Shown here: piece after piece, positions 1 through 41,320 of the stretch | Numbering within the stretch: the first letter of the stretch is position 1 | Layout of the letters: each line of letters opens with the position of its first letter | NCBI GenBank assembly: GCA_024276465.1 | Contig: JAJRXD010000152.1 | Span: forward strand, 1 to 41,320 | Length of the DNA stretch: 41,320 bases | Reading direction: 5' to 3' | From: Deltaproteobacteria bacterium | Lineage (GTDB): Bacteria; Desulfobacterota; WTBG01; CAIYCZ01; CAIRTM01 | The notes under the pieces: model-generated | The model's input: only the letters and a program-made list of their open reading frames with translations | Database searches by the model: none | What the model was told of the DNA's origin: nothing | Program-made: the position numbers and the translations under genes

Positions 1-160
1 TATGTTTTTATCCCGTTTTATCGGGATGGAAGTTCCTGGGCGGATAGGTCATCCGCACAGGAGTCTGCGACTGTCTGCGTGAATCTGCGGTTCCAAATAA
101 GTTCTTTTTGATTTTCAACTTAAACACGAAAGAGGGTAAATTAATTACAACAGGCTAAAG

Positions 161-832
161 ATGCACATTCTAATAATCGAAGACGAGAAAAAAACTGCCG
201 GCTTTCTAAAAAAAGGGCTCACAGAAAACGGTTTTGTTGTTGATGTGGCTCACACCGCGGAAGCCGGACTGTTTCAAGCGCATGTTTCAGGCTATGATCT
301 TGTTATTCTTGATATTATGCTGCCTGATAAAAGTGGTTGGGTTGTGTTTGAAGAAATGCGGCGTTCAGGCAACACTACCCCCGTACTTTTTTTAACCGCC
401 AGAGACAGTGTGGAGGACCGCGTAAAGGGACTTGAACTCGGGGCGGACGACTATCTGGTGAAACCTTTCGCCTTCTCCGAGTTGCTTGCCCGTGTCCGGG
501 TTGTGCTGCGCAGGCCACCAGTGCAAAAAGTCCAGACAATAGAGATTGCAGACCTGCAGATTGATCTTTTGAAACGCAAGGTCAGGCGGGCCGGACAGCA
601 GATTGATCTTACACAAAAGGAGTTTGTTCTGCTGTCCCTGTTAGCACAGCGTTCAGGGGATGTTCTTTCCAGGACCATGATCGCTGAGCAGGTCTGGGAT
701 ATGAATTTTGACAGCGATACAAATGTCGTTGATGTGGCCATTCGCCGCCTCCGCTCAAAAGTTGATGACCCGTTCACAGAAAAACTCATACACACCGTGC
801 GTGGTGTAGGCTATGTCCTTGAAAAAAAATAA
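161..832 (+). CDS. OmpR/CopR-family response regulator
   Basis: A 223-residue two-domain transcriptional regulator. The receiver domain covers about residues 1-115: acidic residues E7/D8, phospho-acceptor D51 in the run [10 protein letters not shown]79 and K101 in the LVKPF motif are all present. The winged-helix DNA-binding domain covers about 125-221 and ends with the typical VRGVGYVLE segment. Length is normal for the CusR/CopR/OmpR subfamily. Its last 20 bases overlap the start of the sensor kinase gene, so the pair is one transcription unit and cognate. The regulon cannot be read from sequence; the closest-looking relatives are heavy-metal or copper regulators, but no metal efflux genes lie in the window. 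Function as a phosphorylation-dependent regulator is certain; the signal is unknown. Confidence 0.96.
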
Positions 833-2246
833 AAACCAGCACCCTCCTCCGAAGTCATACTCAATTGTTACGCGTCTGACCCTTGCGTACGCCCTCACAG
901 CCTTTGGAATGCTGACGCTAACAACCGGGTTTTTGTATTATGCCCTTGTTACAACCCTCCACAGCAAAGATGAGCGTTTTCTGGCTGATAAAATATTACA
1001 CTTTCGGAACATTATCCGCTCTCCCCGCCTTGATGTACATGAACTTGAACAGGAAGTGAGGGAAGGGGGCGGCTACCAATTCCACAAGTATTTGGTAAAA
1101 ATTGTAAATGCACATGGCAAATCAATCATGACGTCAGAAACAAGCGATCTGATGGACATGCTTTCATTCCCCCACCCTCATGAGGTCAATGAGAAACCCT
1201 GGAAGACCGGAAAATTCAAATCAACCTCGGGTGAGGTTTTTCTCATGATGTCGGCCTGGGCTGAATGCCATGACTGTTATGGCCACAAAGTGCTCATTAA
1301 TACTGCTCTTAATGTTACTGTTGAAGAGACCATTCTGAAGCAGTACCGAAAACAAATATACCTTGTTTTGATCATTGGCATTTTGCTGGCAGGTATTACC
1401 GGAATGCTTATTGCCCGCCGTGGTTTAAGTTCTTTAAGACGCATTGCCGTTGTTATTCAACGTATCAGGGCTTCACAGCTTCATGAAAGGCTTGCTCCAG
1501 CCAGATGGCCCAGGGAGCTTACAATGCTTGCAACATCATTTGACGAAATGCTTGACCGGCTTGAAGATTCGTTCATCATGCTTTCTCGTTTTTCAACAGA
1601 TATTGCCCACGAACTGAGAACACCATTCAACCATCTCATGGGGGAAACTGAAGTTTCGCTTTCCAAAACCCGAACCATTGAGGAGTATCAACAAATACTC
1701 GAATCAAGCCTGGAGGAATATACGCGGCTTTCGCACATGATCGAAGGGCTGCTCTTTCTGGCCCGTGCAGAAAACACTGATATCAAGCTTGACCGGACAG
1801 AGATCGACCCGCTAAAAGAGATACAGGAGGTTCTGGAATATTATGAAGCTCTGGCTGAAGAAAAAGAAATTCACGTGCAGTGCAGCGGGGGTGGACCAGT
1901 TTATGCTGACCCGCTTCTGCTTCGCAGGGCGGTTACCAATATTCTTTCAAATGCATTCAGGTATTCGCCCTCCGGCACCAATATCAATATCGATGTTCAG
2001 GAAGATGGCGACCAGTTTTTGTCGATTTCAATCAGGGACAACGGTATTGGAATTGAAGCCGAAGAATTGCAGAATATTTTTGAACGATTCTACCGAACAC
2101 CAGGTGCCAAATTTCATGATACCCGGGGTAGCGGATTGGGACTGTCAATAGTCAAATCCATTATGGCCCTGCACGGCGGAACAATCGAGGTCCTCAGCAG
2201 GCCTTCACAGGGTACCACGGTTATCCTCAGATTTCCCGCTAAATAG
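813..2246 (+). CDS. Membrane sensor histidine kinase, heavy-metal-sensor type
   Basis: A 477-residue inner-membrane kinase paired with the regulator it overlaps by 20 bases. Membrane helices lie at about residues 20-45 and 180-200 and bracket a periplasmic sensor domain of roughly 130 residues. A HAMP linker follows (about 200-255). The HisKA domain carries the phospho-accepting H266 in the segment IAHELRTP. The ATPase domain shows an N box ([11 protein letters not shown]), G1 box ([10 protein letters not shown]) and G2 box ([11 protein letters not shown]). The sensor domain contains C152, H153, C155 and H158, a compact CHxC..H cluster near the membrane that could bind a metal ion or respond to redox. 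That is an inference; related CusS proteins bind metal through other residues. The input signal and targets are not known. Confidence 0.94.
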
Positions 2247-2375
2247 CCAGTCCTGCTATCGTTTTTTCGTTGCAGAAATGTAATAACCCGGTAGTCGTAC
2301 AGCAAGATATCTTGAGTAAATAAATTTGTTGGTTGCTTTTATTCCTGGATTTTGTTATATTTGGAGATATAGAAT

Positions 2376-2624
2376 ATGTGCAGAAGTTGTGCTGAGCAAG
2401 ACAAAAGCCCAACAGGAAGCAAAAATCACTGGCTTTATAGCCAGTTTCAAAAAAGATCAGTTTGGGAGAAGACCCGGGAAATTTCGGACCTGTATACAGA
2501 TGTCAGCACAGTAACAGGGGAAAGGTTCATTTGCCTGACCAGAAACGAAAATTTGGAAGACAGATTAAAAAAAGACCTTTACTTCGATATGCTCAAAAAA
2601 AGTCGTTGCAGTAGCAGCGACTGA
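2376..2624 (+). CDS. Small hypothetical protein, 82 residues
   Basis: I do not recognise a family. The reading frame begins at ATG with GGAG nine bases upstream, which supports translation. The product is hydrophilic, lysine-rich in its second half, has no membrane segment, and starts MCRSC, giving a Cys pair at the N-terminus with a third Cys in FICLTR and a fourth near the end (SRCSSS). It lies between the two-component system and the oxaloacetate decarboxylase operon and is followed by a terminator-like hairpin at 2709-2753. A 62-residue frame starting at 2326 overlaps it without a better ribosome site. It may be a real small gene or chance coding; homologues in related genomes would decide. 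Confidence 0.4.
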   Translation: MCRSCAEQDKSPTGSKNHWLYSQFQKRSVWEKTREISDLYTDVSTVTGERFICLTRNENLEDRLKKDLYFDMLKKSRCSSSD

Positions 2625-2708
2625 TATATCAAAACAATAAAAAAATATTTTTTCTTTCGGCAATCGAGTTAGAAAACATTCTCATATAGAGAAGGTTAGC
2701 TAAACAGT

Positions 2709-2753
2709 AAGCCGGAGCTCAAAACCTCTTAAAAGGCAGAGTCCCGGCTTTTT
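2709..2753 (+). terminator. Intrinsic terminator or attenuator before oadG
   Basis: AAGCCGG followed by GAGCTC pairs with GAG and CCGGCTT about 25 bases later, and the descending arm runs into TTTTT. This fits a rho-independent terminator for the two-component/small-ORF unit. It ends about 70 bases before the oadG start, so it could also act as an attenuator in the oad leader. I recognise no riboswitch class. Confidence 0.65.
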
Positions 2754-2825
2754 GCTTCTTTAGCTGTTACGTGACAATCTCACGCTTTTTGTAACCAGAA
2801 ATACAGAATTCAGGAGAGCTAAAAC

Positions 2826-3062
2826 ATGAATCCCTTACTTGCAAGCGGTATGGAACTAATGCTCATAGGAATGGGGGCGGTTTTCGTATTTCTGGCACTC
2901 CTCGTGCTGGTAACCGGTATGATGTCCTCTCTGATTAACAAATATGCACTTGATGCTGGAGCGCAAATTCCGTCCAACAAACCCAACGTCATTGACAATG
3001 AACTGATCCAGGTTATCAAGGAGTCCGTTTACCTGCATCGCCGGCGCCCCGGCAGGAATTAA
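2826..3062 (+). CDS. oadG: Oxaloacetate decarboxylase gamma subunit (OadG-like)
   Basis: A 78-residue single-pass membrane protein. The hydrophobic helix is at about residues 9-35 (MLIGMGAVFVFLALLVLV), followed by a polar tail ending in a basic run RRRPGR. This architecture and its place directly upstream of oadA and oadB identify the small gamma subunit that anchors the alpha subunit to the membrane carboxybiotin decarboxylase. In characterised pumps it also helps bind the zinc of the alpha subunit. A clear ribosome site (AGGAGA) precedes the start. The His/Pro-rich C-terminal tail of some OadG proteins is reduced here to a single LHRRR stretch. A gap of about 80 bases separates it from oadA. 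The assignment rests mainly on context because the family is poorly conserved. Confidence 0.85.
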   Translation: MNPLLASGMELMLIGMGAVFVFLALLVLVTGMMSSLINKYALDAGAQIPSNKPNVIDNELIQVIKESVYLHRRRPGRN

Positions 3063-3143
3063 TCAAATCAATAAGGTCAACATGCTGAATCCCGAAGGTG
3101 GCTTAAAACATGTGCAACTTAATTAAAATAATGGAATGTATCT

Positions 3144-4919
3144 ATGACTACTAAAAAAAAACCCCTTGGTATTACCGAAGTTGTCCTGAGGGATGCTCAT
3201 CAATCGCTTTTTGCTACCCGGCTGCGCATTGACGATATGCTGCCAATTGCCGCAAAGCTTGACCGGATCGGCTTTTGGTCGCTGGAGACTTGGGGCGGTG
3301 CCACTTTTGATGCCTGCATACGTTACCTCGGTGAGGACCCATGGGAGCGCATACGCCGGCTCAAGGCTGCCATGCCCAACACCCGGCAGCAGATGCTTCT
3401 GCGCGGCCAGAATCTCCTGGGCTATCGCCACTATGCCGATGATGTTGTGGAAAAATTTGTGGAGCGTGCCGCGGCAAACGGTGTCGATGTTTTCCGTGTT
3501 TTTGATGCCATGAATGATGTGCGTAATTTGTCAACAGCTGTAAAAGCAGTCCTGAAGCAGAACAAACACGCCCAGGGCACAATTTCATATACTGTCAGCC
3601 CGGTGCACACCCTTAACGTGTGGCTTGATACGGCAAAGGCCATTGAGGACCTAGGCGTCCATTCGATCGTCATTAAAGATATGGCCGGGCTGCTGAAGCC
3701 CTACGCGGCCTATGAACTTGTCGGAAGGCTAAAAGAAACGCTTGCTATCCAGGTGCATCTTCACTGCCATGCCACAACCGGCATGTCCATGGCTACCGCC
3801 CTGAAGGCTGTCGAAGCCGGGGTTGATAATATTGATACTGCCATCTCTTCCATGAGCATGACTTATGGGCACTCACCTACAGAAGCAGTGGTGGCAATGC
3901 TGGAAGAATCCGGGCGCTGTACCGGCCTTGACATTGTAAAGCTTGAGGAAATTGCGGCTTATTTCCGCAATGTCCGAAAAAAATATAAAAAATTTGAAGG
4001 AGCGCTCATGGGCGTTGACTCCCGTATCCTGGTTGCACAGGTGCCAGGTGGCATGTTGACCAATCTGGAAAACCAGCTCAGAGAGCAGGGGGCCGGTGAT
4101 AAACTGGACGATGTTCTGGACGAGATTCCCCGTATTCGTAAAGACCTCGGCTATATCCCCCTGGTAACACCCACGTCCCAGATCGTGGGAACCCAGGCAG
4201 TGCTGAACGTATTGACTGGAAAGCGATATAAGACCATTGCCAAGGAAACGTCAGCCCTGCTGCGGGGAGAATATGGCGCAGCGCCAGCAGACTATAACCA
4301 GGAACTGCAAGAGCGAGTACTTGATGGTGCAGAAGAGATGAAATGCCGGCCCGCTGACAGTCTTGAAAATGAACTTGAAAGCCTGACTGCAGAACTGAAA
4401 GAAAATGCTGCCAAATGTTCTTTTAACCTGGCAGCTGAAGAGGTTGAAGATGTGTTGACTTTTGCCCTGTTTCCTCAGATAGGCCTGAAATTTTTGAAAA
4501 ACCGGGGCAACCCTGATGCCTTTGAACCCGTACCGACTGAAATCTCAGAAGGGGACACCACCGAATCTGGGGGTGTTTACACGGTTACTGTAAACGGCAA
4601 TTCCTATACCGTCCAGGTTGCTGACGGGGGAGAGATCAGCGCTATTGTGCCTTCAGAAGAGACTGCTGCAACAGCCCTTGTCCCACCGGTCTCCAGGGTC
4701 ATCGACGCAGAGCCTCTCTCGGCTCCTCTTGCGGGCAATATTATCAGTGTCAATGTTAAACAGGGTCAGGTTGTCCAGGACGATATGGTTGTAATTATTA
4801 TGGAAGCCATGAAGATGGAAACTGAGGTCTGTGCCCATCGTTCAGGCACTGTTATGAACGTTCATGTCAATGCTGGTGACACCGTTAAAGTTGGTGATCC
4901 CCTGCTTACTATTGCTTAG
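3144..4919 (+). CDS. oadA: Oxaloacetate decarboxylase alpha subunit (biotin carboxyltransferase)
   Basis: 591 residues. It transfers the carboxyl group of oxaloacetate to its own biotin, giving pyruvate and carboxybiotin for the membrane subunit OadB. The N-terminal TIM-barrel carboxyltransferase domain shows VLRDAHQS, the [20 protein letters not shown] signature, [16 protein letters not shown] and the zinc ligands H205 and H207 in [17 protein letters not shown] domain follows (about 300-460). After an acidic linker comes the biotinyl domain (about 520-591) with the biotinylated lysine K557 in EAMKMET. Length matches OadA and the C-terminal half of pyruvate carboxylase. It sits between oadG and oadB, 14 bases from the latter. 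Pyruvate carboxylase subunit B is an alternative reading, but the neighbouring OadB makes a decarboxylase pump more likely. Confidence 0.96.
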
Positions 4920-4933
4920 AGGTTAGTTGATTT

Positions 4934-6208
4934 ATGGAAAAACTGATAAAATTATGGCACAGTACAGGCCTGTATCACCTTGAGCCGGGCCAGGTGGTGA
5001 TGATAGCTGTGACCCTGCTGCTTCTGTTTCTGGCAATTAAGAAAAATTTTGAGCCCCTGCTGCTGGTGCCAATCGGTTTTAGCGGCTTACTGGCCAACAT
5101 TCCAAGTGCAGGGCTTGCGGCTTCGGGCGTATCACACGCCCTGCAGTTTGGTACTCCTGATGTTGTGGACTCTATCCAGAACGTGCTCAACGGCCTATCC
5201 TATTATGAAGCGCCTAATGCGATCAGGGAAGCAGCCCGTTCAATTGCCTCGACCGCCGGATTTTCAGATGGTATCCTCTATCTGATCTATCAAATTGGTT
5301 TGCCGACCGGTGTTTTTCCGCTCATGATTTTCATGGGCGTCGGTGCCATGACCGACTTTGGGCCCCTGCTTGCAAACCCCAAAACACTTTTATTAGGAGC
5401 AGCAGCCCAGTTTGGAATTTTTTTTGCTCTGCTGGGTGCCCTGGCATTGACAACCGCGGGCATCGGAATCGATTTCAGTCTCAGGGATGCCGCCTCTATT
5501 GGCATTATCGGAGGTGCTGACGGACCGACTGCCATATTTGTGGCAGGCAGACTCTCGCCTGATCTGTTGGGTGCTATTGCTGTGGCTGCCTATTCGTATA
5601 TGGCACTGGTACCACTGATTCAACCTCCCATTATCCGCGCTCTTACCACTCAAAAAGAGCGGTCCATTAAAATGGAACAACTGCGACATGTCACAAAGCT
5701 TGAAAAGATCATGTTCCCGCTGGTACTCTTAGCGCTTGTGTCTGCCCTGCTGCCTGATGCCGCGCCTCTGCTGGGGATGTTCTGCTTTGGCAATTTGATG
5801 AGGGAATGCGGCGTTGTAGACCGCCTGTCCGAAACTGCCCAGCACGCGCTGATTAACATCGTGACGATCATGCTCGGGCTGGCCGTGGGCGCCAAGCTTC
5901 AAGCATCATCATTTTTGCAGCTTGAAACACTTGGTATTTTACTTCTGGGCCTGGTTGCATTTTCCATAGGAACAGCCGCCGGGGTTTTGATGGCCAAGCT
6001 CATGAATTTTCTCTCCAAAGAAGGTATTAATCCCATCATCGGAGCAGCGGGTGTTTCAGCTGTACCCATGGCAGCACGCGTGGCCAACAAAATGGGGCAG
6101 GAGGCCAACCCGCAAAACTTTCTCCTCATGCATGCCATAGGACCGAATGTGGCGGGCGTTATCGGCTCAGCTGTTGCCGCCGGAATATTGCTAAACTTCG
6201 CAGGCTGA
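4934..6208 (+). CDS. oadB: Oxaloacetate decarboxylase beta subunit, Na+-translocating (OadB/GcdB/MmdB family)
   Basis: A 424-residue polytopic membrane protein with about ten helices. It decarboxylates carboxybiotin carried by the alpha subunit and couples this to sodium export. Family hallmarks are seen: the re-entrant motif [10 protein letters not shown] with D196, the counterpart of the sodium-binding aspartate of characterised Oad[31 protein letters not shown]; and [14 protein letters not shown] near the C-terminus. The same family serves glutaconyl-CoA and methylmalonyl-CoA decarboxylases, but the partner OadA carries a pyruvate-carboxylase-type domain, so oxaloacetate is the likely substrate. 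The enzyme would let the cell turn oxaloacetate decarboxylation into a sodium gradient and a pyruvate supply. It is the last gene of oadGAB. Confidence 0.95.
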
Positions 6209-6735
6209 TCCAAAACAGCACTTAACCATTTACCTTCCTGCCATGTTTCGGTGCAGGGATATGCTTAAAATGCTGATGAGGATACGAACACATAGAAAGA
6301 TTGATGAAATCGCAAAAACCTTTCCAGTGTCATTCCCGCCCGATAACATCGTGACAAAGTACAACCTGAAACCCGCATTATCAAGCAGTTATCTCTTCCA
6401 TCCGTTGCAGTCTGCCTCGACAAAGGCGGAACAGGCATGGCAACTATTTTCAGTTTCATCAAGATTAATTTACTAAAAAATTTGATTTTGATTTTGATTT
6501 TGTTATATTTGATATTGCACGCTAATAAAAAACCGACCCTTGGGGCCGGTTTTTTATATAATCTTTTATCCATGCTTAGAAATCAGTTCGAGCCGGGTTA
6601 TTCTCGTGCACAGCTATACACCCATGTGTAAGGCTGAACAAAAGCAATTTAAAAAACCCATGAAGCGCATATACAAGCTGCGAAACGAAAAACTGATGAT
6701 ATTACAACAGGCCAGGGAGGGATAGACAAAGTCGG
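6209..6735. other. Intergenic region oadB to antiporter
   Basis: 527 bases without a convincing gene. It contains a short run of the six-base unit TTTGAT repeated about four times (near 6480-6500), a strong terminator at 6527-6557, and a 33-codon frame 6624-6725 (starts MCKAEQKQFKKPM, Lys/Arg-rich) that ends ten bases before the antiporter start. That frame has no ribosome site, so I do not call it a gene. A longer frame at 6243-6476 has no recognisable product. Confidence 0.6.
6527..6557 (+). terminator. Bidirectional intrinsic terminator
   Basis: AAAAAACCG-CCC pairs with GGG-CGGTTTTTT around a TT loop. The A run before and T run after the stem let it stop transcription from either side. 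On the + strand it would end the oad operon read-through and insulate the antiporter gene. Confidence 0.85.
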
Positions 6736-8361
6736 ATGAATCAATTAATTATTTTCGATCTTTTAACAATTCTGGTGTCAGGTTTCTTTGCAGGACTTTT
6801 TTGCAGGTTTTTGAAAATCCCTATGCTGGTTGGTTATATTGCTGTTGGTGCATTGGTGGGAAGTGGTGGTTTTGGCTGGATTGGCGGTCAGCACCATGAA
6901 ATTGAATATCTCGCTGAGGCAGGGGCTCTCCTGCTGCTGTTTTCAATCGGGCTTGAATTCTCACTGAAAGAACTGACCAGCCTCGGGCGTCATATTGTGG
7001 TTGGTGGTGCTGTTCAGATGATGCTGGTTGCTCTCCCTGTGGCCTGCTTTGGGATCGCAGCCGGGTTGCCGTGGGAACCCTCCATGTTTTTAGGCCTGTC
7101 AATTGCTTTGAGCTCTACCATCCTGGTCTTCAAATCCCTGGCAGAGTACGGCCAGACGGCAAGCCCGGGCGGGCGGCGCTCGCTTGCCATCCTGCTGTTT
7201 CAGGATATGGCAATTGTACCCATCCTTTTACTTGTACCTCTGCTTACGGGACAAACCTCTGAGAGAAGCATTGTCGATTATATTTTCATGGCAATTAATT
7301 CGACATTTCTAATAGCTACCATCCCGGTACTGCGTAAAATACTGCAATTATGGATATCTCCGTTTCTGTCCAGACAACGCAGCCCCGAATTGATCGTCCT
7401 GTTTGTTTTGTCTCTTCTCGGTGTACTGACAGCAGTCACGTATAAGGCTGGACTCCCACCTTCGCTGGGTGCCTTTGCCTGCGGGCTGGTGCTCAACGGG
7501 AATCGCCTTACCGGCCAGATAGATGCTCTTGTACTTCCATTTCGGGAAACGTTTGCCGCTATATTCTTTGTAAGCCTCGGCATGCTCTTTAACCCCAAAA
7601 TCATTATGCATGCACCGCTATTTGCAGCAGGTGCTTTTGTCAGCATTCTGCTGATCAAATCAACTGCAGGATGCATTGCAGCACGACTGACCGGACTGGC
7701 ATGGCGCCCGTCGTTTGGCATTGGGTTAGGGTTGTCACAGATTGGTGAGTTTGCGTTCATCCTTGCTTTTGCCGGGCTGCAGGCTGGTGTGATTTTAAAA
7801 TCACACTATGATTTTTTGCTGGTTTTTGCTATCGGATCATTGGTGTTAACTCCGATCTTGCTGAAAACAGGTTTCAGGCTGATGGCATACGAAACCTCTT
7901 CAGGGTCTTTTAGTGAAAGTCCCACAGCAGAGTTGATGCAGAATGATCTCCCCAGTGCTCTTATTGTTGGAATTGGCCATATTGGCAAACAGATTTCACT
8001 GCACCTTGAGACGCGGGGGTTTTTAGTCTGTGCAGTGGATTTGAGCCCTGTTAACCTCCATCCTCTATCTCTTCAGGGCATAGCAAGTATTACAGGTGAT
8101 GCCAGAGACCCTGAAACACTTGAGCGTGCGCGTGCAGAGACTGCGCAGCTTGTAATTGTATGTGTGCCTGATGATATAATGGCAGTAGATATTGTTAAGT
8201 CAATTCGCTCATGTAATCCAGACTGCACAATCCTCGTCCGCTGCCGGTACCATCTGACAGCGGAAGAATTGAACAAATTCGGTGCGGATATCATAATCAC
8301 CGAAGAAACTGCCACGGCTAAAGCATTGCTTGATGTGCTTGCAGAAAAAGACATGATTTAA
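6736..8361 (+). CDS. CPA2-family monovalent cation/proton antiporter with TrkA-N domain (KefB/YbaL-like)
   Basis: 541 residues. The first 390 or so form a 12-13 helix Na+/H+-exchanger core: an early LVGYIAVGALVG, the signature LLLFSIGLEFSLKEL, GLSIALSSTILVFKSL, LPPSLGAFACGLVLNG and GLGLSQIGEFAFILAF. A Rossmann TrkA-N domain follows (about 405-525) with VGIGHIGKQ as nucleotide-binding loop and an acidic residue in VCAVDLSP at the end of the second strand, typical for NAD(H) binding. It would exchange potassium or sodium for protons across the inner membrane, gated by nucleotide. The protein stops after TrkA-N and lacks the TrkA-C domain of some relatives. It is monocistronic, with terminators on both sides. 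Ion preference cannot be read from sequence; KefB-like potassium efflux is the best guess. Confidence 0.93.
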   Translation: MNQLIIFDLLTILVSGFFAGLFCRFLKIPMLVGYIAVGALVGSGGFGWIGGQHHEIEYLAEAGALLLLFSIGLEFSLKELTSLGRHIVVGGAVQMMLVALPVACFGIAAGLPWEPSMFLGLSIALSSTILVFKSLAEYGQTASPGGRRSLAILLFQDMAIVPILLLVPLLTGQTSERSIVDYIFMAINSTFLIATIPVLRKILQLWISPFLSRQRSPELIVLFVLSLLGVLTAVTYKAGLPPSLGAFACGLVLNGNRLTGQIDALVLPFRETFAAIFFVSLGMLFNPKIIMHAPLFAAGAFVSILLIKSTAGCIAARLTGLAWRPSFGIGLGLSQIGEFAFILAFAGLQAGVILKSHYDFLLVFAIGSLVLTPILLKTGFRLMAYETSSGSFSESPTAELMQNDLPSALIVGIGHIGKQISLHLETRGFLVCAVDLSPVNLHPLSLQGIASITGDARDPETLERARAETAQLVIVCVPDDIMAVDIVKSIRSCNPDCTILVRCRYHLTAEELNKFGADIIITEETATAKALLDVLAEKDMI

Positions 8362-8470
8362 AAAAATCATCTTGTGTTCAGCTTCGCCTCAGCAAAGCGA
8401 ATTCAAAAATAAGCTTTTCAGTTATTTAACGCTTTCCGTTTAAAAAAAACATCTCCTCTTAATTACAAAA

Positions 8471-8521
8471 ATGTAATGATTCTGCAATCATTCTGTAAGG
8501 TTTATTCTGTATACTTATAAT
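8471..8521 (+). promoter_or_regulatory. Candidate Pho-box promoter
   Basis: Three consecutive 11-base repeats ATGTAATGATT, CTGCAATCATT and CTGTAAGGTTT (8471-8503) resemble PhoB boxes: 7-base CTGTNAT units spaced by 4 bases. A perfect TATAAT (8516-8521) lies 12 bases beyond, with no recognisable -35 hexamer. That is the layout of PhoB-activated promoters, where the box replaces the -35. The first two repeats also form an inverted repeat AATGATT/AATCATT. Regulation by PhoB is inference; no phoB lies in the window. Confidence 0.4.
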
Positions 8522-8527
8522 AAAAAA

Positions 8528-8590
8528 GGGTTGAAAGCTATGTCATGATACCCCCCCCCTCAGTGTCCTCTGGCATAGCCCCCCTTTTTC
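8528..8590 (+). ncRNA. Candidate small RNA with C-rich loop, or antiporter terminator
   Basis: A stem of AAAAAAGGG and GCTATGTCA pairs with TGGCATAGC and CCCTTTTT, enclosing a loop with nine consecutive C residues and a CCTC segment, and ends in a T run. A transcript from the TATAAT at 8516-8521 would be about 60 bases long and consist almost wholly of this hairpin. C-rich loops in some small RNAs pair with Shine-Dalgarno sequences. The same hairpin is also a good intrinsic terminator for the antiporter gene 160 bases upstream; both roles can hold. Confidence 0.35.
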
Positions 8591-8852
8591 TATAATAATA
8601 CGGCTTGACCATGAAGGCGGTGTTAGAATGACGATTTTTATAAACAGGTTAAAGTTTTTTCTGTGCTGCTTTTGCCGGAAATTTCATAGGCAAACAGCAT
8701 GTATAACAGAGGTCCTGAGCAGTCATAAGATGCGTTAAAAAATTGCCACGATCCGTTTCGTATTGCTGCAAACGGTTACTTCCATCACATTGGATAAAAC
8801 TATACCGGCATTTGAATAACGAGTGAAGAAGCATGAAGGCACCAGAATAAAA

Positions 8853-9140
8853 ATGGAAGAGCACAAAACGGATCAGGATCAATTCATCGAGCTTGATGTT
8901 AAAAAGCTTAAACACATAGAAGCGGAACGTAAAAGGATCTTAACATCCGGGATGAACGATATGCATTTCATGCGCTGCCCGCGCTGCAGCCGGACTCTCG
9001 AACAGAAGACAATTACAGATATAGCCATTATTATATGTGCACAGTGTAAAGGAATATGGATAGATGATGAGAGTCTTGCAAAGGTGCTTAGACTTTCCGG
9101 AGATATGGCAGATGATTTTTTTAATCATGCAACAAAATAA
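8853..9140 (+). CDS. TFIIB-type zinc-ribbon mini-protein (first copy)
   Basis: 95 residues from the ATG at 8853; a GTG at 8823 in frame would add ten. The N-terminal half is a charged, probably helical stretch rich in Lys and Glu. The C-terminal half is a zinc ribbon of the zf-TFIIB type: MRCPRC, then CAQCKGIWIDD 16-20 residues later, giving two CxxC knuckles. This family is widespread in bacteria and its molecular role is unknown. It is a clear paralogue of the gene at 9936-10238: the same LHYMRCPKC-like start of the ribbon, the same GIW/GVW-D motif, and a similar C-terminal hydrophobic tail. The pair brackets an acyltransferase and precedes a release-factor homologue. The gene is confidently real; the function is not known. 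Confidence 0.82.
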   Translation: MEEHKTDQDQFIELDVKKLKHIEAERKRILTSGMNDMHFMRCPRCSRTLEQKTITDIAIIICAQCKGIWIDDESLAKVLRLSGDMADDFFNHATK

Positions 9141-9170
9141 TTACACCTGTTCCCCATTAAAGAAGATCAA

Positions 9171-9782
9171 ATGGCAACTCTTTTGAACTGGCTATCTTTA
9201 CGGACATGGAAAAACAAATATATTGTGAAGAGAGGCAAAAAAACAATTGTCCACTACACTGTTATGCTCAGAAAAAGGAAATCCTTAATACTTGGTTCAA
9301 ACGTTAAAATAAAACATCATGCAATGCTGAAAGGCAGAATAATCGTTGGCGACAATACGGACATAAGCGCATACGTAGTAATAAAAGCCAATAAAAAAAG
9401 TGCGGTAACGATTGGTAATAATTGCTTAATACGTGAGTTTTCATACCTTGACTCAATTGGTGGAATAAAAATCGGGAACAATGTCAGGCTGTCACACCAC
9501 GTTTCATTAATTGCAAGCACACATCATTTTGAAAGAACCGATATTCCCTTCAGCGAGCAAGGCATGTATACCAAAGGAGGTATCACTATTGGAGATGATG
9601 TTCTTATTGGCGCCGGAGCCAAGGTCCTTGATGGTGTTACTATTGATAATGGTGCAATAATCGGTACCAGTGCAGTTGTAACGCACAATGTAAAAACACA
9701 CAGCATTGTCGGTGGAATCCCTGCCAGGGAAATTAACGTTAGAGGGCGACCGAAAACAAACCTGCTAAAAGCCCAAGCGTAA
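9171..9782 (+). CDS. Hexapeptide-repeat O-acyltransferase (LbH family, WbbJ/colanic-acid acetyltransferase-like)
   Basis: 203 residues. Repeated hexapeptides of the [LIV]-G-x-x-x-x type form a left-handed parallel beta-helix from about residue 40 to 190 (IIVGDN, VTIGNN, IKIGNN, ITIGDD, VLIGAG). The catalytic-type histidine lies in the loop around STHHFERTDIPFSEQG, followed by GGITIGDDVLIGAGAKVLDGV and the closing VVGGIPA-like signature SIVGGIPAREI. Such enzymes move acetyl or other acyl groups from acyl-CoA to sugars. The first 35 residues are basic (TWKNKYIVKRGKK) and carry no signal peptide, so it is cytoplasmic. It lies 30 bases after the first zinc-ribbon gene, suggesting one transcript. 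Its acceptor is unknown and no polysaccharide cluster is near, which is unusual for the family. Confidence 0.88.
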   Translation: MATLLNWLSLRTWKNKYIVKRGKKTIVHYTVMLRKRKSLILGSNVKIKHHAMLKGRIIVGDNTDISAYVVIKANKKSAVTIGNNCLIREFSYLDSIGGIKIGNNVRLSHHVSLIASTHHFERTDIPFSEQGMYTKGGITIGDDVLIGAGAKVLDGVTIDNGAIIGTSAVVTHNVKTHSIVGGIPAREINVRGRPKTNLLKAQA

Positions 9783-9935
9783 TAAGTGTAACAGATTATA
9801 TCAAAAGCATCATGAAAAAACAGGGCCAGGATATGAAAGATCATGACTAAATAAGGACTAATAACTCTCATTTTAAGACGGCTTGAACAAAAATCATTTA
9901 ATCAATTCTTATATAAAAATAACGGGGGTCAGAAT

Positions 9936-10238
9936 ATGTCTACCAAACCGACAGAGCAGGAAGAAGCTTTTTTTGTCAGGCGTGAATTTGAGGAAGCCAA
10001 AAAGGTTGTAAGGCAGCGCCAGAATCTTCTTGAAACAGAAGAGCGCTTAAAACTCAAAGAACTGCACTATATGCGATGTCCTAAATGCGGCATGGAGTTG
10101 GTGGAAATAGATTACAGGGGAATAAAGGTTGATAGATGCACTGCATGTGACGGAGTATGGCTTGATGCAGGAGAACTGGAGATGGTTGTGCAGCTTGATA
10201 AATCGATAATTAACAAATTCTTCGATATCTTTCGCTAA
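9936..10238 (+). CDS. TFIIB-type zinc-ribbon mini-protein (second copy)
   Basis: 100 residues. The N-terminal 45 are strongly charged and likely coiled coil (FEEAKKVVRQRQNLLETEER). The C-terminal ribbon has MRCPKCG and, 20 or so residues on, CTACDGVWLDAGEL, followed by a short amphipathic tail ending FFDIFR. It is a paralogue of the product at 8853-9140, with the same order of helix, ribbon and tail. GGGGGT upstream of the ATG is a plausible ribosome site. It is separated by about 60 bases from the release-factor homologue downstream and likely cotranscribed with it. Real gene, role unknown; a nucleic-acid or ribosome-binding adaptor is only a guess from the ribbon class. Confidence 0.85.
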   Translation: MSTKPTEQEEAFFVRREFEEAKKVVRQRQNLLETEERLKLKELHYMRCPKCGMELVEIDYRGIKVDRCTACDGVWLDAGELEMVVQLDKSIINKFFDIFR

Positions 10239-10299
10239 AAAAAGAGATTTTTAATGGGCTGAGATCTGATAAAAAAAAGAAAAGGAGGTTCATAAAAAC

Positions 10300-11445
10300 A
10301 TGGAGATGAAGGAACTGAAAAAACATGTTCGCACATTGGCAACTTTGCCGGAAACTGATGCTCCCGTTATCAGCTGCTACTTAGAGCTTTTCAATGGAAA
10401 AATCAAGTCTCGAGACACCTATAAGGAGCTTACGCGGGCTGTAATGGTTGGCCTGAGTGAACAGGAACTCTATAATGTTCGGAAAGCACAGGAATCTATC
10501 ACCGAGTATCTGCTAAACAATCTTCTGCCTGATGCAAAAGGGATCGCAGTTTTTTCCAGAGCCGGCGACGACGCTTTCTTCCTTCCACTTCAGTTCAGAG
10601 TTCCGCTCCCTAACTGGGTTTCCTTGAGTTCGACACCAAACATCTACCACCTTGTGGAAATGAAGGACACCTATCACCGCTACGTTGTAATGATCAGCAC
10701 GAAAAAGAGTGCGCGCATAGTAGAGGTCAACCTGGGTGAAGTGACAGCGCAGCTGTGGCAGGAGAGGAAGGATCTTCGCGAACGCGTAGGCCGGGAATGG
10801 ACCAAAGAACACTATCAGAAACACAGCAAGGAACGGGGGTTGAAGTTTATTAAGGAAAAGATCAAAATACTGGAACAGATAATATTGGCAGGCGGACATA
10901 CACACTTGATACTTGCCGGCCATCCCACGATGACCAGCCGCGTACGCAACGAGCTACCCAGGCATTTACTGGAAAAGCTTGTTGACGTGGTCACAATAAA
11001 CGCCCAGGCCAAGTCCGTAAATGCAGTTGAAGCAACCATCGCCTCTTTCGTTGAAGCAGAAGAAATTGAATCGCAGCTTGTAGCAGAACTTCTTTCCCAG
11101 AAAATTCACACGGGTGGACTTGCAGTTGCCGGAGCTGAGGGTAGTTTCAAGGCATTGAAACAGAGACAGGTAGATACTCTTGTGTTGCTTGGCAACTATT
11201 CACCCGGCCCGGCCTGGATCTGTGAAATCTGCGGTACTGCAACCGTTAAGAAAAAACGACCTGATGCATGTGCTGAATGCGGCAGCATTTCGTTAAAAAG
11301 TTTTGATCTCAAGGAAGAGATGGTCAGGCTTGCAGAAGGGCAGGACTGCTTAATTGAGGTCGTTAATGACAGCGAAGCTTTGGTAAAACTCGGCGGGATC
11401 GGATGCCTGCTGCGTTACCAGCTGCAAAATGGATGCGCCGGTTAG
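10300..11445 (+). CDS. Bacterial archaeo-eukaryotic-type release factor homologue (baeRF family 10-like) with C-terminal zinc ribbon
   Basis: 381 residues. The layout resembles the bacterial eRF1-like proteins described by Burroughs and Aravind (baeRF families): an N-terminal alpha/beta domain (about 1-130, ending in PLPNWVSLSSTPNIYHLVEM); a central domain beginning YHRYVVMISTKKSARIVEVNLG with a helical stretch WTKEHYQKHSKERGLKFIKEK where eRF1 has its catalytic loop; and a C-terminal L7Ae/eRF1-3-like domain (about 250-381). Inside the last domain is a zinc ribbon with C308/C311 and C324/C327. No GGQ tripeptide occurs anywhere, so classical peptidyl-tRNA hydrolysis is not expected. The ribosome site (AAGGAGGT) is near perfect. 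Ribosome rescue or quality control is the inferred role; family membership is from memory of the architecture, not a search. Confidence 0.78.
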   Translation: MEMKELKKHVRTLATLPETDAPVISCYLELFNGKIKSRDTYKELTRAVMVGLSEQELYNVRKAQESITEYLLNNLLPDAKGIAVFSRAGDDAFFLPLQFRVPLPNWVSLSSTPNIYHLVEMKDTYHRYVVMISTKKSARIVEVNLGEVTAQLWQERKDLRERVGREWTKEHYQKHSKERGLKFIKEKIKILEQIILAGGHTHLILAGHPTMTSRVRNELPRHLLEKLVDVVTINAQAKSVNAVEATIASFVEAEEIESQLVAELLSQKIHTGGLAVAGAEGSFKALKQRQVDTLVLLGNYSPGPAWICEICGTATVKKKRPDACAECGSISLKSFDLKEEMVRLAEGQDCLIEVVNDSEALVKLGGIGCLLRYQLQNGCAG

Positions 11446-11655
11446 TCGTAAACCTGACAAACTGCCTTAATATACCCGCGGCACTGTTATTCATCCACGC
11501 AGCATAGAAGTTTCTTAAGCATAAGGTTGCATGAATCGAAGGTGTAACAGTGATCAATGTGCATTCCCTGCTTATTGTACAGTTGCTGCCTGATATAGAA
11601 AGCAAAATCCTGTGAGTAGAAAAAGTAAAAATCCAGACCCAGAGGACCGGGTTTT

Positions 11656-11799
11656 TTAAGACGAGTAAAGGGGCGCCTGTACAGGCGCCCCCTGTATATA
11701 TAGACTCCCGGCGGGAGGGATAATATCAAAAACGATGATTACAGTGATACCCATGAAGACCAAAACTATTCCCGCTAAATAATGCTTACTGTTGCTCAT
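11656..11799 (-). CDS. Candidate small single-pass membrane protein, 47 residues
   Basis: The minus-strand frame starts MSNSKHYLAGIVLVFMG and has one hydrophobic helix (about residues 8-27) with a polar N-terminus and a Pro/Gly-rich tail (PPAGS, then GAPVQAPLYSS). This is the usual look of a bacterial small membrane protein. The ribosome site is weak (GAG about ten bases upstream). The tail is encoded across two palindromes, so it might be partly derived from a repeat. It stands alone on the minus strand between two + strand genes. No family recognised; chance coding is possible. Confidence 0.35.
   Translation of the reverse strand: MSNSKHYLAGIVLVFMGITVIIVFDIIPPAGSLYIQGAPVQAPLYSS
11670..11691. 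repeat. Perfect 22-base palindrome
   Basis: A self-complementary sequence beginning GGGGCGCCTG and ending CAGGCGCCCC. Thirteen bases further on, CTCCCG and CGGGAG around a central G (11705-11717) make a second small palindrome. It resembles GC-rich REP-type hairpins found between genes in many bacteria. Neither palindrome has a T run, so they are not standard terminators. Confidence 0.75.
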
Positions 11800-12103
11800 A
11801 ATCTATCAACTCTGTCAGCAGCAATTTTTGCGGTTCCTGCATTAAAAATAAGCATTTCTTTTAATGAGTCAAGTATTATACATATATGTCTTTATCTGAA
11901 TTTTACTGGCGAATAAAAATTTACCATCATAGCCGTATGCTCTGCTAAAGGCTATTATTTTTGTCCACATGATTTAATCTTCCCTGCGCACTTGACAATT
12001 CAATTCCAAAACTCATCTATTAAGTAAAAAAAGCTTGATATAAAAATTGGAAAATATAGTATCGCCATAAACGGAAAGTTTTCACAGATAACTGAGAAAA
12101 AGG

Positions 12104-15100
12104 ATGCGGACAAAAAATTACAGCACATTAGGAATAGATATCGGGTCAGTGTCAATTGCTGCTGTTCTCCTTGATCAGAATGGAACAGTCACCTACAGAA
12201 ACTATCAGCATCATAATGGCAATATCCATGCTGTTCTTGATAAAATGCTTGACAAACTTCCTGCACGGACGGTGAGCAGTTTCGGGGTTATCTCTGAAAA
12301 AGGACGCGAATTTTTCACCAGTGGTATAGAGGTTAATGAGCAGGTCGCAATCATTGCCGGTGTTAAGCAGGCAATGCCGGATGTTCGCTCAATTATAACC
12401 ATTGGCGGCGAGACCTTTGGCCTTATTCTTTTTGATAAGAAGGGACAATATAAAAAATATATAGGCAACTCTGCCTGCGCTGCAGGTACCGGATCATTTT
12501 TAGACCAGCAGGCTTCACGGCTTGGACTTTCTGGCAGCCCTGAACTTTCAGAACTCGCGGCAGGCTACCAGGGAGCCCCCCCAAAAATTGCAACACGATG
12601 TGCTGTGTTTGCAAAGACCGACCTTGCACATATCCAGCAGCAGGGATACAGCTTGCCTGCCATTGCAGCAGGCCTGTGTCGTGGTATTGCTCAGAACATA
12701 CATGATACCCTGTTTCACGGGGTTGAAGTGTTTTCTCCTGTTGTTGTCGTCGGAGGTGTCAGCAAAAACAGAAAGGTTGTTCAACATCTTGAGGAAATAC
12801 TTAAAATACCCCTGAAAACCATTCCTGAAGGAGAGTATCCAGGCGCTATTGGTGCCGGGCTCATAGCTGCTGAAAAACAGCCCGAACATGATGGCTTAGA
12901 GCCTTTAGCAATATCCGATCTGCTGCTTCAAAGGTCGGCACACAGGAAGTACTTTTATCCGCCGTTATCTCAAACCAAATCACCGATTCCCGACTTTTCA
13001 GGCTGGAAAACACTTTATATTAATGACGTTGAAGTTGACATATACGAAAAGCTTGACCGCGGAATGAACACTGCCTGTTATCTGGGAATCGACGTTGGGT
13101 CAACAAGCACAAAAGCAGCACTTATGACTCAAAACAATACGGTACTGGCAGGGCTCTATACCCGCACAAGCAGCCAGCCGATTACTGCTGTCCAGAGACT
13201 GACCCGAACGTTACAGCATCTTGAGGAAAATTTTGCTGTTACCTTCAGAATTATCGGTGCAGGCACTACAGGTTCGGGCCGTAAGTTTATCCAGCGTGTC
13301 GCCAGGGCTGAGTTTGCTGTGGATGAAATCAGCGCACACGCCCGGGCAGCATTCCATTTAAACCCATTGGTTGATACAATCATCGAAATCGGCGGACAGG
13401 ATGCAAAGTTTACAGTAATGAACAACGGCAACGTAACTTTTTCTGTTATGAATTATGTCTGTGCTGCAGGCACAGGGAGCTTTATTGAAGAACAGGCCAA
13501 AAAACTTGGCATTCAACTTAAGGATTATGCTCTTCAGTCAATTGATGTGCCCGCACCCATGATCAGCGACCGATGTACGGTATTTATGGAAAGAGATCTG
13601 AATCATATGCTCAGCATAGGCTACAGCCGAGAGGAACTTCTGGCCGCAGCCCTTCATTCTGTCAGGGACAATTATCTGTCAAAAGTAGCCCATATCAATA
13701 AAATCGGCAACCATATTGCATTCCAGGGTGCTACTGCCAAAAACCATGCATTGGTCAGGGCATTTGAGTATAAACTGCATAAGCCCATTTATGTTTCAAA
13801 ATACTGCCACCTGACCGGAGCCCTTGGCGCGTGTCTGAAAATGGCAGATGCCGGCATCATGCTTGAATCCGGCTTCAGAATGGACTTTCACCAGGAAGAG
13901 GTTGTTGTTGATGAGTATATCTGCAACTACTGTAATAATCACTGCAAAATAAAAAGTATTGAGATTGAAGGGGAAACCCTTGGGTGGGGCTATCTTTGCG
14001 GCCGCGACGAGAGGGATACCGGATATCGCAAAAAGGCTGACCAGGGGTTTGACCTGCTGCGAAATCACCGGAAGGTCTTTAATATCCCGGATAAGGATCT
14101 CCCGAATAATGGGGGTCGTGATGTAAATCTGTTTCAGGAATTCCAGCAGGGAGGAATACGTGCGGTTATACGAAGATCCGATTTATCGCTTTCGCGTCTG
14201 CTTAACCGCATCCAGTTTAACGCTCTTGAGATGCGTAACGAGCTGTTTTCTTCAGGTATAGTGACTCGAAACCAGGATAAACAACAGATTGCTCCGATTA
14301 GCGTTGGCCTGCCGTCAACACTTAACATGCATGAATATCTTCCACTGTGGGAGCTTTTTTTTAAACGCCTTGGATTCAGTACAATTGTTACATCTGCTGA
14401 CTCTTCACGCATAGCATCAGGCAAACAGATAAGCAGTGCTGATTACTGTGTACCGCTTATGGATTTCCACGGCCATATGAAGGATATTGCTTCCCGGGCA
14501 AATTTTATTTTTTATCCACAGTTGCTTGAAGCTGTGTCAGAAAAGGGGTCAAAGGTATATTGTTATTATTCAAGTTATGCTGTACCCATCATCCGGAACA
14601 TCCCTGCTCTGGATCTGGGCAAAAGGTTAATTGCTCCGGTTTTAAACCTGAATGATACTGGCGGGACAATCAGCAGAATTTACCGTGCATTGCCTGAAGC
14701 AATGAGAGAAAAAACAACTTATAACAGCGTCGAGGATGCTTTCCAGGTTGCGTGGGACTGGTTTCAGGAACGTAAGGCAAACCTGCAGGCTCTGTTTCAC
14801 AGCCAGGCAGGGGTTTCAAATGATATCGGGGTTGTCCTGATGGGACGACCGTATCTTGTTCTGCATCACAGCCTCAACAAAAAAATTCCTGACAGGCTCG
14901 CCGACATGGGCATTCAGTCTTTTTATATGGATATGATCCCTGTCGATGAGGAAAAGCTTGAGGTTGCAAGAGATTTTCTCAGGCTCAACCACTGGCATTA
15001 CGGCAACAGTATCATCAGAGCCGCTGAAACAGTAGCTCAAACACCAGGGCTGTTTCCCGTCTATCTGACTGCGTTTAAATGTTCCCCTGACTCTTTTATC

Positions 15101-16441
15101 ATTTCCTACTTTAAAGAAATAATGAACTACTATGGTAAGCCGTATATTATTTTACAAATAGATGAACATGAGGCAGGAGAAGGGTACGAAACCCGCATTG
15201 AAGCAGCCGTTGAAACATTTCGCAATTTTACCGGTAAAAAAAGGCGGGCAAAGAAGCCGGCAGTAATGCTCAAACATGCCTTTGAGAATAAAACATATTT
15301 GCTCCCGGGTTATGACCATTTGAGCGCTCATCTGATACAGGGTGCGTTTGTTAATTCCGGCATCAATGCACTGTGTATTGAGGAAACCCCGGATATCATT
15401 CAACGGAGCCTCAGAGTCAATGACGGACAATGTCTGCCAGTGAGCATACTGGCCCTGGGAGTACAGCACACTATTGAGAAGCACGGCCTTGACCCGGAAC
15501 AGGTCGCCCTGTTTTGCAATACCGAGGCCCAGGTTTCATGCAATTTGCCACAGTATCCGGTCATGATAAAAAAGATGCTGGAGCAACTGGGGGGGGGCAT
15601 GGAAAAGGTGGATCTGCTGGTGAGCAGGTTTCTCCCAACAAATTTTTCCGTTGAATTCATGTATGAAATATACATGGCCTATCTGCTTTCAGGGCTGGTT
15701 CAAAAAATAACCTGCAAAATAAGGCCACGCGAAAACAAGCCCGGCATGACTGATTATGTGTATCAAAAAGCATCAAAAAGCCTTTTTGACTGCTTTGCAA
15801 ACGGCCATTCCAAGGAGGAAACGTTTCAGGCTATTGTTCATGATTTTCTTGCTGTTAATGTACACAACCGGACACTTCCATGTGTCGGCATAGTCGGTGA
15901 CCTGTATGTTCGCGACAATGCTGTGTTTAACCAGAATCTTATCAAAAAGATCGAAAAGGAGGGCGCTGAAGCAGTAACCGTTCCTTTTGTTGATGCCATT
16001 AACCTTATCGCTGATAAGCATTTCAAGTACCAGTGGAGCGGTGGGCACTATATTGACCTTGTGCGTGACAAGGTAGCCTACAATACATTACATCTTTTCA
16101 GCAAAAAGGTAACAGGTATTGCAAAACCGATCTTGAATAATGGATTTATTGGGCTTAAAAACAATTCAATGAACTATTTGAAAAAATATGGCTTTACGAT
16201 CAGGCACGGCGGCGAAACAGCGGAAAATCTGCTAAAGGTATTTTATCTGTATGAAAACTGTCCTGATTTGAGATTTATCGTAAACGTCAACCCGATTTTC
16301 TGCTGTCCCGGACTCATAAGTGAAGCGATTTACAAAAAGCTGGAAAATGATTTGGGCATTCCCATTGTTTCCATAACCTATGATGGCACAACCGCAGATA
16401 AAAACAGGGTGCTGAAACCATACGTGCATTTTTTAAAGTAA
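12104..16441 (+). CDS. Giant fused CoA-dehydratase-type activase (two BadF/HgdC ATPase domains + DUF2229-like region)
   Basis: 1445 residues. Two ASKHA ATPase domains are fused: the first (about 1-265) begins LGIDIGSVSIAAVLLD, the second (about 325-585) begins YLGIDVGSTSTKAALM. Each keeps the pair of cysteines that in HgdC-type activators hold a shared 4Fe-4S cluster at the dimer interface: C125 in CAAGTGSFLDQQ with RCAVFAKTD, and C453 in CAAGTGSFIEEQ with RCTVFMERD. The chain is thus a built-in pseudo-dimer. A cysteine cluster follows (C607, C610, C614, then YLCGRDER), then a long DUF2229/HgdB-like region (about 690-1440). Related proteins are annotated as CoA-substrate-specific enzyme activases or YjiL homologues. 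They are thought to push single electrons with ATP into a partner enzyme. No hydroxyacyl-CoA dehydratase subunits are adjacent, so the partner is unknown. Confidence 0.9.
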   Translation: MRTKNYSTLGIDIGSVSIAAVLLDQNGTVTYRNYQHHNGNIHAVLDKMLDKLPARTVSSFGVISEKGREFFTSGIEVNEQVAIIAGVKQAMPDVRSIITIGGETFGLILFDKKGQYKKYIGNSACAAGTGSFLDQQASRLGLSGSPELSELAAGYQGAPPKIATRCAVFAKTDLAHIQQQGYSLPAIAAGLCRGIAQNIHDTLFHGVEVFSPVVVVGGVSKNRKVVQHLEEILKIPLKTIPEGEYPGAIGAGLIAAEKQPEHDGLEPLAISDLLLQRSAHRKYFYPPLSQTKSPIPDFSGWKTLYINDVEVDIYEKLDRGMNTACYLGIDVGSTSTKAALMTQNNTVLAGLYTRTSSQPITAVQRLTRTLQHLEENFAVTFRIIGAGTTGSGRKFIQRVARAEFAVDEISAHARAAFHLNPLVDTIIEIGGQDAKFTVMNNGNVTFSVMNYVCAAGTGSFIEEQAKKLGIQLKDYALQSIDVPAPMISDRCTVFMERDLNHMLSIGYSREELLAAALHSVRDNYLSKVAHINKIGNHIAFQGATAKNHALVRAFEYKLHKPIYVSKYCHLTGALGACLKMADAGIMLESGFRMDFHQEEVVVDEYICNYCNNHCKIKSIEIEGETLGWGYLCGRDERDTGYRKKADQGFDLLRNHRKVFNIPDKDLPNNGGRDVNLFQEFQQGGIRAVIRRSDLSLSRLLNRIQFNALEMRNELFSSGIVTRNQDKQQIAPISVGLPSTLNMHEYLPLWELFFKRLGFSTIVTSADSSRIASGKQISSADYCVPLMDFHGHMKDIASRANFIFYPQLLEAVSEKGSKVYCYYSSYAVPIIRNIPALDLGKRLIAPVLNLNDTGGTISRIYRALPEAMREKTTYNSVEDAFQVAWDWFQERKANLQALFHSQAGVSNDIGVVLMGRPYLVLHHSLNKKIPDRLADMGIQSFYMDMIPVDEEKLEVARDFLRLNHWHYGNSIIRAAETVAQTPGLFPVYLTAFKCSPDSFIISYFKEIMNYYGKPYIILQIDEHEAGEGYETRIEAAVETFRNFTGKKRRAKKPAVMLKHAFENKTYLLPGYDHLSAHLIQGAFVNSGINALCIEETPDIIQRSLRVNDGQCLPVSILALGVQHTIEKHGLDPEQVALFCNTEAQVSCNLPQYPVMIKKMLEQLGGGMEKVDLLVSRFLPTNFSVEFMYEIYMAYLLSGLVQKITCKIRPRENKPGMTDYVYQKASKSLFDCFANGHSKEETFQAIVHDFLAVNVHNRTLPCVGIVGDLYVRDNAVFNQNLIKKIEKEGAEAVTVPFVDAINLIADKHFKYQWSGGHYIDLVRDKVAYNTLHLFSKKVTGIAKPILNNGFIGLKNNSMNYLKKYGFTIRHGGETAENLLKVFYLYENCPDLRFIVNVNPIFCCPGLISEAIYKKLENDLGIPIVSITYDGTTADKNRVLKPYVHFLK

Positions 16442-16452
16442 TTCTTAGCAGC

Positions 16453-16683
16453 TTAATACTCAACCACCATGCCACAGCTGTCACAGCAATAGCGGGTATT
16501 ATTGCCCTGCTCTTCAGTGATCTTTTCAAAATCCCTTCGACTTATCTTATGGGTTTCCAGGCATTCGGGACAGCAGGATCTTCCAAGCTCATCTTCAGTG
16601 ATGATGAGATGACAATGCCTGCAACGAAGTTTATTGTCTTTGGTCTTCACCAATGTAAGGACATCGTGTTTGCATGATTTCAT
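16453..16683 (-). CDS. Small zinc-ribbon protein, 76 residues
   Basis: Cysteine and histidine pairs are spaced as in zinc or iron ribbons: CKH near the N-terminus, CRHCH, CCPEC followed by H, and CCDSCG just before the C-terminus. There is no membrane segment or signal. It converges on the activase gene, ending 12 bases from that gene's stop, and lies 58 bases after the DUF6599 gene, so it may be the last gene of the DUF362-DUF6599 unit. Binding of a metal is a safe inference from the Cys pattern; the role is unknown. I see no good ribosome site, which lowers confidence in the exact start. Confidence 0.7.
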   Translation of the reverse strand: MKSCKHDVLTLVKTKDNKLRCRHCHLIITEDELGRSCCPECLETHKISRRDFEKITEEQGNNTRYCCDSCGMVVEY

Positions 16684-16741
16684 AATTTATGAATTTATCA
16701 TCTAATTTGCAGCATGCTGAAAGGGTGTTAATATAAACTGG

Positions 16742-17257
16742 CTAATTTGAATCAATTTTATCATCTACAGCTTTGGCAATTGTTATTAAGCCGTCAATTG
16801 TCTCTTTATCCGAATCAAATCCGGTCAATGTTACAAGATATTTCCCTTTCCAAAAATTCAAATAATAATCTTCAAGCAATCCCTCATTGCCAAAAGCAAT
16901 TTTTTTGCCGTTTTTTCCGGCCTTAAAAGAATACATTCCGTAAGCACCTGATCTGCTTTCCATCTCGAATATTTCAAGGTTAACAGTTTTATTGTTTTGG
17001 CTGATGTATTCCTGAGAAATTAGCTGCTTAAATCCATATGATTGGTAAGTTACTGCACCACCATTCATATATAAATACAGGTCTTCACCAATGTACTTCT
17101 GCGGAGAATTAATAGGCTTCCAGATTTTCAGTACTGCTGATTCAGGCAAACAGAAGAGAATATCTTTTTTACAGTCTGGTTTTTCAGAACAGCAGATAAA
17201 GGCTAAGGCAGTAATTGCAAATAAAACTATTGTACAAATTAGATTTTTTTTCATCAA
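16742..17257 (-). CDS. DUF6599-type exported lipoprotein
   Basis: 171 residues. A lipoprotein signal peptide is visible: basic start MMKKN, hydrophobic core, and a lipobox ending at the tandem cysteines in AFICCSEKP, so it is probably anchored in a membrane on the periplasmic side. The mature part contains LYLYMNGGAVTYQSYGF, FEMESRSGAYGMYSF and a C-terminal YYLNFWKGKYLVTLTGF, which I associate with the DUF6599 family. In my knowledge these often accompany DUF362 genes, as here: the DUF362 gene ends 54 bases upstream on the same strand. Function is unknown. The start could be the second Met. Confidence 0.75.
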   Translation of the reverse strand: MMKKNLICTIVLFAITALAFICCSEKPDCKKDILFCLPESAVLKIWKPINSPQKYIGEDLYLYMNGGAVTYQSYGFKQLISQEYISQNNKTVNLEIFEMESRSGAYGMYSFKAGKNGKKIAFGNEGLLEDYYLNFWKGKYLVTLTGFDSDKETIDGLITIAKAVDDKIDSN

Positions 17258-17311
17258 TTACTACTTATATATATATCCGGGTTTGAAAAGTCCAATCCCT
17301 GATCTGAAAAG

Positions 17312-18256
17312 TTATAATGCAAGTTCCTTTATTTTTAATTTATTCAGATTTATTTCTCCAAGGCCGCACTCATAACCTTTTTTTATCATTATAACGTCAC
17401 TGCCACCAAGCCCTAACAGTGTTGCGCTGTAAGAGTCAACAGCGATCCCATCAACACCTGCAACTACCTTTTGCGGCTTTATTATTTTACCGGGACCAAA
17501 CGGTCCGTTTGTGGTTACAAATTCTGTTGCATCGGTAATGCACAGATCCGGCCTCCTGATCATGTTTAAATCCGCAATACATTGAGACAAAAAATCAACG
17601 TCATCGTAGGCACCTTTAGCATTTGAACCAAAATGGAAAAATTTGTTTGTATCTCTTGAAGTAGATCCCATCATGTTTTTCATTGTGCCTGTAAACCGGG
17701 TTCCAGTATGATCTTTTGTAACAGGAATGTTTATAAACACATCACATTCCATCAGTTCTTTTACAACCCTTACTTCTTTCAAGGTTTTACCATTTTTTAC
17801 TGGAATTTTAACATGCACACCAGACACAGATTTTAAACTCCTGATTTCTTCTTTATACTTTTTCGACAGTCTGCTGCGGGACCAATACTCACCAGAAGTT
17901 TTATGGAGAAGGATAATTTCTTTTGCCCCGGCAGCATTACACATGCTAACAGCAGCAAGCACAATTGCAGGATTCACATATGTTCCCGGATTTTTAAAAG
18001 AAGAATTAATTAGAATGCCTGTTTTTGAATTTTTCGGAACAAACTTTTTCATGCCGCCTAAAAGCTTAATCGCTTCGACAGTATTGTTGAAATAGTTCTC
18101 ACCCTTTACAACCCCTATATCAAGTTTGCTTGAAGCAATGGCCCCAATTGAAACACCCTTGCAGATTCGAGGCAACAGGCTGCTTCCAATTAAAGCTGAA
18201 AAACCTAATCCTGTACTTTTTTTGATAAACGTCCTGCGATTTAATTTTTTAGCCAT
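17312..18256 (-). CDS. Tat-exported DUF362 protein
   Basis: 314 residues. The N-terminus has a twin-arginine signal (LNRRTFIKKSTGLG followed by a hydrophobic stretch), pointing to folded export, usually with a bound cofactor. The mature part matches DUF362: VKGENYFNNTVEAIKLLGG; KTGILINSSFKNPGTYVNP; INIPVTKDHTGTRFTGTMKNMMG; CITDATEFVTTNGPFGPG; and GIAVDSYSATLLGLGG. The ferredoxin-like 4Fe-4S motif of many longer DUF362 proteins is absent. A strong ribosome site (GGAGGG) precedes the ATG. It heads a probable unit DUF362, DUF6599, zinc ribbon. Biochemical role is unknown for the family; a redox or cofactor function is only suggested by the Tat signal. Confidence 0.88.
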   Translation of the reverse strand: MAKKLNRRTFIKKSTGLGFSALIGSSLLPRICKGVSIGAIASSKLDIGVVKGENYFNNTVEAIKLLGGMKKFVPKNSKTGILINSSFKNPGTYVNPAIVLAAVSMCNAAGAKEIILLHKTSGEYWSRSRLSKKYKEEIRSLKSVSGVHVKIPVKNGKTLKEVRVVKELMECDVFINIPVTKDHTGTRFTGTMKNMMGSTSRDTNKFFHFGSNAKGAYDDVDFLSQCIADLNMIRRPDLCITDATEFVTTNGPFGPGKIIKPQKVVAGVDGIAVDSYSATLLGLGGSDVIMIKKGYECGLGEINLNKLKIKELAL

Positions 18257-18710
18257 AGTCCCTCCTGCAAAAAAGTTCTGTTTTGTCTGTTTTTATTCCG
18301 AGAGATTTAATGACTTTCCGCATAATAACGGCATAGCCCTGGATTAACAGGTTTACTACCAATATTCTTCGATATCTTACCTGCTATACCTATAACAAAT
18401 TAGATACGTTTCTGCAAAACAAATAATGGGCATTTCACACCAAACCCTCTTGAGATTATTCCTGAAAACTTATGTAAAAAAATATTTGAAAGTGAGATAA
18501 AAAAGCTTTAATCTGTGCGGCAGGTGGAATGTGTATATCAGGAAACTGACAACCACCCCTAAACAGACTGCGTCGTTAATTATGAATAAGAAGGGTAGCC
18601 CGTCCCGCTTACAGGGCGTAACATATTGAAATTGCATGGGCCCAAAGGCGCAAACTGAAGTTTGCAGCTGCCAAAATCCTATTGCGACACAGTCTGAAAA
18701 AGGGTGGTTG
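18257..18710. other. Intergenic region holding an inverted-repeat element
   Basis: About 450 bases. The left half is A+T-rich and should contain the promoter of the DUF362 gene. The right 170 bases are the MITE-like element listed separately. A 99-codon minus-strand frame (18470-18769) runs through the element and is not a credible protein. Confidence 0.6.
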
Positions 18711-18713
18711 TTA
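18547..18713. mobile_element. MITE-like element, about 167 bases
   Basis: Imperfect terminal inverted repeats of about 29 bases: the left end carries ACAACCACCC and then CAGACTGCGTCG; the right end carries the complement, CGACACAGTCTG and then GGGTGGTTGT. About 110 bases lie between, with smaller hairpins (GCAAACTGAAGTTTGC) and no open frame. Size and structure fit a miniature non-autonomous transposon or a structured intergenic repeat. The right edge coincides with the stop codon of the neighbouring lipoprotein gene. No clear target duplication is visible. Confidence 0.6.
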
Positions 18714-19433
18714 ATTGAGATCAAAATAGCTTTCAAGGGGATCCGACCCAGTGAACCACTCTCCATCACAGGTCATGGGTGCAGCATCTCTTTCCTCTTT
18801 TGAAATAATAAAATCATCTCTGGATGTTGCACCCCGTGCGATATAACTCTCAAACAACTCATCTGTCATTACATCAAAAAAGGAGACTTTCTTTCTGTAG
18901 TCTATCTGCACAGCAATATCAAAATTAGCGGCTGTTTCATCCAAATCAGGATAATACATGCGGGCATAACCAATGTGTTCTCCTGCTGAAACTTTCTTGC
19001 CAGGGGTAACGTTTGATGACAGCAGATCAATATGAAAAAGCACAAACACATAGGCCTGATACTCGGAAGACTGAATATGAATACGCTTATTAATCAACTC
19101 ACCGGATGCTCCGTGCCCGCTGTCAGCTAATTCTGTAATAATCCCATCAACAGGGGAATAAATCTCGATTTCATTGTTAGTTTTATATTCTGATTTGGGA
19201 TCATAATAATGTTTCATGCTGCGGCATGTCTCGCTGGAGTCAGAATAATCATGACCTTCACCAGACCTGAATTTCGAAATTCTGTCTATTTTTTCAAGCT
19301 GTGTAAAATCTTTGGTAACAAAACGATAAATTTTATCGTTTTCCGGCAGATTATCATAATCACACCCAATACAGACCATAACAGAAAAAACAGCCGTCAA
19401 TACCCATGATGCTGAAAGTATTTTTCTTTTCAT
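18711..19433 (-). CDS. Degenerate M23/LytM-fold lipoprotein
   Basis: 240 residues from the Met that begins MKRKILSASW; four more in-frame codons upstream (to 19445) are possible but fit a lipoprotein signal less well. The signal peptide ends at a lipobox with Cys in VCIGCDYD. The second half looks like a LytM/M23 beta domain: IEIYSPVDGIITELADSG, NKRIHIQS, YVFVLFHIDL, and VTPGKKVSAGEHIGYARM. Active M23 enzymes need a final HxH motif and an early HxxxD. Here the place of HLHFE reads NFDIAVQI, so the zinc ligands are lost. It is likely a non-catalytic binding or scaffolding relative. Its stop codon lies in the end of the MITE-like element, so the C-terminus may have been altered by insertion. 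Confidence 0.75.
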   Translation of the reverse strand: MKRKILSASWVLTAVFSVMVCIGCDYDNLPENDKIYRFVTKDFTQLEKIDRISKFRSGEGHDYSDSSETCRSMKHYYDPKSEYKTNNEIEIYSPVDGIITELADSGHGASGELINKRIHIQSSEYQAYVFVLFHIDLLSSNVTPGKKVSAGEHIGYARMYYPDLDETAANFDIAVQIDYRKKVSFFDVMTDELFESYIARGATSRDDFIISKEERDAAPMTCDGEWFTGSDPLESYFDLN

Positions 19434-19512
19434 GCAAACACTCATTGCTAAGATTCATCCTGAAAAACGAAGGGGTGCACCCGTTAAAAGGCCCTTCCAC
19501 TATTGGACAGAT

Positions 19513-20517
19513 CTATAGTTTCCCTGTTAATCTTTTTAGATTATACGCCATATGAGACATATATGGATAAGTGTAGGAAGGAACGACTCGCGTGCCTCTT
19601 CCTGGAGGGGTATCCTTGTCAGCATTGTTAAACTGTTCATTTATGTAGAATATAGCCCCAATGTAATTTATTGTTCCTCCATGCTGAGTTACCATGGGAT
19701 AAAGAACTGCTTTTCTATATTTTTCATAAAGCTCATCTGCATCAGGATCATTCCAGTGGGTGTTGACCGCGATACACCGGAACTCCCAGGTAGGGGCTGC
19801 GGTGGTTGTCCAGTTGTCAAGGTACAGCACATTAGCTACCGGATTTGCCATGGTGTTAAGCAGATAATGACTCTCCTTGAAGCCAAATTCGCCCATTACC
19901 TTTTCCTGTCCTGAATACAGGTCTGTTGTTGCTAATATGGAGCGGTCCCAGTAGTTTTTATCCGCCACCAGCTCCTTTTTCCAGTCAAAGGAGTAAGGTC
20001 CCCCACCAGTCTCGATTTTTTGCTCATATACATCAACATACTCATCAAGGTACTCCCTTTTGGGGACTAAAGTTACGCTTTTAAAAGCATTGTTCAAGTG
20101 ATGCATGCTGTCTCCACGGCCTACCCTCCTGTTACTGTAAGTGGCAATGCCCGGAGTATGATGACCTCCATTTGCCAGCACTCCTTCGTTTTGAAGCCTG
20201 TCATACCAGTCCAGATGAGCGTCAATGTGCCAGGTAAGAAACTCGTCATCAAACTCCCTTATGGGATATTTCTGCCACCACCCATCTACCTTTGCCCAGA
20301 TACTACTTTCATTTTCAACCAGCTTAGTGTTAACAACCGACTGCCTGAAGTATTCCTGTCCATTTTCCGGGTTAACTTTCCAAAAATTTGCTCCACTGGT
20401 AGAAGCTGAAGCAGCCTGTGCCTCTGTATGTTTCGATTTGAAAGGCAATGCCATTCCAGCCATAGCTGCGCCAGCCAATTTAAGAAATGATCTCCTTTGA
20501 ATCTTTTTCCCTTTCAT
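19513..20517 (-). CDS. Tat-exported protein of unknown family, 334 residues
   Basis: The gene starts with a good ribosome site (AAGGAG). The N-terminus has a textbook Tat signal, QRRSFLKLAGAAMAGMALP, with an Ala-rich cleavage region near residue 35-40. I do not recognise the mature domain. It is rich in Trp, Tyr, His and Asp, with blocks such as FLTWHIDAHLDWYDRL, GGHHTPGIATYSNRR, GDSMHHLNNAF and TPTWEFRCIAVNTHWNDPDADEL. There is one cysteine only, so an iron-sulfur cluster is unlikely; His and Asp could bind a metal. It is followed by the lipoprotein gene 67 bases downstream and preceded, 50 bases from its start, by the left end of the RAYT element. The export route is confident; the function is unknown. 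Confidence 0.85.
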   Translation of the reverse strand: MKGKKIQRRSFLKLAGAAMAGMALPFKSKHTEAQAASASTSGANFWKVNPENGQEYFRQSVVNTKLVENESSIWAKVDGWWQKYPIREFDDEFLTWHIDAHLDWYDRLQNEGVLANGGHHTPGIATYSNRRVGRGDSMHHLNNAFKSVTLVPKREYLDEYVDVYEQKIETGGGPYSFDWKKELVADKNYWDRSILATTDLYSGQEKVMGEFGFKESHYLLNTMANPVANVLYLDNWTTTAAPTWEFRCIAVNTHWNDPDADELYEKYRKAVLYPMVTQHGGTINYIGAIFYINEQFNNADKDTPPGRGTRVVPSYTYPYMSHMAYNLKRLTGKL

Positions 20518-20566
20518 AGTATCTCCTTTTTTGTTGGGTTAGTGATTGGTATTACTATCTTTTTAG

Positions 20567-21325
20567 GGAATTCCGGGGACAGTATACTTTATTATGTATT
20601 GTTATTGGTCTTTCTTTGGCCCTGGCTTTTGTTTACATAAAACCCTGCCCAACCTTGTTTCAAGCTTTTGTATAAATGCCTTAGATCCCAAGGGCCTTCC
20701 TGTACGTTCATGAGTGTGAATAAGTTTCCTCTCATCATCCTGTACGGCATCTGACAAAAAACTTTTCCAGTCATCGACAAGCTCCAATAGCGGTATCACT
20801 TTTACAAGATTATCATCTCTTTTCTCAATGTGCGCCCTGGCGCTACTCCACGCATATTCCTCTGGTTCCCTTACAAGACCTGATTTCACAGGGTTTATCT
20901 CTATATATCGTGTTGCCGCTATCAAATATTGCTCATCCATTACAAAAGATGCAAACCGTTCCTGCCATAAGTGCCCACGCCACCCCTGCCTGAAATTTAT
21001 CATTCGGGTGTATCGGCGATGGGCTTCGCCAATAGCAACTCGCAGGCTGTCACCCTCCTGTGGCACAGCTATGAAGTGCACATGATTGGGCATAAGGCAA
21101 TATGCCCATATCTCAACACCTGAACGCTGGCAAGAGCTGCTCAGCAGTGCCAGGTATTGCTGATAATCATCATCTGCAAAAAAAGTTTGCTGTCTGCGGT
21201 TGCCACGCTGGGTTATGTGATGGGGCATACCAGGGACAACTACCCGTGCAATTCTTGCCATTACCTGAACATACACCTTAGCAATAGTATATGTCAATAA
21301 TTAAGTATTCTGTCCCCGGAATTAC
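20567..21325 (-). mobile_element. RAYT transposable unit bounded by inverted repeats
   Basis: A Y1 transposase gene is enclosed by two 23-base inverted repeats at 20567-20589 and 21303-21325. Both carry the core AATTCCGGGGACAG followed by TATACTT or AATACTT (reverse complement at the right end), matching at about 21 of 23 positions. Just outside the right end, CCGGAATTACC is present again (21327-21339). Symmetric ends on both sides suggest an intact, possibly still mobile unit of about 760 bases. Confidence 0.8.
20602..21261 (-). CDS. REP-associated tyrosine transposase (RAYT, Y1/IS200-like)
   Basis: 219 residues, starting MARIARVVVPGMPHHITQRGNRR, the standard opening of this family; a longer in-frame start at 21297 is unlikely. 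The HUH metal-binding motif is HVHF in CLMPNHVHFIAVP, and the catalytic tyrosine is in HRRYTRMIN. Further signatures are GWRGHLWQERFASFVMD, YIEINPVKSGLV, and PEEYAWSSARAH. The C-terminal tail has the basic GRPLGSKAFIQKLE segment seen in many RAYTs. These enzymes cut and join single-stranded DNA at REP palindromes. It is flanked by inverted repeats and placed between the unknown Tat protein and the toxin-antitoxin locus. No frameshift, so probably functional. Confidence 0.93.
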   Translation of the reverse strand: MARIARVVVPGMPHHITQRGNRRQQTFFADDDYQQYLALLSSSCQRSGVEIWAYCLMPNHVHFIAVPQEGDSLRVAIGEAHRRYTRMINFRQGWRGHLWQERFASFVMDEQYLIAATRYIEINPVKSGLVREPEEYAWSSARAHIEKRDDNLVKVIPLLELVDDWKSFLSDAVQDDERKLIHTHERTGRPLGSKAFIQKLETRLGRVLCKQKPGPKKDQ

Positions 21326-21385
21326 CTCCGGAATTACCCAAGCTGTCTAATCAGAATCTACCTGATATTTATAAAAACTTTTTGA

Positions 21386-21433
21386 TTGACTTTTTGTAGT
21401 TTTTAAGCTACATATATTTATGTCTATAAATAT
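21386..21433 (+). promoter_or_regulatory. Toxin-antitoxin promoter and operator candidate
   Basis: TTGACT (21386-21391) and TACATA (21409-21414) are spaced by 17 bases. The exact inverted repeat ATATTTAT-GTCT-ATAAATAT (21414-21433) starts at the -10 and reaches the toxin leader, and GTAG/CTAC (21397-21400 and 21408-21411) forms a second smaller one. This is the layout expected of a HigA-type autorepressed promoter; binding is inferred. Confidence 0.55.
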
Positions 21434-21444
21434 TGTGGGTTGTT

Positions 21445-21775
21445 ATGGCAGAAATTCATGTAGAGAGTTATCAAACAGTAGACAAAAAAAGTCCTTTTTC
21501 TGATTGGCTTGATTCTCTTAAAGATATAAAAGCTAAAGTCAAAATTGATATCTGTATTGCTCGCTTGCGATTAGGGAATGTGGGCGATTCTAAATCATTA
21601 GGAGATGGTGTTCACAAAATAAGGATCGATTATGGGCCGGGCTATAGAGTCTTATTATGGCAACGATGGCAAGTCGCTTGTAATCTTGATTTGTGGTGGT
21701 GATAAGAGAAAACAGACTACTGACATCAAAGCCGCAAAGAAATATTGGCAGGATTATAAAAACAGAAAAAAATAG
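21445..21775 (+). pseudogene. HigB/RelE-like toxin gene with a one-base frameshift
   Basis: From the ATG at 21445 the frame gives MAEIHVESYQTVDKKSPFSD, then GDGVHKIRIDYGPGYRV, typical of the RelE/HigB-type addiction-module killer family, but it then turns into LLWQRWQVACNLDLWW and stops at 21702. Reading the next frame from 21653 gives YYGNDGKSLVILICGGDKRK and then DIKAAKKYWQDY, the expected C-terminus, ending in TAG at 21773-21775. One extra T around 21652-21653 explains this. The lost segment contains the catalytic end of these ribosome-dependent mRNA nucleases, so the toxin should be inactive unless a ribosomal slip restores it. A sequencing or assembly error is the other explanation. The antitoxin follows 44 bases downstream. 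Confidence 0.85.
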
Positions 21776-21819
21776 CGTCACTATATGTAATTGTTTGAAC
21801 GTTATGTGGAGAAGGAGCC

Positions 21820-22110
21820 ATGGTTAAATCAAGTAAAGATTATAAAAAGGATTTACTGAAAAGATTGAAAGATCCAGAATATGCCGCGGAATATATTAAT
21901 ACTGCGATTGAAGAGGGTGATAAAGCTGTTATTCTGCTTGCTCTAAAAGATGTTTGCGAAGCACGAGGGATGTCAAACATTGCAAAAAAAACTAAACTTA
22001 ATCGGGAAAATATGTATCGAGTTTTGTCTGAAAAAGGAAACCCCCAATTTACAACATTGATAGCTTTATTAGACTGCTCAGGCTTAAAGCTTGCGGTTGC
22101 CACAAAGTAG
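21820..22110 (+). CDS. HigA-like addiction-module antitoxin
   Basis: 96 residues with an intact frame and a good ribosome site (GGAGAAGGAG). The N-terminus has the usual DYKKDLLKRLKDPEYAAEYINTA-type stretch, here split as YKKDLLKRLKD and EYAAEYINTAIEEGD. A helix-turn-helix of the Cro/XRE-like antidote class follows at about 50-90, with GMSNIAKKTKLNRENMYR and ALLDCSGLKL. It would neutralise the toxin encoded just upstream and repress the shared promoter. Order toxin then antitoxin is that of higBA. Since the toxin gene carries a frameshift, this may be an orphaned antitoxin kept for repression or for protection from related toxins. Confidence 0.9.
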   Translation: MVKSSKDYKKDLLKRLKDPEYAAEYINTAIEEGDKAVILLALKDVCEARGMSNIAKKTKLNRENMYRVLSEKGNPQFTTLIALLDCSGLKLAVATK

Positions 22111-22260
22111 AACGTATTATTGTTTTGCAAATACTCGTAAAAAAAATTTCGGATAGATGGAGAAATTTTATATTAACGGTCACTACTGTCCGGTTAAAAA
22201 TCAAATAATTTCAATTGTTTAGAAGGATAAAAAAGTTGTTTTAAGTTTGCCCCATATTGC

Positions 22261-22297
22261 AAAAAGGCCTGTTATAAAAATAGCAGGCACTTTTTGT
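22261..22297 (-). terminator. Intrinsic terminator of tRNA-Arg (bidirectional)
   Basis: On the minus strand AAAAAGTGCCTG pairs with CAGGCCTTTTT around a 12-base A/T-rich loop, starting just after the tRNA 3' end. The A run and T run make it usable from the + side too, where it could end the antitoxin transcript. Confidence 0.85.
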
Positions 22298-22304
22298 CAA
22301 TACT

Positions 22305-22381
22305 TGGCGCGCCCTAGGTGATTCGAACACCTGACCTTCGGATTCGTAGTCCGACACTCTATCCAGCTGAGCTAAGGGCGC
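22305..22381 (-). tRNA. tRNA-Arg (anticodon ACG)
   Basis: 77 bases with a complete cloverleaf on the minus strand. The acceptor stem GCGCCCT pairs with AGGGCGC, the discriminator is G, and CCA is encoded. The D arm starts GCTC, the anticodon stem TCGGA/TCCGA encloses the loop CTACGAA with anticodon ACG, and the T arm has the GTTCGAATC loop. ACG is normally edited to ICG and reads CGU, CGC and CGA codons. The gene ends at a strong terminator. tRNA genes are common integration sites, but I see no duplicated 3' end in the window. Confidence 0.97.
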
Positions 22382-22564
22382 TTTAACATTAAATTTAACA
22401 CGGGCTTAAGTCTGCGGCTACCAGCTTCCAAAATTAATTGGTACAGCTAAAAAGCTGAATTTAAAGAAAATATTTATATACCTTTTTATACATCAGGTCA
22501 ACTATATGTTTCAGTCTGACAGCTTTCAGCTTCAGACCTTCGCAGACATCCTTTAATAATCTGC

Positions 22565-22750
22565 GTCTGTACCTTTGTCCCTCTGTGCCTTTGTCCCTCT
22601 GTACCTTTGTCCCTCTGTACCTTTGTCCCTCTGTGCCTTTGTCCCTCTGTACCTTTGTCCCTCTGTGCCTTTGTCCCTCTGTGCCTCTGTCCCTCTGTGC
22701 CTTTGTGCCTTTGTGCCTCTGTGCCTCTGTGCCTTTGTCCCTCTGTGCCT
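22565..22750. repeat. Tandem 8/16-base repeat array
   Basis: About 185 bases built from the unit CCTTTGTCCCTCTGTG or its A variant (16 bases), with an 8-base sub-period (CCTNTGTN); the distal part decays into plain 8-mers. Because 8 is not a multiple of 3, every frame on a strand cycles through the same octapeptide (for example GTKAQRDK-like on the minus strand), and the long frames seen here are by-products. It lies between tRNA-Arg and the end of the TPR gene, close to that gene's stop. Length is likely variable between strains. Confidence 0.92.
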
Positions 22751-22779
22751 GGTTCCCCTGATATGTTCATTTCTGAGCT

Positions 22780-24501
22780 CTACCTGAGCTTATCCTTAAC
22801 CTTGCGTGTGGAAAGTTCAACATACTTCTGTTTTGCCTGACTGTTTTTCGAGTCAATACCAAGAATTTTTTTATATTCATTCCTGGCTTTATCAAGTTTT
22901 CCAAGCTGTTCATACAGTAAAGCAATCTTCTGGTGCCATACAATATTTTTTGGCTCTAATCTGGAAAGCTCTATATATGCTTCAATGGCCTTCCATTTGT
23001 TCTTGATTTTATTATAATACAGAATTGCAAGGGCTTCCCATGCATCTCTGTTTTTCCTGTCAAGGTTTGTAACCTTTTTATATGTTTTAACAGCTTTTCC
23101 CCACTGCTTATTCTTTTCATATGCATCAGCAAGGTTAACACAGTAGCCAAAATTCCCGGGCTTAAGGGCTAATGCTTTTTCATAATTTTTTATTGCTTCC
23201 TTAATCCTGCCTTTTTTCTCCAGGAGAATAGCAAGATTGTTAAAAGCCACTGCATTTTTTTTATTCAGTTTTACTGCCTTTTTGTAATATTCAATAGCCT
23301 TGTCATAATTTTTTGTTTTTTCATGAATAAGTGCAAGCTGGATGCAGATTGATGAATCCCCGGGCTTTATCTTTTCAGCCTTCCTGGCTGCTGAAACAGC
23401 ATTTTTCAAATTATTCATTTTCAGATAAGCATCTGAAAGATACAGATAAAGCTCTGGATTTTTTGGATCGTATTCAAGAAGCACCCTTGTATTGCCTGCC
23501 ACCCTTTTCCATTGTTTATCTTTCTCATAAATTTTAATTAACCTTTGCCTGGCATTGATGTGCCCTCTGTTTCTGGAAAGTGCTTTTCTGAAAAACACCA
23601 TGGCCTTATCAAGAGATCCCTTCTTCTGCGCTAAAACACCTGCCTCATAAAAGTACTCATCTGCTCTGTTCACATCAATCAGGGCAATCCTTTCATATGT
23701 TTTTATAAGCTTGTTCCTGCTGTTTCTTTTTCTGTAAAGAGCAAGAAGTGACTTGAGCGTTAAAATATTGTCCGGTTTTATTCGCAGGGCTGATTCATAT
23801 TCCGCAATTGCCTGTTTAACTTTTTTCTCACCCTCGTAAATCCTTCCAAGGGCAATATGTGCCTGTTCAGAATCAGGATCAGAAGCAACCGCCCTTTTGT
23901 AACATTCCTTCTCTGTTTTTTTCTCCTCTACAGCATCAGCCCTTGCAATCCAGTCCTGAGCAGCCATGTCAATTGTAAAGGATAATTTCCCCAAAATTTT
24001 ACTGCCCTGTAAAATCAGCATGTCATAAGATGTCATCTCTTCAGGTTTGAGAAAAGGCATAATGTCCTGATTGTAACAGCTGTCAAGCTGCTGTATTCCG
24101 GCAATTTCAACAGTAATATCCTCTGGCGGAAACAACCGGTAAATGCCATTGAAAACAAGCTCTTTTAAAATCAGTCCGTCACTGAATCCAGTGTTAAAAG
24201 ACTCACCGTCTCTTACTTCAAGCTCCCGCTGCCCGGTAACAAACTGAGCGTGGTCAAGGGCAAGATCAAAAGAAAAATCAAAAAACAGGAAAGCACTTAG
24301 CAAAGTGCCGATAACCATGGCCACTACTGCAATTAATGTGATTTTCCATAAATTTACGGAACTATCGCCACGGCCCTTTATAAATGTTTTTGATCTGCCG
24401 GTTTCAATACACGGTTCATCCAAAGGTGTACCATCAAAATCAATGTTTTTGTCTCTTCCCTTTATTTCCGATGGTCTTGTTCCTAATCCTATTTTTTTCA
24501 T
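22780..24501 (-). CDS. Membrane-anchored TPR protein
   Basis: 573 residues. A cytoplasmic N-terminal tail of about 50 residues is followed by one membrane helix (WKITLIAVVAMVIGTLL and on, about 52-76) and a domain of about 125 residues without known motifs. About ten tetratricopeptide repeats run from residue 200 to the C-terminus, for example HIALGRIYEGEKKVKQAI, AFNNLAILLEKKGRIKEAI and LYEQLGKLDKARNEYKKI. The repeats are very Lys-rich. Such proteins are protein-binding scaffolds in envelope assembly, but no partner can be named. The gene is alone on the minus strand, back to back with the dcw cluster, with 564 bases between the two starts. It ends near the tandem repeat array. Confidence 0.88.
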   Translation of the reverse strand: MKKIGLGTRPSEIKGRDKNIDFDGTPLDEPCIETGRSKTFIKGRGDSSVNLWKITLIAVVAMVIGTLLSAFLFFDFSFDLALDHAQFVTGQRELEVRDGESFNTGFSDGLILKELVFNGIYRLFPPEDITVEIAGIQQLDSCYNQDIMPFLKPEEMTSYDMLILQGSKILGKLSFTIDMAAQDWIARADAVEEKKTEKECYKRAVASDPDSEQAHIALGRIYEGEKKVKQAIAEYESALRIKPDNILTLKSLLALYRKRNSRNKLIKTYERIALIDVNRADEYFYEAGVLAQKKGSLDKAMVFFRKALSRNRGHINARQRLIKIYEKDKQWKRVAGNTRVLLEYDPKNPELYLYLSDAYLKMNNLKNAVSAARKAEKIKPGDSSICIQLALIHEKTKNYDKAIEYYKKAVKLNKKNAVAFNNLAILLEKKGRIKEAIKNYEKALALKPGNFGYCVNLADAYEKNKQWGKAVKTYKKVTNLDRKNRDAWEALAILYYNKIKNKWKAIEAYIELSRLEPKNIVWHQKIALLYEQLGKLDKARNEYKKILGIDSKNSQAKQKYVELSTRKVKDKLR

Positions 24502-24608
24502 TAATCTTTCCCTGTCTGTTTAATAGCTGAAAGCTAATACATTTAAAAACCCTACTAACTATACCTTCCGATAAAATGTTTCAAGATTTTTTTATTGATG
24601 GCTTAGTT

Positions 24609-24724
24609 TAATTAGTGCCAACCGAAAACCTTTTTTTTGTCAGCAGTGGCGGCAGGAGCCGGCTTTAGCTGCGAAGAACAGACCTGATAAAAGCGCCTGA
24701 AGGCGCTCCTACAGAAAATTATTG
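24609..24724 (-). repeat. REP-doublet-like repeat, copy 1
   Basis: Read on the minus strand this matches the copy at 30146-30266 almost throughout: an ATAATTTTCTGTAGGAG lead, an AGCGCCT/AGGCGCT hairpin, TTTTATCAG, a second hairpin GCT-AA-AGC, GGTTTTCG and CACTAATTA. Weaker similarity continues to about 24750. GTAGGAG and CTCCT ends face each other, as in REP doublets. Confidence 0.85.
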
Positions 24725-24968
24725 TTCATATTCCAACCTGAATCCTGATTTTCGGTCAGATAATGCAGAAGAAATTAAAGAATATTACAAATAATTTGTA
24801 GAAATATAAAAATATTTTTTAAATTTTCCCACGATAAAAAAATTTTTCACCCCTTATCTTCCTTGCAACCACAATATATAGTTGCTGAAAACAGCAACAA
24901 ACTCAATATATGGTGTTATCTGATTTTTGAAAAAAATTGAAACTAATTGAAAAAACTTCAATTTTCTC

Positions 24969-25037
24969 TTGACAAACCCCTTAACCACATACTATATTTC
25001 ATAACTAAAGTGGAGTTAAGTGGTGCATAGTGGCTAT
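24969..25037 (+). promoter_or_regulatory. mraZ promoter with triple MraZ box
   Basis: TTGACA (24969-24974) and TATATT (24993-24998) are spaced by 18 bases. Ten bases after the -10 come three direct repeats with an exact 10-base period, AAGTGGAGTT, AAGTGGTGCA and TAGTGGCTAT (25008-25037). MraZ is known to bind tandem GTGG-type repeats at its own promoter, so this is the expected autoregulatory site. Bound near the start point it would repress the whole dcw operon. Confidence 0.85.
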
Positions 25038-25065
25038 TTAACCCAAAGGGACAAAGGGGATTTCA

Positions 25066-25512
25066 ATGTTCAGGAGCAGAACTGATCAAACAATCGATGT
25101 AAAGGGCCGCATCATCCTACCGGTAAAATTCCGTGAGATACTTGCCAGAAACTATGACAACACCCTGGTGCTGACAAATTTTGACTCCTGTCTTATAGCA
25201 TATCCTACTGAAGAATGGATAAAAGTGGAAGAAAAAATTCGAAAACTCCCTTCGGGCAACAAGCAGGTCAGAACTTTCAAACGCTTCATTATTTCAGGAG
25301 CAACCGAATGCAGTGTGGACAGGCAGGGCAGGATTCTTATTCCCCCAAGCCTGAAAAGCTATGCCCAGCTTGAAAGGGATATTGTAACAGCCGGACAAAT
25401 AGATCATTTTGAGATTTGGAACAGAGAGAAGTTCTACGAAAACATCAGGCAGGGTCAGGATTTTGAAGCAAGCGAAGAAGTAAGCGAGTTTATAAACGAA
25501 CTTGAACTGTAG
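25066..25512 (+). CDS. mraZ: Transcriptional regulator MraZ
   Basis: 148 residues with the two AbrB-like swapped-hairpin DNA-binding modules of the family: TIDVKGRIILPVKFRE near the N-terminus and CSVDRQGRILIPPSL in the second half. MraZ forms a ring oligomer, binds tandem GTGG-type repeats ahead of its own gene and tunes the dcw operon. The matching repeats are at 25008-25037. The ribosome site is AAGGGG. It is the first gene of the cluster and lies eight bases before rsmH. Length is normal. Confidence 0.97.
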   Translation: MFRSRTDQTIDVKGRIILPVKFREILARNYDNTLVLTNFDSCLIAYPTEEWIKVEEKIRKLPSGNKQVRTFKRFIISGATECSVDRQGRILIPPSLKSYAQLERDIVTAGQIDHFEIWNREKFYENIRQGQDFEASEEVSEFINELEL

Positions 25513-25520
25513 GAACAGGC

Positions 25521-26462
25521 ATGGCTTACAGGCACACTCCTGTCCTCTTAAATGAATTCCTTGAATATATTAACTGTAAAGAGGGAGGGATTTATGTTGA
25601 CGCAACTGTTGGAAACGCCGGCCATGCATTACAGCTCCTGAAACAATACCCGAAGATAGGGCTTCTTGTGGGTATTGACTGTGACAGAGAGGCGGTTGAC
25701 TTATCAAAAAAAAATCTTGCGGCTTTTTCTCATAAAACAACAGTTGTTCACGGGAACTTCAGGCAGCTGAAAAAGATCCTTGAGCAGCTTGGAATCCATA
25801 AGATTGACGGAATACTTTTTGACCTGGGTATTTCAATGTCTCAGCTTAAAGATCCCCTAAGGGGGCTAAGTTTCAGTTTAAAGGGACCTTTAGATATGAG
25901 AATGGACAACAGCACTTCTTTCCAGGCAAAAGACCTGCTAAAGCAGGCATCAAGCCGGGAACTCGAAAAAATACTGCGTGAGTACGGGGAGGAACCCTGG
26001 GCAAAAAGGATTTCAGCCAACATCAAAAAGCACCTGCAAAAAAGCCCGCTACATGACACTGCTGAGCTTTCCGACATTGTACTCAGGTCAATTCCATCCA
26101 AGTTTTATCCCAAAAAAATTCATGCTGCAACAAGGACCTTCCAGGCCATTAGAATAGCGGTCAATGATGAGCTTAACTCGCTGATAAAAGGGCTTGATAA
26201 TGCAATAGATGTTCTTGGCCCGGCTGGCAGGATTTGCGCCATATCGTTTCATTCTCTTGAAGACAGAATAGTGAAAAACAAATTCAAAGAGTGGGCCAAG
26301 GGTTGCAAATGCCCCCCTGGCCTGCCTTTTTGTGCCTGCAATGAAAAAAAAAAGCTGAAAATTATTACAAAAAAACCGGTTAACCCGTCACAAGAAGAGA
26401 TCACTGATAACCCGCGTGCCAGAAGTGCCAAACTGCGGGCAGGGGAAAGGCTGCAGCAATAA
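25521..26462 (+). CDS. rsmH: 16S rRNA (cytosine(1402)-N4)-methyltransferase RsmH
   Basis: 313 residues. It methylates C1402 of 16S rRNA in the decoding centre using S-adenosylmethionine. The opening HTPVLLNEFLEYI, the SAM-binding VDATVGNAGHA, the LFDLGISMSQL loop, the RMDNS-like segment, and AISFHSLEDRIVK followed by a CKCPPGLPFCACNEKK cysteine-rich region and a C-terminal NPRARSAKLRAGER are all family signatures. It is usually the second gene of dcw clusters. The stop lies one base before the ftsL start. Confidence 0.98.
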   Translation: MAYRHTPVLLNEFLEYINCKEGGIYVDATVGNAGHALQLLKQYPKIGLLVGIDCDREAVDLSKKNLAAFSHKTTVVHGNFRQLKKILEQLGIHKIDGILFDLGISMSQLKDPLRGLSFSLKGPLDMRMDNSTSFQAKDLLKQASSRELEKILREYGEEPWAKRISANIKKHLQKSPLHDTAELSDIVLRSIPSKFYPKKIHAATRTFQAIRIAVNDELNSLIKGLDNAIDVLGPAGRICAISFHSLEDRIVKNKFKEWAKGCKCPPGLPFCACNEKKKLKIITKKPVNPSQEEITDNPRARSAKLRAGERLQQ

Positions 26463-26463
26463 A

Positions 26464-26817
26464 ATGATAAGCATCAGCACAGCAGCTGAAAAATTTATCC
26501 ACACCAATTTCCTGACACGTCAGAAAGTCAGGAGGAATACCGGCAACACAAGGAAAGTATCGTTTTTCATTGTCCTTTTAGGGCTTTCAGCCATGTTTTG
26601 CTTTTTTCTTTTCCTGTGGGCAAGAATTTGTATTATTGAAATCGGCTATCAGATATCAAGCACTCACGCCACACAGGAGAAGCTGATACAGGAAAACAGG
26701 AAATTGAAAATTGAAAGAGCATCTCTGAGTGCCCCCTCACGAATAGAAACAATTGCAAAAAACAAACTGGGGATGGTGACCCCCCATAACTCTCAGGTGG
26801 TTTTTTTAAAATGGTAA
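26464..26817 (+). CDS. ftsL: Cell division protein FtsL-like
   Basis: 117 residues from the ATG at 26464, directly after the rsmH stop; an in-frame upstream Met would overlap rsmH by 47 bases and is less likely. A basic cytoplasmic tail is followed by one membrane helix (VSFFIVLLGLSAMFCFFLFL, about 30-52) and a periplasmic coiled coil containing QEKLIQENRKLKIERA and a C-terminal IETIAKNKLGM typical of FtsL. It would join FtsB and FtsQ and activate the septal FtsW-FtsI pair. Sequence conservation is low in this family; position between rsmH and ftsI, size and topology support the call. Its last seven bases overlap ftsI. Confidence 0.9.
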   Translation: MISISTAAEKFIHTNFLTRQKVRRNTGNTRKVSFFIVLLGLSAMFCFFLFLWARICIIEIGYQISSTHATQEKLIQENRKLKIERASLSAPSRIETIAKNKLGMVTPHNSQVVFLKW

Positions 26818-28580
26818 AACTGAGAAGCCGAACCGAACTTAAAAAAAACATCCGTTTAATATGTTTTTCCTTTATTGTCCTCTTTTCCATTATTGCTGTC
26901 AGAGCCTATTTCCTTGGAGTACTCAGATACGGTGAACTGTCAAAAAGAATTCAGAATCAGCACAAATGCAAAATAGCCCTTACCCCTAACAGGGGCACAA
27001 TTTATGATAGAAACCATATGGAGTTAGCTGTAAGCATTGAGGTTGAATCGCTTTTTGCAAGACCGCACCTGATGAAAGATATAAATGATGCAGCAAAGAA
27101 AATATCTTCCGTCCTTGAAACACCCCGGTCACAAATATTAAAGAAACTTAACTGCAAAAAAAAATTCGTGTGGATTGAAAGAAAGCTCAACCCTTCCCGT
27201 GCAGAAAAGATTAAATCGTTTAACATTGCCGGATTAGGGTTTGTGCAGGAGTCGCAACGTTTCTATCCCAACAAAGAACTCGCTGGTCAGGTTCTTGGAT
27301 TTGCCGGCATGGACTCACATGGACTTGAAGGTCTTGAGCTCGAATATGACAGTGTTCTTAAGGGCCGGACGCGAGTGATGGTTGTAGAAAGGGATGCGCT
27401 TGGCAGGCATCTTTTTACCGAGGGATTAAAAACCGAAGACCATTCCGAGGGCCACGACATTATTTTAACCATTGATAAAAACATCCAGTATTTAGCGGAA
27501 AAGGAACTTCAGGCAGCTGTGTCAATATCACGGGCAAAAGGTGGAACTGCTGTTGTCATGGACCCATGGACAGGTGAAATTCTGGCCATGGCCATTGTTC
27601 CCCTGTTTAACCCGAATCAGTTTTTAAAATCAAAGCCTGAAATATGGAGAAACAGGGCTGTTACCGATCTGTTTGAACCTGGTTCAACCTTTAAATCCTT
27701 TCTGATTGCTTCTGCTCTGGAAGAAAAACTCATAAAATCAAAAGATATTTTCTTCTGCGAAAACGGGTCTTATCGTGTTGCCAACAGAATTATTCACGAC
27801 GTTCATCCTTTCGGATGGCTGAGTGTTAAAAAAATTTTAATGCATTCCAGCAATATCGGGGCAAGCAAAATATCCAGGCAGCTTGGAATGGAACTTTTTT
27901 ACAAGTATATCCGGAAATTCGGTTTTGGTTCAGAAACACAAATTCAATTTCCATCTGAGGCTACCGGCTTTGTCCCTCTGCCCTATCATTGCTCTGAACA
28001 TACTAAAAGTGCAATTGCTTTCGGACAGGGCATATCTGTTACAGCACTTCAGCTTGCCACTGCTTACTCTGCTATAGCCAATGGGGGTCTCCTCATGCAG
28101 CCCAGTTTTGTAAAAAAAGTGCTGGATTCAAGCGGAATGGTCGTGCAGGAAAATGCCTCTTCTTTCAGAAGCAGGGTTGTGTCGGAAAAAACCATGCGTG
28201 CAGTGAAGGATATGCTGAAAAGTGTTGTAAGGGAAGATGGAACAGGTGAAAAGGCCTCGGTTGCCGGCTTTACAGTTGCCGGCAAGACAGGAACTTCCCA
28301 GAAAACAGAAAAAAGAATTTCAGGCTATTCCAGAAAAAAAATAATTGCATCTTTTGCCGGGTTTGTTCCTGCTGACAGGCCAAGACTGACCATACTGGTT
28401 ATCATAGATGAGCCCGAGAAAATGGCATTTGGTGGTGAAATAGCAGCACCGGTATTCAGCAGAATAGCTCAATTTGCTTTAAATTATCTGCATGTTCCCC
28501 CTGATGCACCTCCGGAAAAATTACATTCAGGGTGGAAGGAAACAAAAATAATTTTTCCGGAAAACGGACAACGCGGATGA
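26811..28580 (+). CDS. ftsI: Septal transpeptidase FtsI (PBP3 class)
   Basis: 589 residues. The short cytoplasmic start and one membrane helix (about 15-35) are followed by the pedestal domain (NRGTIYDRN early) and the penicillin-binding transpeptidase domain. The active-site motifs are S292-T-F-K295 in EPGSTFKSF, S346-S-N348 in HSSNIGAS, and K492-T-G in AGKTGTSQK. It crosslinks septal peptidoglycan together with FtsW. The C-terminus ends after the transpeptidase domain and has no PASTA repeats, so it is the Gram-negative rather than the SpoVD/clostridial type. It overlaps ftsL at the start and murE (ATGA) at the end. Confidence 0.97.
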   Translation: MVKLRSRTELKKNIRLICFSFIVLFSIIAVRAYFLGVLRYGELSKRIQNQHKCKIALTPNRGTIYDRNHMELAVSIEVESLFARPHLMKDINDAAKKISSVLETPRSQILKKLNCKKKFVWIERKLNPSRAEKIKSFNIAGLGFVQESQRFYPNKELAGQVLGFAGMDSHGLEGLELEYDSVLKGRTRVMVVERDALGRHLFTEGLKTEDHSEGHDIILTIDKNIQYLAEKELQAAVSISRAKGGTAVVMDPWTGEILAMAIVPLFNPNQFLKSKPEIWRNRAVTDLFEPGSTFKSFLIASALEEKLIKSKDIFFCENGSYRVANRIIHDVHPFGWLSVKKILMHSSNIGASKISRQLGMELFYKYIRKFGFGSETQIQFPSEATGFVPLPYHCSEHTKSAIAFGQGISVTALQLATAYSAIANGGLLMQPSFVKKVLDSSGMVVQENASSFRSRVVSEKTMRAVKDMLKSVVREDGTGEKASVAGFTVAGKTGTSQKTEKRISGYSRKKIIASFAGFVPADRPRLTILVIIDEPEKMAFGGEIAAPVFSRIAQFALNYLHVPPDAPPEKLHSGWKETKIIFPENGQRG

Positions 28581-30115
28581 AGCTGTCAAGGCTTCTCAAT
28601 GCACTGGGGGAGGTGCAGTTCAGCGGAGATGAGGAGATGGATATTTCTTCAATTGAAATCCATTCAAAAAAAACAGGCCCGAACAGCCTCTTTATTGCAA
28701 TTCCGGGATTGAAAAGTGATGGGCATGATTTTTTAGAAAAAGCTTATAACGCCGGGGTCAGAGCGTTTGTAACGCAAAAACCCTTTAAAAGGCCGGGGGC
28801 AGCAACCATAATAGTGCCTGACTCCCGCACTGCTGTTTCAGAGCTTGCAGCAGAGTTTTACTGTCATCCGACAAAAACCATGACACTTATTGGCATTACA
28901 GGAACAAACGGCAAGACCACCACTGCTTTTCTCCTGGAATCAATTTTAAATGAAGCAGGACATTCTCCAGGCATTCTGAGTACAATTGAGTACAGGTATA
29001 AATCACATAAACAGAAGGCTGAAAACACAACCCCTGATCCAGTGACCCTGCAGAAAATATTCAGGGAAATGGCGGACGCTGACACAAAATATGCTGTAAT
29101 GGAAGTTTCATCCCACGGCCTGAACCAGCACAGGGTTGAAAACTGCCATTTTAACACAGCCATATTTACAAACCTGACACCTGAACACCTGGACTACCAT
29201 GGAACAATGGATGAATATTACCTCAGCAAAGAAAGATTCTTTACAGAGATATTAAGGAAATCATCAAAAAAAAACAGGGCAGCTGTTATCAATCTTGACG
29301 ATCCCATGGGCAGGCTGCTGCTTGAAAGAATACCATGTAAAACCATAAGTTACGGGCTCAAAAACGGAGATGTTCACGCTGAAAACACACTGTTTTCTGC
29401 CAGCGGGATTCAGGCAGATATTGTCACAAAAGACCAGACATTCAGTATCAAATCATTGCTGACCGGTACATTTAACCTTTACAACATACTTGCGGCCATT
29501 GCAGCATCAATGCATTTAAATATTTCCACAAAAAAAATCATACAGGGGATTGAAAAGACAACCGGCATTCCGGGCAGAATGGAACGTATTGAAAACAATA
29601 AAGAGATCTTTATTTTTGTAGATTATGCTCACACTGGAGACGCTCTGGAGAATGTTCTTAAAACACTGAAAAAAGTTTCAGCCCGGAAAATCCTTACTGT
29701 ATTTGGATGCGGCGGCGACCGCGATCAGGGAAAAAGACCTGTAATGGGCAGAGTTGCGGCAGATTACAGTTCTGTTGTCATACTCACATCAGACAACCCC
29801 CGCAGCGAAGACCCTGGAAAAATTATCAGGGAAATAGAAAAAGGGGTTGTGGAAAGAGGATTTACAAAAGCTGAAAACAATTCAGACACACATAACACGG
29901 GACAGCGATATTTTGTCATTAAAGACAGAAGGACTGCAATTCAAAAAGCAATATCACTGGCTCAACCCGGTGATGTAGTGCTGATCGCCGGCAAGGGTCA
30001 TGAAACATACCAGCAGACAGGCGATGGGATAATACACTTTGATGACAGAGAAGAGGTACGGCGGGCATTAAACAGTATGCAGGAACATATTCAGGCGCAA
30101 TTATATCGCGGCTGA
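28577..30115 (+). CDS. murE: UDP-MurNAc-L-Ala-D-Glu:meso-diaminopimelate ligase MurE
   Basis: 512 residues from the ATG at 28577, which overlaps the ftsI stop as ATGA; an upstream in-frame Met at 28532 is possible but less natural. It adds the third residue to the peptidoglycan stem. The ATP loop GITGTNGKTTT, the carbamylated-lysine region, EVSSHGLNQHRV, LTPEHLDYHG, and the substrate loop SDNPRSEDP are present. The DNPR motif marks meso-DAP specificity, fitting a Gram-negative wall. The last codons (…YRG) and the stop lie within a REP-like hairpin sequence (CGCGGCTGAAACCGCTCCTG), so the C-terminus appears to be set by a repeat. Confidence 0.97.
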   Translation: MKLSRLLNALGEVQFSGDEEMDISSIEIHSKKTGPNSLFIAIPGLKSDGHDFLEKAYNAGVRAFVTQKPFKRPGAATIIVPDSRTAVSELAAEFYCHPTKTMTLIGITGTNGKTTTAFLLESILNEAGHSPGILSTIEYRYKSHKQKAENTTPDPVTLQKIFREMADADTKYAVMEVSSHGLNQHRVENCHFNTAIFTNLTPEHLDYHGTMDEYYLSKERFFTEILRKSSKKNRAAVINLDDPMGRLLLERIPCKTISYGLKNGDVHAENTLFSASGIQADIVTKDQTFSIKSLLTGTFNLYNILAAIAASMHLNISTKKIIQGIEKTTGIPGRMERIENNKEIFIFVDYAHTGDALENVLKTLKKVSARKILTVFGCGGDRDQGKRPVMGRVAADYSSVVILTSDNPRSEDPGKIIREIEKGVVERGFTKAENNSDTHNTGQRYFVIKDRRTAIQKAISLAQPGDVVLIAGKGHETYQQTGDGIIHFDDREEVRRALNSMQEHIQAQLYRG

Positions 30116-30316
30116 AACCGCTCCTGATTCAGATTAAAATCTGATCAATAATTTTCTGTAGGAGCGCCTTCAGGCGCTTTTATCAGTTCTGTTTTTCGCG
30201 GCTAAAGCCGACTCCTACATACGCCGCACTAACAAAAAACAGGGTTTTCGTTCAGACACTAATTAGCATACACAAAGATCTTAGATATTATAGACAATTA
30301 ACTGCTTATTAAATTC
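30116..30316 (+). repeat. murE-murF spacer with REP-doublet-like repeat, copy 2
   Basis: The main block 30146-30266 matches the inverted copy at 24609-24724 over about 120 bases. It contains GTAGGAG, the hairpin AGCGCCT-TC-AGGCGCT, a second hairpin CGGCT-AA-AGCCG and then CTCCTAC, so two REP units face each other. A third unit, CGCGGCTGAAACCGCTCCTG (30105-30124), overlaps the murE stop. It interrupts an otherwise tightly packed operon. No T run follows the hairpins, so it need not end transcription, though it could change mRNA stability between murE and murF. Confidence 0.85.
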
Positions 30317-31729
30317 ATGAAATTAACAATTTCCGAAATCATAAAAGCAACACAGGGAAATCTTCTTACAGGAAGCCCTGAAAAAATCATAGACAATGTA
30401 TCTATTGACTCGCGCAGGATCTCTGCAGGCAGCCTTTTCATACCTTTAAAAGGAGAAAAATGCGATGGTCACATCTTCATAGATGCAGCGTTCAACCAGG
30501 GAGCAACTGCATCATTGCTCCGGAAAGGAAACCCTGTTATTCAAAGACTGAAAAATGTACTGCAGGACAAAATTCTGATTGAAGTTGAAGAGCCTTTAAA
30601 GGCTCTCGGGGATATTGCCCGCTGGTGGAGGGATAAATTTTCAGCAACAATTGTGGCAATCACAGGAAGTAACGGCAAAACAACAACAAAAGAGCTGCTC
30701 TGGAACATAATTTCAGAAAAAACAGCTGCCATAAAAAATCCTGGAAACTGGAACAATCTTATAGGACTGCCTCTGTCGCTTTTTCAGCTGAACGCAACCA
30801 TGAAAGTTGCAGTTCTTGAGATGGGAATGAGTGAAAAGGGAGAAATAGGAAGGCTCACGGAAATCTGCAAACCGCAAATAGGCCTTATTACAAACATCGG
30901 CCCATGCCACCTTGAAACACTGACTACACTTGAGGATGTTGCAGAAGCAAAGGCAGAGCTTTTTGAACGTCTTGAAAGCAGTGATATTGCCATAATCAAT
31001 AAGGATGATTTCAGAGCAGCATCTCTTGCAGAAAGAACACATGCTGAAATAGTTTCTTTTGGCGTTGAAAAAGGGGATATTCACGCCTTGAATATACGCA
31101 GTTACAACTGTTGCGGTGCTGAATTCGACCTTAATGTAATGGGAGAAAAGACCACAGTTCGTCTGAAATCTCTGGGCAAACAGTTCCTGAGCAATGCTCT
31201 TGCTGCTGCAGCAATTGCTCACACGATAGGTTCAGGCACAGAGGAGATAAGAAAAGGGCTTGAATCATTTACCGGCATACCAGGCAGGATGGAGACCATA
31301 AATCTTGGGGGCGTACAAATTATAAATGATGCATACAATGCCAACCCTGTTTCAATGCAGGCATCGCTGTCTGCCTTATCTTCAATTACAACCGGCAATC
31401 ACAAGATTGCTGTTTTAGGTGACATGCTTGAACTTGGCCCCCAGTCCATTAAATTCCATACACAGATAGGCGAAAAAGCAGCCGGCCTTAATATCGATCA
31501 CCTTTTTCTCATAGGAGATTTCTCCTCTTTTGTCAGGAAAGGGGCTGTATCAGGGGGAATGAACAGCAAAAATATTACTGTCTGTGACAACCTGAAAAAT
31601 ATTGCAGATATTCTTAAAAATAAAATGGTTGATGGTGACTCAATACTGCTTAAAGGCTCCAGAAAAATGGAAATGGAAAAAATTATTGAGTTACTTAAAC
31701 CCAAATTGAGCGATTCTAAAAAAACATGA
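30317..31729 (+). CDS. murF: UDP-MurNAc-tripeptide:D-Ala-D-Ala ligase MurF
   Basis: 470 residues. It attaches the D-Ala-D-Ala dipeptide and completes the cytoplasmic pentapeptide precursor. Three Mur-ligase domains are visible: an N-terminal part with SIDSRRISAGSLFIPLKGEK, the ATPase core with ITGSNGKTTTKELL and NWNNLIGLPLSL, and the C-terminal part with NDAYNANPVSMQASL and GDMLELG. The segment NDAYNANP is diagnostic for MurF. It follows a 200-base spacer carrying the REP-like repeat and lies 78 bases before mraY. Length is normal. Confidence 0.97.
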   Translation: MKLTISEIIKATQGNLLTGSPEKIIDNVSIDSRRISAGSLFIPLKGEKCDGHIFIDAAFNQGATASLLRKGNPVIQRLKNVLQDKILIEVEEPLKALGDIARWWRDKFSATIVAITGSNGKTTTKELLWNIISEKTAAIKNPGNWNNLIGLPLSLFQLNATMKVAVLEMGMSEKGEIGRLTEICKPQIGLITNIGPCHLETLTTLEDVAEAKAELFERLESSDIAIINKDDFRAASLAERTHAEIVSFGVEKGDIHALNIRSYNCCGAEFDLNVMGEKTTVRLKSLGKQFLSNALAAAAIAHTIGSGTEEIRKGLESFTGIPGRMETINLGGVQIINDAYNANPVSMQASLSALSSITTGNHKIAVLGDMLELGPQSIKFHTQIGEKAAGLNIDHLFLIGDFSSFVRKGAVSGGMNSKNITVCDNLKNIADILKNKMVDGDSILLKGSRKMEMEKIIELLKPKLSDSKKT

Positions 31730-31807
31730 TTTCACTGACTGTCTTTATCTGAAAAACAGCTCAGGTTAAGGAATAATTCTTAAACAATATAAGCAACAGG
31801 AAAGTCA

Positions 31808-32884
31808 ATGCTGTATCATTTGCTCTATCCACTGCATAAATATTTTATTTTCTTTAATGTATTCAAATACATTACTTTCAGAACAATATATGCGACTGTA
31901 ACAGCCCTGCTTTTAACGCTCCTTCTTGGACCGCTTTTCATAAAGAAGCTGAAGGAACTGAGGTTTAAACAGTATGTAAGAGAAGACGGCCCGGCGACCC
32001 ATCTCAAAAAGGAAGGAACACCGACTGCCGGTGGCATCCTGATACTTTTCTCTGTTATTGTTTCCACCTGCATGTGGGCGGATATCACAAACACTTATGT
32101 ATGGACTGTGCTTTTTTCATTGGCCGGCATGGGAGCCATCGGTTTTATTGACGACAGGGCAAAGATAACAAAGGGCAACAGCAAAGGGCTGAGTGTAAAG
32201 AAAAAACTCTGCCTTCAGGTCATTGTTGCTTCAGCTATTGCATTATCTCTTTATATTCATCCTGATTTTGATACCCGTCTTAGCGTACCTTTTTTTAAAA
32301 AAATAGTTCCTGACTTCGGTGCATTTTATATACCCTTTGCCATACTGGTCATTGTAGGGGCTTCAGATGCCGTAAACCTCACCGATGGCCTGGACGGCCT
32401 GGCCATCGGTCTTGTTCTCATTGTCACGGCAACCTATCTTCTTTTCTCCTACATAACAGGCCACTCCGGTCTTTCAGACTATCTGAAGATATCCTATGTC
32501 AGCGGCACTGGTGAGCTTACCGTGTTCTGTGGCGCTGTGTTAGGTGCAGGCATGGGATTTCTCTGGTATAACACTCATCCTGCAGAGGTATTTATGGGTG
32601 ATACAGGCTCACTGGCACTTGGCGGATCGCTTGGAACAATTGCAGTAATTACAAAGCACGAAATCCTTCTGGCAATTGTAGGAGGCATGTTTGTCATTGA
32701 ATGCCTTTCAGTAATTTTCCAGGTTGCATCATTCAAAACAAGAGGGAAAAGAATCTTTAATATGGCTCCGCTTCATCATCATTTTGAGCTGAAAGGCTGG
32801 GCTGAGCCAAAAATAATTGTAAGGTTCTGGATCATAGGGGTCATTCTTGCCCTTATTGCAATAAGCACCCTTAAACTGAGGTAA
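31808..32884 (+). CDS. mraY: Phospho-MurNAc-pentapeptide transferase MraY
   Basis: 358 residues, about ten membrane helices. It moves phospho-MurNAc-pentapeptide onto undecaprenyl phosphate and makes lipid I. Signatures are [31 protein letters not shown] with the DD pair, [15 protein letters not shown], the catalytic-region [12 protein letters not shown], and the [13 protein letters not shown] loop with its three histidines. It is four bases before murD, so the two are coupled. Full length, nothing unusual. Confidence 0.98.
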
Positions 32885-32888
32885 AAAC

Positions 32889-34235
32889 ATGGAGCTTGGA
32901 GAGAAAAAAGTTCTGGTAGTAGGTTGCGGAAAAACAGGGATTTCCACAACACAGTTTTTATTAAATCAGGGAGCACGGGTTACACTCACTGATTGCCGGA
33001 AAAAAATAACTGTTCCCGGGGATCTTTCAAACAGGCTCGCCTCAATTGAAGCCGGGGAGCACAAAATAGAGACATTTGTAAATCAGGACCTCATAGTTCT
33101 GAGCCCGGGTGTTCCTTTAATCATTCGACCGATCATTGAGGCTCAGGCACGGGGTGTTGAAGTTATAAGCGAAATAGAACTTGCATATAAATTTTTAAAC
33201 GCCCCTCTTATTGCTGTTACAGGAACAAATGGCAAAACAACAACAACATCACTTTTAGCACACATCTTCAAGGTTGCAGAAAGGGACGTTTTTGTTGGCG
33301 GAAATATCGGAACCCCGCTCATAGAATATGTTTCCAGCGGGCGGAAGGCCGAATATGTTATTGCAGAGATCAGCAGCTTTCAGCTTGAGTGCATTAAGGA
33401 TTTCAGGCCTCATATAAGTGTTCTGCTGAATGTGACTGAAGACCATCTGGACCGCTATCCGTCATTTGACGATTACATGTCCGCAAAAACAAGGATCTTT
33501 CTGAATCAGAATGAAACAGATATCGCTGTTCTTAATTTTGATGACGCTCATGTAAAAGAGATAGCCAGGAAAATAAATTCCGAACTTTTCTTCTTCAGCA
33601 CAAAGAATTATTTGGGAAGGGGCGCATATTATAATGGCAAACTGCAATTCTGCAGAGGCCATAATGAAAAAAAATCGGTTTCCGTAATGGATGTCCTGCT
33701 AAAAGGTGATCACAACAGGGAAAACATGCTTGCAGCAGTTTCTGTTGGGCTTCTGTGCAAACTGCCTGAAAACAAAATCCAAAAAGCGCTTCTTACCTTT
33801 ACTGGATTGCCCCACCGCATGGAATTCACGGATGAGATCAACGGCATCAGTTTTTTTAATGATTCAAAAGGAACTAACGTCGGGGCATGCATCAAGTCTC
33901 TGGAAAGCCTGAATCCATCTGTAATTTTAATCGCAGGTGGAAAAGATAAAGGCGGAAGTTATCTGCCGCTAAAGAAAATTATCAAAAAAAAGGTTAAGGC
34001 GCTTATTTTGATCGGTGAGGCAAAAAAAAGAATGGCGGAAGAGCTTGGGTCTGAAGTTCCCACATTTACTGCTGAGTCTCTTGACAGAGCAGTAAAAGAA
34101 TCTTTTTGCAGGGCAGTTAGTGGAGACAAGGTTCTTTTTTCACCTGCATGTTCCAGTTTTGACATGTTTAAAAACTATGAAGATCGTGGAGAACACTTTA
34201 AAAGCCTGGTTAAAAATTTAAAAGGATTGACCTAA
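32889..34235 (+). CDS. murD: UDP-MurNAc-L-Ala:D-Glu ligase MurD
   Basis: 448 residues. It adds D-glutamate to UDP-MurNAc-L-alanine in the cytoplasm. The Rossmann-like N-terminal domain starts VLVVGCGKTGISTTQFL, the ATP loop is VTGTNGKTTTTSLL, then NIGTPLIEYV, EISSFQLECIKDFRPHISVLLNVTEDHLDRY split over the central domain, PHRMEF and NDSKGTN, and the C-terminal ILIAGGKDKGG. SPACSSFDMFKNYEDRG near the end is the family's closing motif. It lies between mraY and ftsW with gaps of four bases each. Confidence 0.97.
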   Translation: MELGEKKVLVVGCGKTGISTTQFLLNQGARVTLTDCRKKITVPGDLSNRLASIEAGEHKIETFVNQDLIVLSPGVPLIIRPIIEAQARGVEVISEIELAYKFLNAPLIAVTGTNGKTTTTSLLAHIFKVAERDVFVGGNIGTPLIEYVSSGRKAEYVIAEISSFQLECIKDFRPHISVLLNVTEDHLDRYPSFDDYMSAKTRIFLNQNETDIAVLNFDDAHVKEIARKINSELFFFSTKNYLGRGAYYNGKLQFCRGHNEKKSVSVMDVLLKGDHNRENMLAAVSVGLLCKLPENKIQKALLTFTGLPHRMEFTDEINGISFFNDSKGTNVGACIKSLESLNPSVILIAGGKDKGGSYLPLKKIIKKKVKALILIGEAKKRMAEELGSEVPTFTAESLDRAVKESFCRAVSGDKVLFSPACSSFDMFKNYEDRGEHFKSLVKNLKGLT

Positions 34236-34239
34236 ACGC

Positions 34240-35352
34240 ATGCACAGCAAAAGCATAATACACAACACTTTGATATTTATACCCATTTTCCTTATCGGCC
34301 TGGGATTAATCATGATTTACAGTTCCAGCTCAATCTTTGCAGCCCAGAAATTTCATGATAGTGCCTACTTTCTGAAAAAGCAGCTGCTGTTCGGGGTATG
34401 TGGCATCATCTGCATGTTTCTTATGATGAGAATACCCTACCCTTTTTTAAAAAAACTTGCCTACCCCTTCTGGCTGTTAAACATCGGGCTGCTGACAGTC
34501 GTACTTATACCTGGAATCGGCACAAAGGTTGGCGGCGCAGTACGGTGGTTTAGGCTTGGACCTCTGTCATTTCAGCCGGCAGAGCTTGCAAAACTTGCTG
34601 TAATAGTGGTTTTATCATACTCGCTCTCAAAAAAAGAACATGGGGGCATAAAACATTTCTCCATAGGCATATTACCCCATCTTATTTTTGTTGTCCCGGT
34701 ATTCCTGCTTATTGTTGCCCAACCGGATTTTGGAACAGCAATGATGCTGATTACTCTATTATTTATTATGCTTTTTGTTGCAGGAACTCCAAAAAAATTC
34801 CTTTCCGCACTTGCCGGCATTGCCTCAGCATCCGCTGCACTGCTGATTCTCTGCAGAGGCTACAGGGTTGAAAGACTTTCCTCTTTTTTAAATCCCTGGG
34901 AAAATGCCACGGGCACAGGTTTCCAGATCGTCCAGTCATTTCTTGCTTTCGGGGCTGGAGGATTCTTTGGCACGGGATTAGGCAAAGGCACTCAAAAGCT
35001 TTTTTATCTTCCTGAGCCTCACACTGACTTCATCCTGTCTGTAATCGGGGAAGAACTGGGGTTCCTGGGAGTCCTGCTTGTTATAGCAATTTTTTTAATA
35101 TTTGTTATTTGCGGAATAAAAATATCAATTCATGCACATGACCTGTTCGGGACATATCTTGCACTGGGCATTGTTTTTCTGACAGGCCTTCAGACAGTCA
35201 TGAACATGGCCGTTGTAATGGGGCTGCTCCCGACAAAAGGAACGCCCCTTCCCTTTGTCAGTTATGGTGGAACATCACTGTTAATTAACATGATGGGGGT
35301 CGGAATTCTGCTGAGCATTTCTTCACAATGTGATTATAAGACAAGAAGATGA
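34240..35352 (+). CDS. ftsW: Septal peptidoglycan polymerase FtsW (SEDS family)
   Basis: 370 residues, about ten membrane helices. SEDS glycosyltransferase that polymerises lipid II at the septum together with FtsI. Family signatures are LIMIYSSSSIFA in the first helix, the GGAVRWFRLGPLSFQPAELAK segment (here GGAVRWFRLG then FQPAELAKLA), QPDFGTAMML with the catalytic aspartate, PEPHTDFILSVIGEELGF, and the C-terminal PFVSYGGTSLL. It overlaps murG by four bases. RodA is the close alternative; the position in the dcw cluster favours FtsW. Confidence 0.97.
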   Translation: MHSKSIIHNTLIFIPIFLIGLGLIMIYSSSSIFAAQKFHDSAYFLKKQLLFGVCGIICMFLMMRIPYPFLKKLAYPFWLLNIGLLTVVLIPGIGTKVGGAVRWFRLGPLSFQPAELAKLAVIVVLSYSLSKKEHGGIKHFSIGILPHLIFVVPVFLLIVAQPDFGTAMMLITLLFIMLFVAGTPKKFLSALAGIASASAALLILCRGYRVERLSSFLNPWENATGTGFQIVQSFLAFGAGGFFGTGLGKGTQKLFYLPEPHTDFILSVIGEELGFLGVLLVIAIFLIFVICGIKISIHAHDLFGTYLALGIVFLTGLQTVMNMAVVMGLLPTKGTPLPFVSYGGTSLLINMMGVGILLSISSQCDYKTRR

Positions 35353-36428
35353 ATATTATGATTGCAGGCGGTGGAACAGGGGGACATCTTTTCCCGGGCA
35401 TAGCCATTGCTCAGGAGTTTCAAAAGAGAAGCCCTGATAATAACATTATATTTTTAGGTCATAAAAACGGTATCGAGTCACGCATATTGCCAAAACTCAA
35501 ATTTCCTTTAAAGACCATACCTGTCAGGGGGTTTAAAGGAAAAAGTATTTTTAAAAAAATATGTTCTGTCTTTTCAATACCTGTTTCACTTCTTAAGGCT
35601 GCTTACTATTTGAAAAGGTTTCATACTGAGACAGTTATAGGGCTTGGAGGATATATCTCTTTTCCTGCTGTTGTGGCAGGTTCTGCTCTGGGAATACGCA
35701 CTGTGATTCATGAACAAAACAGCATTCCAGGCTTGAGCAACAGGATACTTGGCAGGTTGGCAGACAGGGTTTTTATTTCTTATGAAGAAAGCAGAATTTT
35801 TTTTCAAAAACACAAAACACTTCTGAGCGGCATGCCGGTCAGAAACCAGCTTAAAAAAAAACCTTCGCCAGGAAAGGAGAAGCCCTTCTGCATATTTATT
35901 CTTGGGGGAAGCCAGGGAGCCAGGGAAATCAATCATGCTGTTATGGCAGCACTCCCTTTTTTAGCCGGATTTGAAGACAGAATAAGATTTATTCACCAGA
36001 CAGGCCAGTCGGAAATTAATATGTTGAAAGAAAATTACAACAAGTCGGGTTTCAGCGCACAGGTATCTGCCTTTATAGATGATATGTTCTCATGTTATAA
36101 CCAGGCCCATATTGTTATTTCAAGAGCAGGAGCTTCCACCCTTGCAGAACTGGCCCTGTGCTCAAAAGCCTCAGTTCTGATCCCCTACCCTTTTGCAGCT
36201 GCCGATCATCAGGCAAAAAATGCAGAGGCGTTTGTGGACAGGGGGGCTGCATTAATGATTAATTCAAGAGACTTAAACGGAAAAACTCTGGCAACAGCAA
36301 TTAAGGATCTGGAAAAGGACAGGGATAAATTACAAAAAATGGAAACCCGGGCAAAAACACTTTCCATGCCGGAAGCATCAAAAACAATTGTGGATGAATG
36401 CTGCCGTATGGCAGCTCAAAGGGCATAA
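35349..36428 (+). CDS. murG: Lipid II synthase MurG (UDP-GlcNAc transferase)
   Basis: 359 residues. It adds GlcNAc to lipid I on the inner face of the membrane. GT-B fold: the first glycine loop GGGTGGHLFPGIAIAQEF at the N-terminus, FLGHKNGIESRI, GLGGYISFPAV, HEQNSIPGLSNR, then the second domain with ILGGSQGAREIN, SRAGASTLAELAL and PYPFAAADHQAKNAE for UDP-GlcNAc binding. The start overlaps the ftsW end (ATGA). The stop lies five bases before murC. Full length. Confidence 0.98.
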   Translation: MNIMIAGGGTGGHLFPGIAIAQEFQKRSPDNNIIFLGHKNGIESRILPKLKFPLKTIPVRGFKGKSIFKKICSVFSIPVSLLKAAYYLKRFHTETVIGLGGYISFPAVVAGSALGIRTVIHEQNSIPGLSNRILGRLADRVFISYEESRIFFQKHKTLLSGMPVRNQLKKKPSPGKEKPFCIFILGGSQGAREINHAVMAALPFLAGFEDRIRFIHQTGQSEINMLKENYNKSGFSAQVSAFIDDMFSCYNQAHIVISRAGASTLAELALCSKASVLIPYPFAAADHQAKNAEAFVDRGAALMINSRDLNGKTLATAIKDLEKDRDKLQKMETRAKTLSMPEASKTIVDECCRMAAQRA

Positions 36429-36433
36429 GCAAC

Positions 36434-37801
36434 ATGTATAAAAAAAATCATCATATTCATTTTGTTGGAATTGGCGGTATCGGCATGAGCGGTATCGCTG
36501 AACTGCTCTTAAATCTTGGATACCGTGTAAGCGGCTCTGACATGAAAAAAGCGGAGATTACCGAGCATCTTTCCTCTATCGGTGCTTCTGTCAACTATGG
36601 CCATGACAAAAAGTTTATTACGGATGTTGATGTCGTTGTTGTATCTTCTGCAATAAAACAGAACAATCCTGAAGTTCTTTATGCCAGGGAGAAAAACATT
36701 CCTGTTATTCCCCGGGCCGAGATGCTTGCAGAACTGATGAGGCTGAAATACGGGATTGCAGTTGCAGGGGCGCATGGAAAGACAACCACAACATCTCTTG
36801 TTGCAGCAGTACTTGAACATGGCAACATTGATCCAACTGTAGTCATAGGCGGAAAACTGAACAAAACCAACTCCAGCGCCTTTTTAGGATCAGGGGAATT
36901 TCTGGTGGCCGAGGCAGATGAAAGCGACGGCTCTTTTCTCAAACTTCCACCAACCATTGCGGTTGTCACAAACATTGATTGTGAACATATGGATTTCTAC
37001 CATGACATGGAAAAAATCAAGGAGACATTCCTTGAATTTTTAAACAAAGTTCCTTTTTACGGACTGTCAATTATCTGCCTGGATGATGAGAACATCCAGA
37101 GCATCATCCCAAAGATGGAGAAAAGAATTATGACCTATGGTTGTGCCGCACAGGCCGATCTGCAGGCCAGGGACATAATCTTTGAAGGGTTTAAAACAAA
37201 GTTTAATGTGTTTTACCATGAAAACAAAATGGGTGCCGTGAGCTTGCATCTGCCCGGAATTCATAATGTATATAACGCACTTGCTGCAATCGGAGTCGGG
37301 CTGGAACTTAATCTGGACTTTAAGGTCATCAAAAATGCATTGCTGGAATTTAAAGGAATACAGAGACGTTTTCAGCTTAGAGCCAGTAAGCACGGCATCT
37401 CCTGGATTGACGATTACGCCCACCACCCCACAGAAATAAAAATGACTCTAAGGGCTGTAAAAGAAATCTTCCCGAAACGGATTGTGGTTCTTTTCCAGCC
37501 GCACCGTTACAGCAGAACAAGAGATCTTTTTGAAGATTTCATGACAGCCTTTTATGATGCTGACGTTCTCATTGTTACAGAGATCTATCCGGCAGGCGAA
37601 GCACCGATTGAAGGCATAAATTCTAACCGCTTTTACAATGGCCTGAGGCAGTACGGTCACAAGGATGTAGCGTTTATATCAGACCTGAAAGCTGCAGAGC
37701 AACACCTGTTAAAACACCTGAAGGAAGGTGACATTTTTCTTACTTTAGGTGCAGGGGACATTTGGCAGTCAGGCGAAAACATTATGAATAAACTGGGGTA
37801 A
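36434..37801 (+). CDS. murC: UDP-N-acetylmuramate:L-alanine ligase MurC
   Basis: 455 residues from the ATG at 36434; an earlier in-frame Met would overlap murG by 31 bases. It adds the first amino acid, L-alanine, to UDP-MurNAc. Motifs: HFVGIGGIGMSGIAELL, VSGSDMK, the ATP loop VAGAHGKTTTTSL, EADESDGSFLKL, VTNIDCEHMDFY, the IDDYAHHPTEI histidine motif, and FQPHRYSRTRDL. In most dcw clusters murB follows; here the next gene is ddl, 46 bases downstream, with no remnant of murB in between. Confidence 0.97.
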   Translation: MYKKNHHIHFVGIGGIGMSGIAELLLNLGYRVSGSDMKKAEITEHLSSIGASVNYGHDKKFITDVDVVVVSSAIKQNNPEVLYAREKNIPVIPRAEMLAELMRLKYGIAVAGAHGKTTTTSLVAAVLEHGNIDPTVVIGGKLNKTNSSAFLGSGEFLVAEADESDGSFLKLPPTIAVVTNIDCEHMDFYHDMEKIKETFLEFLNKVPFYGLSIICLDDENIQSIIPKMEKRIMTYGCAAQADLQARDIIFEGFKTKFNVFYHENKMGAVSLHLPGIHNVYNALAAIGVGLELNLDFKVIKNALLEFKGIQRRFQLRASKHGISWIDDYAHHPTEIKMTLRAVKEIFPKRIVVLFQPHRYSRTRDLFEDFMTAFYDADVLIVTEIYPAGEAPIEGINSNRFYNGLRQYGHKDVAFISDLKAAEQHLLKHLKEGDIFLTLGAGDIWQSGENIMNKLG

Positions 37802-37847
37802 CCCTGGCACAGGGTACCATGAATCACGATTTGCAGATCAGGAGATC

Positions 37848-38837
37848 ATGAATAATAAAAGATCTGAAGATATAAGGGGAGATTTCAGAAAAAAAAGAAT
37901 AGGGGTTCTAATGGGAGGGATGTCTTCAGAGAGGAAAATATCCTTAAGGACGGGGGAAGCTGTTATTAATGCTCTTCATGAAAGAGGCTATAGCGCAGTT
38001 CCTGTTGATGTTAACAGCAACACAGCCGGCAGCCTTCAGAAAAACAATATTGACGTTGCTTTTATTGCATTGCACGGGACACTTGGCGAGGACGGAACAA
38101 TTCAGGGGCTTCTGGAAATTTCAGGAATACCCTATACCGGTTCTTCTGTTTTGGCAAGTGCATTAGCAATGAACAAAGCTGCCTCAAAAAAGATATTTTC
38201 TTACCATGGCCTGCCCACTCCTGCTTTTCAGTCTTTCCATGTAAATGAGGACGAGGTGAGTCAGCTGCAAAACCAGATAACAATTCCCCTGCCCTTTATA
38301 ATAAAACCATCCGAAGAAGGCTCGACAATAGGAATAAGCATTATTGAAAAACAGGAGCATGTAACAGAGGGCATTAAAAAGGCTCTCCAAAACAACGGAG
38401 AAATTATTATAGAAGAATTCATCCATGGCAGAGAGCTTACAGTTGGCATTTTAAACGGACAGCCACTGCCCTTAATTGAAATCAGGCCAAAAAGCGGATT
38501 CTATGACTACAGGTCAAAATACATGAGTGGAGAAACCGAATATATTATATCACCGGACGTGGACCGGAAAAAAACAGACAGCATTCAAAATCTGGCTGTT
38601 CAGGCATTTAATGCTCTGGGATGCAGTGGTGTTGCCAGAGTGGATTTCATTCTAAGCAGCAGGGGGGTCAATCCATACATCCTGGAAATAAACACAATTC
38701 CCGGCATGACCGAGACAAGCCTCCTGCCCATGGCAGCAAAGCGTGCTGGAATTGATTTTAACAGCCTTGTTGAAAATATATTGTGTGGGGCAACAAATTA
38801 TAAAATAAAATATGGCAAAGACTGCAAAAACCGATGA
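37848..38837 (+). CDS. ddl: D-alanine:D-alanine ligase
   Basis: 329 residues. ATP-grasp enzyme that makes D-Ala-D-Ala for MurF. It opens GVLMGGMSSERKISLRTG, has the ALHGTLGEDGTIQGLLE loop, PFIIKPSEEGSTIGI for ATP, EEFIHGRELTVGIL, the tyrosine-containing YDYRSKYMSG loop, RVDF, and EINTIPGMTETSLLP with the magnesium ligands. The Tyr in the omega-type loop fits D-Ala rather than D-Lac specificity, so no vancomycin-resistance type is indicated. Its stop overlaps the ftsQ start (ATGA). The N-terminus carries about 15 extra charged residues; a later start is not obvious. Confidence 0.97.
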   Translation: MNNKRSEDIRGDFRKKRIGVLMGGMSSERKISLRTGEAVINALHERGYSAVPVDVNSNTAGSLQKNNIDVAFIALHGTLGEDGTIQGLLEISGIPYTGSSVLASALAMNKAASKKIFSYHGLPTPAFQSFHVNEDEVSQLQNQITIPLPFIIKPSEEGSTIGISIIEKQEHVTEGIKKALQNNGEIIIEEFIHGRELTVGILNGQPLPLIEIRPKSGFYDYRSKYMSGETEYIISPDVDRKKTDSIQNLAVQAFNALGCSGVARVDFILSSRGVNPYILEINTIPGMTETSLLPMAAKRAGIDFNSLVENILCGATNYKIKYGKDCKNR

Positions 38838-39637
38838 TTTCATTCTGTCTTAGAAAAAAAAATAAAATAGTAAAGCGAAAAAAAACAGGCGCCAAAAAAC
38901 ATAAGCAAACCACATATCTCTGGGTTGCTTTCTCAGCGTGTTTCCTGCTTTTTGTTTCAATCAGCCTCGGCTTCTACTGGATACTGAATTCTGATTTTTT
39001 AAAAATAAAAAGCATTCGCATCACAGGCTGCAACCGCACAAACAAAAACAGCCTGCTCAAACAAACCGGAATAAAAACAGGCGATAACATCCTGACTCTG
39101 GACCTGAGAAAAAAAAGCAGAAATCTTGAAACAGACCCCTGGATATACAATGCAGTTGTAAAAAGAAAACTGCCTGACACGATAGAGATAGAGATAGAGG
39201 AAAGAGAGCCCCTTGCCGTAATTGAGTTGGATAGTTTTTATCTTGTTGACAGGAACGGAGACATTTTCAAAAAAACCTGGGATCAGGAGCAAAACCTGCC
39301 CCTGTTAACCGGGCTTGTCAGGGAAGATATTATAAAAAACAGCAATGAGTCTTCAAAAGTAATTGATGCTGCTGTTACCTTAATTGACAGCTTGCTGAAA
39401 ACTAAAATGCTGAGGGGTTCTGACACAACAATAAAAATGAATAAAGACTTTGGTCTCAGCTTCGTCAATTCCCGGGATCCCATAACAGTCTCCATGGGCT
39501 TTAATACATATGATAAAAAATTAGTTCTTTTAGACAGGATCATGAATGACCTTGCTGAAAAGGGCCTTTCAGCTAAAGCTGTAAATCTGAGGTCTGTTGA
39601 AAAAGCCTATGTTATGCTGAATCGCGGTGTTATTTGA
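38834..39637 (+). CDS. ftsQ: Cell division protein FtsQ/DivIB
   Basis: 267 residues. A very basic cytoplasmic tail (KKNKIVKRKKTGAKKHK) precedes one membrane helix (about 31-52). A POTRA domain follows with SIRITGCNRTNKNSLLKQTG and NILTLDL, then the FtsQ domain with PWIYNAVVKRKLPDTIEIEI, EREPLAVIELD, YLVDRNGDIF and a C-terminal VNLRSVEKAYVML. It recruits FtsB/FtsL and links early and late division proteins. Translation is coupled to ddl by the four-base overlap. About 115 bases separate it from ftsA. Confidence 0.96.
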   Translation: MISFCLRKKNKIVKRKKTGAKKHKQTTYLWVAFSACFLLFVSISLGFYWILNSDFLKIKSIRITGCNRTNKNSLLKQTGIKTGDNILTLDLRKKSRNLETDPWIYNAVVKRKLPDTIEIEIEEREPLAVIELDSFYLVDRNGDIFKKTWDQEQNLPLLTGLVREDIIKNSNESSKVIDAAVTLIDSLLKTKMLRGSDTTIKMNKDFGLSFVNSRDPITVSMGFNTYDKKLVLLDRIMNDLAEKGLSAKAVNLRSVEKAYVMLNRGVI

Positions 39638-39753
39638 TTGTTGTGCAGATACATGTACTGTCAAAAGTTTTATAAAAAACAAACAAGACATAAAAAAATA
39701 AACATAAATAAGAAATGACAAGTACTAACTGATTTAACGCGGAGGGAATTAAC

Positions 39754-40977
39754 GTGGCCAGAAAGCATAAAACCATCGCAGGAGTTGATATTGGCACCAC
39801 TAAAATAAATGTGGTCGTAGGCGAAGTCGACAAGGACGGCGTTGCAATAATCGGTGTCAGCTCTCAACCTTCTTATGGCGTAAAAAAGGGAACTATCATC
39901 AACATGGACAGTACTGTAGACTCAATCAAAAAAGCTCTGGAAGAGGTCGAAACAATGATTGGGGTGGATATTAATTCTGCAGTAGTTGGAATTTCCGGAA
40001 GCCATATCAAAGGCTTCAGCAGCAATGGAGTAGTTCCTCTGAACAGTAAGGAGGTTAAAAAAAATGATGTGCTCAATGCAATGGATGCCGCAAAGTCATT
40101 TGTAATTCCCATGGACAAGGAGATAATCCACATGCTTCCCCAGGAGTTTATTGTTGACAACCAGAATGGGATAAAGCAACCGATTGGAATGTCGGGAGTA
40201 AGACTTGAATCACGCGTTTATATAATTACCGGTGATGTTGCCTCAGCACAAAACATTGTTAAATGCACAAACAGAAGCGGTCTGAAGGTTCAGGATATCA
40301 TTCTTCAGCAGTTAGCATCTGCTGAAGCTGTTCTTACAGTAGATGAAAAGGAATTAGGCTGTGTCCTTATTGATATGGGAGGTGGCACAACTGACATTTC
40401 AATTTTCAGCCAGGGCAGTATTCGTCACTGTGCTGTTTTGCCGGTTGGAGGCAACCATATAACTTCTGATATTGCAATTGGGCTTCGCACCCCTATTTCA
40501 ACAGCAGAAGAGATAAAAAAGAATTTTGGAAGAATATATCCTTCTGAAACTGTAGAGGATGAAAACATTGAAGTTTCAGGAATAAGCGAAACGGATACAA
40601 GAACATTTTCAATAAACACCCTGTATCAGATTATTGAAGCAAGAGTAGAAGAAACATTAGGCTTAATACAAAAAGAACTGAAGGATTCGGGCTTAATGGA
40701 ATTCCTTTCTGCAGGAGCAGTACTGACTGGTGGTTCAGCACTGCTTAACGGGATGTCTGAAACAGCTGAAAAGATTCTCGGTTTGCCTGTCAGAATCGGG
40801 CATCCACATGGCATAAGCGGGATAAACGATGTCAGGAATCCAGCATATTCTACAGGTGTTGGATTGATTTTATTTACGGCACATGGATACATGAACGATT
40901 TTAACTCCAATATTTCAGGAAAAACCTTTTGGAAAGCCGGACAAAAAATGAAGCAGTGGTTTGCGGAAGCATTCTGA
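39754..40977 (+). CDS. ftsA: Cell division protein FtsA
   Basis: 407 residues from a GTG start supported by the ribosome site GGAGGG. Actin-like ATPase that tethers FtsZ to the membrane. Seen are the phosphate-1 loop [14 protein letters not shown], the 1C domain insertion (about 80-165), [14 protein letters not shown], the [16 protein letters not shown] segment, and [11 protein letters not shown] for adenosine binding. The last 15 residues, [14 protein letters not shown], form the amphipathic membrane-targeting helix. Full length. It precedes ftsZ by about 100 bases that contain a long stem-loop. Confidence 0.98.
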
Positions 40978-40990
40978 ATATTTTTTGTTT

Positions 40991-41045
40991 TTAAACCCGG
41001 ATTTTGCAGTCTCCTGTTTCAGCAGGATTGCAAATTCCAGGTTAA
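40991..41045 (+). promoter_or_regulatory. Long imperfect stem-loop in the ftsA-ftsZ spacer
   Basis: TTAAACC, GGA, TTGCA and CCTG on the left pair in order with CAGG, TGCAA, TCC and GGTTAA on the right, around a six-base loop. The stem is interrupted by small bulges. No T run follows, so it is not a typical terminator. It ends about 20 bases before the ftsZ ribosome site and could act as an mRNA processing or stability element, or as a regulator's binding site. Confidence 0.6.
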
Positions 41046-41080
41046 ACAATACAATTAACCCAAATGGAGGAGGAAAGAGC

Positions 41081-41320
41081 ATGACATTTCAATTTGATCA
41101 ACAATACAACCAGGGAGCAGCCATTAAGGTGATAGGCATAGGTGGAGCAGGCTGCAATGCAGTAAATACCATGATAGCCTCAAAGCTTGGCAGCGTGGAT
41201 TTCATTGTTGCCAATACTGACGGACAGGCTCTGGAAAACAGCAAATCACCTGTAAAAATTCAATTAGGGGGGAACCTGACAAAGGGCCTGGGTGCCGGGG
41301 CAAACCCGGAAATCGGCAAA
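41081..41320 (+). CDS. ftsZ: Cell division GTPase FtsZ (5' part, cut by window end)
   Basis: The first 80 codons of ftsZ are present. A short variable N-terminus ([13 protein letters not shown]) is followed by the tubulin-type nucleotide-binding start [15 protein letters not shown], then [33 protein letters not shown], all family signatures. The ribosome site GGAGGAGGAAAG is strong, in keeping with the high amounts of FtsZ that cells need. The gene continues beyond the window, so the GTPase tubulin signature and the C-terminal tail cannot be judged. Confidence 0.98.

Follow-up and report, generated by a model that had tools for sequence, protein, structure and literature searches.

A baeRF family-10 clade with altered catalytic loop and stress and ion-transport neighbours: a candidate Balon-like hibernation factor

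Introduction

Most families of baeRF proteins, the bacterial homologs of eukaryotic release factor eRF1, have no tested function. Family 10 (PF18854), described by Burroughs and Aravind (2019; PMC6514570), has the three-domain aeRF1 architecture and carries a Pelota/eRF1_3 zinc ribbon. In the same work, this ribbon was considered ancestral to the superfamily, in which a two-strand insert and the ribbon occupy one insertion site, and family 10 was singled out for a conserved glutamine in its catalytic loop, with nascent-chain release suggested as a possible activity. A second related system is the ribosome hibernation factor Balon, represented by Psychrobacter Balon and the mycobacterial proteins MSMEG_1130 and Rv2629 (PMC10901736). 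Balon genes are known to reside in stress operons; the main text of that paper uses none of the terms 'antiport', 'cation' or 'universal stress'. In the literature, HPF is the commonest neighbor of Balon. Finally, another mycobacterial hibernation factor, Mpy, is recruited by the zinc-binding CXXC protein Mrf (Mpy recruitment factor; PMC13418864).

Here, we describe a family-10 member of 381 residues, referred to as the factor in the following, which is encoded in a 41,320-nucleotide stretch of deltaproteobacterial DNA (the window). We propose, with a probability of roughly 0.6, that it acts like Balon as a stress hibernation factor. Because the clade around it combines a clear catalytic-loop hallmark with a recurring stress and ion-transport neighborhood, it offers a concrete test of hibernation versus peptide release in family 10, and its recurrent association with very small zinc proteins provides a starting point for asking how such factors might be switched.

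Gene layout of the locus

The factor gene is the last of four open reading frames on the plus strand, which follow an antiporter gene in the same orientation:

6736..8361, plus strand: cation/H+ antiporter with a TrkA_N domain (PF00999, 7.6e-50; PF02254, 3.2e-19), a conserved neighbor
8853..9140, plus strand: ZnR1, TFIIB-ribbon mini-protein of 95 residues (PF13453, 6.6e-10, 38.7 bits)
9171..9782, plus strand: hexapeptide-repeat acyltransferase of 203 residues (Hexapep, 1.7e-20)
9936..10238, plus strand: ZnR2, TFIIB-ribbon mini-protein of 100 residues (PF13453, 2e-16, 59.5 bits)
10300..11445, plus strand: the factor, a baeRF family-10/Balon-like protein of 381 residues with three eRF1-type domains (PF18854, 2.1e-16)
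10789..10818, plus strand: loop GREWTKEHYQ at the GGQ position, residues 164-173 (alignment of 44 family members)
11221..11280, plus strand: zinc ribbon CxxC-x12-CxxC inside domain 3, residues 308-327 (sequence; alignment with the aRF1 ribbon)

An earlier note, made from the sequence alone, had described this arrangement as two paralogous TFIIB-ribbon genes that flank an acyltransferase and precede an eRF1-type gene on one strand, and the reading frames, the PF13453 matches and the 28% identity between ZnR1 and ZnR2 bear it out. ZnR1 might also start at an in-frame GTG at 8823, which would extend it to 105 residues. Scans for promoters and terminators returned about as many sites in the window as in shuffled sequences. 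About 225 bp 3' of the factor gene, at 11670-11691, lies a perfect palindrome, GGGGCGCCTGTACAGGCGCCCC, which the terminator scan did not call.

Family and fold of the factor

The factor is a member of baeRF family 10 with the three-domain fold of aRF1, eRF1 and Balon. It matches PF18854 with 60.9 bits, above the Pfam cut-off of 27.1, and a profile built from eight close relatives retrieved as its top PDB matches the Balons MSMEG_1130 (1.5e-8) and Rv2629 (1.1e-7), followed by aRF1 (4.2e-7). In Foldseek comparisons, the AlphaFold model, which is of moderate quality (pLDDT 74, pTM 0.43) and leaves the loop at the GGQ position unresolved (pLDDT under 50 for residues 159-179), matched archaeal aRF1 (4af1, 7.5e-19) and Balon (8v9j, 5.7e-18) over its whole length; the Balon VIA structural match had a Z of 16.6 with 325 residues aligned at an rmsd of 15.6. 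All three domains were covered in the matches to aRF1, eRF1 and Balon, so that the eRF1-like fold supposed in the earlier note is found in the model, which also supports its presumption of a ribosome-associated factor, just as the HMM searches it had proposed for the baeRF and zf-TFIIB families yielded matches above cut-off for the factor and both mini-proteins.

By sequence, the factor is about equally close to archaeal release factors and to Balon, with an identity to the latter of approximately 16%. In NCBIfam, it scores best against the family of the Rv2629 ribosome hibernation factor (7.8e-12), although its 45 bits lie far below the equivalog cut-off of 320; likewise, the MSMEG_1130 family was matched with 36.5 bits against an equivalog cut-off of 480. 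In a phylogenetic tree, the factor belongs to a separate clade that splits from distant family 10 with 98% SH-aLRT support. Phyla are intermixed within this clade, which suggests that it spread laterally.

The loop at the GGQ position and the question of peptide release

Like Balon, and in contrast to aRF1 and eRF1, the factor has no GGQ, as the earlier note had recognized and as is evident from both its sequence and the alignment of 44 family members. At this position, most distant family-10 proteins carry GGW(A/S)Q, whereas the factor clade mostly has GREWTKEHYQ; W167 and Q173 are retained, while RE stands in for the GG of GGW(A/S)Q and K for its +2 glutamine. Given this replacement, peptide release by the factor clade appears unlikely.

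These residues also bear on the best-surviving alternative, namely that the factor is catalytically active, as a peptidyl-tRNA hydrolase or rescue factor that would set stalled ribosomes free through nascent-chain release. The glutamine for which family 10 was singled out (PMC6514570) could be either the one in GGW(A/S)Q, a lysine here, or Q173, whose retention in nearly all clade members speaks for such an activity. Q173, however, sits in the following helix, where an HMM alignment places a glutamine in both mycobacterial Balons as well. Together with the loss of the GG and the +2 glutamine, this makes a hydrolase unlikely in our view.

Further motifs were sought in domain 1. An exact NIKS, as in aRF1/eRF1, is missing from the factor; NGKIKS at residues 32-37 (window 10393-10410) follows the first strand of the domain and resembles the eRF1 NIKS loop. 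At this place, G004, the nearest relative (73% identity), reads NGNIKD, and the remaining clade members do not conserve the motif. Residues 1-113 contain no His-Pro pair, the HP motif with which domain 1 of Balon contacts the decoding center being incompletely defined in the text of PMC10901736.

The domain-3 zinc ribbon

The earlier note had called the factor 'zinc-ribbon-tailed'. The CxxC/CxxC ribbon is indeed there, formed by C308, C311, C324 and C327, yet it is not a tail; in a profile alignment, it is an insert within domain 3, at the same place as the ribbon of archaeal aRF1. Balon instead has a β-hairpin in domain 3, at the EF-Tu interface. Most of the 44 aligned family-10 proteins retain the ribbon, which is missing in L018, L019, L186 and L187, grouped together in the tree with 99% SH-aLRT, as well as in L020 and L172; some members of the factor clade are without it. 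Its retention in most of these proteins shows that the factor's ribbon is an ancestral domain-3 insert, in agreement with Burroughs and Aravind. With the factor's ribbon being a family-wide ancestral feature, the ribbon theme that it shares with the mini-proteins, which had been taken as meaningful, is in part coincidence.

Genomic neighborhood across phyla and a model of function

The factor clade was sampled at 24 loci, which come from Desulfobacterota, Planctomycetota, Acidobacteriota, SAR324, KSB1 and Verrucomicrobia. At 12 of them, the gene for a universal stress protein or for a cation/H+ antiporter lies within 4.5 kb, compared to 1 of the 20 loci of distant family-10 members (Fisher p of 0.002, an optimistic value as some clade loci are not independent of each other, i.e. 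W/G004, G1070/G1071 and G747/G768, and with controls drawn from one phylum) and to 2 of 32 ZnR2 loci elsewhere. In Pfam tallies, which are based on hand-picked neighbor proteins from loci that are not fully independent, the clade's neighbors further include Na/Ca exchangers, CNNM, TerC, Mrp subunits, ion channels, DUF1538 and MpsC, none of which ranks among the top families in either control set. By contrast, the largest distant family-10 group is accompanied by PdxJ, AcpS, NAD(P)H-hydrate dehydratase and TsaE. While the clade thus shares a stress-type neighborhood with Balon, the factor has no HPF/RaiA neighbor; the HPF gene of this genome (PF02482) lies on another contig, unlinked to the factor.

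If the factor acts like Balon, it would occupy the ribosomal A site under stress, instead of tRNA or a release factor. Domain 1 would lie at the decoding center and domain 2 at the peptidyl-transferase center, while domain 3 with its ribbon would face EF-Tu. The factor would thereby block translation reversibly, without releasing the peptide. Judging by its stress and ion-homeostasis neighborhood, it would probably be produced in response to a failing energy supply or a disturbed proton or cation balance. Hibernation is likelier than the ribosome rescue or quality control envisaged in the earlier note, which was probably wrong on this point: the clade has lost the catalytic-loop motif, and Balon-type hibernation factors are the closest bacterial proteins that have been characterized.

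The TFIIB-ribbon mini-proteins

No PF13453 protein other than ZnR1 and ZnR2 was found in this genome; both exceed the Zn_ribbon_TFIIB cut-off of 22 bits and have the CxxC...CxxC pattern. The model of ZnR2 (pLDDT 69.5) consists of a long N-terminal helix (H7-43), the ribbon strands and two C-terminal helices. No paper using the name zf-TFIIB turned up in the literature searched.

A first look, limited to Desulfobacterota, had given little sign of linkage between ribbons and factor: in about ten genomes with a factor and a full-length ZnR2, the two were on the same contig only in G000 and G004. That comparison included distant family-10 factors, and the picture changed with the cross-phylum clade. 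Six genomes from four phyla (G000, G004, G1115, G963, G1070 and G1071) encode a PF13453 protein within approximately 6 kb of the factor, where chance alone, judged by the PF13453 counts in these genomes, would give 0.044 such cases. In G1115 (SAR324), a ZnR2 relative is located 160 bp downstream of the factor; in G963 (Planctomycetota), the ribbon gene comes after a universal stress gene; and in G1070 and G1071 (KSB1 group), it stands beside the antiporter rather than the factor. In G1070, G1071 and G1115, the linked ribbon is the genome's only PF13453 match. The association is therefore real, and it is optional: most clade loci have no mini-protein, and in Desulfobacterota ZnR2 frequently occurs where no factor is nearby, so that each can do without its partner. 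Of the earlier claim of a common ribbon theme, this cross-phylum link is the part that stands.

The linkage beyond chance raises the possibility of a zinc- or redox-gated module, in which one or both mini-proteins attach to the factor or to the ribosome and thereby govern the factor's recruitment, as Mrf does for Mpy. Mrf, like the mini-proteins, is a zinc-binding CXXC protein and serves a hibernation factor, but this factor is Mpy rather than Balon, and an Mrf-like action here would be hypothetical, the two being likened by description. Such gating is doubtful, since, besides the many loci without a mini-protein, 12 of 23 genomes lack any PF13453 match at E 1e-5, two genomes have the ribbon gene by the antiporter and the linked ribbons do not form one orthologous group. 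Equally doubtful is the broader scenario of a laterally spread stress module, in which the ribbons are gated partners of a Balon-type factor without the family-10 loop motif and couple hibernation to ion or proton imbalance. Under the hibernation reading that we prefer, the mini-proteins would be recurrent but optional neighbors, most likely small zinc proteins under common regulation.

The acyltransferase

The locus of G004 has the same order as the window, with the antiporter immediately upstream, followed by ZnR1, ZnR2, the factor, a 151-residue protein without a Pfam match and a GreA/GreB-C-terminal (Rnk-like) protein; ZnR1 and ZnR2 are direct neighbors there. This otherwise colinear locus lacks the acyltransferase: the DNA alignment breaks off at the end of ZnR1 and restarts just before ZnR2. 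A homolog with 51% identity is encoded on another contig of G004, and none of the others among 39 relatives has one at E 1e-30. Consequently, the acyltransferase is a local insertion, or was lost in G004, and is not part of a conserved set; it would be a bystander. The four-gene cassette proposed in the earlier note, dedicated to rescue or quality control and including an acyltransferase with an unusual substrate, is consistent with the shared direction of the genes and the small distances between them in this genome (30, 153 and 61 bp), but the colinear G004 locus and the failure to find all four genes together at any other locus in the relatives examined make it highly improbable.

Additional observations

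Downstream of the factor in G004 (G004:C64:10164-10259; L002:3240-3360), there is a decayed third TFIIB-ribbon copy, ZnR2-like and without a full first CxxC. On the minus strand of the window, 16453-16683 encodes a cysteine-rich protein of 76 residues with weak zinc-ribbon matches below cut-off (best E 8e-4), and the open reading frame at 22498-22770, whose translation is a strongly repetitive GTEGQRHRGTEAQRHK-type sequence, is probably a DNA repeat read spuriously as a gene. Lastly, another family-10 group with a GGWAQ loop (L115-L117, L119-L121, L123, L127 and L132) forms a steady cluster with the PdxJ, AcpS, NAD(P)H-hydrate dehydratase and TsaE genes as well as aspartokinase-type genes, which suggests a housekeeping role.
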